From Candidatus Peribacteria bacterium (GTDB lineage: Bacteria > Patescibacteriota > Gracilibacteria > Peribacterales > Peribacteraceae): 64,000 nt of DNA. Location of the stretch: contig JAHFJN010000001.1 in assembly GCA_023245865.1 (NCBI GenBank), positions 612,722 to 676,721 on the forward strand, read 5' to 3'. The notes beneath the pieces are model-generated. The model ran no database searches. It was not told the origin of the DNA and saw only the letters and a program-made list of their open reading frames with translations. Shown here piece by piece: positions 1 through 64,000 of the stretch. The translations under genes were made by a program, and so were the position numbers. The first letter of the stretch is position 1; each line of letters begins with the position of its first letter.

Positions 1-1629
1 CTTAAAGGTCTCTTGAATTTTTCTGCCATTATTCATGGAACCAGAGAGATCTACGAGAAGCGTAATAGCGTAATCCTCCTCTGTAGGAAGCTCTCTCCGT
101 TCCCATGCCTTGCTCTGCACGGCAGGGACTCCTTTCGCTCTTTCCTGCATCCGCTTGGTCATGTTGATACGCTTGCCTGTGGGGTTCCCTTTAAGCCATT
201 TGCGAGCGCGGCGTTCCGTGAATATCTCGCGCAGATCATTCTCTAGTTCATCAATGATGGGCAGCACTTCTCTGCGTGTTGCTTCGTACACATTGGCATC
301 TTTTCCCAGAAGCTGTTCCACTTGTCTCTTGAACTGTTCCACTTCGGGATGTGGAACGGTTTTCTCAAGATCCTCACCTTCAGAGGAGTCCACATCTTTC
401 TTCACTTCCTTTTTCTGTGCAGCCTCAGGTGTTTGCGAGAGCTTTCCTTGAATGGCATCAGCAATCTCATCCGCAAATTCTTTCAGCGCAGCCTGGGCTT
501 TTTCTTCCAATTCCCTGCGTTCTTCCTCAGGTAACTCCTCAATCGCTTTACGGATTTTTTCTTTCAGGCTCTCAGGCAAGCTATCCAAATCCACAATGCC
601 GACTGGCTTGCCATCGTCGGCTGTAGCTTCAAGAGCGGCCTGTGGCGTTCCTTGTGTTTCCTGCCCGCCCTCTTGCCCCTTCTGAGCCAGTGCTTTGGCA
701 ATGGCCTGAGCCACGGCTTGCTGGATAGCTTCCCCCAAGGCTTGCCGTTCCTCATCGGTGAGGCCATCTATGAACGATGAATCCTCCTTCTGCTGCATGT
801 CCTTCAAAAACTCCTGCATCTCCTCATCTTTTTTGTCTTTCTCAATGAGGGTCTGAAAGAGCGGCCAAACCTCATCACGGTTGATCTCGTAGCTCTGCTT
901 CGAGTACTCGCTAATAACCGCTTCACTTGTGTCTGCTTCTGCCCTGTTTGGATATCTCCACCATGAATCCCTCGCAGCTTCTAATGTCTTTGCTACGACA
1001 TCACGCACCTCTTCAGGAAGATCAGGTGTAAGTTCCGAAGGCTGCTCCTGCACCTCCCTAAACCATTGCTTGATGTACTCAAATCCAGCGAGCATGAAAC
1101 GGGGTCGGAAACCTATTTTCTCTTTGGATTCCTCCTTTGCTTTTTTCTCCTCGTCCATATCTGAGGCATACGCAGCTGCCATCTGCTTTCCAAAGAGAGG
1201 GTAGGCTTCAGCAACGAAGTTATTGATGCGTGGATCTTCAATGGAATTCATCATGAATGGGAATCCAGGTTGCTTCCATGTCTCCAATGGAATGTGATCG
1301 GTGCGTGAAATTCTCCTATGGCCGCCTTCATGCGAAATCACAAATCGCAGATAATCCATCGGTTTCTCCAGCAAATCCTTGGGATCGATCCGCACGATGT
1401 TTTGATCAAAATCCCAATGCCATCCTGCCCCAGGTTCATTCAACTCCACAGGCATGGCGAAGTCCTTTCCGATGAACGATGCGAGAGAGGAAAGAATTTG
1501 CCGTTTCTTCAAAATCTCCGCTTGCTGAGGACCATCAAATGACTTGAGAATTTCCTGTTCGCGGACCGCACGAAATCTACCGTTTTCCTCTCTATCTTCA
1601 TCAGGCCGTCCCCAGTCTGGACGTTTCAT
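1..1629 (-). CDS. VWA-domain protein, CobT/metallopeptidase-like (3' end truncated by window edge)
   Basis: Absent from the ORF track because it has no stop inside the window. Reverse strand is open from ATG at 1629 (MKRPDWGRPDEDREENGRF...) through 543 codons. C-terminal ...YAITLLVDLSGSMNNGRKIQETFK carries a MIDAS DxSGS motif; FVISHEGGHRR resembles a metal-binding helix; acidic Gln/Glu-rich middle. Confidence 0.8.
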   Translation of the reverse strand, partial: MKRPDWGRPDEDREENGRFRAVREQEILKSFDGPQQAEILKKRQILSSLASFIGKDFAMPVELNEPGAGWHWDFDQNIVRIDPKDLLEKPMDYLRFVISHEGGHRRISRTDHIPLETWKQPGFPFMMNSIEDPRINNFVAEAYPLFGKQMAAAYASDMDEEKKAKEESKEKIGFRPRFMLAGFEYIKQWFREVQEQPSELTPDLPEEVRDVVAKTLEAARDSWWRYPNRAEADTSEAVISEYSKQSYEINRDEVWPLFQTLIEKDKKDEEMQEFLKDMQQKEDSSFIDGLTDEERQALGEAIQQAVAQAIAKALAQKGQEGGQETQGTPQAALEATADDGKPVGIVDLDSLPESLKEKIRKAIEELPEEERRELEEKAQAALKEFADEIADAIQGKLSQTPEAAQKKEVKKDVDSSEGEDLEKTVPHPEVEQFKRQVEQLLGKDANVYEATRREVLPIIDELENDLREIFTERRARKWLKGNPTGKRINMTKRMQERAKGVPAVQSKAWERRELPTEEDYAITLLVDLSGSMNNGRKIQETFK

Positions 1630-1756
1630 ACATTATATTTTACTGTATTACTACGAATAAATCAAGCTAGAAAGCCCGAATGAGCGTGTTCTACCGCAGT
1701 CAGTCATGAATTCACATGCTGACTGTAAGATGTCGGGTAAAGGGCTTTTATCTGTT

Positions 1757-1972
1757 TTATCGCCCTTTCTTTCCTCTCTTGGGTTTCTGCGATGCCTTCC
1801 GTTCGCGTTCGCGCTGGAAGGCCAGAATATCGCTCTCCAAGAAGACTTTTCCCGTAGAGATTTTCTGACACCTCATTTTCCCCGTCTCTACCAGGTAATC
1901 AATGTACTGACGGGAAACCTTGAGATACTTCATCACATCTCCCATGCCCATGAGTTTGGGAAGTTCTTGCAT
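1757..1972 (-). CDS. Excisionase/MerR-type helix-turn-helix DNA-binding protein
   Basis: MGDVMKYLKVSRQYIDYLVETGKMRCQKISTGKVFLESDILAF matches the HTH_17/excisionase pattern; basic C-terminal tail. Confidence 0.75.
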   Translation of the reverse strand: MQELPKLMGMGDVMKYLKVSRQYIDYLVETGKMRCQKISTGKVFLESDILAFQRERERKASQKPKRGKKGR

Positions 1973-2022
1973 AGCGCAACAAGCTTGTCTTCTTACGCTA
2001 TCGCTGATGTGTGTTTATAGCA

Positions 2023-2038
2023 GTTGCTGTATAGCAGT
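2023..2038. promoter_or_regulatory. Palindrome GTTGCTGTATAGCAGT upstream of the HTH gene (candidate operator)
   Basis: 13/16 identical to the perfect palindrome ATTGCTATATAGCAAT at 10855-10870; both lie just upstream of minus-strand gene starts. Confidence 0.45.
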
Positions 2039-2147
2039 ATAAAAATAGCTCTCCGTACTGATTTTTAGGAAGGCTATTGGTATTGGAGTCTATATAGTTG
2101 CAACAAAAATTGTATTTCACAGAACACAAATACTGCGCTATCCAAGC

Positions 2148-3065
2148 CTACTGAACGTGGATCGGCTGCATCATCACAGCGTGATTCTTAAGTCTGTCCA
2201 AGTTATGAAAGTATCTCTGGGTAGTGGCGGGGTTGGAATGTCGCGCAAAATCCTGCGCTGCAATGAGGGTTGCTCCTCCATTGATGAGATGAGTGATGGA
2301 AGAATGTCTCAGTGAATGAGTGCTGACATGCGGATGATCAATACCAAGCCCTTTTAGCCGTACCTTGACCATATGCTGGATACTGCGCCTCGCAATCCGC
2401 TCTTTTGCGCGGTGGGTTGTGCCTACAAATAAAGGATCTGCTTCTTGAAGTGTGCCGCGTGTTTCTAAGTATGATTTGATAGTTGTATTCACATCATCTC
2501 GAATACGGGTATCGATGTTCTTGCCTCCCTTGCCCCGCACTTTCAATACTAAACAGCCATCAGTTTGTACTAAGTCTCCGATATTTGCTCGTGTGATCTC
2601 ACAAACTCGTAGGCCATTTATGAGGAGAAGGGCGATGATCGCCTTATCCCTTTTTCCTCTAATGCTTGTAGATTCAATGGAGCTGAGAAGATGATTGCAC
2701 TCAGCCAAACTTAAGATTTCCCTTGTTGTCTCATTACTGACTTTGGGAAGCTTCAGCCCAGATGCAGGATTGATTGGAATAACGCCCTGCTCGTAAAGAA
2801 AACAGAAAAGCCTTCGCAAAACTGTCAGCTTCTTTGCGATAGTTGCTGGCTTTAATCCTCTGTTTTCCAGTCCCTCTTTATATCCAATTAGATCATGCAG
2901 AGTCACCTCTGCTGCCCTCTTCTTTATGGCTCGATAAAAAAGCTCAACCTCTGCTCTATAGTCACGCTTTGTGTTGAAGCAGGACTGGTTACGGATAAAA
3001 GAAAGGACATGATCTGAAGATGGCTCTACCATGGTTGTCACTGCCCGCGTGGTGATCATCTGCAT
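2148..3065 (-). CDS. Tyrosine recombinase / XerC-D-like integrase
   Basis: INGLRVCEI (Arg I), HSLRHSSITHL (HxLRH) and ARHSNPATTQRYFH (catalytic Tyr) motifs; N-terminal SAM-like core-binding domain. Confidence 0.95.
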   Translation of the reverse strand: MQMITTRAVTTMVEPSSDHVLSFIRNQSCFNTKRDYRAEVELFYRAIKKRAAEVTLHDLIGYKEGLENRGLKPATIAKKLTVLRRLFCFLYEQGVIPINPASGLKLPKVSNETTREILSLAECNHLLSSIESTSIRGKRDKAIIALLLINGLRVCEITRANIGDLVQTDGCLVLKVRGKGGKNIDTRIRDDVNTTIKSYLETRGTLQEADPLFVGTTHRAKERIARRSIQHMVKVRLKGLGIDHPHVSTHSLRHSSITHLINGGATLIAAQDFARHSNPATTQRYFHNLDRLKNHAVMMQPIHVQ

Positions 3066-3079
3066 GGCTGTAGCCTATC

Positions 3080-3110
3080 ATATTGTTGGCTTGTAGCCAA
3101 CTATTATTAA
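3080..3110. promoter_or_regulatory. Dyad (TTGGCT-TGT-AGCCAA) in the integrase/HTH divergent intergenic region
   Basis: ATATTGTTGGCTTGTAGCCAACTATTATTAA; shares both arms with 12800-12830. Confidence 0.45.
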
Positions 3111-3137
3111 AAGGCCATTGGAAGCAAAATAGTAGGC

Positions 3138-3365
3138 ATGAAGCAAACAATGCAAAAGGCGATGGGCAGAACAGATGTGGCTGAGTATCTGGGCGTATCA
3201 CGTCAATATGTGGACAGGCTGGTGAAGGAATCAAAGCTGCCTTTTCAGGAAACATCAGCAGGAATGATTTTTATGGAGAGCGATGTATTGGCCTACAAAA
3301 AAGAGCGAATGGAGAAGGCAAAGAGTGACACGCGCATTCGCCTGAAGAAGAGCAGAAGTAAATGA
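3138..3365 (+). CDS. Excisionase/MerR-type helix-turn-helix protein, paralog of 1757-1972
   Basis: MGRTDVAEYLGVSRQYVDRLVKESKLPFQETSAGMIFMESDVLAYKKER aligns with MGMGDVMKYLKVSRQYIDYLVETGKMRCQKISTGKVFLESDILAFQRER. Confidence 0.75.
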   Translation: MKQTMQKAMGRTDVAEYLGVSRQYVDRLVKESKLPFQETSAGMIFMESDVLAYKKERMEKAKSDTRIRLKKSRSK

Positions 3366-3407
3366 AGGCTCTTGACTAATTCACATAAATGTATATTATG
3401 TAATAAT

Positions 3408-3869
3408 ATGACTCATCCTGATGATCCTCAGCAAGCTGATATAGAAAAGACTCCTACTTCTCCTGAGAACACAGATTCCACGGCAGAAGTAGGTTTACAG
3501 AAAGTAACCAAAGACGCTATTGGGGATGCGCTAGACCCTGTTTTAGCACGCAAAGAGCAGAAACTCGGAGTGCTTTCTGCAAAGCGTGAATCCAAGGAAT
3601 TAAGCCCCTATGATTTCGATTTGAACTACATCTATCAGCTGAATGAAGCAGGGTTGCCCCTTACTCGGAAGGACATGCTGCATGAGACAGGCAATCAGGC
3701 TCTTGTCCTCACGCGAGAGGATTTTGAAGTACTGGGCTGTTTAGATTTCATTCACGCTTCAGGGGAGAGAATGGTGATCGAGGCAGAAAGCCTCGATCCT
3801 AAAGACGTGTTCATTCTCTATCCACATGAAGTAGGTGATCAAGAAAAAAGCGATGAGGCAGCTCAATAA
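3408..3869 (+). CDS. Hypothetical protein
   Basis: ATG at 3408 (MTHPDDPQQADIEKTP...) is preferred over the tracked TTG at 3372, because TTGACT(3372-3377)-N16-TATTAT(3394-3399) looks like the promoter. Confidence 0.55.
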   Translation: MTHPDDPQQADIEKTPTSPENTDSTAEVGLQKVTKDAIGDALDPVLARKEQKLGVLSAKRESKELSPYDFDLNYIYQLNEAGLPLTRKDMLHETGNQALVLTREDFEVLGCLDFIHASGERMVIEAESLDPKDVFILYPHEVGDQEKSDEAAQ

Positions 3870-3980
3870 TATTAGAAGGATGTAAAGTATGAACCTCCGA
3901 GGGAAAAACTGGTTACTCCTCTCCATAAGCCGTGTCCTTACGAAGGGGCATTAAGTGAAATAGACGGTGTGCAGTTGTGA

Positions 3981-4211
3981 TTAAACGTCACTTCTTTTTG
4001 CTCTTACTTTCTCTTTTCTCCTTCTCCACTTCAAGTTCGTGCAATCTGCCCTCATGATGAGCCGACGTTTGATGTTTGCGAGTAAGCGAAAATAATCGAT
4101 CCCTGCCTGTCGCTGTTTAGGGGTAAGTGTCATAAAGATCAAAGGAAGATAAACCTGCACACCGTCCTTCCAACGATATCGCCATTGCGCAGTACGAACC
4201 TTAGGTGCAAT
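3981..4211 (-). CDS. Possible small basic protein lacking a canonical 5' start codon
   Basis: Reverse strand open frame ...APKVRTAQWRYRWKDGVQVYLPLIFMTLTPKQRQAGIDYFRLLANIKRRLIMRADCTNLKWRRRKEKVRAKRSDV-stop; the first in-frame candidate start is ATT. Not in the ORF track. Confidence 0.3.
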   Translation of the reverse strand: MAPKVRTAQWRYRWKDGVQVYLPLIFMTLTPKQRQAGIDYFRLLANIKRRLIMRADCTNLKWRRRKEKVRAKRSDV

Positions 4212-4216
4212 AAAAT

Positions 4217-7200
4217 TTAATCACCGATGCGGATCTTCTCCGTGTTTTTACACTTGGGATAGTTGCTGCATCCAAAGAACACTCCATACCGTCCTTTCTT
4301 GGGTTTCATCGTGCCTCCGCAGCTAGGAAGAGGACACTCATAAGACTCTAAGCTCTTGATATCTATGCTTTCCGTCTTCTTCTTTTGCATTTCCCTCGCG
4401 TTCGTCTTCGCTCCGCACTCGCTGCATTCAAAATAAACTCCAAACTTACCATTCTTCCAAATGGTTATACCGTTGCATTCGTCACACAGAGGATTTTCTT
4501 GTTCATGGATGTTGCTGCCTTTTGTTCCAGATGGAGTGCAGACCAGTTGGGATATCTGGCTGCATGTTTTCTTTCCAGGGATTCTCAACATGCTTTCCGA
4601 TGAGTTGGTATGAGAGAGGATATTGAGTGATCCATGCCAAAGTATTGAGTCATCAATCACGCAAATCTTTTCGTGCATCTTGGAGCGCAGATCAATAGTC
4701 ACGCCTGCATCTATAAGAGCCTGTACGGCAGGTGTAAGCCCATTCGCCATGATCTCTCCCAATTCATCAATAGGGCGCATCACCAAACGTATGGTTACTC
4801 CGCGCCTCTGGGCATCCTTAAAGAGTTCTACCCACCTGCTAAGGCCGTTGAGGGTTACGAAGGGTGAGAAGATCGTGATGGATTTCTTTGCCTTCTGAAT
4901 GTCCTGCGTGAATGCAGGATAGAAACTGCCCTCATTGAAAGCCCCTGCGCTATCCATATCGAGCTTAAGTTTTGTCTTTGTGATGCGCTCAAGAGCGTCA
5001 TGCCAGTCCTGATCTCCAATCGGTAGCAGATCGCGCACATCAAGCGGTGAGCCATGCTTCTCAAAGTATTTAAGAATGCTCAACACGAGCATGTCATCCT
5101 CAGCCGTTCTTCTCAAGAACTCAAAATTGGCTACCAGAATGACATGCTCTTTAGCTCTACTGAAAGCCACATTCAATAACCTGCCGCCCTCCTCCTCTCT
5201 TTGCGTTGCTGAGAGGAATTTACCTAAGCGCACACCCTCTGAGTCCGTGAGATCAATAATCATTGTCTCCTTTTCGTTCCCTTGGAATCTATGAACAGTA
5301 GAGGCAAATGTTGCTGGCCTTCCCAATTTATCTTCTACAAGTGAAGCTATGAGTTTCGTCTGAGCGGAATAGGGAGAGACGATTCCCAGCGTTGTATTTT
5401 CCTCATCTGCTTTCGGCAGGTATTTCTTCTGCGCGAAGAACGAGACGATGTTGCGGATGAGCAACGCATGGAACAGGTTATAGCGCGAATACCCTCCCAA
5501 CTTCATGGAAGCCCAGGGATGGAAAGTAGAGGTATCAATATAGAGAAGATGTTCTTTGGACAGAGGCATCTTTGAGACGTTCTTTTTTACACTCTCATCT
5601 GGAATCAGAGGATGATCGTAGTAAAAATGCTCATTGATACAGTCACAGATGGTTTTCTTCATGCGGAATTGTATTTGGAGCGCACAAAGGTACTCAGGCA
5701 GCTTCTTGGACTGCACCTTCTTAGGAATGCCAGCCATCTCAAATACGTCCTTCTTAAGCCATTCTAGAGCCTTTGGCTCGTTGGACATGACGATGGGTGA
5801 AAGCTGCCTGAAATCCCCAGCGATGACCACAGACTGCGTAGCAAGCCCACAAGCGTAGTACGTCATGGGCAGCATTACCATTGAAGCCTCATCCACGATT
5901 ACTACATCAAACTCTCTATGCAGATGAGATTCCAAGAATGTTCTGTAAACGGTGGTGGCTAAGATGCGGCAGTTCTTGAGCACCTGCTCTCGCATGGCGG
6001 CCAGTTGAGTATCAATTTCTTTCAATTGGAGACGCAAATTCTCTAGCTGCTTCTCCGTAGTGGAGATCGCGGAAGGGTAAGATGAAACATTGGGATGTTC
6101 CTTAAGGTTTGCTTGGATGTTTTTCAGCAGTTCTTCCGTCTCTTTGGCCTCTTTCCCCGCATGAGCCACAGCCTTATCAATCTCTGCCGCTGCATCAATG
6201 CAGGACTTACGCATGATATCCACCTGTCCCATCTGTCGCATGATCTTCTCTGGATGCAAACCCATCACCATGCGCTTGAGTGAGCCAGCACTCTTTGCTC
6301 GTTCCAGCTTTTCTTCCAGCGCGTCTTTTTTGCTCTGATACAGAGAGATTTTTGACGATAGCCCAGCACGTTTCTGTTGATTGGCGTGAAGATTCTTTGC
6401 AGCATAGTCCGCATTCTTTTCAACATCTTTGAGCGTCTGATGAAAACGAATAGCTTCTTGCATCGGTTGTATTTGCCCCTCTAGGTGTGAGATTTCCAGC
6501 ACGAGCTTCTGCCTTTCTCCCTGTAGTCCTTCGCTCAGACGTTCCACGATCTCATCAATGAGTACTTGTTTCCCATGCTTCTCAATCAATTCCTCCTTCA
6601 TGGCTGGCCCCAAACGGATAACTGTGCCGCGCTGATACTCCTCATCTGTCACTAAGCGCTCTGCTACTTTTTCCAAAGCGGTATCCACGGCAATATTCGT
6701 ATTGGATACGAGCAGTACAGAAAGGCCTTTGCGATAGAACCCCTCTACGACACGCGCCAATGTTGTGGTCTTCCCTGTTCCAGGCGGCCCCCAGACGTAA
6801 GTAACCTCGCTACCAAGTGATCGGCGGATGATTCTCTGCTTCTCCTCATTCATTCCTTCAAGTAGCAATGCCTCATCTAGCTCAGCATCCGCAGAGGCGA
6901 TATGGCCCTCTCCAATAGCCTTCCTAGCGAGCGTAGTGTTGAAAGCAGCCTCTCCGCTCTGCACTTCGCTTAGACGCTCCTTAAGGCGTTCTAAGAGGAA
7001 GGAGTTATCAATAATGATACGTGCACTTGAGATTGAATCTCCCAAGTCAGCTTCTAAGGCGACTATAAGCACGCCTTCGTTCGTGGAAACAATGATTCCT
7101 GGGATGTCGTCTTTCCCACAGGCAAGACGTATGGGCGAGTCATCCTTCAATTGAGTACCTTCAATATCCTCTGAGAGAGGGAAGCGATAGAGGGTATTTG

Positions 7201-7321
7201 TTCCCTCAGTCTGAAGGCGCTCACCTCCGCGCACAGTAATCTGCTGGGAGTTGCCCTTCTTGCGAATGGCGGCAACCTCTAGGCCTAGAGCCTCAATCAT
7301 GTTTGTCAGATTGTCTGCCAT
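4217..7321 (-). CDS. SF1 (COG1112/UPF1-like) helicase fused to a PLD-family nuclease domain and C-terminal topoisomerase-type Zn ribbons; Mokosh type II-like candidate defence protein
   Basis: Walker A GPPGTGKTTTLARVV, Walker B VIVDEASMV, helicase motif region LNVAFSRAKEHVILVAN; HEKICVIDDSILWHGSLN (HxKx4D PLD motif); CDECNGITIWKNGKFGVYFECSECG and CPLPSCGGTMKPKKGRYGVFFGCSNYPKC Zn ribbons. Confidence 0.9.
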   Translation of the reverse strand: MADNLTNMIEALGLEVAAIRKKGNSQQITVRGGERLQTEGTNTLYRFPLSEDIEGTQLKDDSPIRLACGKDDIPGIIVSTNEGVLIVALEADLGDSISSARIIIDNSFLLERLKERLSEVQSGEAAFNTTLARKAIGEGHIASADAELDEALLLEGMNEEKQRIIRRSLGSEVTYVWGPPGTGKTTTLARVVEGFYRKGLSVLLVSNTNIAVDTALEKVAERLVTDEEYQRGTVIRLGPAMKEELIEKHGKQVLIDEIVERLSEGLQGERQKLVLEISHLEGQIQPMQEAIRFHQTLKDVEKNADYAAKNLHANQQKRAGLSSKISLYQSKKDALEEKLERAKSAGSLKRMVMGLHPEKIMRQMGQVDIMRKSCIDAAAEIDKAVAHAGKEAKETEELLKNIQANLKEHPNVSSYPSAISTTEKQLENLRLQLKEIDTQLAAMREQVLKNCRILATTVYRTFLESHLHREFDVVIVDEASMVMLPMTYYACGLATQSVVIAGDFRQLSPIVMSNEPKALEWLKKDVFEMAGIPKKVQSKKLPEYLCALQIQFRMKKTICDCINEHFYYDHPLIPDESVKKNVSKMPLSKEHLLYIDTSTFHPWASMKLGGYSRYNLFHALLIRNIVSFFAQKKYLPKADEENTTLGIVSPYSAQTKLIASLVEDKLGRPATFASTVHRFQGNEKETMIIDLTDSEGVRLGKFLSATQREEEGGRLLNVAFSRAKEHVILVANFEFLRRTAEDDMLVLSILKYFEKHGSPLDVRDLLPIGDQDWHDALERITKTKLKLDMDSAGAFNEGSFYPAFTQDIQKAKKSITIFSPFVTLNGLSRWVELFKDAQRRGVTIRLVMRPIDELGEIMANGLTPAVQALIDAGVTIDLRSKMHEKICVIDDSILWHGSLNILSHTNSSESMLRIPGKKTCSQISQLVCTPSGTKGSNIHEQENPLCDECNGITIWKNGKFGVYFECSECGAKTNAREMQKKKTESIDIKSLESYECPLPSCGGTMKPKKGRYGVFFGCSNYPKCKNTEKIRIGD

Positions 7322-7421
7322 GAAGAAGGGAGAACTATGACTTCTTAGGCAGAAATTTTAATCTTAGAATTCTGTCTGAGACTCATACTCATAATGCTCG
7401 AAGTATTGCACAGAATGTCGG

Positions 7422-8801
7422 TTATGGGACATAGATCTTCTTTGCGACGGTTCCATCGCCGCTGGCATAGATGAGTATGAAGTCCTGCTGATCTCTTGGC
7501 AGGATGAAAGCCACTGCACCATCGGTGTAGGACCCAGGCTGGAGGTTCACAGCATCGAAGTAATTGCCCAGGCTGTAGGTCGCAGACTCATGCGTATAGG
7601 CACGTCCCTGTGCGTCCATGATGGTGATGTAGTTAGGGTTCGCGTGAATGACATTGCTTCCGACATTCTTCACAAACACCCCAACACGGACATAGGAATA
7701 ATCCTTTGGACTATTTACACAGCTATAACTCAGACAGTTGCTACGGATTGTCTCTTTGTATGCCGCGACTTGGACATCTCCATTGCCTTCGTACTGGTTC
7801 ATGCTCTCCTTGAGATCCTGGATACGCTTTTTCTCGGCTTCCGCAGCCAATCGTTTCTGTTCCTTCTCTTGATCAGCTGCGACGCGCTTCTCATCAAATT
7901 TGAGGTTCTTCACTTCAATTTCTTTTGAACCATTCGCGTAGCCGTCTGCCTTGGCTGTAATCGCGTACTTGTTTGTCTGCGCGTTGTAAGCAGTATCGAA
8001 TGCTATGAGTAATGAACCGCTGCCATTGGCATTGAGAGTAACGCTCTGCTCATCCTTACCCTTCACGGTAACGGTTGTACCTGGCAATCCGTTTAGTTGC
8101 AGCTCAAACTTTGAGTTTCCTGTTTCCAATACGGAATTAGTCACATTTATAGTCGCGCTCTTTCGCTGAAAGACACTTTCAGCTCTAGTTTCAACAACCT
8201 TTGGATTGAACCTTCCACCTGTGACAGTAGCAACAATTTCGATCTTTCCCGTGTCAGTCCCACTTGGCGCATCAAGGGCAACCTTGAAAGTATCTCCGTC
8301 CATTTGAACAGGCTTGCCGTTCACGGAAAGCTCTAATTTGCAGGGGCAGCTTGTAGCTGCCTTTCCTGTTATCTCAACGCTATTTCCTGTGAACTCATAC
8401 TTCTCACTTAGCTCCATTGCGGCGCTCCTAGGCGCGTTGTAGCCCCTCACAGCGACTATTAATATGAAGACAGCGGCAATCGGTACCACAATTTTCCAAT
8501 GTCTCTTGGAGAAGGCAAAGATACCGAGAAGCCAACGCTTAAGTTTCGCTCGAAGTGCGGGTTTCTTATAGAGATACCAGATCACAATTCCTGGAATAGT
8601 GATATACCACAGGAGGATGCTGGCTAATCCAATGAGACACCAAACCAAGACTTTAGGGGAAATCTTGATATCTCCTGTCTTCTTTTGCAGTGTGGATTTC
8701 TGTTGTTGTTGGACTGGGAGATCTTCTCCGCAGTGTTTACAGCGAATTGCATCCTTCTTTATTTCCTCAGCACAAAAAGGACATTTTTTGGTATCAGCCA
8801 T
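7422..8801 (-). CDS. Zinc-ribbon membrane protein with extracytoplasmic Ig-like/DUF4352-like C-terminus
   Basis: N-terminal KKCPFCAEEIKKDAIRCKHCGEDL; TM segments; C-terminal VRVGVFVKNVGSNVIHANPNYITIMDAQGRAYTHESA resembles DUF4352. Confidence 0.65.
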   Translation of the reverse strand: MADTKKCPFCAEEIKKDAIRCKHCGEDLPVQQQQKSTLQKKTGDIKISPKVLVWCLIGLASILLWYITIPGIVIWYLYKKPALRAKLKRWLLGIFAFSKRHWKIVVPIAAVFILIVAVRGYNAPRSAAMELSEKYEFTGNSVEITGKAATSCPCKLELSVNGKPVQMDGDTFKVALDAPSGTDTGKIEIVATVTGGRFNPKVVETRAESVFQRKSATINVTNSVLETGNSKFELQLNGLPGTTVTVKGKDEQSVTLNANGSGSLLIAFDTAYNAQTNKYAITAKADGYANGSKEIEVKNLKFDEKRVAADQEKEQKRLAAEAEKKRIQDLKESMNQYEGNGDVQVAAYKETIRSNCLSYSCVNSPKDYSYVRVGVFVKNVGSNVIHANPNYITIMDAQGRAYTHESATYSLGNYFDAVNLQPGSYTDGAVAFILPRDQQDFILIYASGDGTVAKKIYVP

Positions 8802-8804
8802 AGG

Positions 8805-9257
8805 TTATTTGGGAATCCGATGAAGCATTCCATCACGGACAGACATGCGTGTTTTGCAGGAGGTGCATTTCACAACTTTCTTCCCGTTCATGATGATCAC
8901 CTCATGCTGGCAATAAGGGCAGTTGCCCTGACTCAACGCGAGGAACATCACTGGCGAGAGAAGGATTGCTCCTCCTCCGATGAGCATCATCGGAATACCA
9001 ATGATACTTCCAATTACGGTTAGCGTTACCAAACCTCCCAAGCCAGTCATCACAACTCCGAATAGAATGCTCACGCCTAGCGATTTGCCGAAACCTGCTT
9101 TCCTCAAAAGGGTGGCTTTTCCATCAGAACTTTGAGGCTTTACGGCTGAGGACCCATCGGAAAGATCTGCTTTGCAATGCTTACATTTCACTGCTTCCGC
9201 TTTGATCTCTTCAGCGCAGAACGGGCATTTCCGCATTTGTTGAGTAGGAGGTGTCAT
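8805..9257 (-). CDS. Zinc-ribbon membrane protein
   Basis: MTPPTQQMRKCPFCAEEIKAEAVKCKHCKADL, hydrophobic segments, second Zn knuckle CPYCQHEV...CTSCKTR. Confidence 0.65.
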   Translation of the reverse strand: MTPPTQQMRKCPFCAEEIKAEAVKCKHCKADLSDGSSAVKPQSSDGKATLLRKAGFGKSLGVSILFGVVMTGLGGLVTLTVIGSIIGIPMMLIGGGAILLSPVMFLALSQGNCPYCQHEVIIMNGKKVVKCTSCKTRMSVRDGMLHRIPK

Positions 9258-9270
9258 AAACAAAAAGGAG

Positions 9271-10053
9271 TTATTTGAAGCTCTTTTGGTAACCAGCTGC
9301 AGTGGCCGCTTTTTCGGAGTCAAAACACATCAATTCACTTAGAGGCTCCTTGAAGAATTCGCTGTCTTTTGTGTAGTAAAGTTTCTGACCCTCATGCAGT
9401 CCTGCTCTAATCGTGCAGAGCGTTTCTTTGTCAGACTTACTCAACACTTCCACTGTGAAATCGTCGTATGCGCCAGTGATCAAAAACTCATAACTATCGT
9501 CGCCCTTAACGCTGCTCTGGGTGACAACCACGGGGATACGATTGAAGTGGCAACTGAAACCCTCCCGAATGTATTCATATTTGTACCAACAGTACTGCAT
9601 CTCAAGATACTCATCGTCTGTGAGATAGCCTCTCGCAAAGTCAGCACGGTGGCTCTCCGTGGACTTCGTGAGCTTGCCGCTTCGGAGATCCTTATCAAAT
9701 CCCTGCACCGAAATCTTCTCATTCTTTCTCGTAACTTCTAAAACAGCCTGTGTTCCCAAATAGCTTTCCTCCGAACCCGTAATACGAATTTTCCACTGGG
9801 GGTTTTGAAGAAGGTTGATTGGGAAGAATCCTGCTTTCTTTGTAGAAGTAGTTTTTGCAGATGCGCTGCTTACCTGAGATTGCTGCCTCCAACTCGGCTT
9901 TATTGCTCTTCGAGGCGCAACTTGGGTGGTCGTAGAAGACTTCAGTTTTGCACTCGATGAAGATCCCTGTGTCGCAGCAATCGCTGGACTGAAATTGAAA
10001 AGGGAAGCTACTAATGCTGCTGCGAGAATTGGACGGTACATACGCATATTCAT
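9271..10053 (-). CDS. Secreted hypothetical protein
   Basis: N-terminal signal peptide MNMRMYRPILAAALVASLFNFSPAIAA; low-complexity Ser/Thr linker. Confidence 0.55.
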   Translation of the reverse strand: MNMRMYRPILAAALVASLFNFSPAIAATQGSSSSAKLKSSTTTQVAPRRAIKPSWRQQSQVSSASAKTTSTKKAGFFPINLLQNPQWKIRITGSEESYLGTQAVLEVTRKNEKISVQGFDKDLRSGKLTKSTESHRADFARGYLTDDEYLEMQYCWYKYEYIREGFSCHFNRIPVVVTQSSVKGDDSYEFLITGAYDDFTVEVLSKSDKETLCTIRAGLHEGQKLYYTKDSEFFKEPLSELMCFDSEKAATAAGYQKSFK

Positions 10054-10068
10054 GTAAGTAGAGAGGAA

Positions 10069-10818
10069 TTAGTTGCAGTTCAAAGCTTTGCGCCATCCTG
10101 CTGCTTTTGCTTCGCTCTCAGAACAGAACCAACGCTCGCCAGCAGATGCATCGATCTGAGTTGCGTTATAGCTTCCGCAGCCCTCTACGTGGTAAATCTT
10201 CTCTTTGCTTGTACTGATATTTCCTTTGATTGTGCATGAGCCTGATTCCGAAGATACTGAGGACTTCGAACTGCTCTGCCTCATAGTTGCAGTTGAAGAT
10301 GAGGATTTCGAAGATGTCTTTGAATAATCACACTTCGCTCCCCAAAGACCCTTTTGTGATTCGGAAGCTCCCTTTTCAAGCTCGTTGTATTGTTCAAGGC
10401 GAGGGTGCGGGTAACTCTTATAGCTGAAGGCGAAGCCGTCTTTGATCATCTGCGCTCCGATGTCTTTGTCTTTGATACTTACGTACCTAAGTAACCGTCC
10501 ATACTTGTCCTTATCTTCGACTGGGTTCTTTTCGAGAGTCACCTTCTTTCGGTTTAAGAGTGCTTTCATTTTTGCTGAAGCTTCCTTTCCGTAGCATTGG
10601 ACCGTCTTGCGAGGGTCCACAGTCTCAGGAGTATCAATACCGATGATCCGAACCTTCTCCAACTTACCAGTTGAAAGCTTCACTTGAACGGTATCGCCAT
10701 CGACAACTCTTACCACCGTTGCGCTCTCATTTCCTGTCGCAGTAGCGGCAAGTGCAAGCGGAGATAGGCTGAGTACGCAGCTGGCAATAGCAGCATATTT
10801 GAATAAATGTCTTCTCAT
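10069..10818 (-). CDS. Secreted thermonuclease (SNase-like) with C-terminal Cys-containing sunset/Excalibur-like domain
   Basis: Signal peptide MRRHLFKYAAIASCVLSLSPLALA; TVVRVVDGDTVQVKL, RIIGIDTPETVD, CYGKEAS, DKYGRLLRYV are SNase motifs; C-terminal YHVEGCGSYNATQIDASAGERWFCSESEAKAAGWRKALNC. Confidence 0.9.
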   Translation of the reverse strand: MRRHLFKYAAIASCVLSLSPLALAATATGNESATVVRVVDGDTVQVKLSTGKLEKVRIIGIDTPETVDPRKTVQCYGKEASAKMKALLNRKKVTLEKNPVEDKDKYGRLLRYVSIKDKDIGAQMIKDGFAFSYKSYPHPRLEQYNELEKGASESQKGLWGAKCDYSKTSSKSSSSTATMRQSSSKSSVSSESGSCTIKGNISTSKEKIYHVEGCGSYNATQIDASAGERWFCSESEAKAAGWRKALNCN

Positions 10819-10854
10819 AAAAATGGGGGAATTGCGGTTTAGTGTATCTCTTAT

Positions 10855-10870
10855 ATTGCTATATAGCAAT
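10855..10870. promoter_or_regulatory. Perfect 16-bp palindrome ATTGCTATATAGCAAT upstream of the thermonuclease gene
   Basis: Read directly; near-copy at 2023-2038. Confidence 0.5.
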
Positions 10871-10882
10871 TACACAGAATAT

Positions 10883-11188
10883 TCATTCTGTGACATACAT
10901 ATTTATCCTCATGCTGGATGCATAGAGCAACCCAAGACACCTCCTACAGGCATACTGTCCGCAGTCCTGGCGATAAAGATTTAGGAATGCCTGATCGCAT
11001 CGAGGACAAAGGAAGTAATATCTATACCCATTTCTCAGATTGGTGAGCATCCCAGATACTTGAAGCTCCTGGATGCCGAATCTGCCTTCCAGCTGCAATA
11101 TTGCTCCTATAGAAAAATCAGGGATTGCGGCTCGCACATCGTGAATTGTGAGCTTTTCAGCCCGCTCAATTAGAGAGGCTTTCGACAT
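10883..11188 (-). CDS. Small Cys4 zinc-knuckle protein, island-associated
   Basis: FLCPRCDQAFLNLYRQDCGQYACRRCLGLLYAS: paired CxxC motifs. Confidence 0.55.
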   Translation of the reverse strand: MSKASLIERAEKLTIHDVRAAIPDFSIGAILQLEGRFGIQELQVSGMLTNLRNGYRYYFLCPRCDQAFLNLYRQDCGQYACRRCLGLLYASSMRINMYVTE

Positions 11189-11810
11189 GAAGAGGCTTTG
11201 AGGAATCTGCTAAATCTTTAGGAGGCACGCCTTGATTGATCTGCTGGTTCTGAGCAAAGAACGCATTCTTCGCTTTCACATGTATTGGTGGATTGCACAG
11301 ATTTTGAAGTGTCTGTGTAATTCGAATGATCTGATCATTGGCTGTCTCGATACCTAGACGCGCCTCCTTCATGTATCTGGTTTTATCAGGGTCATAACTA
11401 TACGAAGTGGTTGTGTCATCTTCATTAGATTTGTACTTAGAAGCGTGAAGCATTTTTTCGTAGGACCATGACATACTCCAAGCAGATACCAAACGATCAA
11501 TCAGTATTCTCTTATAGGCGGTATCGCCTTTGAATTCATCGAGCAGTTCTGTATGAAGCCTTTCCGCTGCACCTTTCAACTGCTTATCTGCAAGCGTCAC
11601 AGGCAGTCGCCCCCCGTGGAGTAAAACGCGAACATTTACTTTTGCTTCAACTGCTGATGCCTCCGCATACTCAGCCTTTGTAAGCTTTTTCTTTGACGAC
11701 TTTTCTAGCAGTTTGAAAAACGTGAGGTCATCCATACGATCTTCATATGCCAATTTCGATTCCTCAGGCTTCTGAGGGTGTTCCTTAACGATGAGATCGA
11801 GAGTAGCCAT
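11166..11810 (-). CDS. Hypothetical protein
   Basis: Continuous ORF from MATLDLIVKEHPQKPEESK; same strand and tight spacing with neighbours. Confidence 0.5.
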   Translation of the reverse strand: MATLDLIVKEHPQKPEESKLAYEDRMDDLTFFKLLEKSSKKKLTKAEYAEASAVEAKVNVRVLLHGGRLPVTLADKQLKGAAERLHTELLDEFKGDTAYKRILIDRLVSAWSMSWSYEKMLHASKYKSNEDDTTTSYSYDPDKTRYMKEARLGIETANDQIIRITQTLQNLCNPPIHVKAKNAFFAQNQQINQGVPPKDLADSSKPLHVESLSN

Positions 11811-11826
11811 AGTGAGAAGAGTAAAT

Positions 11827-12792
11827 TTACAAATCGAACCCATTTTCATTGTTCATATTCACATCAAGCGCAGCAGCTAAAGGCGGCTGATTGCCCTGTC
11901 TAGCGCTCTGTAGCCTCTGAAGCTCGTGAAGAGAATGCATGTACATCCGATGAAGATTGGACTCCCCACGGTGGATAGCTAACAGTTCTTTTTCGGGTGG
12001 AATGAGTCTTGAATCCTCTTCAGCCATATCCCTCTCCATCTCCATTGCTTCCCACATCCGCAAGCGCACTTTTGCATTCTCAAGCATATACCCTGCGAAT
12101 TCGCGGGCGATTTTGGTCATGTCGATCAATGTCTGCCTATCTTCTTCCGAAATGGCTGGATCAATGATCCTATCTTCCCAACGGACTGCTTCGAATTTAA
12201 CGGCGTGTAGCCGTGACTGCGCTACAAAATCAAAATCCAAGATATGTTTGATCTGTGAAAATTCATGTGTTGTTCCAAACCGATCCCTCAGCTGCTCTCT
12301 GAAATGAGGGCTTAACGGAAGACCAAACCATTCCAGCGCAGTAACGAAATTATCTACTGAATCAACCAATGACTTACATACAAGGCTTGTACGGAAATGC
12401 TCTACATAGTCGATTGTTGGCCGCTCTGCATGTACGAGAAAATGCTGTGTGTCCTCAAGCGAATGCTTCATACGGGCTTCCATGCGGCCTTTTAAGACCA
12501 TCGCGCTTTCCGCTCTAGTGATACGCGCAAGCCTCCACTGGAGCGAAACAATCCTGTCTACTAGAGTCGTTTCAACAATCCCTACGGGTTGAAGCTCTCC
12601 AAAGAATTGTGATCGCATATCTTTATACAGCTCTTCATCCTCAATCTCTTCAAGGACTACAGCCTTTGAGAAAATCCCGTACTTAGTCGCGTTCTTACTA
12701 GATACGGCTTTACCCTGTGGCGTTTTCACACCTCCTAGAAGCGCATTATTGCGATTTGCCGTGAGCTGCTTATCAGAGGTTGAGGTGGTCAT
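11827..12792 (-). CDS. Hypothetical protein of the 'N-x-x-NA-x-x-(S)TGP-x-T-x-x-GK ... NA-x-KHG' type
   Basis: TANRNNALLGGVKTPQGKAVSSKNATKYGIFSKAVVLEEIEDEELY matches a family often seen in genomic islands; function unknown. Confidence 0.55.
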   Translation of the reverse strand: MTTSTSDKQLTANRNNALLGGVKTPQGKAVSSKNATKYGIFSKAVVLEEIEDEELYKDMRSQFFGELQPVGIVETTLVDRIVSLQWRLARITRAESAMVLKGRMEARMKHSLEDTQHFLVHAERPTIDYVEHFRTSLVCKSLVDSVDNFVTALEWFGLPLSPHFREQLRDRFGTTHEFSQIKHILDFDFVAQSRLHAVKFEAVRWEDRIIDPAISEEDRQTLIDMTKIAREFAGYMLENAKVRLRMWEAMEMERDMAEEDSRLIPPEKELLAIHRGESNLHRMYMHSLHELQRLQSARQGNQPPLAAALDVNMNNENGFDL

Positions 12793-12799
12793 GGTTAAA

Positions 12800-12830
12800 A
12801 TATAGTTTGCCACAGCCCAACTATTTTTTG
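12800..12830. promoter_or_regulatory. Candidate operator sharing arms with the integrase/HTH intergenic dyad
   Basis: ATATAGTTTGCCACAGCCCAACTATTTTTTG vs ATATTGTTGGCTTGTAGCCAACTATTATTAA; immediately upstream of the gene starting at 12792. Confidence 0.4.
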
Positions 12831-12905
12831 TAGGGTGCCGTTTGGAATAAAGGAAATCTGACGGTGTGTAATTACGCAGTAGTACTCTTCTGTGCAATAA
12901 GCGAA

Positions 12906-14138
12906 TTACCGTGAACTAGGGACATTGAAGACCATAACGGTAAGTTTCAGTTCCTTGCTCTTATCGCTTGGGTGATGGAAGTCATAGCTGAATGTTGTGG
13001 TGTTCTTAAGATGGGATGATTGAGGAGCGGTCTTCCTGACAAAGCATTCATGCGTTTCCGCTGCCTTTTGAATCTTATTCAAAATCTCGGAGAAGCCTTT
13101 ATTGTTGGAGAAGACGATCAATGAGGTTTTGGTATCTCTCCAAGTTACGTAACTCAAGAGCTGATCGATGGCTTCTTTCATTTGTTTCTCACCCTTCCAA
13201 ATTTTGCATTCAGCAATGAAACAGTGATGATTCTGCCAAAGGACATAGATATCCGTCTTCCCAGCAGCACTGAAGGTCTCAGCTGTGGCATCCAATACAT
13301 ATTGGCTATTCAATGTTAGAAGAAGGAAATCGCGTATCTCAGGTTCATCCAATTTTGTGAAACTCTTCGGGCTTTTCTCCATGTAGAGAGATATGTTCTG
13401 AATTATGCCCAAAATTTCTTCGTATACTCTTTGATCGAGAGCTGGATCAAGCTGTCCTCCCTTTGGTCCTGGTTGAGCTGAATGAATCGTAAGCTCTTTC
13501 CTCTTTAAGGGTATTGGGTAAGTTTTTGGTGCATCAGACCGTATCTTGAGCGGAATGCCGAGTGACGCTGATAGCTGTCTACCCTGGTTCAGCTTGTCTT
13601 TCCTGAGAGTGATTAACTGCACAATCTTTTTCTCTGCTCTTTGATTATAAGCATCGACATCAATTTTCACCCATTCCAAATACTTTCTTATCGTCTCTAA
13701 GTTTTGCTGAATATTATCGCGTAACGATTCTGAATCTCCATTATGAACTCTGTAAGGAATATGGATTTCCTGACTGTGCAAAAAACCCCTTGGAAATGAA
13801 AGCTGATGTGAGGAAGGACGCATTGTTAGTAACGAGCCATCTCCGAAATAAGGTAGAACCACTGTGATATCAGTGGAAGGAACCGACTGCTGCACATCGT
13901 TTATCCAAGTTTCCATAAGTATTTTGGATTCTTTTGGTTCTAACTGATACATCTGATCCTCTCGTAAAATGGGGCAATCGAGGATGGATCGCTGGCGCAC
14001 TAAACTAGCGCACTCCTCTATGGATTTCTCTTCAATCGTCGTTTCGTCAATTTCCTCTACATTTCTAGCAATCTCTGCCTCCATATTTCTCAAGTGGTTG
14101 AAGAGTTCGCCCCTTTCCGTAAACAGAAATTGGTTCAT
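12906..14138 (-). CDS. Putative PD-(D/E)XK-type nuclease (C-terminal), possible defence protein
   Basis: C-terminal ETFSAAGKTDIYVLWQNHHCFIAECKIWKGEKQMKEAIDQLLSYVTWRDTKTSLIVFSN fits the D...ExK restriction-endonuclease fold pattern. Confidence 0.6.
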   Translation of the reverse strand: MNQFLFTERGELFNHLRNMEAEIARNVEEIDETTIEEKSIEECASLVRQRSILDCPILREDQMYQLEPKESKILMETWINDVQQSVPSTDITVVLPYFGDGSLLTMRPSSHQLSFPRGFLHSQEIHIPYRVHNGDSESLRDNIQQNLETIRKYLEWVKIDVDAYNQRAEKKIVQLITLRKDKLNQGRQLSASLGIPLKIRSDAPKTYPIPLKRKELTIHSAQPGPKGGQLDPALDQRVYEEILGIIQNISLYMEKSPKSFTKLDEPEIRDFLLLTLNSQYVLDATAETFSAAGKTDIYVLWQNHHCFIAECKIWKGEKQMKEAIDQLLSYVTWRDTKTSLIVFSNNKGFSEILNKIQKAAETHECFVRKTAPQSSHLKNTTTFSYDFHHPSDKSKELKLTVMVFNVPSSR

Positions 14139-14294
14139 GGCTGTATATTGCTCTGACTTAATCAAAAACGAAACCCACAGATACATTTTACGATATAGAG
14201 CGCTTTATCGATCACACTGCGAGAATTGGAAGGTCGAAGGTCTCCTGTGACTCAGCCCAGAAAGTTCGAATCATCTCCCCTAGGGGCTGCCAGT

Positions 14295-14630
14295 TTACCT
14301 TTTCTTCTTAGGGAGTGAGGATGCAAAAGAGGATGCCTTCTCGACCCACGCAAAGAGATCAGTATCCTTCTTATAACCCGCAGGTTGTACGAAGAGCCAT
14401 CCCCTCATCGGTCTCCCCGTAATGTCCATCACGCGCACATGCGGTTTTTTTAGTTCGATTGTCGCTTCATCGACTGACAGGCGGATCACAAGAAGATCCT
14501 TCCAGATGCCACAACACATGTTGCCGTGAACGAGGAAGGCAATACCACCGAACATATTCTTCTCACTGATACCCGCTCGTGGCAGCAGCATCGGGCGCAT
14601 GCGCTCGGCAAGAGTTTTATCGTAAGGCAT
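14295..14630 (-). CDS. TfoX N-terminal domain protein
   Basis: MPYDKTLAERMRPMLLPRAGISEKNMFGGIAFLVHGNMCCGIWKDLLVIRL is typical TfoX_N. Confidence 0.85.
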   Translation of the reverse strand: MPYDKTLAERMRPMLLPRAGISEKNMFGGIAFLVHGNMCCGIWKDLLVIRLSVDEATIELKKPHVRVMDITGRPMRGWLFVQPAGYKKDTDLFAWVEKASSFASSLPKKKR

Positions 14631-14642
14631 AGAAGCAAAAAA

Positions 14643-15068
14643 TCAGGAGGCAACGCGGGAACTTCCCTCGTTTCTGTAAATGAATCCAAAGAGAAGTCCG
14701 ATCAGTGTGAAATGAATGAAGGTGAATCCCCCCGCAAGAAGAAACCATAGGGTGAGTGATGAGACATGCTGCTTCGCAACTTCGGCGATCACACTGCCAC
14801 TGCCGAAGAACAAGCCCATCAGCCAAAAGAACATAAGTGCTTCCTTCAGTGGATGCTGCCCTCTGCAAAAGCGCGGGAACAACCATGAAAGCAGCCAACC
14901 TTGAATGACCATCGAGAGAATACCAAGGACGAAATTGGGATGATCAAGGTTCGCGTAAACCCCCAGTGCATCGTAGACATTGCGAAACAAGATCAAGTGC
15001 CACGTTGCTCCCAAGGCAAATGTGATAATGATGTATCCAAGCCAGCCAGTGAGAAATTTCTGAGACAT
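14643..15068 (-). CDS. Small multi-pass membrane protein, DUF1761-like
   Basis: Hydrophobic segments; GATWHLILF...RNVYDALG pattern. Confidence 0.5.
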   Translation of the reverse strand: MSQKFLTGWLGYIIITFALGATWHLILFRNVYDALGVYANLDHPNFVLGILSMVIQGWLLSWLFPRFCRGQHPLKEALMFFWLMGLFFGSGSVIAEVAKQHVSSLTLWFLLAGGFTFIHFTLIGLLFGFIYRNEGSSRVAS

Positions 15069-15112
15069 TCAGTGAAAGGAGAAAGACGAAATTATAGCAA
15101 AAACGACGAAAG

Positions 15113-15388
15113 TCACTTGAGTGATCTTTTCCTTGTTACAAAATACCCAATAGCCAAAGCGAAAACTGCCAAAAATGCCAGCCCGCCCACTACCGCAGTG
15201 ATGGGATTACTTTCGGTGGCAACATGCAGTACTTCTAGTTTCTGATGTGCATCGTGACCCAATACCTTCTCCTCGGTTGCCTCTATCTGCTCATGGGTCT
15301 GAGAGGATTTTGCCAGCTGCTCAGCCCGCTCCTGCTCCGCTGTGTGTCCTTCCTCAGCAAGAGAAACAATGGGCCATGTGAAGAGCAA
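15113..15388 (-). CDS. Small single-pass membrane protein with probable signal peptide; start uncertain
   Basis: Frame is open upstream of the tracked TTG (...IKRQISIFLAVTCLLFTWPIVSLA) with no ATG; C-terminal TM and basic tail. Confidence 0.4.
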   Translation of the reverse strand: MLFTWPIVSLAEEGHTAEQERAEQLAKSSQTHEQIEATEEKVLGHDAHQKLEVLHVATESNPITAVVGGLAFLAVFALAIGYFVTRKRSLK

Positions 15389-15423
15389 ACAAGTGACTGC
15401 CAGAAAGATGGAGATTTGCCTCT

Positions 15424-15445
15424 TGATACAATCAGCATTGTATCA
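15424..15445. promoter_or_regulatory. Inverted repeat TGATACAAT-CAGC-ATTGTATCA
   Basis: Perfect 9-bp arms; followed by T-run on + strand, upstream of a minus-strand gene. Confidence 0.4.
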
Positions 15446-15592
15446 TTTTTTCTTTGTTCGTCTAAACAGTAGCATGAAGTAACTGATTCTCTTTCTTCTT
15501 AGCCCATAGGTTGGGGATACCTTTGAGAACATTGTACCAATCAATAGCTGTCTCTATAGTCTTGTTTGTAGCTTGTACGTCACGGGCTGCCC

Positions 15593-15832
15593 TCACACCA
15601 CCGTCTTCCACGAACATGCTTCCTTGCATTTGGCGCAGTACTGTTCGCCGTACTCGTGGCGCTTACCTTGCGTACATGCCGCACTGCAACACCCGGACCG
15701 CATGGAGCGTCTCGCTTCACTGGAAATCACGACCGCCACCTTTTTCCCTTTGAGGTGCTTGCCGCAGTAGTCCTTCCCGCGCGTTTGCTGGTGGCATCCT
15801 TCGACAATGCACTGTTTCTTCGAGGTATACAT
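15593..15832 (-). CDS. Small Cys/His-rich protein
   Basis: MYTSKKQCIVEGCHQQTRGKDYCGKHLKGKKVAVV...CCSAACTQGKRHEYGEQYCAKCKEAC; regular C/H spacing. Confidence 0.45.
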   Translation of the reverse strand: MYTSKKQCIVEGCHQQTRGKDYCGKHLKGKKVAVVISSEARRSMRSGCCSAACTQGKRHEYGEQYCAKCKEACSWKTVV

Positions 15833-15968
15833 GAAAAGAGAGTGTACGCGTCGTGCTCCAAAGAAGCAATGCACCACATCCTGTTTTTGCGCAAAAAGAT
15901 GCGATTTCTCCTGGCTATTGCCTTTCCTGGGGGGTATCCTCTCAGTCTATTTTTTCTCCTACTTTTTT

Positions 15969-16208
15969 ATGGTTACAGGTATTATCAAGACGAAAACAGA
16001 AAAGGGTTTCGGTTTTATCAAGGTCGAAGGATCTGCGGACGTGTTCTTCCATAACAGCGCGTGCAATGGACAGTACGACAGCTTGAACGTCGGTCAGACG
16101 GTCTCGTTCGATTTGGTGCAAGGTGACAAGGGCCCGAAGGCCGAGAATGTCGTCGCTGCAGAGGGCGCCATGGCGGCATCCGGCATGGATGACAGTATGG
16201 CTGCTTAA
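15969..16208 (+). CDS. Cold-shock domain protein (CspA family)
   Basis: MVTGIIKTKTEKGFGFIKVEGSADVFFHNSACNGQYDSLNVGQTVSFDLVQGDKGPKAENV has RNP1/RNP2-type CSD motifs. Confidence 0.9.
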   Translation: MVTGIIKTKTEKGFGFIKVEGSADVFFHNSACNGQYDSLNVGQTVSFDLVQGDKGPKAENVVAAEGAMAASGMDDSMAA

Positions 16209-16233
16209 TCGAGATCACAGAGTATACGCAGGG

Positions 16234-16258
16234 GCCGCGCAACGTGCTGCGGCTTTTT
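16234..16258 (+). terminator. Rho-independent terminator after the csp gene
   Basis: GCCGC-GCAACGTGCT-GCGGC-TTTTT. Confidence 0.65.
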
Positions 16259-16313
16259 GCGTATGGTCAGTCTGAGTAGATCAAAATAGCCTTTTACGCT
16301 ATAATGGTAAGAA

Positions 16314-17912
16314 ATGTCCAAACATACACACTGCATTCTCTGGACGGCGCTCCTCGGGGTATTGCTGATCAACATACTCTCCATGGTAGACAGTCGATTG
16401 ACGGGAACGGTATCGCAGGAATCCATCGTCATCTGCCATGTCCCACCTGATCCCGACGAGACCATGACTATTCTGGCAAACGCACTAAAAGGACATTTGA
16501 AGCACGGCGATTACGAAGGACCCTGTCAGACCTCCTCATCTTCAGCAGGCAGCAATGTCAGCTCCATCGACAGCAGTTCATCTGCTGATTTCAGTGCGAC
16601 TTCTTCATCATCCAGTGAAACCTCATCCTCTTCAAGCAGCTCATCGAGCATGATTAGTGAATCACCATCTTCTTCCAGTACATCGTCTTCCAGCAGCCAA
16701 TCGAGTGAAGCGGTAAGCAGCGACGTGCCACATTGGGCTGCGGATACCTCCTCTGTTGAACAGACGCGATCTGTCTCGATATCGGGTGGGGGTGGGGGTG
16801 GCTGGGTCGACAATACGCCGATTTTCCGCGGGCACGGCCTCGGGGAACACGCGTCGGTATTGGACTTCGTTCTGCACATGCACGGTCTGGAGCCAAGCTC
16901 GACCGATAGCTTTGGCACCGGCTCGCTGCCGATCGACAATCCAGCCATCGATCAGGCACTCAGAGCGCATGCAGCCATTTGCAGTATGTCTCGATATTTT
17001 CAACAACTGCTGATTGCACGACCTACGACCCCCGACTTCTACGTCGAATGGATCGCGACCAGGCTCGCCAATACGATCGGTGAAGATCCCGATGACATGA
17101 AAGAGGCGCTGCTCGGTCGCCCGCATCATCACACGAAAGAGAACACGCTTCCAGAGGACATGCACGAGGAAAAATGTGGCGCGGACCCGTATCTGTATGC
17201 ACCCTCACTTGAGGAGCCGATCAGACACGGTCAGCACACCGACGAAAGTCACCCAATGGAGATGGAGGGAACTCTTCCGGACCTTCACATCATGGATGAG
17301 AGCACTGATAGAACCGTCGACTTCTCCGTCATGCAAGGTACGGACATATTCAAGGACTACGGCACCAGCTTAACGCACGAAATGCACCTGATCATCGTGC
17401 GCGATGATTTCCGCTCCTTCTACCACATTCATCCCAAACGCGATGCATTCGGCGTCTGGCATATTCCGTTCACGCCCGAGATGGGAGGAACCTATTGGTT
17501 GTACGCCAACTTCGCCGATAAAAACGGACACTCATACGCACTGCGCTTCATACGAAACTATCCCGGTGCCACGGGACCCGTCGGCATGACGATTGACATC
17601 AGCCGCGAGCGGGAAGTCGACGGCTATCGCATCCGTCTGGAACCCATGACGACCCCCGATGGCATGGCGTTTGCGTATCACATCACCGATGCAAGCGGCG
17701 AACCGGCACGTCTGGAAAACTTCATGGGTGCGTTCGGGCATAGCGTCATTATTTCCACCGAAGGCTTCTTCATTCACTCGCATCCGTCCATGCGAGCAAA
17801 CGGAGACCCCATCTTCTACGTCGATACGCCCCCGGGAGGATTCTCGCGCATCTTCACGCAGTTCCAAATTAACGGCACCGTCCACACCGTCGTCTTTGAC
17901 TGGGCACACTGA
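16314..17912 (+). CDS. Exported protein: ICHVPP-type domain, Ser-rich linker, C-terminal His/Met-rich domain (possible metal handling)
   Basis: N-terminal TM; IVICHVPPDPDETMTILANALKGHLKHGDYEGPC; long poly-Ser linker then GGGGGGW; C-terminal HEMHLIIVRDDFRSFYHIHPKRDAFGVWHIPFTPEMGGTYWLYANF and FGHSVIISTEGFFIHSHPS. Confidence 0.7.
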   Translation: MSKHTHCILWTALLGVLLINILSMVDSRLTGTVSQESIVICHVPPDPDETMTILANALKGHLKHGDYEGPCQTSSSSAGSNVSSIDSSSSADFSATSSSSSETSSSSSSSSSMISESPSSSSTSSSSSQSSEAVSSDVPHWAADTSSVEQTRSVSISGGGGGGWVDNTPIFRGHGLGEHASVLDFVLHMHGLEPSSTDSFGTGSLPIDNPAIDQALRAHAAICSMSRYFQQLLIARPTTPDFYVEWIATRLANTIGEDPDDMKEALLGRPHHHTKENTLPEDMHEEKCGADPYLYAPSLEEPIRHGQHTDESHPMEMEGTLPDLHIMDESTDRTVDFSVMQGTDIFKDYGTSLTHEMHLIIVRDDFRSFYHIHPKRDAFGVWHIPFTPEMGGTYWLYANFADKNGHSYALRFIRNYPGATGPVGMTIDISREREVDGYRIRLEPMTTPDGMAFAYHITDASGEPARLENFMGAFGHSVIISTEGFFIHSHPSMRANGDPIFYVDTPPGGFSRIFTQFQINGTVHTVVFDWAH

Positions 17913-17926
17913 ACGACCGCCGCACA

Positions 17927-18442
17927 TTACTTTCTCCCCATCGCCTGCTCGATTTCTTTCGCGACGCGATGCGGGTGGGGCACCATCGGAATATCAGTGC
18001 CGCCTTGGAACCGCAGCGTCCCGTAATGGAAAATATTCTGCAGGAGCCCTTTGTGATATGCCTCAACCGTCCGCATTTTATCGAACGAATTTTCCTGCAT
18101 ATCATCATGAAAGAGCAGATGCGTATCGAAGTGAATGCTGCGTTGATTCGTGAGCACAATACAATCGATCGCCTCGCTCAGCAGCCGCAGGAAGAACCAA
18201 TGATGCGTAAGCAGCAAGAGCACAAGCCCCGCGACGAAGGTTATATGAGAAAGCCACATCACATGCTCTGCGCTGAATCCCGCAAGCACAAAAAGCAGCA
18301 AACTGATACTCAGGAGCAGCACATACACAAACACCGGGTACACGAACCGGATCCAGTGCTCCCCAATGATACGGATCAGGTGCTCGCCGGTCGGGTTGGT
18401 CGTTGACGTCACAGAAGGTGCGGTTGGAACAGAAAAAGCCAC
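17927..18442 (-). CDS. Membrane protein with bacterial PH-like (bPH2) domain
   Basis: Two TM segments then CIVLTNQRSIHFDTHLLFHDDMQENSFDKMRTVEAYHKGLLQNIFHYGTLRFQG. Confidence 0.6.
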   Translation of the reverse strand: MAFSVPTAPSVTSTTNPTGEHLIRIIGEHWIRFVYPVFVYVLLLSISLLLFVLAGFSAEHVMWLSHITFVAGLVLLLLTHHWFFLRLLSEAIDCIVLTNQRSIHFDTHLLFHDDMQENSFDKMRTVEAYHKGLLQNIFHYGTLRFQGGTDIPMVPHPHRVAKEIEQAMGRK

Positions 18443-18675
18443 AGGGAGATCGCGCCGATGCCGAGTGTGGAGAAAATATAGAGCGCGACGAGGACGCGAT
18501 GTTGTGGCATCAAAGCCTCCCCATTCTGCAGTGAAAGGAAAAGCTCCTTCTGCTTGTGCTGCATCCGCCGAAAGAACAGCAGCACAATAACCATCGCAAG
18601 GAGAGACAGTAGTTCAATCGTGAAGACGAGGAACGTCGTTATGGCCATACCGGTGGAGGAAAAAAGAGAAGACAT
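18409..18675 (-). CDS. Small two-TM membrane protein
   Basis: Hydrophobic N- and C-terminal helices; overlaps next gene start on same strand. Confidence 0.45.
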   Translation of the reverse strand: MSSLFSSTGMAITTFLVFTIELLSLLAMVIVLLFFRRMQHKQKELFLSLQNGEALMPQHRVLVALYIFSTLGIGAISLWLFLFQPHLL

Positions 18676-18724
18676 GGCACGATGTGAGCGTACGAAGTAT
18701 ACTCGTCTTCTTCCCCCTCATAGC

Positions 18725-19258
18725 ATGATGTACAACATGATGTCCGGAGCCGCCGTGAGCTCCAACATACTGTTTCTCTGGCCTCTGCACATCCTCTCCG
18801 TCATTGCCTTCTTCACGGGCGTGCTGCTCCTGCTCTTCTGGGCATACAAGCATCTCTCGGGACAGCAACTCTGGAAATGGGGATGGGTGCTCGTCATCCT
18901 CGGATCTATCGTATGTTTATTCACCGTCGCTACGATGGGACATCCATGGGTCGGCGGATACGGATCAAGAACGAGCGGAATAAAAATGATGTGGAACCAA
19001 GGAGTAAAAAGCGACGATGCTGCACAAGCGAAAGAAGAAGCGGAAGGGAAAGAGATTTTCGACAAACTCCAATCGAAGCAATTGAAATGCACCGATGTCA
19101 CCGACAGTGATTTTGAATTAGTCGGCGAATATGTGATGGGTCAACGCCTCGGTAGCGCAGCGCATCTGCAGATGAACACCATGATGAAAACGATGATGGG
19201 AGATGCTGGCGAGGAGCAGATGCACGCTCAGATGGGCAAACGAGCGACCGGCTGCTGA
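18725..19258 (+). CDS. Small membrane protein with soluble Met-rich C-terminus
   Basis: ATG at 18725 gives MMYNMMSGAAVSSNILFLWPLHILSVIAFFTGVLLLLFWAYKHL...; two TM segments. Confidence 0.5.
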   Translation: MMYNMMSGAAVSSNILFLWPLHILSVIAFFTGVLLLLFWAYKHLSGQQLWKWGWVLVILGSIVCLFTVATMGHPWVGGYGSRTSGIKMMWNQGVKSDDAAQAKEEAEGKEIFDKLQSKQLKCTDVTDSDFELVGEYVMGQRLGSAAHLQMNTMMKTMMGDAGEEQMHAQMGKRATGC

Positions 19259-19260
19259 AA

Positions 19261-19794
19261 TCATTCGCTGATATTCGGGAATGTTCGATCTTTTTCAGAA
19301 ATAATCAACGGTTCGACCTTCGGCCACGCAATCGCGATTGCCGGATCATCATAGCGCACGCCCCGCTCCGCAAAGGGTTCGTAGAATGCGGAGGCACTGT
19401 AGGAAAATTCCGTACGATCGGCGAGTGTCACGTACCCGTGCGCGCAGCCTGCGGGGACGTAGATGAGTTGGTTGTCTCCTTCGCGAAGTTCCGTCCCGAT
19501 CCACTGCTTGTACGTCTTCGAAGCCGATCGCATGTCGACAATGACATCGAAGAGTGCGCCGCGGACGCAGCGACCAAGTTTCACTTCTTCGTGCGGTGCG
19601 ATTTGATAGTGAAGGCCGCGAAGCGTTCCCGCTCGTTCGTTGAAGGAGGTGTTGCTCTGGACCCAGTGGATATTCAGTCCTGCGTCACGAAACTCCCGCT
19701 CGCAGTACGTGCGCGAAAAGGTCCCACGCTCATCGGTGTGGGGCTCGAGTGCAATCACGTACGCGCCGGCGATCGAGAGAGGACGCAGCTTCAT
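19261..19794 (-). CDS. rfbC: dTDP-4-dehydrorhamnose 3,5-epimerase-family protein
   Basis: DERGTFSRTYCEREF, GTLRGLHYQ, GRCVRGALFDVIVDMR, YVPAGCAHGYVTL. Confidence 0.9.
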   Translation of the reverse strand: MKLRPLSIAGAYVIALEPHTDERGTFSRTYCEREFRDAGLNIHWVQSNTSFNERAGTLRGLHYQIAPHEEVKLGRCVRGALFDVIVDMRSASKTYKQWIGTELREGDNQLIYVPAGCAHGYVTLADRTEFSYSASAFYEPFAERGVRYDDPAIAIAWPKVEPLIISEKDRTFPNISE

Positions 19795-20669
19795 GCGGGG
19801 AGTATACGCTTCATTGCAGTGAGTCCTTCGCGTGGCGCAAGCATCTTCCTGCCGATGATTCGCTCGAGTGCAGATGTATCGAGGCAGACATTTTTGGGTC
19901 TGAGCGCCCCCTGCCTCAGTTCACTCGATGGAACGGGGACGAGCAGCGTTGTCGGGAGTTCAAACACGCTGCAAATTTCGCGCGCGAAATCAAACCGCGC
20001 GAGCGTCTCTGGTCCGACCGCGTGGAATAAACCGCTCACGCGCTTGGCCGCAAGCTCGCGCGAAACCTCCGCAAGATCCGGCGCATACGTTGGATTATTC
20101 GATTGATCCATTGCCACCGACATCGTCCTCCCCGCACGAAGCTCCCGCAAAACGCGCATCGCAAAGTTTTTCCCCTGATGCTCGAGCCCATAGACAACAC
20201 CCGGGCGCAGGATCAAGGATGTCGGACGGCGTTCACGGATCAATGTTTCTGTGATCACCTTCTGCCGACCGTATTCGTTCACGGGGTGTGGCACATCGTC
20301 CTCTTTGTAGGGCGGGTGCAGCCCATCAAACACATAATCGGAGGAGAAGTACACGAGATGTACGTTGCTGCCCTGGAGAAGATCAATGAGCGCCTCGACG
20401 GCATCGACGTTCACAGCCTTGGTGCCCACGGGGTCACGCTCGACCTGCTCCGCATTCACGATCGCCGCGGGCACGTAGACGATGTCGGGCCGGAACTCTT
20501 CGAGAATTTTTCGGACTGCTGTGCGATCACAGAGGTCAAGCGGAACAAGGCCGTCGACTTTTGTGTGGCAGTACGTGCCGAGCACGACCGCATCGGACGC
20601 TTGCGCGGCCTGCAGCAATGCAGAACCCACCAGCCCCGACGCGCCGATGATGAGTTCACGACTCTGCAT
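19791..20669 (-). CDS. NAD(P)-dependent SDR, RfbD-like nucleotide-sugar 4-reductase
   Basis: ELIIGASGLVGSALL, YFSSDYVFDG, YGRQKVITE. Confidence 0.85.
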   Translation of the reverse strand: MQSRELIIGASGLVGSALLQAAQASDAVVLGTYCHTKVDGLVPLDLCDRTAVRKILEEFRPDIVYVPAAIVNAEQVERDPVGTKAVNVDAVEALIDLLQGSNVHLVYFSSDYVFDGLHPPYKEDDVPHPVNEYGRQKVITETLIRERRPTSLILRPGVVYGLEHQGKNFAMRVLRELRAGRTMSVAMDQSNNPTYAPDLAEVSRELAAKRVSGLFHAVGPETLARFDFAREICSVFELPTTLLVPVPSSELRQGALRPKNVCLDTSALERIIGRKMLAPREGLTAMKRILPA

Positions 20670-21627
20670 ACCATGCGATGGTGTGCCGAAGTCCTTCCTC
20701 AAGCGAGACCTGCGGCTCCCACCCGAGGAGTTTCTGTGCGAGCGCGGAGCTGAGATACTGATCGTGAATCTCGGCCTTCGCTTCATTCAAAATTGTCGGT
20801 GGCAAATGCTCGCAGTGCATCAGACGCGTGATTACCTCCACGATCTCAAGGACCGAGATCGGCTGATTGGGTCCGAAGTTAAACGCCCTCGGAGAATTCG
20901 GGGGAAGATTTGCATCGGCGAGGAGCAGGTACGCGTTCACGACATCGGTCACGTACAAATAATCACGCAGGTACGTGCCGTCACTGCGAATAACGGGCGC
21001 TTCGCCTCGATGTAAGCTCCGAATGGTCCCCGGAACGATTCTACTCTCGTGCATGTCTCCCCCGCCGTAAATATTGCCGCAGCGCGCGACCCGAACTGGC
21101 AGCGCGTACGTTTCTGCGTACGTGAGGGCAAGCAGATCGGTGCACGACTTCGACACATCGTACGGATGACGCCCCGCAAGCGGCGTCTCCTCGGTGTAGG
21201 GTAAATCGTCGCAGTCACCGTACGCTTTATCGCTCGACGCAACGACGATCGCACGGAACGGCGTTTTGCGAGTTCTGCAGGCTTCGAGGAGGTGATACGT
21301 TCCACGGATGTTGGACTCAAATGTGTTCAGGGGATCCTGCAACGCTTCGCCGACGAGCGTCTCTGCCCCCAAGTGAAAGACAGTGTCGACACTCTCCACC
21401 GCGCGCTTGAGGGCAGCGTAGTCCTGGAGCGCGCCTTCGACGACGGTCGTTTGCCGATCAATCTTTTCACGCAGCAGCATGCTCCCCTGTTCACGTTCAT
21501 GAATGAGTACCGAAACTGCCGCTCCGCGTGCGAGCAATTCTTTCACGAGCCAAGACCCGACAAATCCCGTCGCACCCGTGACGAGAACCTGCCGTCCCTG
21601 CCAATGATTCACTTCCATTTCTTCCAA
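20656..21627 (-). CDS. rfbG: CDP-glucose 4,6-dehydratase-like NAD-dependent epimerase/dehydratase
   Basis: VLVTGATGFVGSWL, VVASSDKAYGD, HPYDVSKSCTDLLA, YLRDYLYVTDVVNAYL. Confidence 0.85.
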   Translation of the reverse strand: MEEMEVNHWQGRQVLVTGATGFVGSWLVKELLARGAAVSVLIHEREQGSMLLREKIDRQTTVVEGALQDYAALKRAVESVDTVFHLGAETLVGEALQDPLNTFESNIRGTYHLLEACRTRKTPFRAIVVASSDKAYGDCDDLPYTEETPLAGRHPYDVSKSCTDLLALTYAETYALPVRVARCGNIYGGGDMHESRIVPGTIRSLHRGEAPVIRSDGTYLRDYLYVTDVVNAYLLLADANLPPNSPRAFNFGPNQPISVLEIVEVITRLMHCEHLPPTILNEAKAEIHDQYLSSALAQKLLGWEPQVSLEEGLRHTIAWYAES

Positions 21628-22379
21628 GGGGCATTGCCGGATTGCCAGAGTGATTCGAGAAGGCGCATTTCTCTGAGCGTATCCATCGGTTGCCAGAAAC
21701 CGGTGTGGCGGTAGGCCATGAGCTCACCTTTCTCCGCGAGCTTCTCAAGAGGGTCGCGCTCCCAGAGCGTGCTGTCGCCTTCGATGTAGTTGAGAACCTC
21801 CGGTTCAAGGACGAAAAATCCTCCATTGATCCATCCCTCGTTTGTCGGACTCTTCTCGGTGAATTCCCGGACACTGTCACCCTCGAGTACCAGCCCGCCG
21901 AAGCGAGGCACCGGCCGCACTGCAGTGATCGTCGCGAGTTTTCCGTGCGCGCGGTGGAAGGCGAGCAGTGCCTGGATATCGATATCCGCGAGTCCGTCGC
22001 CGTACGTCATCATGAATGTCCCGTCATGAAGCCACGACGCAAGCCGCTTGAGACGCCCGCCCGTTTGCGTGGTGAGGCCGGTGTCCACAAGGTGCGCGGT
22101 GATATCATCGGAGGAAGTACCGTGCGTTTGGATACTGCCGTTTTTGAGGTCGACGGTGAGACCGCGGCGAAGGTAGTAGTGATTCAGAAAATACTCGAGG
22201 ATCACCTCGCCTTTGTTCCCGAGGGCCACGACAAATTCACTCTCACCCTGCGCGGCGTAGAGCTTCATGATATGCATGAGGATGGGAAGTCCCCCGATAT
22301 CAACCATGGGTTTAGGCTTCACGCCCGTTTCCTCCTGGAGGCGTGTACCGAGTCCGCCGGCTAAAATGACTGTCTTCAT
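21609..22379 (-). CDS. rfbF: Glucose-1-phosphate cytidylyltransferase
   Basis: MKTVILAGGLGTRLQEETGVKPKPMVDIGGLPILMHIMKLYAAQG; FMMTYGDGLADIDI; GFWQPMDTLREM. Confidence 0.9.
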   Translation of the reverse strand: MKTVILAGGLGTRLQEETGVKPKPMVDIGGLPILMHIMKLYAAQGESEFVVALGNKGEVILEYFLNHYYLRRGLTVDLKNGSIQTHGTSSDDITAHLVDTGLTTQTGGRLKRLASWLHDGTFMMTYGDGLADIDIQALLAFHRAHGKLATITAVRPVPRFGGLVLEGDSVREFTEKSPTNEGWINGGFFVLEPEVLNYIEGDSTLWERDPLEKLAEKGELMAYRHTGFWQPMDTLREMRLLESLWQSGNAPWKKWK

Positions 22380-22408
22380 GGAGCAGGAGTATATTATAGT
22401 ATTTCTGC

Positions 22409-23092
22409 ATGAAGATCACTGCGGTCCTGCCGGCATTCAACAGCGAAAAAACGCTGCAGAAGACCTACGACGCGATCCCCAAAAACGTCATCAGCGAGGT
22501 GATACTCGTCAATAACGCGAGCTCCGATAACACGCGCGCGATCGCGGAGAAGATTCCGGGGTTAATGGTGATCAACCACGAACGCAATCGCGGCTACGGC
22601 GGGAGTCAGAAAACGTGCTATCGCACCGCAATCGAACGCGGCGCGGACATCGTGATCATGATCCACTCCGACTTTCAGTATGACCCCGCGTACGTGCCAC
22701 AAATGGTGCAGCCGATCATTGAAGGACGCTACGACATGGTCATGGGATCGCGGTTCCTGCGCGAAGATCCGAGAGGTGCCGGCATGAATTGGTGGCGCTA
22801 CTGGGGCAATCGACTGCTCAGCACCTTGCAAGCGCGGATGCTCGGGGTGCGTCTCTCGGAATTTCATTCGGGATACCGCGCATACAACCGAAAGCTCCTC
22901 ACCGAAGTTCCCTACCACACATTTTCCGATGATTTTGTATTCGATTCGCAGATGATCGCCGCGGTCGCACGTCGAGGGCTCAAAATCGGCGAAGTACCGA
23001 TTCCGACGAACTACCACAACGACTGCTCCTCGCTCTCGTTTTTGGGCGGCGTGAAGTTCGGCCTCGCGACATTGAAGACGTTGTTTTATTGA
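22409..23092 (+). CDS. Family 2 glycosyltransferase (DPM1-like)
   Basis: MKITAVLPAFNSEKTLQKTYDAIP, HSDFQYDP, VMGSRF. Confidence 0.9.
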   Translation: MKITAVLPAFNSEKTLQKTYDAIPKNVISEVILVNNASSDNTRAIAEKIPGLMVINHERNRGYGGSQKTCYRTAIERGADIVIMIHSDFQYDPAYVPQMVQPIIEGRYDMVMGSRFLREDPRGAGMNWWRYWGNRLLSTLQARMLGVRLSEFHSGYRAYNRKLLTEVPYHTFSDDFVFDSQMIAAVARRGLKIGEVPIPTNYHNDCSSLSFLGGVKFGLATLKTLFY

Positions 23093-23124
23093 AACAAGCG
23101 TCCGCCTTAAGGCGGACGCTTGTT
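23093..23124 (+). terminator. Perfect hairpin terminator
   Basis: AACAAGCGTCCGCC-TTAA-GGCGGACGCTTGTT directly after the TGA of the glycosyltransferase, then CTTTATTT. Confidence 0.75.
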
Positions 23125-23293
23125 CTTTATTTGTGGTGTTATGAGGGCTCCTTAGCAGCAGCCCCCGCAACCACTTTCACCACCGATCATAGAATTGGGG
23201 AGAAAAGAAATAACAAGCTCAGTATACACACAAAAACCACCTTGTCTATCACTCTCCCTTGACGAGTGATAATCCCCTCACCCTGCCCTCTCC

Positions 23294-24154
23294 CTAGGGG
23301 AGAGGGAATTCCTTCTTCTTCCCCAAATCATCGCGATGGTACTTCCCAAATTCCTCAATTTTGACGCACGTATCATTCTTCACCACCGGCCCTTCGATGC
23401 AGAGTCGTATCCCCAGCGGATCCACCACACAGTTGCCGCAGAGTCCGTAGCCGCATTTCATGTAGCGCTCCAGCGAGAGCTGGCTCGGGATCTTGTACTT
23501 CGCCGTGACCTCCGAGATTTTCTTGAGCATCATCTCGGGTCCGCAGGCAAAGACCTGATCGATCGGCGAACAGTCCGGTTTCCCTTTTCCCTTTTTCTCG
23601 ACAGGACAGCTTGCGAGCAGTTTTTCAAGGACATCGGTATTGTATCCCTTGTACCCCATCGAGCCGTCATTCGTTGCGATATGGAGCGATACGTGCGGCA
23701 GCTTTTCAAATTCCTGGAGGTAGAGCAGATGTTCCTTGCCGCGTGCGCCGATGATGACCTCAAGCGTGCAGCCGTGCGCTACAGAGTTCTCTGCAATGAA
23801 GTACATCGGCGCGGCCCCGTAGCCCCCCGCGACGAGCGCGATGTGCTCGCCCGGTTTCCACTCGTAGAAAGTGCCAAAAGGCCCGCGTAGACCCACCAGA
23901 TCCCCGACTTGTTTCTCTGCGAGAGCTTCCGACATATCACCGACCGCGAAGAACGTGATCTTGGTGACGGCACCGTCGTCATACGCGACACTCATCGGGT
24001 TCTCATCGATGCCCGGCAGCCACACCATCACGAACTGCCCGGGCTTGGCTCCGAGGGATCCATCGAATGTGTAGGTGCGCACCATTTCTGTTTCTTGCTT
24101 GATCTCCTTGATGCGATAGGTGCGAGGTAACTGTGATTGGAGAGGAATAGACAT
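23294..24154 (-). CDS. pyrK: Dihydroorotate dehydrogenase electron-transfer subunit (FAD/2Fe-2S)
   Basis: PGQFVMVWLPGIDENPMSVAY; GGYGAAPMYFIA; CGYGLCGNCVVDPLGIRLCIEGPV iron-sulfur ligands. Confidence 0.9.
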   Translation of the reverse strand: MSIPLQSQLPRTYRIKEIKQETEMVRTYTFDGSLGAKPGQFVMVWLPGIDENPMSVAYDDGAVTKITFFAVGDMSEALAEKQVGDLVGLRGPFGTFYEWKPGEHIALVAGGYGAAPMYFIAENSVAHGCTLEVIIGARGKEHLLYLQEFEKLPHVSLHIATNDGSMGYKGYNTDVLEKLLASCPVEKKGKGKPDCSPIDQVFACGPEMMLKKISEVTAKYKIPSQLSLERYMKCGYGLCGNCVVDPLGIRLCIEGPVVKNDTCVKIEEFGKYHRDDLGKKKEFPLP

Positions 24155-24158
24155 AGGA

Positions 24159-25130
24159 TTAGGGGGCATGTTTCATCGATGTTCCTTTGATGCCGCGGGC
24201 AAGGAGTGCCTTGTGCATGCCGCCAATCATATCGCTGATCTCCCATACTCCTTCGTTTGTGCACCAGAGTTGAATTTCCTCGCAGATTTTTCTAAACACA
24301 TCGATGCCGCGTGTGCCGACCGCCGTGCCGATCCCTACCAAGCTAGCTCCTGCGAGCATCAGTTCGAGCGCGTCTTCCCCCGTGTAAATACCACCCGTGC
24401 CGATGATCGGCACCTTTCCACCGGTCGCTTCAAAGATCTCCGCAATGCAGCGAACTGCGATGGGCTTCAGGGCCGGACCCGAGAGCCCTCCTTTGTGAGC
24501 AGCTAAGATCGGCATGCGGCTGCGAAGATCAATCGCCATGCCGGGGCCCGCGGTATTGATCGCAGTGATGCCATCGGCACCGGCGTCCACGCAAGCTTTT
24601 GCGATCTCGCCGATATTCGGGACATTGGGCGTGAGTTTCGCAAAACAAGGAATCGGTCCGATCTCTTTACGTACGGCCTTCAGAATCGTTCCGGCCTCGT
24701 TCCCGTCCTCTGCAAATAATTTTCCGCGCAGCTTCAAAAATGTCGGCGTCGAGAGATTCACTTCGATAAAGTCCGGCTTGAGCGTGGCCACCACCGCTGC
24801 GATCGAGGCGAATTCTTTCGGGGAAAGTCCGATGATATTGGCGATCAGCGGAATCGGCTGATCCTTCATAAAATCCCCGATCTCCTCTTTCGCTTTTTCG
24901 GGGCCTGCGTCCGGAACGCCGACGGCGTTCAATGTCCAGTGTTCGGTTGCGATGATCGTCGGATTGCGGTTCCCTTGGTGCTCCACAGGCCACAGCGATT
25001 TTGTGGTGATCGCCCCCGCGCCGTTTTCTGCGCAATATCGCCAACTGCTCGCCGTGATCCCCATGATACCGGAGGCGAGAACGGTGGGGTTACTGAACGG
25101 TACCCCGAGGATCGTTTGCTGCAGGTTCAT
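24159..25130 (-). CDS. pyrD: Dihydroorotate dehydrogenase, catalytic subunit
   Basis: NPTVLASGIMG, GAGAITTKSL, ANIIGLSPKEF, CFAKLTPNV, GGLSGPALKPIAVRCI, IIGTGGIYTGEDALELMLAGASLVGIGTA. Start refined to 25130 (MNLQQTILG). Confidence 0.9.
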   Translation of the reverse strand: MNLQQTILGVPFSNPTVLASGIMGITASSWRYCAENGAGAITTKSLWPVEHQGNRNPTIIATEHWTLNAVGVPDAGPEKAKEEIGDFMKDQPIPLIANIIGLSPKEFASIAAVVATLKPDFIEVNLSTPTFLKLRGKLFAEDGNEAGTILKAVRKEIGPIPCFAKLTPNVPNIGEIAKACVDAGADGITAINTAGPGMAIDLRSRMPILAAHKGGLSGPALKPIAVRCIAEIFEATGGKVPIIGTGGIYTGEDALELMLAGASLVGIGTAVGTRGIDVFRKICEEIQLWCTNEGVWEISDMIGGMHKALLARGIKGTSMKHAP

Positions 25131-25141
25131 CGAAAGATAGC

Positions 25142-25996
25142 TTACACGCTCCGTGCTTTCGGAAACAACGTATCTCTCCTCACCCACACTGCAACGAAGA
25201 GAATGAGACCGAAGAGGAGGAGACGAAGAGAACCTATGAATTCGGAAGGAATAGGAAGGAACCGCATTCCTTCGCGAAGCAGCGTCAGAAGAATGAGAGA
25301 GCAGAGCACTCCCGGAACACTCCCCGGTTTGCCCGCCACAACGACCATGACGAAGAAAATGAAGACGGGAAAATTCAAATCGGAAGGATGCACCAAGAAC
25401 ACATACTGGCAATAGATCACATTTGTGATGAGTGCACCGAGCCCCCCGATGAGAAACGCAATGACCGTCACCCACCTCCGATCAATGCCAAGCGAACCGG
25501 CGTACCAGAGCTGCTCTGCCAGGGCATCGAGGCTCCTGCCAAACGATCCACGATGGAGGACGAAGAGAAACAGGATCCATAGTAAAGCGATGATAAACGT
25601 GAAGAGGGCAAACGACTGGGTGGTCTGCAGAAAGAAAAATCGTGGAATGTCCGGGAGTCCGCGTGTCCCGCGAGTGAGCGAGATCCAATTGATGACGACT
25701 GCAAGCAGCGACAGATGTATGGCGATCGCCATGACGCCGAACGCATCGGGTTCCAGTCGCAGCGCCAACCATGCGAACAAGAGTGAAATAATCATGGTGA
25801 GAACAAAACCGATCGCGATGGCGGAAGGATACGAAAAACCGTGCATCAGCGGAACAAATACACCGTACGTGGCGACCGTGGACACTCCTATCGGGCCAAA
25901 GTGGAAGATCTTTCCCTTTCCAAAGATCAGGTTGAACCCGAGAATATTCGGAATCGACATGCAGATCATCGCGACGATGTGCCAGAAAAATTGCAT
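25142..25996 (-). CDS. livM: LIV-type (HAAT) ABC transporter permease
   Basis: Polytopic; MQFFWHIVAMICMSIPNILGFNLIFGKGKIFHFGPIGVSTVATYGVF and VMAIAIHLSLLAVVINWISLTRGTRGLPDIP are LivM-like. Confidence 0.85.
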   Translation of the reverse strand: MQFFWHIVAMICMSIPNILGFNLIFGKGKIFHFGPIGVSTVATYGVFVPLMHGFSYPSAIAIGFVLTMIISLLFAWLALRLEPDAFGVMAIAIHLSLLAVVINWISLTRGTRGLPDIPRFFFLQTTQSFALFTFIIALLWILFLFVLHRGSFGRSLDALAEQLWYAGSLGIDRRWVTVIAFLIGGLGALITNVIYCQYVFLVHPSDLNFPVFIFFVMVVVAGKPGSVPGVLCSLILLTLLREGMRFLPIPSEFIGSLRLLLFGLILFVAVWVRRDTLFPKARSV

Positions 25997-25997
25997 A

Positions 25998-26876
25998 TCA
26001 GGCGAGGCGCTGAGAAGTGGCAAAAAGTCCCTGCGGTTTCCACAGGAGAAACACAATGATGAAGAGAAGCGCTACCGTACTCTGGTACCCCGCAGACACA
26101 TAGAAAGTCCCGAACCAATGCACGCCGACGAGCAATTGCTCAAGGATCGCAATGAGGTACGCACAGAGAACCGCTCCCCAGATATTCCCTTTTCCGCCCG
26201 CGATGATCGCCGCGTAGGCTTTGATCGTCAGCGGAAACGCAATCGTTGTCGAGAGTGTTTGATCGATACCCAGAAAAATCCCACCGGCGGCCGCAAAGAC
26301 ACCGCTCATGATGAACACAATACGGTGCAGGAGAGGTGCAGGGACCCCCAGACTCATGGCAGCAAGGGGATTTTGAACGACCGCACGGAGTTTTCTGCCA
26401 AACGGCGTGGAGTGAAACAAACATGCGAACCCGCAGAGGAGGAGCAACGTGCACATGATCAACGTGAGTTGCGTGAACGTCGCCTGCATGCCGACAATGC
26501 TGATCATCCCCCCACCCGTGGTCGGGATCGAACGCGGACGTTCGCTCCAGAGCAGCAAGATCGCGGCATCGAGAATCATACTGAGAGCGATCGTGGTCAC
26601 GAGCGGCAGAAAGCGGTGATGCTTGTAAAACGGATTCACGAAAAGCTCAAAACTTGCCCAGGAGAGTGCCGCACCCATCAGGAGTCCAAGAACAATACTG
26701 GCGCTGAGCGGGAGCCCCAGCGGCACATGAAACCACCACGTCGCGTACCCTCCGACGAGTACCATCTGCCCGAGTGCGAGGTTGAAGACTCCGAGTACCC
26801 CATACACGAGCGCGAGCCCGCCCGCGATCAGTGCCGCAAGCGAGCCCGCAATGAGACCGTTCATGAGCAGTTGCAT
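25998..26876 (-). CDS. livH: LIV-type ABC transporter permease
   Basis: NGLIAGSLAALIAGGLALVYGVLGVFNLALGQMVLVGGYATW; GGKGNIWGAVLCAYLIAILEQL. Confidence 0.9.
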   Translation of the reverse strand: MQLLMNGLIAGSLAALIAGGLALVYGVLGVFNLALGQMVLVGGYATWWFHVPLGLPLSASIVLGLLMGAALSWASFELFVNPFYKHHRFLPLVTTIALSMILDAAILLLWSERPRSIPTTGGGMISIVGMQATFTQLTLIMCTLLLLCGFACLFHSTPFGRKLRAVVQNPLAAMSLGVPAPLLHRIVFIMSGVFAAAGGIFLGIDQTLSTTIAFPLTIKAYAAIIAGGKGNIWGAVLCAYLIAILEQLLVGVHWFGTFYVSAGYQSTVALLFIIVFLLWKPQGLFATSQRLA

Positions 26877-26880
26877 GACA

Positions 26881-27990
26881 TTACGGTAGCGTAATGTTGC
26901 CGACTGTTATAATTTTGCCACCGGTGAACTTTTTCGAGACGTAGGAGATACCCACTGGGTCGCCGGCCTTATCGAAATGGAACGTTCCGACGATGCCCGT
27001 ATATGGCTGCATGCCATAAAGGTAATCACGAACCGCAGGTCCGTCTGTTCCTGCGGCCTTGAACGCCTGCGCAAACACATTCATGGCATCGAACGCATAC
27101 GCCACCCAAGAAATACTCGACTTCGGTTCACCGTACTTCGCCTTCACATCGGTTTCAAATTTCGTTCCCTCGCCCGCCGTCGGCACATTGATGAGTGTCA
27201 CTCCTTCGGCTGCATCGCCCGCGACCTGCACGACAACGGCGGAATCCATCGTATCTGCCCCTGTGATCCTCTGCGTAAACCCTTGCTGTCGGAACTGCTG
27301 CACCATCACGGCATCCACGGCGTCCGAATTGGCATTGGGTACAAAGACATCAAACTGCGCAGACTTCATGCGGGTCAGAAGCGAGCGGAAATCCTTCGTG
27401 CCCGGCTCAACGTTTTCATCGAACACAACGGAACCGGCAGGGAGATCTTTCTTGAGCGAGACTTTGAGTGCCTGCGCGTAATCGGTGTTCTCGCTCATGA
27501 GGGCGACCTTCGCCAACTTGTTGTCTGCAAAATATTTCGCCATCGCTTTCGTCTTTCCCGCATCACTCGGATAGTCGCGGAAGACGAAGTCTCCTGCTTT
27601 ACTGACATCGGGGCTGCTGCTTCCCGGTGAGATCATGGGCACCTTGCCTGCCTCGGCAATCGGAGCGGCTGCGAGGGTTTCGCCGCTGCAGAGACCTCCG
27701 ATGATGGCAACGACCTTGTCGACGTTCACGAGTTTCTGGGCGGCGTTCGCTGCATCCGCGCCGGAGCACTTGCCATCTTCCGCAATAAGTTCGAGTTGTT
27801 TGCCATTGATACCTCCTGCAGCATTGATGCGATCAATCGCGAGGCGCGTGCCACTCAGCATATCAGCACCGATCGCAGCGGCGTCTCCCGTGAGAGGACC
27901 GATGAGACCGATCTTGATCGTAGTGCCGCTTGGCTGACAGGCAGCGAGCGCGAGCATCGCGAGCGATGGAAGAAGAGCGAGACGCTTCAT
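26881..27990 (-). CDS. livJ: LIV-type periplasmic-binding lipoprotein (LivJ/BraC-like)
   Basis: Lipobox-like MLALAACQPS; IKIGLIGPLTGDAAAIGADMLSGTRLAIDRINAAGGINGKQLELIAEDGKC. Confidence 0.9.
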   Translation of the reverse strand: MKRLALLPSLAMLALAACQPSGTTIKIGLIGPLTGDAAAIGADMLSGTRLAIDRINAAGGINGKQLELIAEDGKCSGADAANAAQKLVNVDKVVAIIGGLCSGETLAAAPIAEAGKVPMISPGSSSPDVSKAGDFVFRDYPSDAGKTKAMAKYFADNKLAKVALMSENTDYAQALKVSLKKDLPAGSVVFDENVEPGTKDFRSLLTRMKSAQFDVFVPNANSDAVDAVMVQQFRQQGFTQRITGADTMDSAVVVQVAGDAAEGVTLINVPTAGEGTKFETDVKAKYGEPKSSISWVAYAFDAMNVFAQAFKAAGTDGPAVRDYLYGMQPYTGIVGTFHFDKAGDPVGISYVSKKFTGGKIITVGNITLP

Positions 27991-28019
27991 AGAAAGGATG
28001 GGAAGAGGATTGGGGTTCA

Positions 28020-28751
28020 CTATACCAATTCTGCACCGAAATACAATTCCTGCAACTCTTTACTTTTCTTCACCTCCTGCGGCTTGCCGGTAAGAACCAC
28101 CCTGCCCACATCCATCACGATCACGCGATCGCAGATGCGGCTGATGAACGGCAAATCGTGTTCGATGATCACGACGGTTTTTCCTTCTATTTTGAGCTGA
28201 CGAATCAGGTCCGCCACCTGCTCCGTCATCTTCGGACTCACACCCGCTGTCGGCTCATCGAGGAGGAAAAAAGTTTTCCCGCTCTTGAGGGTGCGTGCGA
28301 TCTCAAGCAGCCGCATTTGCCCTCCGCTTAAGCTCCCCGCCTTCTTCTTCGCATGACTCAGTAACCCCACCATATCGAGGGTACCATGTACGACATCTTT
28401 GAGGTTTCCTAAATTTTTGCGATCTTGCTTCGGGAGTGCTTCGAGTGCGACGAGCACATTCTCCTCGAGCGTCATCTCGCGGAAGATCCCGAAGTTCTGA
28501 AAGACGCGGCCGATCCCAAGCTTCGCGCGCTTGCTCGGCGACACATTCGTGATGTCCTGCCCGCGGTAATGAACACTCCCGCTTGTTGGCTTTAGAAAAC
28601 CCGAGAGCACATTGAAGAGCGTGGTTTTCCCCGAACCATTGGGGCCTATGAGCCCGACGATTTCCCCCTCGTCCACGCTCAAGGAAACTCCATGTAAGAT
28701 GGAATGATCTTGAATGGTCAATGACAAATGAGAAACGGATAAGAGACTCAT
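28020..28751 (-). CDS. livG: LIV-type ABC transporter ATPase
   Basis: GLIGPNGSGKTTLFNVLSGFLKPTSG; SLSGGQMRLLEIARTL; FFLLDEPTAGVSP. Confidence 0.9.
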   Translation of the reverse strand: MSLLSVSHLSLTIQDHSILHGVSLSVDEGEIVGLIGPNGSGKTTLFNVLSGFLKPTSGSVHYRGQDITNVSPSKRAKLGIGRVFQNFGIFREMTLEENVLVALEALPKQDRKNLGNLKDVVHGTLDMVGLLSHAKKKAGSLSGGQMRLLEIARTLKSGKTFFLLDEPTAGVSPKMTEQVADLIRQLKIEGKTVVIIEHDLPFISRICDRVIVMDVGRVVLTGKPQEVKKSKELQELYFGAELV

Positions 28752-28768
28752 AAATAAAGAGTAGCAGA

Positions 28769-30433
28769 CTATCTCTTCACTACTTCTTTCAAAAACGCCG
28801 CAAATAGTGGATGTGGTCGGTGCGGGCGACTCAGGAACTCGGGATGAAATTGCGAGCCCACCATGAACGGATGATCCTTCACTTCGACAATTTCGGCGAG
28901 GCCGGTCTCCGGCCAGATCCCGGAAAAGAGAAGGCCGTTCTTCTCAAGTTCTTGTTTGAAATCATTATTGAATTCGTAGCGGTGGCGGTGGCGTTCTGAA
29001 ACTGTTGTCTCCCCGTATGCCTTCGCCGCTTTGCTGCCAGGGACTAGTTTGCACGTGTACGCGCCGAGGCGGAGCGTCCCCCCCTTCTCCTTATCTTTGT
29101 GCTGACCGGGGAGGAAGTGGACGACATACTTGTCGCGCGTCAGTGCCCCCGCTTCGTCAAATTCTTCGCTGGTGAGCTCACTGTCTTTGAACACCGACCG
29201 CGCAAACTCGATCGTCATGATCTGGGCGCCGAGGCAGAGGCCAAGGTACGGGATCTTTTTGGTGCGAGCATAGTTGGCTGCGGCGATTTTCCCTTCGATC
29301 CCGCGTGTCCCGAATCCTCCGGGTACTAAAATTCCATCGGCCTTCTTGAGTAAGTCCCACGCCTCCGAATCTTTCCTTTGAAGCTTTTCGCTGTCCACCC
29401 ACAAAATCTCCGCCTTCGCGCCGTTGAAGACCGCCGCGCTCTTGATCGCTTCGATCACGCTCAAGTATGCATCTTCGAGGTGGGTGTATTTCCCGACAAG
29501 TGCGATCGTCACTTCTTTCGTCGCGGCCTCATGGCGACGCATCCCCTCCTCCCACTCGTGCATGTTCGGACGCAGGTTCCCGAGATCCAATGCTTTGCCG
29601 ATAATCTGTGCGATGCGGTACTGCTGGAGGTGGAGCGGCACGTCGTAGATGCTCGGCATGGTAGGGGCCGGGATCACAGCCTCGCGCGGCACGCCGCAGA
29701 AGGTACTGATTTTATCGAGCAGGTCATCGGGGATCTTATAGTCCGCGCGGGTGAGGATCATGTCGGGCTGGAGTCCGATTCTTCGAAGTTCACGGACGGA
29801 GAGCTGCGTCGGCTTCGTCTTGAGTTCTTTGCTGCCTTTCAAGTACGGCAACAAGGTGAGGTGCACATGGAAGAGTCGATTGGCTCCGAGTTCACTGCGC
29901 ATCTGACGAACTGCCTCCAAAAACGGCTCTCCTTCGATATCCCCGACCGTGCCTCCGACTTCCACCATCATGATGTCCGTGCCACTCGCTTTGGCCGCGC
30001 CCGTGATCGTTTTTTTGATGGCATCGGTAATGTGAGGAACCACTTGGATGGTCCCCCCGAGGAAATCACCTTTGCGCTCGCGCGCGAGCACGTCGGTGTA
30101 GATCCGCCCCGTTGTCACGGTACTCAATTTACTCATCGGCTCGTCGATGAAGCGTTCGTAATGTCCGAGATCCAAGTCCGTTTCCGCACCGTCATCGGTG
30201 ACAAACACTTCGCCGTGCTGAAACGGCGACATCGTACCGGGATCCACATTCAAATAGGGATCCAGTTTCTGGACAAAGACCTTGAGTCCGCACGCTTTTA
30301 AAATCGCGCCGATCGATGCGGCTGCGATCCCCTTGCCGAGACTGCTGCACACACCTCCTGTAACAATGATGTATTTCGCTTGCCGGCCGTAGCTCTTCTT
30401 TGAGCGAAGGCCGGGCGTCTCAATTGAAACCAT
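28769..30433 (-). CDS. pyrG: CTP synthase
   Basis: KYIIVTGGVCSSLGKGIAAASIGAILKACG; DPYLNVDPGTMSPFQHGEVFVTDDGAETDLDLGHYERF; GATase GGFGTRGIEGK, YLGLCLGAQ. Confidence 0.97.
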   Translation of the reverse strand: MVSIETPGLRSKKSYGRQAKYIIVTGGVCSSLGKGIAAASIGAILKACGLKVFVQKLDPYLNVDPGTMSPFQHGEVFVTDDGAETDLDLGHYERFIDEPMSKLSTVTTGRIYTDVLARERKGDFLGGTIQVVPHITDAIKKTITGAAKASGTDIMMVEVGGTVGDIEGEPFLEAVRQMRSELGANRLFHVHLTLLPYLKGSKELKTKPTQLSVRELRRIGLQPDMILTRADYKIPDDLLDKISTFCGVPREAVIPAPTMPSIYDVPLHLQQYRIAQIIGKALDLGNLRPNMHEWEEGMRRHEAATKEVTIALVGKYTHLEDAYLSVIEAIKSAAVFNGAKAEILWVDSEKLQRKDSEAWDLLKKADGILVPGGFGTRGIEGKIAAANYARTKKIPYLGLCLGAQIMTIEFARSVFKDSELTSEEFDEAGALTRDKYVVHFLPGQHKDKEKGGTLRLGAYTCKLVPGSKAAKAYGETTVSERHRHRYEFNNDFKQELEKNGLLFSGIWPETGLAEIVEVKDHPFMVGSQFHPEFLSRPHRPHPLFAAFLKEVVKR

Positions 30434-30522
30434 AGGAGAAACTGGGCAAGTTCAGGGGAGGAGCCCGCCTCTATACTACGAAAAGCGGAGAAAGAAGCAA
30501 GCAAAATGAAATTCAGCATCAT

Positions 30523-31395
30523 TTATTCAGCTTCTTCGGCATTTTGCGCCGCCCGATAGAACCGGGCTCGGACAAACCGTCCATGCAAAGGTTCCGGGGT
30601 ACCGTTCACATTCACAATTTCGATCTGGCGGTTCGCCTCGGGACGATCCGCATCGAGCAAACGAGAATTACCATGCATAATCGTCGTGCTCGTTTCATCA
30701 TTGATGACAGTTTCCCGATCGAGCATCGCATGATGTTTGAGATGTCCGACATTGATTTTCCCGACGAGAAATCCTCCAGGATCAAGATGTGAGGGTAATC
30801 CCTTTCTCTCTCTGCGGAATGCCCCCAGTAGTTTTCTGCCTGATGCGCGCGTCTCAAAGATAGCTCGCAATTGTGCAACAGTCATATGAGGAATCTCGTA
30901 ATGCATGTCCTCCAGAGGATACAAAATGCTTTGGATGGGTTTGGATTCGATATCCGGTAAAAATTCCTCCACCGGTTGATCGGACCGAATCGCTGAATCT
31001 TTTGGTGTGAGAATGGCACGCACAATCGGTGTGTACTTCCCATCCGCCAATTGCCTCAATGCCCGCAGCAGTCTTCCATTCGTACGATCTGAAAGATCTG
31101 TCACGAGGGTATCGATGACGAGCCCGTTTGCATCGAATCCGATTTCGGTCGTCTCTTGTTCGAAACCCTCCAAGCCACTCTGCGCAGCAAAACTGCGGAT
31201 ACTGAATTGAATGGAACCCGGGACGGAACCGCTCTGAATCTTCTCGGCAAGCAATTGCTCCTGCCACCGCAGCGGCACTTTCACTTGAATCATCCGGGCA
31301 TCGCTCTTATAGATTGAATGTGTATCCGGTATATCGCTCATCCCCGTTAGCACACCATCGCTCGTGACCAATGCTTCGGAGGGAGAAAGTTCCAT
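30523..31395 (-). CDS. Hypothetical protein (nucleotide-cluster neighbour)
   Basis: 290-aa ORF; no family recognised. Confidence 0.55.
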   Translation of the reverse strand: MELSPSEALVTSDGVLTGMSDIPDTHSIYKSDARMIQVKVPLRWQEQLLAEKIQSGSVPGSIQFSIRSFAAQSGLEGFEQETTEIGFDANGLVIDTLVTDLSDRTNGRLLRALRQLADGKYTPIVRAILTPKDSAIRSDQPVEEFLPDIESKPIQSILYPLEDMHYEIPHMTVAQLRAIFETRASGRKLLGAFRRERKGLPSHLDPGGFLVGKINVGHLKHHAMLDRETVINDETSTTIMHGNSRLLDADRPEANRQIEIVNVNGTPEPLHGRFVRARFYRAAQNAEEAE

Positions 31396-31400
31396 AATAA

Positions 31401-32213
31401 TCAGATAGTACGCCCCGTGCGGGCGGTACGAAATCCGGCCATCACGCCCTGCACGTATCCTTGCACATGGGGCAACGACAACTGATCGTTCATTTCTGAA
31501 CGCAGTCCCTTCTCCGCATCAACGGAGAAAAAGGGATGTGAAAGATTGCGAACTAAGGTACATACACGCTGCGCGGCATTTTGCCGATTGAATCCCCCCG
31601 CAAAACCAACGATCACATCGGACCCGAACGTGCGCTTGAGCGCGACGTGTATTTTGATCGCTTCGTCGATGACGATATCTTTCCCTTGTCCGCAGGACGG
31701 ATCGATCAGCACATGCTGGAACGCACCGCGATGCTGATCGATTTCATCGAGAACGGCAACGACACCTTGCTTCATGAGTGTCGGCCGCACTTGGTAAATC
31801 AGCTGCATTTCAGGATATGCTTCGAGAATGCGCTCGATCTCCTTTTTGGAAGGAGTTCCATTGATCTGTGCGGTGCGGCAAAGATGATCGCGATACAGAT
31901 CATGAAAGATGTTGATGAGATGCGTCGCAAACTCATGCTCGCCATTTGTCTCATAGTGCACGACGGGCAAGGCTCTTGTGCCGGTTTTCTCTGCAAGCTT
32001 CACGAGCGACGGGAGGTCTTTGACATGTCTGGGGTTCGTGGATGAGCCTCCGGTTACCAATTCTTTACTCGCAAGGAAACCGACCATACCCGTGCGATAC
32101 GCACTGTTATGAAGTCCGTGTTGCTCAAACACTTGGAGCAACGGCTCCAGCTCTTCCTGTTTCGTAACGCCCGTGACGCCGACGTAGGGTTTTGTTGGAG
32201 AGATGCTTGACAT
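31401..32213 (-). CDS. Phosphoribosylanthranilate isomerase (TrpF)-like TIM-barrel protein
   Basis: VTGVTKQEELEPLLQVFEQHGL...; VIVGFAGGFNRQNAAQRV...FFSVDAEKGLRSEMNDQLSL resembles the TrpF phosphate-binding end; weak. Confidence 0.5.
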   Translation of the reverse strand: MSSISPTKPYVGVTGVTKQEELEPLLQVFEQHGLHNSAYRTGMVGFLASKELVTGGSSTNPRHVKDLPSLVKLAEKTGTRALPVVHYETNGEHEFATHLINIFHDLYRDHLCRTAQINGTPSKKEIERILEAYPEMQLIYQVRPTLMKQGVVAVLDEIDQHRGAFQHVLIDPSCGQGKDIVIDEAIKIHVALKRTFGSDVIVGFAGGFNRQNAAQRVCTLVRNLSHPFFSVDAEKGLRSEMNDQLSLPHVQGYVQGVMAGFRTARTGRTI

Positions 32214-32235
32214 AAATACAATATACACTGTAAAT
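32207..32235 (+). promoter_or_regulatory. Candidate sigma70 promoter TTGACA-N17-GTAAAT for the URC1-like gene
   Basis: TTGACA at 32207-32212, GTAAAT at 32230-32235, ATG at 32252. Confidence 0.45.
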
Positions 32236-32251
32236 TACCATTTGCAACCAT

Positions 32252-33451
32252 ATGCTTCAGCAACCCCAGCTTACATTTCCGGAAGATACGCAGACGGATG
32301 TCGTTATTCCGAGAGCAAAAAACAGAGGACGGGGCAATGCGATCGGGCTACCGGGGGGCGCATACGGATTTCAAATGGAAATAGCACGTATGTTACACAA
32401 AGCGAACGGTGGAATGCATGGAACCATTGATCCTGCACATCAACCGGAACTTGCCCACACCGATCCGCGCGTACATATTCATGGGCATCCCAACTGGGCT
32501 GATCCGAAAAATATTGTGAGTTTTCATGCACGCGGACACCGTGCCGCGATCGACAATCTTAATCTTGTTCCGGACTATTGGTTCCTGCCAACCATATCCG
32601 TCTCACAGAGTTACTTCGGGCACCCAAGCATCAAAAATGCCATGGACGCAGGCCGGCTGAGGCCAGATAACAAAAACCTGTTTGCAGACGGAACATATGT
32701 TGTCACGGACATCAACATCGACCCGGTCTGGCACCTAGACGGGCTCGCGGAGCGTATCGGCATGGATGCATATGGTTTCCGGGACCATCTCTTTAAGATC
32801 ACCAATCATCGCGAGCTGATTGAGCTCCCCGAAATCCCTTACTTTCTGCCACCGATGGATGGGCCGAACATCCATGTTTTTGGAGACATCAGTAAACTGC
32901 AGGATCCGAGTACCCCCATTGCTGCGCGCAGTCACGACTACTGTCGGGACGGCGATAATTATGGTCTACGTTGCACCTGCGCTCCTTTCAAAGAATTCGC
33001 CATTGAAGAAATGCTCAAGCTCGCAATCGAGCGCGATGGCGTCGGACTCCTCGTGCTCTACCCAGAGGAAGGCAGAAATCTGGGGTCGGTCATCAAACAT
33101 CTAGTCTATAATCGCAGAGAGACCCGTCCCGAAGGCGACACTGCAGCGTTGTACATGGAAACGACCGAGGATATCGCAGGCGGCGAAGATGCCCGTATGC
33201 ACTGGAGTAAGCCCGATGCCTACAAGTGGTTGCTCGGTCCGCAGGCCCGCATCGATTACTGGCTCTCCGAAAATCCGCACAAGAGAGACGCACTGCAAGA
33301 ACAGGGAATTCAGATCGGAGAAATCGTGAATCTGCCTGAAGAACGGATTCCAGAACGTGCACGAGTGGAAATTAACGCAAAGCGAGGATTCGCCGGATAC
33401 AGCGGCAAGGTACTACCCAGTATTGGCCACGACGCTGTCACTCCCGCGTGA
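32252..33451 (+). CDS. GTP cyclohydrolase II-like protein of the URC1 (uracil catabolism) type
   Basis: C-terminal core HDYCRDGDNYGLRCTCAPFKEF...GVGLLVLYPEEGRNLGSVIKHLVYN is the GCHII core; N-terminal extension PELAHTDPRVHIHGHPNWADPKNIVSFHARGH...RPTI/LPTISVSQ...DINIDPVWHLDGLAERIG and YFLPPMDGPNIHVFGD matches URC1-type proteins, not RibA. Confidence 0.75.
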   Translation: MLQQPQLTFPEDTQTDVVIPRAKNRGRGNAIGLPGGAYGFQMEIARMLHKANGGMHGTIDPAHQPELAHTDPRVHIHGHPNWADPKNIVSFHARGHRAAIDNLNLVPDYWFLPTISVSQSYFGHPSIKNAMDAGRLRPDNKNLFADGTYVVTDINIDPVWHLDGLAERIGMDAYGFRDHLFKITNHRELIELPEIPYFLPPMDGPNIHVFGDISKLQDPSTPIAARSHDYCRDGDNYGLRCTCAPFKEFAIEEMLKLAIERDGVGLLVLYPEEGRNLGSVIKHLVYNRRETRPEGDTAALYMETTEDIAGGEDARMHWSKPDAYKWLLGPQARIDYWLSENPHKRDALQEQGIQIGEIVNLPEERIPERARVEINAKRGFAGYSGKVLPSIGHDAVTPA

Positions 33452-33452
33452 T

Positions 33453-34541
33453 TCATAAACAGTAATTCCCCCCTGCATCCGTGATGGCGATGGTATGCGG
33501 GTGGCTCTCCTTGAGGCTCGCTTCGGTGATGCGGATGAACTCTGCGTTTTTGTGGAATTCCCGGAGGTTCTTGGACCCCACGTAGTAGAACGCAGAGCGC
33601 AGACTCCCTGCTGCTTGATACAAAAAATCACCGACGCTGCCCTTGAGGGGAACCACCCCCTCCACCCCCTCGGGAATTAATTTTTTCGCATCGGTCTTCA
33701 TCGATTGCCCATAGCGCTCCGCGCCTCCCCGCTGCATCGCAGAAACCGACCCCATCCCGCGGTACTGCTTGAACTTTTTGCCGTCGATCGTGACGGTTTC
33801 CCCCGCAGACTCTTCGTACCCCGCAAGCATCGACCCGAGCATCACAGCACTTGCACCTGTCGCGAGCGCTTTTGCGATGTCGCCCATTTGGCGGATGCCG
33901 CCATCGGCAATGAAAGTTACCTTAGAGCCACGAACAGCACGTGCGACCTCCATCAATGCCGTCACTTGCGGCACACCCATCCCTGTGACGATCCGTGTGG
34001 TGCAGATGCTCCCGGGACCGACGCCCACTCGGAGGATATCCGCACCCGCTTTGATCAAGTCCTTCGCACCCTCGTACGTTGCGATATTGCCCGCCATGAT
34101 CACCACTTTCTTGCCATGGTTTTTTTTGATGAAGCGAACGGCGTCCATGATGAAGTCACTGTGTCCGTGGCCGCTATCGACGACGATCATATCTACGCCC
34201 ACATTCACAAGAGCCTTCACGCGCTGCTCCATGTCCGTGCCTGCGCCGATCGCTGCGGCCGCGATCAATTTTTTCTTCTTCACGTCTTTCACGAGTCCGG
34301 CCTGTTTTTCAATGGTAAGATTGCGGTGCAAAACCCCCAGTCCGCCTGCTTCCGCAATTGCAATCGCCATGCTTCCTTCCGTCACGGTATCCATCGGAGA
34401 ACTCAGGATCGGAAGCTTCAGCGTGATCCGCGGATGCAAGGTTGTCGTAAGATCCACTTTTTCACGTGCGACCGTAGCCTTGCGTGGAAGCAAAAGCACG
34501 TCATCGAAGGTCAGGCCTTCAGAGGTACAAATTTTTACCAT
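33453..34541 (-). CDS. guaB: IMP dehydrogenase lacking the CBS module
   Basis: GLTFDDVLLLP, VVDSGHGHSD, GVGPGSICTTRIVTGMGVPQ, FIADGGIRQMGDIAKALATGA, YRGMGSVSAMQRGGAERY. LGVLHRNLTIEKQAGLVKDVKKKKLIAAAAIG runs straight through where the CBS pair normally sits. Confidence 0.92.
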   Translation of the reverse strand: MVKICTSEGLTFDDVLLLPRKATVAREKVDLTTTLHPRITLKLPILSSPMDTVTEGSMAIAIAEAGGLGVLHRNLTIEKQAGLVKDVKKKKLIAAAAIGAGTDMEQRVKALVNVGVDMIVVDSGHGHSDFIMDAVRFIKKNHGKKVVIMAGNIATYEGAKDLIKAGADILRVGVGPGSICTTRIVTGMGVPQVTALMEVARAVRGSKVTFIADGGIRQMGDIAKALATGASAVMLGSMLAGYEESAGETVTIDGKKFKQYRGMGSVSAMQRGGAERYGQSMKTDAKKLIPEGVEGVVPLKGSVGDFLYQAAGSLRSAFYYVGSKNLREFHKNAEFIRITEASLKESHPHTIAITDAGGNYCL

Positions 34542-35532
34542 GTTCGGTGGGAATGAAAGTGCACTCAAATGCCCAAGCGATAATTTGGTCGATCTGCGCC
34601 TCATCAAAGATCTCATGCGTGCGCAGTAACTCGATCTCTTTCGTGAGGTTCGTGCGCAGCATCGAAGGGTTGTCGGTATTAATGCAGAACTTCACTTCGT
34701 TTTTCCAGAGCGTCTGCAATACCTCCTTGAGGTGCTTGCCGTCCTTGATGAATCCGACGCTCAAGTTTGAGGTAGGGCATAGACACATCGTGAGATTCTT
34801 TTTGCGCACCTTCTCCATCAGTTTCTTGTCGGTATAGGCGCGAAAACCATGGTTCAAGCGATCGAGCGGGAGAACATCGAGCACGTGATCCATCTCCTCC
34901 GCGGTACCATCTTCCCCCGTATGCACGGTCGTCTTGAGGCCGCTTGCACGCGCCTCCGCATAGAGATCGGTGTAATCCTCGTACTTGAAGCCCTCTTTTT
35001 TCGGGCCGGCGATGTCGATGCCAACAACCCCGCGCGATCGATACTTGATGGCCTTGCGTACGATGATCGCATTCACGTCCTTCGGAAGTCTGCGGTCAAG
35101 CATCAGCATAAGCCCCGCGCGCACTTTCGGAAATTCCGCGAGCGCGCGCTCCATGCCGCGAAGGGCAGCGAGGATGATTTGATCGAGATCCCGCTCGCCT
35201 TCGCGATTGCGATAGAGCGGATTAAAGCCCGGCTCCTGTAATGTGATGTTATTCACGCGATACGCACCCGAGATCACCTCGTAGAGCGTGCGCTCCATAG
35301 CAACCGGCGAACTCTGCACGAGTTCCGTGAGGTGGAAGAGTTTGTGGTAGTCCTCCCACGTGACCTTCTCTTTATTGAGCGTGACCAAATCAAAAAATTC
35401 CCAGTAGTCTTTACTCGGCAGCTTGATCCCCTGCTCATGCGCAATACTCCAGAGCACGTGCGGCTCGACCGACTGTCCGAGGTGGAAGTGCAACTCCGCG
35501 AGCTCCTTTTGGGGTCTGCTTAGCGTAACCAT
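34519..35532 (-). CDS. Adenosine deaminase-family amidohydrolase
   Basis: ELHFHLGQS, VVGIDIAGPKKEG, TVHTGEDG, RLNHGFRA, LCPTSNLSVG, CINTDNPSM. Confidence 0.85.
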   Translation of the reverse strand: MVTLSRPQKELAELHFHLGQSVEPHVLWSIAHEQGIKLPSKDYWEFFDLVTLNKEKVTWEDYHKLFHLTELVQSSPVAMERTLYEVISGAYRVNNITLQEPGFNPLYRNREGERDLDQIILAALRGMERALAEFPKVRAGLMLMLDRRLPKDVNAIIVRKAIKYRSRGVVGIDIAGPKKEGFKYEDYTDLYAEARASGLKTTVHTGEDGTAEEMDHVLDVLPLDRLNHGFRAYTDKKLMEKVRKKNLTMCLCPTSNLSVGFIKDGKHLKEVLQTLWKNEVKFCINTDNPSMLRTNLTKEIELLRTHEIFDEAQIDQIIAWAFECTFIPTEHGKNLYL

Positions 35533-35574
35533 AGGGTATTCTTACCCTAAGCGCAGGCTGAAGGCAAATGGAAA

Positions 35575-37329
35575 TCAGAATTCAGGCTGTGCTCCATCCA
35601 AACGGGACCGTCCTTCTTGGAAACCCGCGCTGGTTTGTTCCACCGACTGGCCGTATTCATGATATTCAGCAGTATTGTCAGCACCTGCGAAGGAGGTACC
35701 AGATGTTTCTCCGTCCGTGGCATCCTCGGTGTACTCACGATAGTTTTCAAAACGCGGATGCATGGAAACAATGCGCGTATCACCTTCTCTTCGGGGCCCG
35801 CGCACTCTCCTGTATTTCTCGACTTTTGTTTCACCGACGCGGGGCGGGGCATCAAACTGGACAAGGTTCGAAGCATTGCCGGATACCCATATTTTCCACT
35901 TGGATTTATCTCTGTTTTTAAAATGTTCAATCTCCGGGGAACTTTCGCGGGTCTTTGAATAGTTTGTGCTGCCAATGGCAAAATTCGCACCCGCTCTCTT
36001 CACTGCATTCATATGTCCCGATGTATCTAGGACTCCTCCATCCGCACCGATGAGAACTGTTTTAAGAAAATCATGATTCTCCAATTTTTCACGAACGGAT
36101 TCAACCGCTGCAACTTGGGGGACACCGTAATTTGTCACTTCACGCGTAATACAAACAGGAGACGGACCGACACCCACCCATATGCCCGTTGCGCCTGCAT
36201 CCGCAGCACGAAGAGCGCCATCGCCAGTGGCAACATTACCGGCATGCAACTCAAGTGTCGGATCCAATTCGTCTATGAGTTTCCGGATTTCAGAGATAAA
36301 GATGAATGGATCAGTGCCACGATCCAGATGCGCGCGATCCACCTTGAAGCCTTTACCAACCATTTTTTTTTCGATCCACGTACGAATCAATTCAATATTT
36401 TTCTCATCGTGACGAAGGCCAACCAGATATGCCAATCCACCACGCTGGTTGTCCAGATGCGGGGCAAATCTCAATTGGAATCCAGCGGATCGCTTTGATG
36501 TAACCCCAACCACACGATTACCATCCATGATAGGCAAAAATTCCTCTCCTTTTTCATCAAGTAAATCCACCACTCCCTCAGCATCAATTCCCTTCTCGGC
36601 ACAGAGCACTTTATGCGCAGGTCTATAAATTTCGCGAATAGAGACGTTCGTCCTCCCTTTCGCTTTTTTTATTTCATTCGGACCGACAATGCCAAGAAAT
36701 TCTCCGTCACGGTTGAAATGATCACGGTCTCCGTCCAATACAATTGCAAAATCATCTTCATATCGTTGAATGAGATGCCAGTAATCTCTGACTTTTGCAT
36801 CCAAAGTGAGAGAACAAAACTCACGATACAAGGGGTCTGCATTTCGTAAGGCACGAGAATATCTTGTTAATTTCCTATCCATTGCTTGAATATCTCTCTC
36901 CTGCATGACAGTACCTGTCATACCATAACGAGGCGCAGCCAATAATCCTCGCAAACTGATATTGACCGAATTCGCTACGATGATAGGAACAGATCCCAAA
37001 CGAGGCGGGGTGATATCAATTTCATCTCGTGATCGCTTCGGCTCTGCCAAAGGATATTTTTTGGCAAGAGCCCAGATGATCCGATTGTATGCATGGAACA
37101 CTAACTGAGCTTGCCCACGCAATTTACTCAAATCGGCTTTGCTTGTGTCCTCTGTCTGTTTGGCATCAATGACTGCCTGTTCAGAATTTTTGTGCTCATC
37201 ATGCAAATTATTCAGCATTCTTCTGTCTTCTTCGTTCGTAATCACCCTCATCAACCGCTCGTACATCGGATTTGTCGGCACACCGGTGACATCCATCGGT
37301 GTCACTGCGATTTCTGGAGAGTGCTTCAT
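35575..37329 (-). CDS. Divergent IMPDH/GMP-reductase-family protein, 584 aa with unusual C-terminal extension
   Basis: LGSVPIIVANSVNI, HAGNVATGDGALRAADAGATGIWVGVGPSPVCITREVTNYGVPQVAAV (IMPDH Cys-loop-like), VLIGADGGVLDTSGHMNAVKRAGANFAIGS; CBS-like segment around FLPIMDGNRVVGVTSKRSA. Confidence 0.75.
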   Translation of the reverse strand: MKHSPEIAVTPMDVTGVPTNPMYERLMRVITNEEDRRMLNNLHDEHKNSEQAVIDAKQTEDTSKADLSKLRGQAQLVFHAYNRIIWALAKKYPLAEPKRSRDEIDITPPRLGSVPIIVANSVNISLRGLLAAPRYGMTGTVMQERDIQAMDRKLTRYSRALRNADPLYREFCSLTLDAKVRDYWHLIQRYEDDFAIVLDGDRDHFNRDGEFLGIVGPNEIKKAKGRTNVSIREIYRPAHKVLCAEKGIDAEGVVDLLDEKGEEFLPIMDGNRVVGVTSKRSAGFQLRFAPHLDNQRGGLAYLVGLRHDEKNIELIRTWIEKKMVGKGFKVDRAHLDRGTDPFIFISEIRKLIDELDPTLELHAGNVATGDGALRAADAGATGIWVGVGPSPVCITREVTNYGVPQVAAVESVREKLENHDFLKTVLIGADGGVLDTSGHMNAVKRAGANFAIGSTNYSKTRESSPEIEHFKNRDKSKWKIWVSGNASNLVQFDAPPRVGETKVEKYRRVRGPRREGDTRIVSMHPRFENYREYTEDATDGETSGTSFAGADNTAEYHEYGQSVEQTSAGFQEGRSRLDGAQPEF

Positions 37330-37385
37330 GAGAAAGAAGGAGAGTGGCTGGAATACTACAACTCTTTCGATTTATGTCAACTAGT

Positions 37386-39422
37386 TCAATGCCACCAACC
37401 ATTCACGCTGTACAAACTCGCGGTGAGGACGGAGACCATCGACATCAGCTTCACGAGGATGTTGAGAGAAGGTCCCGAGGTGTCCTTGAAGGGGTCTCCC
37501 ACGGTGTCCCCGACGACCGCGGCTTTGTGCGGATCACTGCCTTTGCCGCCGAAGTGCCCCGACTCGATGTACTTTTTTGCGTTGTCCCACGCGCCGCCGC
37601 TGTTACTCATGGACATCCCAAGCATGACAGAACTCACGAGCGTGCCTGCAAGCAGCCCACCCAAGGCTTCGCGCCCGAGCAAAAGTCCGGTGAGCACCGG
37701 TGAGACGATCGCAAGGAGCCCTGGCAAGACCATCTGACGAATTGCGGAGGAGGTCGCTATCGCCACGCACGTTGCGGAATCGGCTTCCGCCGTGCCTTCC
37801 ATGAGGCCTTTGATTTCTCGAAATTGTCGTCGCACTTCTTCGATCATCGCAACCGCGGCACGCCCCACCGCGCGCATCGTGAGCGAACTGAAGAGGTACG
37901 GAATCATGCCGCCGATGAGGAGGCCGATCAGCGTGAAGGGATTACTGACATCGATCCCGGTCAGCCCGGAATTTTCTTTGAATGCTCCAAAGAGCGCGAG
38001 CACCATGAACGCGGCGACACCGATCGCAAAGCCTTTGCCGATCGCAGCGGTGGTGTTGCCGGCACTGTCGAGTGCGTCGGTCCTCTCGCGCACTTCATGG
38101 TGTAATTTAGCCATTTCCGCGATCCCCCCCGCGTTATCCGCGACCGGCCCGAAGGCATCGACCGCAAGGGTCATCCCGAGTGTCGAGAGCATCCCGACCG
38201 CGCCGACGCCGATACCGTAGAGACCCTGCGTCAGGTACGCGATCGCGATCGCAATGGCGATCACAAGAACAGGAAGAGCGGTCGACATGTAGCCAAGCGC
38301 GAGCCCCTCGATGAGGGTCGTCGCCGCTCCGGTCTTTGCGGACGCTGCGAGGGTGCGCACCGGATGATACGAATGCGAGGTGTAGTATTCGGTGAGAAGG
38401 CCGATCAGCACGCCGGCAATAAGCCCCGCCGTGAGCGAGAGGAAGACGCCCATCGCAACCGCACTCGGAAGAAACTGTACGCAAAGCCAGTACGTACCAA
38501 GCAGCATGAGCAGAGCCGAAGCGAGCATGCCGTTTTTAAGCGCAGCCTGCACGCCGTGCGGCCGCTTGGTGCGAACGACCGCGGTCGCGATGATCGAGGC
38601 GATGCATCCGATCCCGGAGACGAGCAGCGGAAAGAGCAACGCCTTGTCGACGCCCCCCTCCCCCCACTCCACGTGCAACCCCACGAGCATCGTAGCTAAG
38701 ATCGCCCCGACGTAACTTTCAAAGAGGTCCGCTCCCATGCCCGCGACATCACCGACGTTATCGCCGACGCTGTCTGCGATCACCGCGGGGTTGCGCGGGT
38801 CATCTTCAGGAATTCCCGCTTCAACTTTGCCAACGAGATCCGCCCCCACATCCGCAGCTTTTGTGTAGATCCCCCCGCCCACACGCGCAAACAGCGCGAC
38901 ACAACTCGCGCCGAACCCAAAGCCTGTCACCGCTTGCAGCGCCGCGTTGATGTCCATCGTGCGAAGGAGCCACAGGAGCGCTCCCGTGAACCCAAGCAAC
39001 CCGAGTCCGACAACCGAGAATCCCATGGTGGCACCGCTCAGGAAGGAAACACGTAGAGCCTTGCCAACGCTCACAGTGGCCGCGTGAGCAGTCCGCACGT
39101 TCGCGATCGTTGCGGTTCGCATGCCGATGAATCCGGCGAGGCCTGAGCAAAGTGCGCCGATGAGGAAACTGGCGCCCGTCGGAACTCCCAAGAAATACGT
39201 GAGAACGGCGGCAACAATCAACATGAACGGAATGATCACGCTGTACTCCCGCGTGAGAAACGCCATCGCACCCGTACGAATCTGCGCGGCGATTTTCTGC
39301 ATGAGGGGCGTGCCGGGATCTTGGCTACCGATCACAATGCGAAACATCATCGCAGCAACAAGCGCAATCGCTCCGGCGGCAACCGTCCACAGGAGTCCAT
39401 TATGAAAAGAGAGAGTCGTCAT
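37386..39422 (-). CDS. hppA: Membrane-bound ion-translocating pyrophosphatase (predicted K+-dependent subtype)
   Basis: DVGADLVGKVEAGIPEDDPRNPAVIADSVGDNVGDVAGMGADLFESYVG; SAGNTTAAIGKGFAIG (Ala at the K+-dependence position). Confidence 0.95.
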   Translation of the reverse strand: MTTLSFHNGLLWTVAAGAIALVAAMMFRIVIGSQDPGTPLMQKIAAQIRTGAMAFLTREYSVIIPFMLIVAAVLTYFLGVPTGASFLIGALCSGLAGFIGMRTATIANVRTAHAATVSVGKALRVSFLSGATMGFSVVGLGLLGFTGALLWLLRTMDINAALQAVTGFGFGASCVALFARVGGGIYTKAADVGADLVGKVEAGIPEDDPRNPAVIADSVGDNVGDVAGMGADLFESYVGAILATMLVGLHVEWGEGGVDKALLFPLLVSGIGCIASIIATAVVRTKRPHGVQAALKNGMLASALLMLLGTYWLCVQFLPSAVAMGVFLSLTAGLIAGVLIGLLTEYYTSHSYHPVRTLAASAKTGAATTLIEGLALGYMSTALPVLVIAIAIAIAYLTQGLYGIGVGAVGMLSTLGMTLAVDAFGPVADNAGGIAEMAKLHHEVRERTDALDSAGNTTAAIGKGFAIGVAAFMVLALFGAFKENSGLTGIDVSNPFTLIGLLIGGMIPYLFSSLTMRAVGRAAVAMIEEVRRQFREIKGLMEGTAEADSATCVAIATSSAIRQMVLPGLLAIVSPVLTGLLLGREALGGLLAGTLVSSVMLGMSMSNSGGAWDNAKKYIESGHFGGKGSDPHKAAVVGDTVGDPFKDTSGPSLNILVKLMSMVSVLTASLYSVNGWWH

Positions 39423-39463
39423 AGTGCCGCACATCATGCAGGGGAGGCAGCGAGGCCGCAACC

Positions 39464-39841
39464 CTATTTCTTCCTCCTCACTCTCTTTACCGCCTTCTTC
39501 ATACGGACTTCCGCCTTCTTCGTCGCACGCACAACCACTTTCTTCGCCTTGCCTGCGCCCTTGCCGATCATGCTTTTCAGATCGTGCTGAAGTTTCTTGG
39601 CGTTGTCCTGGACATACTTTTTGGCTTTGTGGAGGTTTTGCTGAATTTCATCGCTCTCGACGAATTGTTTCATTTCGTGTCCGATTTTCTTACTGTCGTG
39701 CTGCAGATGTTTTGCGAGGATCTTCCCCGCGGATTCCGCATCTTTCGCATCGGAAAGTTCCTCACGAAGTTTCGAATTGCTGAACACATACCCGGCCATC
39801 GCGCCGCCAAGGGCACCAAGGAGGAGGGAGAGTTTTTTCAT
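39464..39841 (-). CDS. YtxH-like small membrane-anchored protein with very basic C-terminal tail
   Basis: MKKLSLLLGALGGAMAGYVFSNSKLREEL... then GKGAGKAKKVVVRATKKAEVRMKKAVKRVRRKK. Confidence 0.6.
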   Translation of the reverse strand: MKKLSLLLGALGGAMAGYVFSNSKLREELSDAKDAESAGKILAKHLQHDSKKIGHEMKQFVESDEIQQNLHKAKKYVQDNAKKLQHDLKSMIGKGAGKAKKVVVRATKKAEVRMKKAVKRVRRKK

Positions 39842-39873
39842 AGATTTTCTTTGGAAAGAAACAAAGTGATTGT

Positions 39874-39906
39874 AGTACTTTCTTGTCTGGGCAACAAGAA
39901 AGTACT
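39874..39906. repeat. Inverted repeat AGTACTTTCTTGT-CTGGGCA-ACAAGAAAGTACT
   Basis: Perfect 13-bp arms, 7-nt loop; between uvrC and the YtxH-like gene; no U-tract. Confidence 0.6.
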
Positions 39907-39971
39907 CAAAGAAATGCACCGCCGCCAATCCTCCTCCGCCCGCCCTGTGATTCCTCACGAACTGCTCCAAG

Positions 39972-39991
39972 CCTGCCTGCCGGCAGGCAGG
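39972..39991. repeat. Perfect 20-bp palindrome CCTGCCTGCCGGCAGGCAGG
   Basis: Read directly; a palindrome style I associate with CPR intergenic regions. Confidence 0.6.
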
Positions 39992-40070
39992 GCTTCGACG
40001 TCTGCTTCGTCATGGTGGCTTCGCACAGGGCTTCCCCTTCACCCCCGTGGCGGCGGACCACCCGTGAGGA

Positions 40071-42308
40071 TTACAGAATTTGGCGTAGAATATTTATCTG
40101 TTCATCATTCAAAATTTCCTTCAACCGTTCATCCGGCATTCTTTTGATGATGTCGACGCTGCCGAATTTTTTAAGGAGAAGCGTGCGGGTGTCAGGGCCG
40201 ATGCCGGGGATCCGATCGAGCTGTGACTCCACCGCGCGCGAAGCTGCTCTGCCTTTGCGGTGGCGATTCGCAAAGCGGTGCGCTTCATCGCGCAGCCTCA
40301 TCAGCAAGAACTTCGCGGCACTGTCCTGCGGGAAAAGTATCGGATCACTGTGACCAGGGACGAACACTTCCTCTTCACGCTTGGCGAGGCCGATCACGGG
40401 GATCGAGAGTTTGAATTCCGTCAGCACCGCTCCCACCGCGCTCAGTTGTCCTTTGCCGCCGTCGATCACGAGGAGATCCGGGATCGCCGCGAGGGAAGAA
40501 TCTGGCTTATGTTGAGAGGTGTCGTAGAGCATCAGGTGAGGGGCCTTCACAAGGTGTCGAAACCCGATCGACGCATACTGCTGCTCAAGTTCGGGCTCCA
40601 CCCGCGCGTACACTTTCCCTTTCTTCACCGTGCGAAGGATGCTGCGCGCGAGAAAATAGCCGAGGGCGGTTTGTTCGTAGGCAGGGTCGATCGTGAGAGC
40701 AGCGAGTTCCAACTTCCCGTCGCTACGATCGAGCCGCACCGATCCTATTTCTTCGCCTTCATGACGAGCAACGAGTAACGAGCCACGATCATCTTTTTTG
40801 ATGCGATCGAGCGTAATGCCGGCATCTTTCCATCGTTTTTCTTCCGCCTTGAGGCCCCCGGCAATGTGCCGGAGCCTGCGTGCCAGAACCTCTTTCAGCG
40901 CACGATAGTCGTCCACCGCCCCGCGCTGCATCGAGTGAATCGTGAAGCTGCGATACTCTGCATTTCTGGGTTTCCCACTGATCAAGACGACCATGCTCCC
41001 GACCGTCTCGGTGCCTCCGGTGTGGGAAATATCGTATCCTTCGACTCTCTGTGGAGGAGCGGGAAGATCGAGCGTGCCTGCAAGCTCCGCGAGCGCATTC
41101 TCGACATTCCGTGATTCGGCCTCCCAACTGGCTTCCGCTTGGAGTGCCTTCTGCTCGGCATTTTTCTCCGCAAGTTCGAGTAACTTCGATTTATTCCCAC
41201 GCTCGGGAACACTGATCGATACCTTCCGTTCACGTTTCATAGTGAGATAGGCCACCATTGCCTCACGCCCGGGAAAATCCTCCGCGACGATCACGAGAGA
41301 TGGCACATCGAGGATCCCATCGTAGTACTGCGGCAAAAATTGCTCGAGGACGGACGCAATTCCCTCCGCTTGTCCCGCAAGCGCAAACGCATGTTCTTTC
41401 AGTACCTTCCCCCCACGCTTACGAAAGACAACCACCTGCACTTTATTGCTAAGGCACGCCACTCCGATGATGTCCGCATCGTCACCGGAAGTGTCACTCA
41501 CGATTTGTTTTTCATCCATTCCTTCGAGAAGTTTTAAGGCATCGCGCAGTGCGGAGGCCTTCTCAAATTTTCGTTCCTCGGCAGACTTTCGCATGAGGTT
41601 GTTTGCCGCATCGATGATGTAGTGATGGTCCCCTTTGAAAAATGTGATGACCCTATCGATACGAGATCGATATTCCTCTCTTGTGATCGCCCCCGCACAG
41701 AGTCCGTTGCACTTGCCGATCTGAAACTCGAGACATGCATGATCGTTGCTCGTTGCTTGTTTCTTGTTGCTTGTTTCTTGTTTGTTTCTTGGATCTTGCA
41801 TCTTATTTTTTCTATCAATGGACTGGCTGCACGCTCTGAAATGCACCACCTCCTCAAGCAGTTCCAAAATCATGCGCGTTTCGTATGCACTCAAGTACGG
41901 GCCAAAATATTTGGCCGCACGATCGCTGACCTTCCGCACCACCTCCACCCGCGGATACTCCTCCTGCACCGACACCTCCACGTACACGTAATTTTTATCA
42001 TCCTTCATCATCACGTTATATTTCGGCCGCAGTTCTTTGATCATATTGGTTTCGAGGAGCAGCGCTTCGAGCTCGGTATTGGTCACCGTCAGATCAAAAT
42101 CTGCGATCTGCTCACGCATTTTCAGCTTCCATGGACCGATGGATTTATCCACCTTCGCACTCACATACGACCGCAAACGGCTGCGCAAATCCTTCGCTTT
42201 TCCCACGTAGATCACCGTCCCCGCCTCATTCATCCATTGGTAGACTCCCGGCCCTGTAGGAGCGTGAGCGATTCTTCGACGGAGGGTGGGAAGGGCAGAC
42301 ACACTCAA
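40071..42308 (-). CDS. uvrC: Excinuclease ABC subunit C with GNAT-like domain insertion
   Basis: GIY-YIG N-terminus PGVYQWMNEAGTVIYVGKAKDLRSRLRSY; CLEFQIGKCNGLCAGAI; EGYDISHTGGTETVGSMVV; DLLVIDGGKGQLSAV; C-terminal HhH LDRIPGIGPDTRTLLLKKFGSV. A ~100-residue GNAT-like segment lies before DLLVIDGG. Confidence 0.95.
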   Translation of the reverse strand: MSVSALPTLRRRIAHAPTGPGVYQWMNEAGTVIYVGKAKDLRSRLRSYVSAKVDKSIGPWKLKMREQIADFDLTVTNTELEALLLETNMIKELRPKYNVMMKDDKNYVYVEVSVQEEYPRVEVVRKVSDRAAKYFGPYLSAYETRMILELLEEVVHFRACSQSIDRKNKMQDPRNKQETSNKKQATSNDHACLEFQIGKCNGLCAGAITREEYRSRIDRVITFFKGDHHYIIDAANNLMRKSAEERKFEKASALRDALKLLEGMDEKQIVSDTSGDDADIIGVACLSNKVQVVVFRKRGGKVLKEHAFALAGQAEGIASVLEQFLPQYYDGILDVPSLVIVAEDFPGREAMVAYLTMKRERKVSISVPERGNKSKLLELAEKNAEQKALQAEASWEAESRNVENALAELAGTLDLPAPPQRVEGYDISHTGGTETVGSMVVLISGKPRNAEYRSFTIHSMQRGAVDDYRALKEVLARRLRHIAGGLKAEEKRWKDAGITLDRIKKDDRGSLLVARHEGEEIGSVRLDRSDGKLELAALTIDPAYEQTALGYFLARSILRTVKKGKVYARVEPELEQQYASIGFRHLVKAPHLMLYDTSQHKPDSSLAAIPDLLVIDGGKGQLSAVGAVLTEFKLSIPVIGLAKREEEVFVPGHSDPILFPQDSAAKFLLMRLRDEAHRFANRHRKGRAASRAVESQLDRIPGIGPDTRTLLLKKFGSVDIIKRMPDERLKEILNDEQINILRQIL
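41743..41792. repeat. Degenerate tandem repeat (cgttgctcgttgcttgtttcttgttgcttgtttcttgtttgtttctt) inside uvrC
   Basis: Repeated 7-/14-nt units read directly; encodes low-complexity KQETSNKKQATSND. Confidence 0.7.
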
Positions 42309-42331
42309 AGTATAAGGTATAAAGTACGGAC

Positions 42332-43126
42332 ATGCCTCTGGTATCTACTCTCGTTCTCAATTACCGCACCCCTCTCCAAGCCGTACGGTGCGTGCAGGCA
42401 TTGCGTGCGCAATCGATCGCGGACAGGATGGAAATCCTCGTCATCGACAATCATTCCAATGATGATTCGATCGCAATCCTGCGTGCACGTTTGAAAAACA
42501 TACCGAATCTGCGCATTCTGGAATCACGAAAGAACGAAGGCTACGGTCAAGGGAATGAACTCGGCATGCGGCAGGCACGCGGACGGTACATTCTCATTGT
42601 CAATCCCGATAATGAACTGATGCCCGACGCCCTGGAGAAGATGACGAAAGAAATGGACGAACACCCGGACATCGGCATTCTCGCACCGAAGTTGATCCAC
42701 GAAGACGGCTCCGTTCGCAGCTCCGCGCGGGCGTTGCCCACCTTCTTCGATGCCATCATCAAACGCACGATGTTCTCGCGAGTCTTTCCCGCACGCATGG
42801 ATCGTTATCTGGAGCGGCAAATGAATCCAAATCAGGATCGAGACGTGGACTGGGTCGTCGGAGCCTGCATCTTGATTCGCCGTACGGCGCTCGAAACAAT
42901 CGGCGGCTTTGATCCGCGCTTCTTCCTGTTTTTCGAAGACATGGATCTGTGCCGTCGATGTAAAAACGCAGGATACCGCGTTCGCTATTTCCCCAAAGCC
43001 GTTGCCAGCGACCAAAAAAGGAGACTCAGTGAAGGGGGCGCGTTCTCCGTCCTCTTTCATAAAACAGGCCGCATTCACATCGCAAGTGCCGTGAAGTACT
43101 TTTGGAAGTGGAGAAATGCGGTTTGA
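42332..43126 (+). CDS. Family 2 glycosyltransferase (rhamnosyltransferase-like)
   Basis: MPLVSTLVLNYRTPLQAVRCVQALR, ILVIDNHSNDDS, NEGYGQGNELG, ILIVNPDNEL, VDWVVGACILIRR. Confidence 0.9.
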   Translation: MPLVSTLVLNYRTPLQAVRCVQALRAQSIADRMEILVIDNHSNDDSIAILRARLKNIPNLRILESRKNEGYGQGNELGMRQARGRYILIVNPDNELMPDALEKMTKEMDEHPDIGILAPKLIHEDGSVRSSARALPTFFDAIIKRTMFSRVFPARMDRYLERQMNPNQDRDVDWVVGACILIRRTALETIGGFDPRFFLFFEDMDLCRRCKNAGYRVRYFPKAVASDQKRRLSEGGAFSVLFHKTGRIHIASAVKYFWKWRNAV

Positions 43127-43160
43127 CGACATTGTCCCCCTTCCCTATGCTGGCAGCCCA

Positions 43161-43862
43161 ATGGATATGGTCGCCCTTCAGGCATCGGCTCGCCCTCAAG
43201 ATTCGCACATCAAACAGATGCGGCGCGTGGGCCAAGTTCCCGCAATCATCTACGGCAATAAAGCCGACAACATTCTCATTCATTGCGAGGAGGTTTCGCT
43301 GAAGAAGGCATATACGAAAGCGGGAGAAAGCACCCTCGTGGAGCTGGATTTGGGTGAAAAGAAATTGCCCGTTCTCTTTCATGCCGTCGATTTTGATCCC
43401 GTGAGTGACCGCATGATCCACGTCGACTTCTACGCCGTCGACATGAAAAAGAAGGTGACCGCCGAGGTGCACATTCGCTTCGAAGGTGAATCACCCGCGG
43501 TAAAAGAACATGGAGCGATCCTGGTGACCGCGCTGCATGAAGTGGAAGTGGAATGTCTCCCTGTCGATCTGCCGCACGACTTGGCGATCGACATCGCGGG
43601 CCTCAAGGAATTTCGCGACACGCTCACCGTTGCAAACATTATCGTTCCAAAAGGCGTGAAGATTCTCACGCCGGCAGAGTCGGTGATCGCCATCGCTCAG
43701 CAACCTCGCGAGGAGGAAAAGGTGGAAGAGGTGGTAGCACCTGTTGCAGATGGAACTGCGGTTCCGGCTGCGGATGGCGCGGCTCCCGCCTCCGCTGAAG
43801 CTACAGCGGGCAAGCCCGCTGCGGATGCAAAGAAAGACGAGGGGAAGAAGGAGAAAAAGTAA
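43161..43862 (+). CDS. rplY: 50S ribosomal protein L25 (CTC form)
   Basis: KQMRRVGQVPAIIYGNKADN; STLVELDLGEKKLPVLFHAVDFDPVSDRMIHVDFYAVDMKKKVTAEVHIRFEGESPAVKEHGAILVTALHEVEVECLPVDLP; Ala/Lys-rich tail. Confidence 0.92.
   Translation: MDMVALQASARPQDSHIKQMRRVGQVPAIIYGNKADNILIHCEEVSLKKAYTKAGESTLVELDLGEKKLPVLFHAVDFDPVSDRMIHVDFYAVDMKKKVTAEVHIRFEGESPAVKEHGAILVTALHEVEVECLPVDLPHDLAIDIAGLKEFRDTLTVANIIVPKGVKILTPAESVIAIAQQPREEEKVEEVVAPVADGTAVPAADGAAPASAEATAGKPAADAKKDEGKKEKK
43786..43825. repeat. Hairpin-forming repeat inside the rplY C-terminal tail, encoding ASAEATAGKPA
   Basis: CCGCTG-AAGCTA-CAGCGG and GCGGGC-AA-GCCCGC inverted repeats. Confidence 0.6.
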
Positions 43863-43869
43863 GGAATAC

Positions 43870-44003
43870 CCTCATCCCCAACCCTTCTCCCGCCCCACCG
43901 CATGCCCGCCTGCCGATAGGCAGGCTTACTGGGAGAAGGGAGTACTTTCGTATTCCCTCTCCTGGCAAGGAACGTGGGAGGCAGGAGAGGGTAAGGGTGA
44001 GGT
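43870..44003. repeat. Nested REP-like intergenic palindromic region between convergent genes
   Basis: CCTTCTCCCG...GGGAGAAGGG enclosing GCCTGCCGATAGGCAGGC, then CCCTCTCCTGGC...GCAGGAGAGGG; ends AAGGGTGAGG mirroring the initial CTCATCCCCAACCC. Confidence 0.6.
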
Positions 44004-44004
44004 G

Positions 44005-46392
44005 CTACTTTCTCTGTTTCCTCTTTTTCTTCTCGATCCCTTCGCCGTTCTCCCTCAAAAACTCCGGTAGGAGCATCGGGGGTTTGATACCGGGGATCTG
44101 TTCAATCACGTCAAGATCTTCGAGTGCGATTTTGCCGATGTAAAGACGCTTCAAATCACCTCCCTGTGCCAGGAACTCTTGAATCGCGCGCTGTCCGCGG
44201 AAGTACACAATGCCTTTGGTGAAAGCTCCCGCCTCGCTGGTATCGCTCAGTCCCCGTTTGATGTCGATGGCTTTCGTGAGGGCACGCTCGGCGCTATGCC
44301 CCAGTTCCTCCTGCAGATACGCACGCGTGTCCGCGAAGGAATGTTCGAGCGCATACACCGTGCCCAGAATCAATCGTGCCGGGTCGAAGCGTTTCTCATT
44401 ATGGGGAGAGAGGAAACGATTCTGATTCTCGATCGCAAGACCCTCCTGCGTGTCCAGGTAATTCGCACACCCGCGCCGCAGGAGCGTATAGGGTTGCTGG
44501 TCACCGTTCTCCGCCGTGAGCACGTGTGTCTCGATCTCATGCGCAATAAGTGCGGGAATGTACCGAGGCGGAAAAAGCGCGTTGTCGCGCAGGTACACAT
44601 GCTTGCCGCCGACGGCAATCCGCGCGACGAGATTTTCGCGGATACTCACCTGCCAATCATGCAGACCGTAACGCTCGAGCACCTCTGTAAAGAGCGGTGC
44701 CGCACGGTGCGCGGTAAGCATCTCATCTGCGGGTGTCGGAAGTTCGCACGCCATTCGACTCTTCAGCAGCGATGCTGCGGAGGTGATCAGAATCGAGCTC
44801 GGGAGACCAAAGAGTGCGGCAGACGCCTCCGTCAGTCGCCGTGCATCCCCGCGAGCACGGAGCAGCGAGATGCGCAGGAGCAATTCTCTTCTCTTCTTTT
44901 TGAGCAACACCCCGATAGGAGTGTCGTCCGGAAGCAACGAGAGAAGACGCTCCTCCATTTCATCGATATTCTCCGGGAGTGCGCCATAGCGAAAGACAGG
45001 GTTGTACCGGGTATCCGCCTCCGCACGTGCGCGCTCTTCCGATAAATTTTCAGGTTTCAGGTGCTTGAGCACCAACAATTCTTCGTCGAGTTGCGTCATG
45101 AGTTTATCGATGGCACGCAGATCGTCTTTCACTGTAGAAACAGTCGTCGAAGCACGCACAACTTTCGTGGGATCAATGAGAAAACCGGCGAGATCCCTCC
45201 GACCGATCATCATCCGCACGGTCGAAGGCATGTTCTGATCTTCGCGGACAACTGTCTGGATTTTTTTGCCGCCGAGCGTGAATTTGATCCGGTACCCTCC
45301 CTCCACCTGCTGCAATTCCGAAAGCAGATTCGATGCCACCGTCGAACGTTCCTGATCGGGCGCGATGAGCGCGGGGATCTCCACGGTCGTACCTGCGCCG
45401 GAGACACTCACGGTTTCACGCGTCGCGAGGACAGGACGCTCAGGGTCTTCAGGCGCTGCGGGCTGTCGCACTTTCTCACCAAAGAGATCCTGCGCGAGGC
45501 GCACGCCCTTCTCAGGCGTACTGACTGTCACCCCCGCCACACGCTCAAGCCGCGATCGCAGCGGTGCCAAATTTGCGACCTGGACCATCAGGCCCGCACG
45601 TGCGTTGACTTCAAGCAGTACCGGCCCCTGCTCGGCATCGATCGTAAGATCGACTGCAAGGTAACCGATATTCGTGATCGACTGGATGCGCGATGCAATG
45701 AGGAGCAATTCCTCGAAATGTGGAATCTGTACCCCTGCAGGTGATCCACCATGCGGGAGCACATCGATGATGCGGTTGTACTGCGTTGCGTACGTGGTCA
45801 CGCCTTTGCTGAGATCGATCCCGATGCCGATCCCCCCCTGGTGCACGTTCGCTTTGCCGTGACTTCCTGCTGTCGGAATCCGGAGCATCGCCATCACCGG
45901 AACGAGGTTAAAGACGACGATCCGAATGTCCGGAAGTCCCGCTGGACGAAAGGGCGCGAAGCAACTGTCGGGAATGAGAATGCGCTCGAAAAATGCCGCG
46001 TCCCTTCGGCCGTTCACGGAGTACTGCCCGTCGAGAATATCCTCGATGTGCTCGCGGAGTTTCTTTTCTGAGATGGGTTGCTTCCCTTCTTCAAGAAACA
46101 AACCATCCTTGCGTCCTTTAAAAATGAGAATGCCCTCTCCCCCGAAACCATTATTGGGCTTGAGAACGCACTCATCGGGAAGCTGCGAAAAATCGAACGT
46201 GCCTAGTTGCTCGCGGGTTTCAATGCGTGCGTAAATCTTCGCGACCGGAATCCCGCGCGCCGCGAGGAACGCTTTCGTCTTCAATTTGTCATCCGCAAAC
46301 GCCACTGCCTTGCGCGGGTTAAACGGCTTCACGTAGAGCAAATTACGGGCATTGAGGCCGAGAACGCCGTGATGGGAGAAAAAAGAAAACAT
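44005..46392 (-). CDS. Fusion of RimK-like alpha-L-glutamate ligase (ATP-grasp) and DUF1704/QEGLA metallopeptidase-like domain
   Basis: N-term LGLNARNLLYVKPFNPRKAVAFADDKLKTKAFLAARGIPVAKIYA, CVLKPNNGFGGEGILIFKGR, GNIGYLAVDLTID/VLLEVNARAGLMVQVAN; C-term IPALIAHEIETHVLTAENG and LDTQEGLAIENQNR. Confidence 0.88.
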   Translation of the reverse strand: MFSFFSHHGVLGLNARNLLYVKPFNPRKAVAFADDKLKTKAFLAARGIPVAKIYARIETREQLGTFDFSQLPDECVLKPNNGFGGEGILIFKGRKDGLFLEEGKQPISEKKLREHIEDILDGQYSVNGRRDAAFFERILIPDSCFAPFRPAGLPDIRIVVFNLVPVMAMLRIPTAGSHGKANVHQGGIGIGIDLSKGVTTYATQYNRIIDVLPHGGSPAGVQIPHFEELLLIASRIQSITNIGYLAVDLTIDAEQGPVLLEVNARAGLMVQVANLAPLRSRLERVAGVTVSTPEKGVRLAQDLFGEKVRQPAAPEDPERPVLATRETVSVSGAGTTVEIPALIAPDQERSTVASNLLSELQQVEGGYRIKFTLGGKKIQTVVREDQNMPSTVRMMIGRRDLAGFLIDPTKVVRASTTVSTVKDDLRAIDKLMTQLDEELLVLKHLKPENLSEERARAEADTRYNPVFRYGALPENIDEMEERLLSLLPDDTPIGVLLKKKRRELLLRISLLRARGDARRLTEASAALFGLPSSILITSAASLLKSRMACELPTPADEMLTAHRAAPLFTEVLERYGLHDWQVSIRENLVARIAVGGKHVYLRDNALFPPRYIPALIAHEIETHVLTAENGDQQPYTLLRRGCANYLDTQEGLAIENQNRFLSPHNEKRFDPARLILGTVYALEHSFADTRAYLQEELGHSAERALTKAIDIKRGLSDTSEAGAFTKGIVYFRGQRAIQEFLAQGGDLKRLYIGKIALEDLDVIEQIPGIKPPMLLPEFLRENGEGIEKKKRKQRK

Positions 46393-47882
46393 TATTCCTC
46401 TTGCAGATGTCGGAACACTTCCTTAAACCTCACATACTCAACGAGCCGCAGCCCCGTCCACCGTCCGAGGATCACATCAATGACAATCGTGAGGAGTATC
46501 AACTCCGGGTATGCGAGCACGATCGACTGAAAGACCGCCCACTGAACGATGAACACGCAGAGAAGCGAGGCCAGAATCGTCTCGATGACACCGATGATCG
46601 CACTGCGCCACCCCTCCTCCGTCTTGAGATTCATAAAACTCTCGGAGAGCGTCGACATAATGAGGAGGATGAAAATCGTCTCTCGGGAGAACGTAATGCC
46701 GAAACTTGCACTGAGTCCCATGAGCAGCAGCAGCGTGAAGCTCACGACCGTCAGAATGATCGCAACTTTGGGAATGTAGAGCAGCCGCCACCGTTTCATG
46801 AGCATGCGCGTCGCGTAGCCCATAAAGAGAATAAGAAGCAGAAAGAGCACGCCCAATTTCCACCCGAGCGCGAGGAAGCTCAGCGCAATGATGGAAGGCG
46901 TGTAGAGGCCGAATGTCGTGATGCCGATCACCTGCTTGAGGATCGCGAGGATCATGGCGATCACGGGCAGCACCAGCAGCAAAATCACCGTCTGACTCGG
47001 CACCCCTTTGGTGAGCATCGCGTTCACGAGTGAGCTGAGCAGGTTCCACGGACGCAGTCCCGCGGTCGATGCATTGATGCTGACGTGCTCGATATCGCGC
47101 CGGTTGATCTCCTGGACAAACTGATCGACGCTCGCGGACGTCAGCAGCGTATCGATCGCCTCTTTGCGCGTGAGCATAATCTGTTCGGGCTTCAGCACCG
47201 AGTACGGGCCGCGCGCCGTGCGGGCTAAGGTATTGAGACTGCGATCGGTGATCAGCACGATCGTTTGACTGTGAATACCAGCAAGGAGGGTGTCACTGCC
47301 CTGCACCGCCCTGAGCAGCGACTGAAGCCCCGCGATGCCCTCTGTCCAAAACACAATCACATTCGCGCCGAGAAGTGCATCGTTCTGTTCACTCAGAAGC
47401 GCTGCGAGCGCTTCCTCGTCGCTGAGAGGCGAAGTGGATGGACTTGGCTGCAGGACGCGGAGAAACACGCCCGCATCGGCCGCAACTTGGCGATGAACCG
47501 TAAGCTTGTCCGCAGGTACGGTCGCATCCGCTACGAGCGTGATTTTACGAACGTACACATTCACCGCATGCGTGACCTCCGACGTCATTTTCCCTCCTCC
47601 CGGTTGAGGCATGGTCACAACTAAACGGAAGATCAGCGTTCCCGGACGCTCGGGTGTGTAGACCGCTTCGACCGTCTCACTGATCGGCTGCGTTTTCCCA
47701 AGAATGTACCAGCGATACTGCACCGTGCTGTCCGTCGCCTTATTGAGACTCCCCTCGAGGACGATCGTGCGGCCGACTGCGATATCTTCGGGCCCGCTGA
47801 TGATGGGGACGAGCGTCTGCGCATGGGCGAGGAGAGGCAACGCAAGAATGCCAAGCGAGAGAAGGAGCCTACGCAGCATCAC
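46392..47882 (-). CDS. Membrane protein: signal peptide, PKD-like domain, C-terminal 7TM module of the transglutaminase-linked type
   Basis: MLRRLLLSLGILALPLLAHAQ; PKD-like IVLEGSLNKATDSTVQYRWYILG; 7TM QVIGITTFGLYTPSIIALSFLALGWKLGVLFLLLILFMGYATRMLMKRWRLLYIPKVAIILT. Confidence 0.75.
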   Translation of the reverse strand: MMLRRLLLSLGILALPLLAHAQTLVPIISGPEDIAVGRTIVLEGSLNKATDSTVQYRWYILGKTQPISETVEAVYTPERPGTLIFRLVVTMPQPGGGKMTSEVTHAVNVYVRKITLVADATVPADKLTVHRQVAADAGVFLRVLQPSPSTSPLSDEEALAALLSEQNDALLGANVIVFWTEGIAGLQSLLRAVQGSDTLLAGIHSQTIVLITDRSLNTLARTARGPYSVLKPEQIMLTRKEAIDTLLTSASVDQFVQEINRRDIEHVSINASTAGLRPWNLLSSLVNAMLTKGVPSQTVILLLVLPVIAMILAILKQVIGITTFGLYTPSIIALSFLALGWKLGVLFLLLILFMGYATRMLMKRWRLLYIPKVAIILTVVSFTLLLLMGLSASFGITFSRETIFILLIMSTLSESFMNLKTEEGWRSAIIGVIETILASLLCVFIVQWAVFQSIVLAYPELILLTIVIDVILGRWTGLRLVEYVRFKEVFRHLQEE

Positions 47883-48235
47883 GTAGCGAGAAGGGCCTTC
47901 TCCTTCTGTCCACGCACGCGCTTGCGGACCGTGCGCAATTCCTTGTACTTGATGAGTTGCGGCTCCAACTTTTCGACCGCGCGATCGAACGCCTCCATGA
48001 TCTGCGCTTTGCGCGACTCCGCGCGCAGGATCTTCCCCGGGAGTTCCACCGTGAGCATCACCTTCACTTCGTCAGCTTGTTTTTTGGTCGGGCGCTTCTC
48101 GGCCTCCACGCGGATCACCGAAGATTCGTCTTTCAGCTTGCCACAATACGTCGCCATTTTGCCGATCTTCCGCGCAAATACCTGCAAATCGTGGTCACTG
48201 TACCTAATCCCTTTCTCGAAGTGTTCAATGTGCAT
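47879..48235 (-). CDS. hpf: Ribosome hibernation promoting factor / RaiA family (short form)
   Basis: MHIEHFEKGIRYSDHDLQVFARKIGKMATYCGKLKDESSVIRVEAEKRPTKKQADEVKVMLTVELPGKILRAE. Confidence 0.8.
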   Translation of the reverse strand: MHIEHFEKGIRYSDHDLQVFARKIGKMATYCGKLKDESSVIRVEAEKRPTKKQADEVKVMLTVELPGKILRAESRKAQIMEAFDRAVEKLEPQLIKYKELRTVRKRVRGQKEKALLAT

Positions 48236-48341
48236 AGTGCTCAAGGGGGAACGAGTGAGCGAAGTATAGCACGTCTTCCCTCCTTTTAATGTGTCATGCC
48301 GAGTGTTTTCGCGTAGCGAAAAAGTATCGAGGCAGGCCTCC

Positions 48342-48370
48342 TTGCACTTAAACCATTTTCATGGTACAAT
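48342..48370 (+). promoter_or_regulatory. Sigma70-type promoter TTGCAC-N17-TACAAT (copy 1)
   Basis: TTGCAC 48342-48347, TACAAT 48365-48370. Confidence 0.7.
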
Positions 48371-48401
48371 ATCCATGAAATCCCAAACACATATCTATGG
48401 C
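48361..48401 (+). repeat. 41-bp direct repeat covering -10 region, leader and start codon (copy 1)
   Basis: ATGGTACAATATCCATGAAATCCCAAACACATATCTATGGC, identical to 49602-49642. Confidence 0.9.
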
Positions 48402-48564
48402 TACAGACAGTCAAGATCACATGGATAACATCGAGTATGATGTCCTTTATGGCAACGATACCGACGCTGACCAGATACTCCGTGACAGCAAAAAGTGGAA
48501 ACCAACGCACATTGCACGCCGTATCAAGCGGCAAATTGGATTAGTGCTTGGGGGACTGATCTGA
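48397..48564 (+). CDS. Small hypothetical protein, 55 aa (below ORF-track cutoff)
   Basis: MATDSQDHMDNIEYDVLYGNDTDADQILRDSKKWKPTHIARRIKRQIGLVLGGLI-stop, placed after the repeated promoter/leader exactly as the gene at 49638. Confidence 0.5.
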   Translation: MATDSQDHMDNIEYDVLYGNDTDADQILRDSKKWKPTHIARRIKRQIGLVLGGLI

Positions 48565-48633
48565 GTGCAGCGAGAAGCGACTCCATCAGTCGAATAATGA
48601 AAAAAGTGCTATACGAGACTCCCACAAACAATT

Positions 48634-49551
48634 ATGGAATTTGCACCGAAAAATCCCAAACAGAGCGAGGAAGAGTTCAATGCGTTGCTGTCGGCAATGG
48701 AACAATATAATCAACAATTCTCCCTCGGGAAGATGATGGCATCATTCCTGTCTGATCACGTGCATCAAGCTATTGGCACAAATGTTGGAGATGCAGAGGA
48801 TATTTTCAAAACATCGCGTGAACACCGTCGAATTTCCGAAGGGTCGTTCCTCGATAATCATGCAAACATTCTCAATACGATGGGTTTGAGAATTGAACCC
48901 ACAGAAGGGAAAAACGCAACTATGTTTGCAGGAGGTGAAGCGCTTGGAACGGGGGAGATGCGCTTGAATATCGGAGATCGAGAAAAGTTTTTGTGCTTTC
49001 TGCGCACACTGTCACCGGAGACCGGTAATGATCAATCCCCCTTCGCTCCGAACTTGGGGAAATTAATAGACGTTCTGCAAAAGCAAATCGAAGATCATTA
49101 CGATATTGATCACCCATCCGACGAAGCCATAAACATGCTCGCTTCGATCGACAGTATCGTCACGGAATATAAGCGCATCGGCTTAGGTAAAAATATTGAC
49201 GTATTGCATTCGTATCTCGAGAAAATACGTGGAGGATATTTCAGGGAATACCTTCTTATTCGGAGAAATAAAATCATGGTACGTCCGGACGAATGGGGTC
49301 CGGCAATATGGCACAAGGACAATTCGGCAGAGTCTCTTAGGACTGCTTGGGACAAGGCAATCGACATATTGGAAAAAGTACAAAAGAATCCTCGTGCTTC
49401 CCGACTTGCAAAGGAACTGCAAGAACATTTGATCATGTGTGCGCACCACTCAATACAGCATCTCAAAGATAATCCTGACTGTTACCAAAACACGTCTATT
49501 CAATGGAAGGACATGCAGGAAGTTGTGACGGATGCTCTTGAGAGACTTTGA
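48634..49551 (+). CDS. Hypothetical protein
   Basis: 305-aa ORF MEFAPKNPKQSEEEFNALLSAMEQYNQQF...; no family recognised. Confidence 0.6.
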   Translation: MEFAPKNPKQSEEEFNALLSAMEQYNQQFSLGKMMASFLSDHVHQAIGTNVGDAEDIFKTSREHRRISEGSFLDNHANILNTMGLRIEPTEGKNATMFAGGEALGTGEMRLNIGDREKFLCFLRTLSPETGNDQSPFAPNLGKLIDVLQKQIEDHYDIDHPSDEAINMLASIDSIVTEYKRIGLGKNIDVLHSYLEKIRGGYFREYLLIRRNKIMVRPDEWGPAIWHKDNSAESLRTAWDKAIDILEKVQKNPRASRLAKELQEHLIMCAHHSIQHLKDNPDCYQNTSIQWKDMQEVVTDALERL

Positions 49552-49582
49552 GAGTCGATAGGCAGAATGCGGTGTCCACGCA

Positions 49583-49611
49583 TTGCACCATAAATGCTTT
49601 TATGGTACAAT
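49583..49611 (+). promoter_or_regulatory. Sigma70-type promoter TTGCAC-N17-TACAAT (copy 2)
   Basis: TTGCAC 49583-49588, TACAAT 49606-49611. Confidence 0.7.
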
Positions 49612-49642
49612 ATCCATGAAATCCCAAACACATATCTATGGC
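49602..49642 (+). repeat. 41-bp direct repeat covering -10 region, leader and start codon (copy 2)
   Basis: Identical to 48361-48401. Confidence 0.9.
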
Positions 49643-50516
49643 AAATGAGGCTGTAAATAAGGTCATTGATGGCGTACTCGGGGCAGAGAAAGAGGCCCCG
49701 TCACGTGAGGACTTGCTCGACATTGCGGATACCGAGGAAGCCAGGCAGGAGCTGATTGATCAGACCGAGTTTGCCACCAAAAAAAGCAGAGATTTTTTGC
49801 GCGCGGAGATTGAAAAGGCGCGCACGTCGCTCGGTGAGGAAGAGCGGGAACAAGCGGAAAAGCTGGCTGTCTTGGAACAAGAATTGGCAGAGGCAGAAAC
49901 AAATCGCGAGCAGAAGCGCAGGAATCCCGGAGCGGAAGAAAAGAAGAGTTTCATGGAAGAGCTGAAATCGCGCGATACCGCGGGCAAGTTTGCATTGGTA
50001 ATGGAAAAAATCGGCGAATTCGCCGAAAAGATTGCGGATTTCTTTGAGTCCATGGGAAGCACGACATTGCTGAGCGTGGCTTCCCTGATGGAAAAAATGG
50101 GAATGGATGCCGCTTGGGTTGAAGGGCTCCGTGCAATGGCAGGAAAAGAAAAGGCAATCATTCAATCCAAGTTACAAGCCGAGAATTTTACACTCATCAA
50201 AGACATCGCCGTCGACGGCAAGACAAAGGATGGCAGAGCTATTGCAAAATTGAAGCAGAAGTACGAGAGCATCTGCAAAGAAAAACTTGAAGAGGCTGTT
50301 CGCAAAACATCTGCGGCACCGACGGTGCCCCCCGCAGTGCTCACCATGAAAACAATCAAAACTCAATACAGCTTTGAAAACTTCATGGAGGAACGCATCA
50401 TGCCGGTCATCCAAAGAAATGAATGGACCCTCAAGATGCCCGATGACAAAGGCCGCAAGCAGTTGAATCTCAGCGACATCGTCCACGCCTGTGAAGTCGC
50501 CCATGTCCTTTCCTGA
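49638..50516 (+). CDS. Hypothetical charged/coiled-coil protein
   Basis: 292-aa ORF MANEAVNKVIDGVLGAEKEAPSREDLLDIADTEEARQ... Confidence 0.65.
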   Translation: MANEAVNKVIDGVLGAEKEAPSREDLLDIADTEEARQELIDQTEFATKKSRDFLRAEIEKARTSLGEEEREQAEKLAVLEQELAEAETNREQKRRNPGAEEKKSFMEELKSRDTAGKFALVMEKIGEFAEKIADFFESMGSTTLLSVASLMEKMGMDAAWVEGLRAMAGKEKAIIQSKLQAENFTLIKDIAVDGKTKDGRAIAKLKQKYESICKEKLEEAVRKTSAAPTVPPAVLTMKTIKTQYSFENFMEERIMPVIQRNEWTLKMPDDKGRKQLNLSDIVHACEVAHVLS

Positions 50517-50520
50517 CTCT

Positions 50521-50766
50521 ATGTTCACCCGAGGAGCCGAAACACCGAAGGAAGATTTGATGCCCGCCATCCAGAGCGCGCAGGAAAGTACACGCGGCAG
50601 CGTTGCCAACACGATCGGTGGTATCGTCGATACGACACTGAGTGTCGGCGTTGGCACGGGGAAAGTGCTAGCCTATGGCTCTGGCAGAGCGATCCGGGGA
50701 GTATTTGAAGTAGGCAATGCCATCAAGAAAGGACTCGAAGCAAATCCGTATCCGCAGGCGGCCTAG
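50521..50766 (+). CDS. Small hypothetical protein
   Basis: MFTRGAETPKEDLMPAIQSAQESTRGSVANTIGGIVDTTLSVGVGTGKVLAYGSG... Confidence 0.45.
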   Translation: MFTRGAETPKEDLMPAIQSAQESTRGSVANTIGGIVDTTLSVGVGTGKVLAYGSGRAIRGVFEVGNAIKKGLEANPYPQAA

Positions 50767-50834
50767 ACACTCGGGTAAATCATGGGAAAGCGTCATGGTA
50801 AATGTGCCACATTCATGCTATAATTACATGATTT

Positions 50835-53800
50835 ATGGCAGAACCCAACACAAACAACACCCCCGGCCCTGATCGTGTCACCGAGCTTGTCAAACAGGCA
50901 GAGGGATTCGTGAATCGCGAAGACATGATCCAGTATGTAAAAAGTGAGCTGGAACTCATGAAACCCTCCCGCAAGGAGATCGTACAGGCGCGCGAGGAGG
51001 TCGAGCGTTCGGAGGTGCTCAAGAAAAATGACACCGCCCGCGAGGCGTTACTCACGGAAGTGGAGAGAAAGAGAGTGGAAATGGAGGAGGAAACGAAGAG
51101 TGCGTCGCCGGAAGCAAACACACAGGAAATAAAAGAGTTGCAGGCGAAGAACAAAGAACTTGCAAAACAAGAGACATTCACCGGTGGACTGCAAACCGTA
51201 TCGGGACAAGTGGTGGATAGCATCCTCCCAAAGCGCCTGACCGATCACATGTCACCACGGCAAAAAACAGCACTCGCCGCCGTCGGCACCGTCGGCCTTG
51301 GCGTTCTTGCCTATTTCCTCTTCTTCCGCGGAAAGAAAGGGGTGGAGGCTGGAAGACAGGCATCGAATAAAGGACCATTCATCGCGCTCGGTATCGCTAT
51401 TTTGGCTTTTTTGGGAATCAAAGCCTACCAGAAATATGATAGGGATGCGCTCGTGAAAAAGAGTAAAGCTAAGGCAAAAGAATGGTCGCAAAAAGGCGTC
51501 GAGAAGGGTATGGAGAAAATACAAGGTGGTGCTGATAAAGCCAAAGACATAGAACAAAAGACTGACGTCTTTGGTGGCATTGGGAGAGATGTCGCTGCGC
51601 GTGGATTGTTGATCATGCATAGTTCATTAAAACAACGTGCAGGCATCGATGAACAAAGCGACACGGCAGTGACAAACATATTGCAATTCCAAAACATACG
51701 CTCGATACCTATTACGGAAATTGTAGCTTTGGGTGATATGGAAAATTATAATGAAGCCCAGTCAGAAACAAAAAAAATATGGGAGAAATATGGCCCTAAA
51801 AATCCACGCGAGGAACAATTGCATGCTCTCTATTTCCTTGGGCTTGTTTGCAAGCAACATGAGAAATACATCGTGGGAACAAATACAAAATCAAATAACC
51901 CTCTCACGATTGAAGATGCACTTCATAAGCTCGTCCAGCCTGCAGAAGCATTTGATAAAGTAAAACGCGGTCTTGCCGGCAAAGACCTCACACAACTTCC
52001 TGCGGTATTGCACGAGGCGTTTAATACGCACATCAATATTGAGCTACCACACATCGGAACTGCATTAGAAAAATTAGGGCTCTCAACAAAAGAAGAGATG
52101 CGGGCATTTGTCCTTTTCTGTAGCTCTCACCCAGAAATCTATTTATCTCATACAGATCAGCTGCCCGATGCAATTGAGCCTGATAATCCCTACAAGGAAA
52201 AATTCCTCAGGGCCTTCACAAATCTTTCACAGAATGTGAATAGAGGAAAAAAGTACTTCGGATTGTATTTGCACGATGATCGCTTTAAACCAGCTCTGGA
52301 GAAATATTGGAATGACAAGATGGAACTCTCCGATGCATTGCAGCTGTATCTGCTCCTAGACCAAGTACCCACACAAAAAGGAGAGCTACCTCACAGCACA
52401 AGTGATACTCCACCATTGGTCGCTGCCATGCTCCAACTGCAAGCACTTAAAATGGTCTCTTTTGGGGATGAAGATACAGGCACAAAAATGAAAGCATTCC
52501 TGTTCTCAGAGGCAGCAAATACATTCATGGGAATGCCAACAGATATTCACCTACCTCCTGCCGCAAAAGAATTTTTAAATGAATTTGGGGCTATCGTTTG
52601 GAATATGACCAAACACGAAGCAAAGAACCTAGTACAACTTCCTCGGAAGGGCTTCATGACCATGCAAGAAATATACCATAAGAATAAACTTACAGTACTC
52701 GGTACGGAAGCGGCCGGATACATCGTATGGCGATCAATCTGGGCCGCAGATAACGCAGGCTTAAAGCTTGCAGAAAATGTCGGCAGCACGATGGCACCGC
52801 TGCTGATGGAGCAAAAAGCAATACTCGTACGTACACTTGGCAAAATACCCGTTATCAGAGGTCCAGCTCTCGCTCTAAACAAAGTCACACCCAAAGTGAC
52901 AGGCATGACTAAAATCGGTCTTGTAGGAGTGGCTCTAGACGCCCAGGATTTTTATTTGGATAGACGACCAAAAATACTGGAGGAACTTGGAAAAACGACC
53001 GATCCGATTAAGAAAAAATTATTGGAAGATGAACTCTTTAATCAGCAAATGAATTTTGCAATCAATGGAGCGGCTGTTCTTGCACCGACTCCTTGGGGCA
53101 TTGGCATTTTTGCTGCTAACGGAGGAAAGGAAGCAATACGAAAATCTATCAACGAAGGGACATATTACATACTCCAGACAGAAGCAGAAATGAGAGAAAT
53201 ACCTCCAGGTGCTGATTTGTGGCAGATCATGCGAACGACACAAGGCAATGTGAATATGATGCAGGGAGCTGCTAATATTGGAAATGGAAACGCAGTTGAA
53301 AAGGCAAACGAACAAATCCGCACCGAAGCATATCGTGCATACTTTCATCAAATCACATGGAGTCTGGGCGATCTTGGACTTGAATTCCTGAAACCGGAGG
53401 AAATTCAAATGAACGAGGAGGAGCAGAAAAAACGTCTAAAAATATTAAATGATGAGCAAAAAACTGAGTTCGTGAATGCAGCAGAGGAATACATACGACA
53501 CGTAACTAAAAAACACTTCGGCATTGTAGGGCCAGAGGAATTGCGGAATGCAGAGACATATGCACGCTGTGACATCATCGATTGGCGCCGTTCCAAGCTG
53601 ACAGGGGAACCAATGGAAGTAGGGAAACTACCTTGGGAAGATAGCCGAAATGAAAAAGGAGAACTTATAAAAGGTCGCTTGAATATGGTTAAGGAAAGCA
53701 CCGAGGCTCAAAAAGAAATAAAAACTGCTGGTTTGAACGCATTACCAAGAGACAATCCGGCAGAATTTACAATGGGAACACTGATGATGTTTCTCAAAGA

Positions 53801-54833
53801 TATCGAGCACGACATTGCTTCATTCGAGGCTAAAATCCTGTCGGAGAATCTCGATCGATGGGAATGGACGGGCGGCGAAGAAGAGAGCAGAAATGCAGCA
53901 AGGCAAACGACCGCTTTCCTAATTCAACGGACGCTGGCGACCGAAATCGATCTCCTTCTTCGTATGAGCACCATAACACCCGATGCTTATGAGCTTGCGA
54001 TCAAGAATCTACGTATGATATTGAATGGTGATCCATTGCAATATCAACGCGATGGAACAGAAAAATATAAATGGCAATCACGTGGATTATTGAAAAAACA
54101 CTATGGATCCGGACTACTCAGTATGGAAGGAATGCTCGCCTATATCGAAGGAAATCCCTACGTGGAACTGGACTCGTCCCTCGTGGCCAACACGCCGGAC
54201 AATGCCCTTCCTATCGAACAAATCCTCAATCAGAAAACGGACACCGTTCGCATGATGAGTAATCACTTCTTCGTGAAAGACGCAAAGGGCTATCAGCTTA
54301 TCCCCATGAAAGACAATACCCCTCTCGGCGATGCCATGAAAAATCTGCGTCGCGAGATTCCATCAAATGAACCATATCGGATTGAGGCAGGAGCCTATGC
54401 AATCTACAGACCCGGTGAAGAGATAAAGACCAATATGTATGGACGGCCACAAATTGGCTCAGCAACGTTACGTATGGAGCAGGTATTGCCAGAAACTGAG
54501 TTACAAAATAAGAGATTGCTCAAGGAGAAACAGAGAAAAGAGGGCGTTGCAATTCTCAAGCAGGCTGGCGCAGAGGAACAAGCATCCGGTGCCTTCTATG
54601 TGCTGAAATACAGCATGTGGGACAAGGCACTCACGTTCTACTTCGATGGGGAAACTGGTAAATGGAAGGTGGCGTTCGGTGGATGGCAAGATCTGGAAAG
54701 TAACCGCAGACACACTTCCATGTCAGGACAGAATGCGGAAACATTTGAAGTCTCCGGCATGGCATGGGGTGGGAGTGAAAAATACAATACAGTGATTCGC
54801 AAAATTGCAGATATCAATCGTCTTGCCGCCTGA
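50835..54833 (+). CDS. 1332-aa uncharacterised membrane-anchored protein
   Basis: Single uninterrupted frame; N-terminal coiled coil, two TM helices (TALAAVGTVGLGVLAYFLFF, GPFIALGIAILAFLGIKAY), then a ~1100-aa soluble region with no motif recognised. Confidence 0.8.
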   Translation: MAEPNTNNTPGPDRVTELVKQAEGFVNREDMIQYVKSELELMKPSRKEIVQAREEVERSEVLKKNDTAREALLTEVERKRVEMEEETKSASPEANTQEIKELQAKNKELAKQETFTGGLQTVSGQVVDSILPKRLTDHMSPRQKTALAAVGTVGLGVLAYFLFFRGKKGVEAGRQASNKGPFIALGIAILAFLGIKAYQKYDRDALVKKSKAKAKEWSQKGVEKGMEKIQGGADKAKDIEQKTDVFGGIGRDVAARGLLIMHSSLKQRAGIDEQSDTAVTNILQFQNIRSIPITEIVALGDMENYNEAQSETKKIWEKYGPKNPREEQLHALYFLGLVCKQHEKYIVGTNTKSNNPLTIEDALHKLVQPAEAFDKVKRGLAGKDLTQLPAVLHEAFNTHINIELPHIGTALEKLGLSTKEEMRAFVLFCSSHPEIYLSHTDQLPDAIEPDNPYKEKFLRAFTNLSQNVNRGKKYFGLYLHDDRFKPALEKYWNDKMELSDALQLYLLLDQVPTQKGELPHSTSDTPPLVAAMLQLQALKMVSFGDEDTGTKMKAFLFSEAANTFMGMPTDIHLPPAAKEFLNEFGAIVWNMTKHEAKNLVQLPRKGFMTMQEIYHKNKLTVLGTEAAGYIVWRSIWAADNAGLKLAENVGSTMAPLLMEQKAILVRTLGKIPVIRGPALALNKVTPKVTGMTKIGLVGVALDAQDFYLDRRPKILEELGKTTDPIKKKLLEDELFNQQMNFAINGAAVLAPTPWGIGIFAANGGKEAIRKSINEGTYYILQTEAEMREIPPGADLWQIMRTTQGNVNMMQGAANIGNGNAVEKANEQIRTEAYRAYFHQITWSLGDLGLEFLKPEEIQMNEEEQKKRLKILNDEQKTEFVNAAEEYIRHVTKKHFGIVGPEELRNAETYARCDIIDWRRSKLTGEPMEVGKLPWEDSRNEKGELIKGRLNMVKESTEAQKEIKTAGLNALPRDNPAEFTMGTLMMFLKDIEHDIASFEAKILSENLDRWEWTGGEEESRNAARQTTAFLIQRTLATEIDLLLRMSTITPDAYELAIKNLRMILNGDPLQYQRDGTEKYKWQSRGLLKKHYGSGLLSMEGMLAYIEGNPYVELDSSLVANTPDNALPIEQILNQKTDTVRMMSNHFFVKDAKGYQLIPMKDNTPLGDAMKNLRREIPSNEPYRIEAGAYAIYRPGEEIKTNMYGRPQIGSATLRMEQVLPETELQNKRLLKEKQRKEGVAILKQAGAEEQASGAFYVLKYSMWDKALTFYFDGETGKWKVAFGGWQDLESNRRHTSMSGQNAETFEVSGMAWGGSEKYNTVIRKIADINRLAA

Positions 54834-54835
54834 CG

Positions 54836-55291
54836 ATGTTCCCCGCCCCCACCACCCCCTGGGCCAAAGCACTGAAGATCTTCGGCGTCTCGCAAAAGAT
54901 TATCGATGCCGATATTCCTGAGGAAAAAAATCTTCTGAAGATTCATGAGCCGATGCAGATCGGGGGAGTCCCCTTCTCGTTCGCAGAAGAAATCATCGAA
55001 AGCGAAGAGGAAATTGTGCTGGAAGTGAACGGCAAGAAGTTCCGAATGCTCGCCGGCAACATAGCGCTTGGGCAGATGATTCAGATTGCCATGCGCGAAG
55101 GTGAGGAGGTCCGCCTCACCCTCAGCGGTTTCTACGGCACCTTAACAGGCGAAGGAACGCTGACCCTCGAAGAACTCGGCCGCATTGTCACTGCACTCAA
55201 AAACGCACCCGGATCACTCACACTTCCTATCACCTACCTCGATCATCTGAAAAAGGAAAAACGTACAACGGTGACGTTCGAAAAGATGTGA
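54836..55291 (+). CDS. Hypothetical protein
   Basis: Starts 3 nt after the 1332-aa gene; probably co-transcribed. Confidence 0.55.
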   Translation: MFPAPTTPWAKALKIFGVSQKIIDADIPEEKNLLKIHEPMQIGGVPFSFAEEIIESEEEIVLEVNGKKFRMLAGNIALGQMIQIAMREGEEVRLTLSGFYGTLTGEGTLTLEELGRIVTALKNAPGSLTLPITYLDHLKKEKRTTVTFEKM

Positions 55292-55322
55292 TGATGATTC
55301 TTACTCCTGGATCAGTGCTCGT

Positions 55323-55350
55323 ATGAACAGTATACTAGTATACTGTTCAT
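55323..55350. repeat. Perfect 28-bp palindrome ATGAACAGTATACTAGTATACTGTTCAT
   Basis: Read directly; between convergent genes. Confidence 0.85.
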
Positions 55351-55355
55351 GAGGG

Positions 55356-55871
55356 TCATCGAAGTCTCTTGAAACGACGAAACAATATCGTAAACGTCCT
55401 CCAGAGCGTTGCGATCATGACGGGGATTTCGAGGTAATCGATCGAGATCGCCACCCACGCGAGCCAGGCAGGCAGCACCGTCGCTTGCATGCCTGCAAAT
55501 TGATTCACCACAAATTCATCGGTGATCCAGAAGAGGTGCAACCACTGCGAATTGAGAAGTACGATGAAGATGATGTACCGCCAGGCAAAATCCTTCTTGA
55601 GTTCATACACATAGAGGAGCGTGGTCGTGAGCAGCGCGGGAATCTCGGTGTAATCGACGATAATGATCGCGTACTGCCAAAATGCCGATGGATTAAAGTA
55701 ACTCGTTCCTGTGAGTCGCTGCAGAACAACGTGCGTCGTAAGCCAGAAGAGGTGCACGATCTGCAGCGTAAAAAGAAACGACGTGAGCGTGAGTGCGAGC
55801 GCATAGTGGCGCTCGTACCATCGCCAGAACCTGCCACCCTGTTTCCCCGATCGTGTGCGGGGAGCGATCAT
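55356..55871 (-). CDS. Multi-pass membrane protein of unknown function
   Basis: 171 aa, repeated hydrophobic helices with similar halves (QIVHLFWLTTHVVLQRL... / QWLHLFWITDEFVVNQF...). Confidence 0.6.
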   Translation of the reverse strand: MIAPRTRSGKQGGRFWRWYERHYALALTLTSFLFTLQIVHLFWLTTHVVLQRLTGTSYFNPSAFWQYAIIIVDYTEIPALLTTTLLYVYELKKDFAWRYIIFIVLLNSQWLHLFWITDEFVVNQFAGMQATVLPAWLAWVAISIDYLEIPVMIATLWRTFTILFRRFKRLR

Positions 55872-55873
55872 GC

Positions 55874-57145
55874 TTATCCAAGAAAGGCATAGAGCTCTTT
55901 TTCACTCATCAGTTTCGCCTCCCCTGCTCCACGCCTGCTCACTTCTAACTTTTTCTCCGCAAGCGTCTTTGGGGACACAACCACACGAACCGGCACGCCG
56001 ATCAAATCTGCATCTGCGAGCTTGAAGCCAACGCTCAGGTCCGTGCGATCATCAAGCAGCACGCGTTTCCCCTTCTTCTCCAAATCCGCCGCCAATGTCG
56101 CTGCGACCGTGAATGATTCATCACTCTCTCTCTTGGCAATCGGCACAATGTGAACATCGGCAGGGGCAATGGCGGCAGGCCAGACGAGTCCGCGGTCGTC
56201 GCTTCGAGCTTCCGCGATGATTCCCATCAGTCGTGAGATGCCGATCCCGTAACAGCCCATGATCACGTCGCATTTTTTTCCTTCAGCATCGTTATAGGAG
56301 AGTTCAAACGCACTGCTGAACTTGGTCCCAAGCTTGAAAATATTCGCCGCTTCGGAGGCCTTTTCCTCGCGAAATTCTTTGCCACCGGTCACAGGGCAAA
56401 TCGTTACGCCCGGTTCATAGATTTCTTTATTGATCGCGATCCGCTTTCCCGCTTTCTCCGCTTGCACACTCACAAAGACACTGTCTTCGCCTTCGGGCAG
56501 GAGCACCTGGTACTCGTGAGAATATTTCGAGAACGTCCCGCCCGATGCATACGTGAGGTACGTCGCATCACTCAAATGTAGACGATTGAAGATGCAGTCG
56601 TACGCACCCTGCACGACTTCGTAATAGCGATCGAGATCGGCTTGATCGACATGGAAGCTGTAGAGATCTTTCATCAGAAATTCGCGGCCGCGCAGGATCC
56701 CCGACTTCGCACGAAGTTCATTGCGAAATTTCGTCTGAATCTGGTACGCGGCAAACGGCAAATCGCGGTAACTGCGCACGTACTGCTTGGCGATTGGCGT
56801 GATCAGTTCCTCGTGCGTGGGGTTCAGACCGTATTCGGTATCCCCCGCTGCCGGCACATGGAAAAGGACATCGAACACTTTGTGGTCCCATCGACCGGTT
56901 TTGACCCACGATTCTTTCGCGGAGAGTGCCGAGAGCAAGACCTCCTGCGCACCGATCTGATCCATCTCCTCGCGCACGATCTGCTCGATGCTACGTAGGA
57001 CCCGTAACCCGAGCGGCAAATAGGAATACACCCCCGCCATCGTTTTATGGATGAACCCCGCACGGGTAAGCAGATCCGCATTCTTGCTGGAGGCATCGGA
57101 AGCCGTCTCCTTGGAGGTTTTGGTGAAGAGATGCGTGAGGCGCAT
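55874..57145 (-). CDS. proS: Prolyl-tRNA synthetase lacking the INS editing domain
   Basis: SKNADLLTRAGFIHKTMAGVYSYLPLGLRVLRSIEQIVREEM; GLNPTHEELIT; FRNELRAKSGILRGREFLMKDLYSFH; GCYGIGISRLMG; 423 aa. Confidence 0.95.
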   Translation of the reverse strand: MRLTHLFTKTSKETASDASSKNADLLTRAGFIHKTMAGVYSYLPLGLRVLRSIEQIVREEMDQIGAQEVLLSALSAKESWVKTGRWDHKVFDVLFHVPAAGDTEYGLNPTHEELITPIAKQYVRSYRDLPFAAYQIQTKFRNELRAKSGILRGREFLMKDLYSFHVDQADLDRYYEVVQGAYDCIFNRLHLSDATYLTYASGGTFSKYSHEYQVLLPEGEDSVFVSVQAEKAGKRIAINKEIYEPGVTICPVTGGKEFREEKASEAANIFKLGTKFSSAFELSYNDAEGKKCDVIMGCYGIGISRLMGIIAEARSDDRGLVWPAAIAPADVHIVPIAKRESDESFTVAATLAADLEKKGKRVLLDDRTDLSVGFKLADADLIGVPVRVVVSPKTLAEKKLEVSRRGAGEAKLMSEKELYAFLG

Positions 57146-57207
57146 AAAAAAAGAGTAGCGATTTTTGCGGCAAACGACAATGCACCATGCTACAATGACC
57201 CATCTCT

Positions 57208-58017
57208 ATGCAGGACACCATCATCTCTGCAAGTGGCGTCACCAAGAAGTTCGGCGATTTCACCGCCGTCAATGACGTTTCGTTTGAAGTACAACGCGGC
57301 GAGATCCTCGCGTTCCTCGGGCCGAACGGCGCCGGCAAAACGACGACGATCAAGATGCTCACGACACTGCTGAAGCCGACGAGCGGACATGTCTCACTCG
57401 ATGGGCATGATCCCGCGCACGAACAGAGCGCGGCGCGGCGGACGTTTGGGATCGTGTTTCAGGATCCGAGCCTCGACGATGAACTGACCGCCATGGAAAA
57501 CATGCAACTGCACGCAGTGCTCTATAGTGTGCCCTCGGACATCCGCAAAACAAGAATCGAAGAATTGCTCCGGTTCGTCGACTTATGGGACCGCAAGGAC
57601 AGCCTCGTGAAGGAATTTTCCGGCGGCATGAAGCGGCGACTCGAGATCGCACGGAGTCTGCTTCATCACCCCAAAGTGCTCTTTCTCGATGAGCCAACGA
57701 TCGGGCTCGATCCGCAGACGCGCAATCACCTGTGGGACTACGTGCAAAAGTTGAATCGCGAAGAAGGCATCACGGTGTTTCTGACCACCCACTACATGGA
57801 GGAAGCGGAGAAAGTTGCAGGGAGAATCGCGATCATCGATCACGGGAAAATCATGACGATCGGATCCTCGGAGGAGCTCAAGAAGCAGACGACCACTGCC
57901 ACACTCGAGGAAGCGTTCTTAGCACTCACGGGCAATGCGATTCGCGAGGAAGGTGCCTCGAGCGCCGATACCATGCGCCAGCACCGCGCGATGTGGGGCC
58001 GAGGCGGCCGCCGCTAA
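57208..58017 (+). CDS. ABC-2 type transporter ATPase (DrrA-like)
   Basis: FLGPNGAGKTTTIKMLTTLLKPTSG; EFSGGMKRRLEIARSL; LFLDEPTIGLDPQTR. Confidence 0.93.
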   Translation: MQDTIISASGVTKKFGDFTAVNDVSFEVQRGEILAFLGPNGAGKTTTIKMLTTLLKPTSGHVSLDGHDPAHEQSAARRTFGIVFQDPSLDDELTAMENMQLHAVLYSVPSDIRKTRIEELLRFVDLWDRKDSLVKEFSGGMKRRLEIARSLLHHPKVLFLDEPTIGLDPQTRNHLWDYVQKLNREEGITVFLTTHYMEEAEKVAGRIAIIDHGKIMTIGSSEELKKQTTTATLEEAFLALTGNAIREEGASSADTMRQHRAMWGRGGRR

Positions 58018-58021
58018 CTCT

Positions 58022-58768
58022 ATGGCTACCATCTACATTCTCTGGCTCCGACAACTCAAGCGCTACTCGCGCTCAAAATCCCGCATGATCGGGTCCCTCG
58101 GACAACCTCTCCTCTTTTTGCTCGCGCTCGGGTACGGATTCGGCCCGATCTTCGAAAAAGCCGGCCAAGGGAACTATGTCCAGTTCATCGCGCCGGGAGT
58201 GATTGCGATGAGTATTCTTTTTACCGCGGTCTTTTCCGGCATCGAGATCATCTGGGATCGGCAGTTTGGATTCCTGAAAGAAACGCTCGTCGCGCCGGTC
58301 TCGCGCACCGCGATCATGCTCGGTCGCACGCTCGGCGGGGCGACTGTCGCGCTCTTCCAAGGCTGCATCATTTTCGTCATCACCATCATCGCAGGATTTC
58401 GTCCGGAAACATGGGCGGCGATCCCGATGGCGTTTGTGTTCATGGCGCTTATTGCGCTGCTCTTCACAGCACTCGGCACCGCGATCGCGTGCGTGCTCGA
58501 AGACATGCAGGGATTCCCGATCATCATGAACTTCCTCGTGATGCCGCTCTTCTTCTTGAGCGGTGCGCTGTTCCCGCTGAAAGACTTGCCCGGCCCGATT
58601 GCGATCATCACACGCCTCGATCCTTTAAGTTACGGCGTCGACGGCTTGCATGGGGCGCTCACGGGCACGCTGCAATTCAGTTACCCTGTCGACATCGCCG
58701 TGCTTGGGATCATTTCGATGGTACTGCTGGCGATTGGGTCGTGGTTGTTTTCGAGGATTCAAGTTTAA
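58022..58768 (+). CDS. ABC-2 type transporter permease (DrrB-like)
   Basis: Polytopic; RMIGSLGQPLLFLLALGYGFG, FLKETLVAPVSRTAIMLGRTLGG, PLFFLSGALFPLKDLP. Confidence 0.9.
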   Translation: MATIYILWLRQLKRYSRSKSRMIGSLGQPLLFLLALGYGFGPIFEKAGQGNYVQFIAPGVIAMSILFTAVFSGIEIIWDRQFGFLKETLVAPVSRTAIMLGRTLGGATVALFQGCIIFVITIIAGFRPETWAAIPMAFVFMALIALLFTALGTAIACVLEDMQGFPIIMNFLVMPLFFLSGALFPLKDLPGPIAIITRLDPLSYGVDGLHGALTGTLQFSYPVDIAVLGIISMVLLAIGSWLFSRIQV

Positions 58769-59784
58769 AAACTCATCCGATGCCGGAGGGCATCCTGCAC
58801 AAACGCTCGCAGGTGTTCCCAGCCTGAAACGTCGTCAGGGTACGATGCAGGCAAGAGTACACTGGCCCCCTTGTACAGTGCGGGGTCACCGGAAACGAGG
58901 AGATCGAAGTTGATCTGCACCGTCTGTACGCGGTCGCGCGAGAGCGTACTGCCGAGCCGAGCAAGGCCGAGAAGCTCCGGCATCGAGAACGTACTTTCCA
59001 CGTGCTCTGCCGCTCCGGAAAGCAATGATACAGCGAACACGAATTGATGAAGACGCGACATGCGCCGCACTTTTTGACTCAGTGCTTCCAGGATCTGCTG
59101 TTGACGCGCAGAGCGATCGAAATCTGTTCCGGAATGACGCGTACGCGCGTATTTGAGAGCAGTAGCACCATCGAGATGTCGGCGCCCTGCGGCAATTTTG
59201 AAAAGTCCGGTCGTGTGTTCCGTCAGTGGATACGCGTTATCGATGATCAAAGCTGGAACATCAATGTCCAGGCCCCCGATGCGATCCACCGCCTTCGTGA
59301 ACGCGGTGAAATCGCCCTTGATGACGCCATGAATTTCGACCCCGAGTTTGTTCCCAAGCTCCTGCGCTACATTTTTGAGCGCTTGAAGGGATACCTGCTT
59401 CTCCGTGATCGTCGTGCTCTTGCGAATACGCGCTTTTTCATTGGCATACAAAAGATTGATCCGTTCATCAGGAAGAATGTCATTCTCACTCAGGTACAGA
59501 TCGCGTGGGATCGAAAGAAGTACGAGGCTATGCGTGGAGGGATCGATGCTCGCAATCATCATGCTGTCGGTTAAGTCCGCGGCGTCATGATCTTTGTCTC
59601 CCACACCGAGCAAGAGCACATTGGTATGGCCGTACTGATCATGCGGCCTTGTGATCAACACAAACGAAGTAAGCCAGAGAAGAAGAAGCAGCCCGACAAC
59701 GATTTCCGTGATGCGATGGTGCCGAGGCTGCAGAGCAAAGTGCCGCTGAAATGTATGCCATCGATGGTGAAGACTTGCAAACAT
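58765..59784 (-). CDS. LytR-CpsA-Psr (LCP) family protein
   Basis: VLLLGVGDKDHDAADLTDSMMIASIDPSTHSLVLLSIPRDLYL; ALKYARTRHSGTDFDRSARQQQILEAL. Confidence 0.92.
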   Translation of the reverse strand: MFASLHHRWHTFQRHFALQPRHHRITEIVVGLLLLLWLTSFVLITRPHDQYGHTNVLLLGVGDKDHDAADLTDSMMIASIDPSTHSLVLLSIPRDLYLSENDILPDERINLLYANEKARIRKSTTITEKQVSLQALKNVAQELGNKLGVEIHGVIKGDFTAFTKAVDRIGGLDIDVPALIIDNAYPLTEHTTGLFKIAAGRRHLDGATALKYARTRHSGTDFDRSARQQQILEALSQKVRRMSRLHQFVFAVSLLSGAAEHVESTFSMPELLGLARLGSTLSRDRVQTVQINFDLLVSGDPALYKGASVLLPASYPDDVSGWEHLRAFVQDALRHRMSF

Positions 59785-59863
59785 GAGGGGACAGTATAGG
59801 GGATCTCTGGACTTTTGAATACCTGCGCGTAGAATCGACGATTGACCTTCCCCCCATCCATCT

Positions 59864-60235
59864 ATGCACGCTCTCGACGCACTCCTGCAGTACCCTGATT
59901 ATGGGCTTTTGTTCCTGCGCATCGCAGTGGCCGCCACTTTCCTCGCACACGGCCCAAAGAAATTGAACGGAAGTATGGGAGGATTCATGACCTTCATCGG
60001 AGTATGTGAAACCCTCGGCGCACTCGCGGTGTTGCTCGGCGTCCTCACGCAGTGGGCGGCACTCGGCCTTGGCATCATCATGTGTGGTGCGATCTATAAA
60101 AAGAACATGGAATGGCATGTGCCCTTCGCCGCGAAGGATAAAATGGGGTGGGAGTTTGACCTCATGATCCTCGCCGCGTGCATCGCCCTGCTGACTCTCG
60201 GCGCGGGCTCGATGGTTGTCAGTGTTGGGATCTGA
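59864..60235 (+). CDS. DoxX family membrane protein
   Basis: LLFLRIAVAATFLAHGPKKLNGSMGGF...CETLGALAVLLGVLTQWAALGLGIIM. Confidence 0.8.
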   Translation: MHALDALLQYPDYGLLFLRIAVAATFLAHGPKKLNGSMGGFMTFIGVCETLGALAVLLGVLTQWAALGLGIIMCGAIYKKNMEWHVPFAAKDKMGWEFDLMILAACIALLTLGAGSMVVSVGI

Positions 60236-61577
60236 TCGCCCAGCCTCGCCACAGTACAGCGACTCCTCCACCCACGACGAGCACGATGGGCAGAACTGAA
60301 ACGATGCCATGCATGCCAAGCTCGGAGAAAATCGTCGGGGTCAAATTCCCTTCAAGGAAACGCGGAATGTAGAGCTGGAGCAAAGGATTGGTGTATTCCA
60401 GCGATGGCGTTGCGGTGACGATGGTCCCGAGTCCGGTGAAGAGAACCGAGAGTATCGCAAGTGCCGTACCCAGCCGCGGGAAGCGCCTCCACCCGAGCGC
60501 CGCGGGGAGCGCGAGAAAGGGCAACATCGAAGATAAGTAGCGCGGCCCGAGCGCCCAGCCGCCGAGCGCAATGAATCCTCCTATGAGCGTGATCTGAACA
60601 ATCGGCACGAGCACGGTGATGAGAAAATGCGAGCGCGGGAGCAGGCGCCAGAGATCCCGATACCCCTCGATAATGAGTAGCAGAAACGGCGTCCAGAAAA
60701 AGAGTCCGCGCGCGGGACTCAGGAGAAGGTAGGCAATCTTGAGGGGAGAGGGCGGGAACGTGATCCCGAAAAATCCCTGATGATGCATGATGCCAAACGA
60801 CGCCGGCAGATGGAGGTAGCCGAAGATAAACGGACCACCAAACACGATCCAGTTGTACGCGGGAATGAGCAGGAGCGCCGGGAGGGAACCGAGTAAAAAC
60901 CATCCGCCCGCACGCCGACCCTTGGCGAGACTCCAGCAAAAAAGCCCGATCGCGGCGGGGGCGGCGGTGAATTCCCCGGCTGCCGCGAGACCTGCACTGA
61001 GCCCTGCCAGAGCACTGCTCCACGCTGATGTACAACGGCATTCCAATAACCAGAGCGCAATACAGAGAAGCCCCACCGTCTCACTGTGGGCAAACAGACA
61101 CGTGGCGTACGGCAGGGGCGCGGCGCCGAGGAAGAGTGCGAGCGTCGTGACGAGGGCGGCAGAGCGTGAAACGAATCGCACAAGAAAGAGGAAAAGCGCC
61201 GCGCCACCGAGCGCCGTCAGGAGTCCGACGGAGAATGCGGTCGTCATCCAGTCTGAGAGCCACCATCCGCGCGGTGACTCGATCGAAATTCCTGCGATGG
61301 AAAGTATGGAACGCGATACGAGGAACGCAGGCATCGAAAGGAGAATCGTCGCCGGCGCCTTGGGACTGTAATAATGTCCGTTCACAATCGACACATCGAC
61401 GGTGTTTTCATGGTACGCATCGATCGTCCACTCTCCGCGCTCTACAAGCGCATGCAGGAGATCTAACCGTGTGTTCTGATTCGCTTCGCCCAATTGATGG
61501 ATCGAGGCATACGTGAAAAAGAGCAATCCAAAGACAATGATCGACGCCGTTTGCGTGGAGAACGCTTTTGAATTCAT
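60219..61577 (-). CDS. Polytopic membrane glycosyltransferase-like protein
   Basis: Multiple TM helices; periplasmic loop VERGEWTIDAYHENTVDVSIVNGHYYSPKAPATILLSMPAF typical of lipid-linked-sugar glycosyltransferases. Confidence 0.6.
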   Translation of the reverse strand: MNSKAFSTQTASIIVFGLLFFTYASIHQLGEANQNTRLDLLHALVERGEWTIDAYHENTVDVSIVNGHYYSPKAPATILLSMPAFLVSRSILSIAGISIESPRGWWLSDWMTTAFSVGLLTALGGAALFLFLVRFVSRSAALVTTLALFLGAAPLPYATCLFAHSETVGLLCIALWLLECRCTSAWSSALAGLSAGLAAAGEFTAAPAAIGLFCWSLAKGRRAGGWFLLGSLPALLLIPAYNWIVFGGPFIFGYLHLPASFGIMHHQGFFGITFPPSPLKIAYLLLSPARGLFFWTPFLLLIIEGYRDLWRLLPRSHFLITVLVPIVQITLIGGFIALGGWALGPRYLSSMLPFLALPAALGWRRFPRLGTALAILSVLFTGLGTIVTATPSLEYTNPLLQLYIPRFLEGNLTPTIFSELGMHGIVSVLPIVLVVGGGVAVLWRGWAIRSQH

Positions 61578-61586
61578 ACAGAGAGA

Positions 61587-62261
61587 TCATACAGATCTAT
61601 ACCGAATCCATGTGCAGAGAATGATCCACGCTTGCTTGCAAACGTACACGGGAACGTTTGTGACGAGTCGCGAAGGGCGATTCGCGCCGCTCGATGTGAT
61701 CGGGACAGTCGCAACACGCATCCCCTGCCGCCCGGCTTGGATCACAGTTTCCAATGTGTAGGTGTAGCTGCTATACACGCGCAGGCGCAGTGCCGCGGAC
61801 CGCGAGAACGCGCGAAATCCGCTCACGGGATCACGGATTGCAAGACCGCTTACGATGCCGACGACAACACTTCCCAATCGATGCAGCAATGTTTGCACCG
61901 TGCGCACACCAATGACCATGTCCGCTCGCTGTGTCTGAATCGGTTCGATCAATCGTGCAATGTCAGATCCGCGATGCTGCCCGTCGCCGTCCATCGTGAC
62001 GATGATGTCCGCACCCATTGCGACCGCCTCCGTGAGTCCCGCCTCAAACGCACGCGCGAGACCAACGTGACGCGGCAAATGAATCACATGCTTAACGCCT
62101 GCACTGCGCGCAACCGCCGCTGTTTCGTCTGTGCTGCCGTCATCAATCACGAGCGTCTGGATACGATCAACGCCCGCGATTATCTTGGGAAGTTCCGCGA
62201 TCGTCGCAGCAAGTACGCCCGCTTCGTTGTAACACGGAATCTGAATCACGAGCGTTTTCAT
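61587..62261 (-). CDS. Family 2 glycosyltransferase
   Basis: MKTLVIQIPCYNEAGVLAATIAELP, TLVIDDGSTDETA, IIVTMDGDGQH, RDPVSGFRAFSR. Confidence 0.92.
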   Translation of the reverse strand: MKTLVIQIPCYNEAGVLAATIAELPKIIAGVDRIQTLVIDDGSTDETAAVARSAGVKHVIHLPRHVGLARAFEAGLTEAVAMGADIIVTMDGDGQHRGSDIARLIEPIQTQRADMVIGVRTVQTLLHRLGSVVVGIVSGLAIRDPVSGFRAFSRSAALRLRVYSSYTYTLETVIQAGRQGMRVATVPITSSGANRPSRLVTNVPVYVCKQAWIILCTWIRYRSV

Positions 62262-62281
62262 GTCCTGTGATCCTAGCAGCG

Positions 62282-62356
62282 TGGTAGCCCCACGGGGAGT
62301 TGAACCCCGCTTTCCTGGATGAGAACCAAGTGTCCTAGCCGATAGACGATGGGGCC
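62282..62356 (-). tRNA. tRNA-Glu (anticodon CTC), CCA encoded
   Basis: Reverse strand GGCCCCATCGTCTATCGGCTAGGACACTTGGTTCTCATCCAGGAAAGCGGGGTTCAACTCCCCGTGGGGCTACCA; acceptor, D, anticodon (CTTGG/CCAGG, loop TTCTCAT) and T arms pair. Confidence 0.95.
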
Positions 62357-62425
62357 ACGACAAAAAGAACAGCGCGCGGAGTATAGCAGGAAATGGTCAA
62401 GAGCACGGCGGTGTATAGTGGGCCT

Positions 62426-63133
62426 ATGCAGTTCAGCGTTACTCCTGAAGTCTTCGCGCGATTCCCCTCCCTCGCCGTTGGGATCGTTGTTTGCAGAAAC
62501 ATACACACCAATAATTCTTCACCGGAAATCCTTGCACTTCTGCGTGATGCAGAAACACGCGCACGTTCCGCGAACCCGGATCCGGAGCGCCTCAAAGAAC
62601 ATCCGACGATCGCAGCATGGCAAGAGGTCCATCGTGCATTTGGCAGCAACCCCAACAAATTCCCTTCGTCGATTCATGCACTGCTCAAACGCGTGACCAA
62701 AGGCAATCCACTCCCGAGCATCAGTGCGCTGGTTGATCTCTACAACGTCATCTCGCTCAAGTACATCGTGCCCGTGGGCGGAGAAGATCTCGATCAATGC
62801 CACGGCGATATTCGTCTGACGTTTGCAGAGGGCTCGGAAACATTCACCGCGCTCGGAGAGTGCGAGAACGAAGCGCCGGAATCCGGGGAAGTGATCTACC
62901 GCGACGACGCTGGCGTCCTCTGCCGCAAATTCAATTGGCGCGAGGCCGCCCGCACGTGCCTGACAAATCAAACAAAGAATGCCGTCCTCGTCATCGAAGC
63001 GATTCCCCCGACAACCCGCAGCGATCTCGAAGCCGCGATGAAAGAACTTTCCGAGTTGGTGCACACATTTACAGAAGCGACAACTGAAATGTCTATCCTC
63101 GATCCGCTTATTTTATCATATGTTAATATATGA
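62426..63133 (+). CDS. B3/B4 tRNA-binding domain protein (PheRS-beta-like editing domain)
   Basis: EHPTIAAWQEVHRAFGSNPNKFPSSIHALLKRVTKGNPLPSISALVDLYNVISLKYIVPVGGEDLDQ is typical B3_4. Confidence 0.88.
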   Translation: MQFSVTPEVFARFPSLAVGIVVCRNIHTNNSSPEILALLRDAETRARSANPDPERLKEHPTIAAWQEVHRAFGSNPNKFPSSIHALLKRVTKGNPLPSISALVDLYNVISLKYIVPVGGEDLDQCHGDIRLTFAEGSETFTALGECENEAPESGEVIYRDDAGVLCRKFNWREAARTCLTNQTKNAVLVIEAIPPTTRSDLEAAMKELSELVHTFTEATTEMSILDPLILSYVNI

Positions 63134-63572
63134 TAACGTTCGTCGATTGAAGAGAGTTCGAATCTTGCAATATGCACCAAAGTGCAGCTATCGTCCACAT
63201 ATGGAAGGATTCCGAGCCGTCATCGAAGAGCTCAATGATGAATCATTCAATGGCTTCATTGTTACAATTGAGAAGATCGTCCGAACAGAAATTCCCGATG
63301 TAGGGCGTGCTGAGATTGTGAATATGTTTGAAACGTTGTTTGAGGGCGAATGTGTGCTCTTCTTCAGGGAACATCAACGCTGGCCGCAAAGACATGAGAT
63401 GCGTTCTTGCATACAACAACTGATTCTTCAGCCAGAAATACTGATCAGATGCGCACGCGATCTGCGACGTCCGATGGCGGAGAAAGCGGAAGAGATGAGG
63501 GAGGAATTCAAACGAATTCTTCTCAATAAGCAGAGAAATAAAAGAAGAAATCGCGGAGAAGACGCGGACTAG
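63120..63572 (+). CDS. Hypothetical protein (start may be 63201)
   Basis: ORF with very basic C-terminus RILLNKQRNKRRNRGEDAD. Confidence 0.4.
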   Translation: MLIYDNVRRLKRVRILQYAPKCSYRPHMEGFRAVIEELNDESFNGFIVTIEKIVRTEIPDVGRAEIVNMFETLFEGECVLFFREHQRWPQRHEMRSCIQQLILQPEILIRCARDLRRPMAEKAEEMREEFKRILLNKQRNKRRNRGEDAD

Positions 63573-63605
63573 TCATGGATTCGTCGAGCTCCCCATGACA
63601 CCCTT

Positions 63606-64000
63606 TTAGTGATGATACCCACTCCCCCTCGTAATCTCCGTCGCACGATAGAGCTGTTCCAGAAAGACCACGCGGCAGAGTTCGTGGGGCAGGGTCATGT
63701 CACTGAGTCGCAAGATGCGATGCGCGTATTTTTTCACTGCATCCGTGAGTCCGTACGCTCCACCGAGCACAAATGTCATCGGTTCGCCGCGATCGCGCGC
63801 TTGCGCAATCACATCGGAAAACTGCTGTGATGTCATCGCGACTCCCCTTTCGTCGAGCACAAACACTTTCCCTTCCGTTTGCTGTAAGTGATGCAGAACA
63901 CGCTGCGATTCATCCTCGCGCTGTCGCGCAGGATCCTTCTCTTTACTGGCAGGTAATTCAATCACTTCAAACCTCAACGCATGCTGCAGACGGTCGGCAT
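63606..64000 (-). CDS. rlmH: 23S rRNA (pseudouridine1915-N3)-methyltransferase, 5' end beyond window
   Basis: ADRLQHALRFEVIELPASKEKD...EGKVFVLDERGVAMTSQQFSDVIAQARDRGEPMTFVLGGAYGLTDAVKKYAHRILRLSDMTLPHELCRVVFLEQLYRATEITRGSGYHH; frame remains open to the window end. Confidence 0.93.
   Translation of the reverse strand, partial: ADRLQHALRFEVIELPASKEKDPARQREDESQRVLHHLQQTEGKVFVLDERGVAMTSQQFSDVIAQARDRGEPMTFVLGGAYGLTDAVKKYAHRILRLSDMTLPHELCRVVFLEQLYRATEITRGSGYHH

Follow-up and report, generated by a model that had tools for sequence, protein, structure and literature searches.

The window analysed, a stretch of 64,000 nucleotides from a genome of 1.1 Mb in 11 contigs whose closest named relatives, among the matches listed, are Ca. 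Peribacteria/Peregrinibacteria of the CPR, carries on its minus strand an apparent operon that opens with a gene for an HPF/YfiA-type ribosome hibernation factor of 121 aa (47879..48244; PF02482, E=3.9e-9). It is followed on the same strand by a gene for an RloB-like membrane protein of 496 aa (46392..47882), recognised from Pfam, NCBIfam and related loci and composed of an N-terminal hydrophobic segment, an extracytoplasmic region and a 7TM_transglut region (PF14402, E=8.2e-27). The stop codon of this gene overlaps the start of the following one (TAATG). The latter, at 44005..46392 (minus strand), is a single unbroken ORF of 795 aa with an ATG start preceded by AGAGGAATA, and its product, here called P0001, joins an RloC-type ATP-grasp ligase, a retropepsin-like domain and a MATCAP (DUF1704/QEGLA) metallopeptidase, as judged from the ORF, family matches, AlphaFold2 modelling and the conservation of the architecture. 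Scans for promoters and terminators gave signals at chance level.

Elsewhere in the window, a protein of 1034 aa (4217-7321, minus strand) combines an AAA_11/AAA_12 (Upf1-like) helicase with a PLD-type nuclease domain and a topoisomerase-type zinc ribbon; it resembles the Mokosh anti-phage system, matching the PADLOC models MkoA and MkoC with E-values of 2e-60 and 1.6e-41, respectively. Directly divergent from the Rlo-type operon, three consecutive ORFs of 305, 292 and 1332 aa (48634-54833, plus strand) show no Pfam match at E<=0.01.

Conservation of P0001 and of its RloB partner

Most class genomes contain full-length homologues of P0001 with identical architecture, at 28-67% identity, and the same architecture occurs among the best 80 loci of a scan of named-record contigs, in Ca. 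Peribacteria, Peregrinibacteria, Gracilibacteria, Magasanikbacteria and Uhrbacteria, these 80 loci of one scan being also the extent of the survey beyond the CPR. The scan returned 0 matches when P0001 was used as a single-sequence query, and its matches were obtained with an alignment as query; many survey loci are, moreover, overlapping stretches from the same genomes, so that locus counts are not genome counts. Considering these full-length homologues in class genomes and named records, P0001 is not an assembly join. More generally, no point was found in favour of an artefact, be it a frameshift, a misassembly or a chance match: independent assemblies carry the same chain, present in most class genomes and, among the matches listed, in named records from many studies, profile E-values are 1e-45 or lower, and whole-chain modelling by AlphaFold2 reaches a mean pLDDT of 89.6, with values of about 90 throughout the domains. 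Such an explanation is refuted and its probability is next to nil. No description of an ATP-grasp-retropepsin-MATCAP architecture was found in the open-access literature, nor any paper there that combines ATP-grasp with DUF1704 or treats the fusion in Peregrinibacteria.

The RloB-like gene lies directly upstream at 84 of the 106 triple-fusion loci, and at all 39 two-domain loci, with enough upstream sequence. Across 145 genomes of the class, RloB and a P0001 match occur together in 112, a P0001 match stands alone in 7, RloB alone in 0, and neither is present in 26 (Fisher p=1e-22, kinship ignored), a few of the P0001 matches in this count being partial (ligase only in G141, MATCAP only in G049). 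In the RloB-like protein of the window the 7TM part alone matches and no transglutaminase domain is recognisable; the RloB proteins of two relatives (L133:558-2156 and L066:372-2570) likewise have no recognisable transglutaminase domain and show instead a PKD domain ahead of their 7TM part. An HPF homologue is also found just upstream of RloB in the loci of 10 relatives (Peribacteria and closely related records), and its place as first gene of the operon may point to starvation expression or to a translation-related target.

With a TIGR02291 ATP-grasp enzyme and a 7TM_transglut RloB in one operon, together with a retropepsin fold, the arrangement is like that of RloA-RloB-RloC of Pseudomonas aeruginosa (PMC12239564), and P0001 belongs to a CPR form of that operon. 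The initial annotation of this DNA, made from the sequence alone, had described an ATP-grasp glutamate ligase and a DUF1704 peptidase in one chain and had proposed reversible tagging. The single chain is confirmed by Pfam, NCBIfam and the class-wide homologues, and the two-domain reading, the MATCAP kinship and the tagging idea survive the tests made here; it was, nonetheless, an incomplete description, having missed the third domain and the Rlo-type operon.

Outer domains and their active sites

The ligase domain comprises residues 5-305 (45478..46380, minus strand) and is RimK-like by Pfam, NCBIfam, alignments and Foldseek. Its match to the RloC-type model TIGR02291 (rimK_rel_E_lig, E=2.9e-77) is far ahead of every other ATP-grasp model, ATPgrasp_ST (PF14397) covers residues 16-285 far above its curated cut-off (E=1.3e-58), and RimK (PF08443) gives a weak partial match only. 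Since the score of 259.7 bits stays below the TIGR02291 equivalog cut-off of 314.2, the domain is regarded as a divergent relative and no equivalog is called. In alignments of 51-55 diverse homologues K40 is invariant, and conservation reaches 98% or more at K78, D248, E261 and N263; these are presumably the ATP-grasp ligand positions, assigned by their place in the fold and not from a bound structure. Upon Foldseek comparison the P0001 model matches RimK 5zct, a poly-alpha-L-glutamate synthetase, with an E-value of 1.7e-8, second to human MATCAP. From the earlier designation of alpha-L-glutamate ligase, membership in the RloC/TIGR02291 family of ATP-grasp enzymes stands, and glutamate as the added amino acid is something that we infer; no reported activity of RloC was found in the literature for any organism.

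The ATP-grasp fold uses many substrates, and D-Ala-D-Ala ligases, LysX/ArgX and cyanophycin synthetase match the P0001 model at E-values similar to that of RimK. Together with the best Pfam name for the domain, 'sugar-transfer associated ATP-grasp', and with the cell-shape and ampicillin phenotypes of Rlo mutants (PMC12239564), this would agree with a ligase whose amino acid is not glutamate, or whose substrate is a cell-envelope precursor, the MATCAP domain then removing that same residue. Considering, however, that (i) the substrate of RloA retropepsins from this operon type is poly-glutamate, of which they require at least eight residues (PMC12239564), and (ii) MATCAPs act on glutamate-rich tails (PMC10499314), such a substrate is unlikely.

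The MATCAP metallopeptidase domain occupies residues 430-780 (44053..45105, minus strand). PF08014 matches residues 459-766 with E=1.1e-45 and 156.6 bits, against a cut-off of 27, and TIGR02421 (QEGLA) matches with E=2.2e-53, under the strict equivalog cut-off of that model. Human MATCAP 7z5g is the best PDB match to the whole P0001 model (Foldseek, E=2.3e-10), and profile comparison of the domain with it gives E=2.6e-30. The HEIETH motif (residues 618-623; 44524..44541, minus strand), aligned with human HEIGTH, holds H618, E619 and H623 as predicted metal ligands and catalytic glutamate, and the QEGLA motif (residues 649-653; 44434..44448, minus strand; QEGLAIENQ at 649-657), in which E650, G651 and A653 are invariant, contributes E650 as predicted third metal ligand. 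H618, E619, H623 and E650, as well as K712, G714 and Y730, are invariant in 51-55 homologues 28-67% identical to P0001. E619 and E650 align with E281 and E316 of human TMCP1/MATCAP1, of which the E281A variant is inactive and E316 is needed for activity, mutation of either strongly cutting it (PMC10499314).

The kinship of DUF1704 with eukaryotic MATCAP put forward in the initial annotation is thus supported by the HEIETH/HEIGTH alignment and by both fold and profile matches to 7z5g. Structure prediction, which had been suggested there as a check, places human MATCAP and then RimK as top PDB matches, and the metal and ATP ligands, whose loss across homologues was to count against the reading, are kept in the 51-55 homologues. 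Human MATCAP1/2 (TMCP1/2, KIAA0895L/KIAA0895) are tubulin carboxypeptidases and deglutamylases that shorten polyglutamate chains (PMC10499314), and they share with P0001 the fold, the HExxxH motif and the second essential glutamate. On the contrary, identity is about 20%, and P0001 is bacterial, fused to a ligase and without tubulin context. The QEGLA proteins of Proteobacteria (TIGR02421, 'flavohemoglobin expression-modulating') belong to the same family as the P0001 peptidase; unlike it, QEGLA on Aminobacter and Sinorhizobium plasmids is a separate gene, immediately followed by a glutathione-synthetase-like gene of another ATP-grasp family, and no RloB or retropepsin was seen there. This independent pairing of QEGLA with an ATP-grasp enzyme speaks for the preferred reading set out below.

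A decayed retropepsin domain and the apparent change of eraser

The region between the outer domains resembles a linker, since plain sequence searches against Pfam and PDB sequences yield nothing significant for it. Its identity as a retropepsin comes from the fold and from profile comparison via intermediates. Residues 318-412 (45157..45441, minus strand), modelled alone, give a pLDDT of 88.3, and the top PDB match of this model is P. aeruginosa RloA2 (9g59, E=2.0e-4, probability 1.00), with further Foldseek matches to RloA 9g58, the Legionella DUF785 protein 2pma, Ddi1 and HIV protease. A profile built only from the middle regions of triple fusions matches the DTG-bearing domain of CPR ligase-retropepsin proteins, down to 3e-20, and a stand-alone retropepsin profile matches the middle region in several triple fusions, at best with 3.4e-6. 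The middle domain is therefore an RloA/RimB-type retropepsin, though a mostly decayed one, in which the catalytic DTG is lost and the flap segment shortened; the active retropepsin with D[TS]G that characterises Rlo operons is represented in P0001 by its fold, without the motif. It is also the fastest-evolving domain, with a median identity to P0001 of 34%, against 42% for MATCAP and 58% for the ligase. An unstructured tether, also considered for this region, is ruled out by the pLDDT of 88 and the retropepsin fold. The source genome holds no separate PF05618 gene, and this family scores in one of the 145 class genomes, G141.

Loss of the motif goes along with the presence of MATCAP: D[TS]G is kept in all 41 ligase-retropepsin proteins without MATCAP, from sister lineages, and in 6 of the 104 with it (non-identical triple fusions; kinship ignored), the flap segment of the triple fusions being shortened as well, and at least six changes of the D[TS]G state are needed on the ligase tree. 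Several gene arrangements accompany this pattern. One class member with TGA-recoded genes, G141, still shows at locus L066 the plain three-gene RloA-RloB-RloC form and no MATCAP fusion; an RloB-like protein, a ligase of 303 aa and a DTG-bearing RloA-like retropepsin, hydrophobic over a stretch at its N-terminus, are each encoded by a gene of their own. Ligase-retropepsin single chains of 424-536 aa, or of 856-922 aa with further sequence, are found in Moranbacteria, Paceibacterota, Jacksonbacteria and other CPR groups. In three genomes (G181, G182 and G183, at loci L133, L145 and L135) a MATCAP gene lies directly 3' of the ligase-retropepsin gene, 6-34 bases apart or overlapping it. Finally, the triple fusion is found across the class of the source genome and in some Magasanikbacteria and Uhrbacteria.

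These forms may be ordered, on an unrooted tree, from separate genes through the ligase-retropepsin chain and the adjacent MATCAP gene to the triple fusion. In the CPR variant of Rlo, the aspartic protease was apparently fused to the ligase, decayed and was replaced by MATCAP. That P0001 is in this way a single-chain writer and eraser of (poly)glutamylation, with a retropepsin that was fused first, replaced by MATCAP and kept as a dead domain, is a tentative proposal, to which we would give slightly less than even odds. The triple fusion needs two changes on a quick ATP-grasp tree; two independent origins are nevertheless not claimed, given that a single triple-fusion clade is not rejected (AU test, p=0.71) and that the MATCAP tree, in which long branches meet, lacks resolution.

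Stand-alone MATCAP genes unlinked to a ligase do exist, for example in G366 (L146) and, as an additional copy, in G045 (L068), as might be expected if the domains shared chain and operon and not a substrate, MATCAP being an unrelated housekeeping peptidase fused by chance. On the contrary, the fusion is conserved class-wide with invariant active sites, several lineages have MATCAP adjoining a ligase-retropepsin gene, and the fusion goes together with loss of the retropepsin motif, all of which makes a chance union most improbable. The MATCAP domain may, even so, act on something other than the product of the ligase.

Other combinations were also observed. Two ligase-retropepsin proteins, of 922 aa (L139:3411-6176) and 856 aa (L148:1713-4280), have extra C-terminal sequence, which in the former holds a second ATP-grasp domain (PF02655, residues 595-775). 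A second, stand-alone retropepsin gene lies directly downstream of the ligase-retropepsin fusion at L208:5481-6026 and L223:5396-5878. A protein of family f33 (L137:3511-4926) joins a glutathione-synthetase/RimK-like ATP-grasp domain to a C-terminal retropepsin (PF05618, 1.7e-17), with a MATCAP gene nearby, and is possibly a parallel combination of the three enzyme types.

Predicted function and its significance

The Rlo operon of P. aeruginosa is a hypo-osmotic stress system whose RloA cleaves polyglutamate, and losing RloB or RloC rescues a triple rloA mutant from hypo-osmotic lethality, indicating that RloA opposes the RloB/RloC product (PMC12239564). P0001 differs from that system in uniting the ligase with a retropepsin, now mostly decayed, in one chain and in the addition of MATCAP, while the window RloB has no recognisable transglutaminase domain. 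The eraser side of P0001 is, moreover, predicted to be cytoplasmic; since RloA of P. aeruginosa is periplasmic and RloC cytosolic, the fused eraser would lie in the opposite compartment, and the logic of Rlo is not simply transferable.

The RimK-RimB pair likewise couples an ATP-grasp ligase to a retropepsin, RimB trimming poly-glutamate, and the known RimBK hybrid is a precedent for a ligase and eraser in one protein (PMC11957791). Unlike in P0001, the retropepsin of RimBK is active and placed at the RimK N-terminus, its ATP-grasp family is a different one, and MATCAP and RloB are absent. RimK acting on ribosomal protein S6 is not supported as the system at work here: S6 (RpsF) of the source genome ends in ...KDLEM and not in glutamate, so that it is probably not the acceptor, and no separate RimK match was found in that genome at E<=0.001. 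One-chain ligase and eraser (RimBK), the Rlo operon type and MATCAP beside a different ATP-grasp enzyme are, thus, already known.

Data for RloA, RimB and human MATCAP indicate that the protease family that was lost and the one that was gained share polyglutamate as demonstrated substrate, from which we infer that P0001 both extends and shortens a chain resembling (poly)glutamate; this would fail if RloC used another amino acid or if MATCAP were a maturase. On the best reading, a single chain coupled with a membrane protein would carry out (poly)glutamylation that is reversible or controlled in length. The ATP-grasp domain would drive, at the expense of ATP, the stepwise addition of an amino acid, most likely glutamate, to the carboxyl terminus of a protein or peptide acceptor, and the MATCAP domain, as a metallo-carboxypeptidase, would trim the same chain, so that one polypeptide could set the length of the tag and also reverse it. 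The middle domain, a former RloA/RimB protease, may be kept as structural scaffold or as regulator of the ligase, and the RloB-like 7TM protein may sense, anchor or export the product at the membrane. We give a probability of roughly 55% to P0001 being, in this manner, the cytoplasmic enzyme in an Rlo system of the CPR type, with a ligase that extends a chain, a MATCAP domain that trims it, a dead retropepsin module and an RloB partner.

The two activities might also act in series and not in opposition, the ligase making a short free peptide or peptide-tagged metabolite that MATCAP trims to a fixed length before RloB exports or binds it. Such a biosynthetic maturase would be consistent with RimK and RimB together making free poly-glutamate in vitro, RimB stimulating its synthesis (PMC11957791), with the membrane protein RloB being tied to P0001, and with QEGLA genes that elsewhere adjoin those for N-formylglutamate amidohydrolase and a glutathione-synthetase-like enzyme, a setting that looks metabolic. 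It is, nonetheless, doubtful, as P. aeruginosa is harmed by loss of the protease and recovers when RloB or RloC is lost too, which fits an antagonist better (PMC12239564). Photobacterium damselae responds strongly to low salinity with its QEGLA (27.5-fold), RimK (52-fold) and glutathione synthase genes (PMC10308900), a response that fits the osmotic theme as circumstantial evidence.

On the preferred reading of P0001 as writer and eraser of one chain, the bacterial MATCAP/QEGLA family gains a concrete predicted role in trimming the products of ATP-grasp ligases. The Rlo stress system is extended from Proteobacteria to the CPR radiation, where its enzyme is near-universal in a single class whose genomes are very reduced, and the natural intermediates of the eraser swap are open to protein-by-protein testing. 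If the reading is true, the RimK/RimB and RloA-C glutamylation systems would be joined to the eukaryotic tubulin deglutamylases through one enzyme family, polyglutamate trimming would be a function of bacterial MATCAP apart from its eukaryotic use on tubulin, and CPR bacteria would possess a class-wide protein-tagging system.
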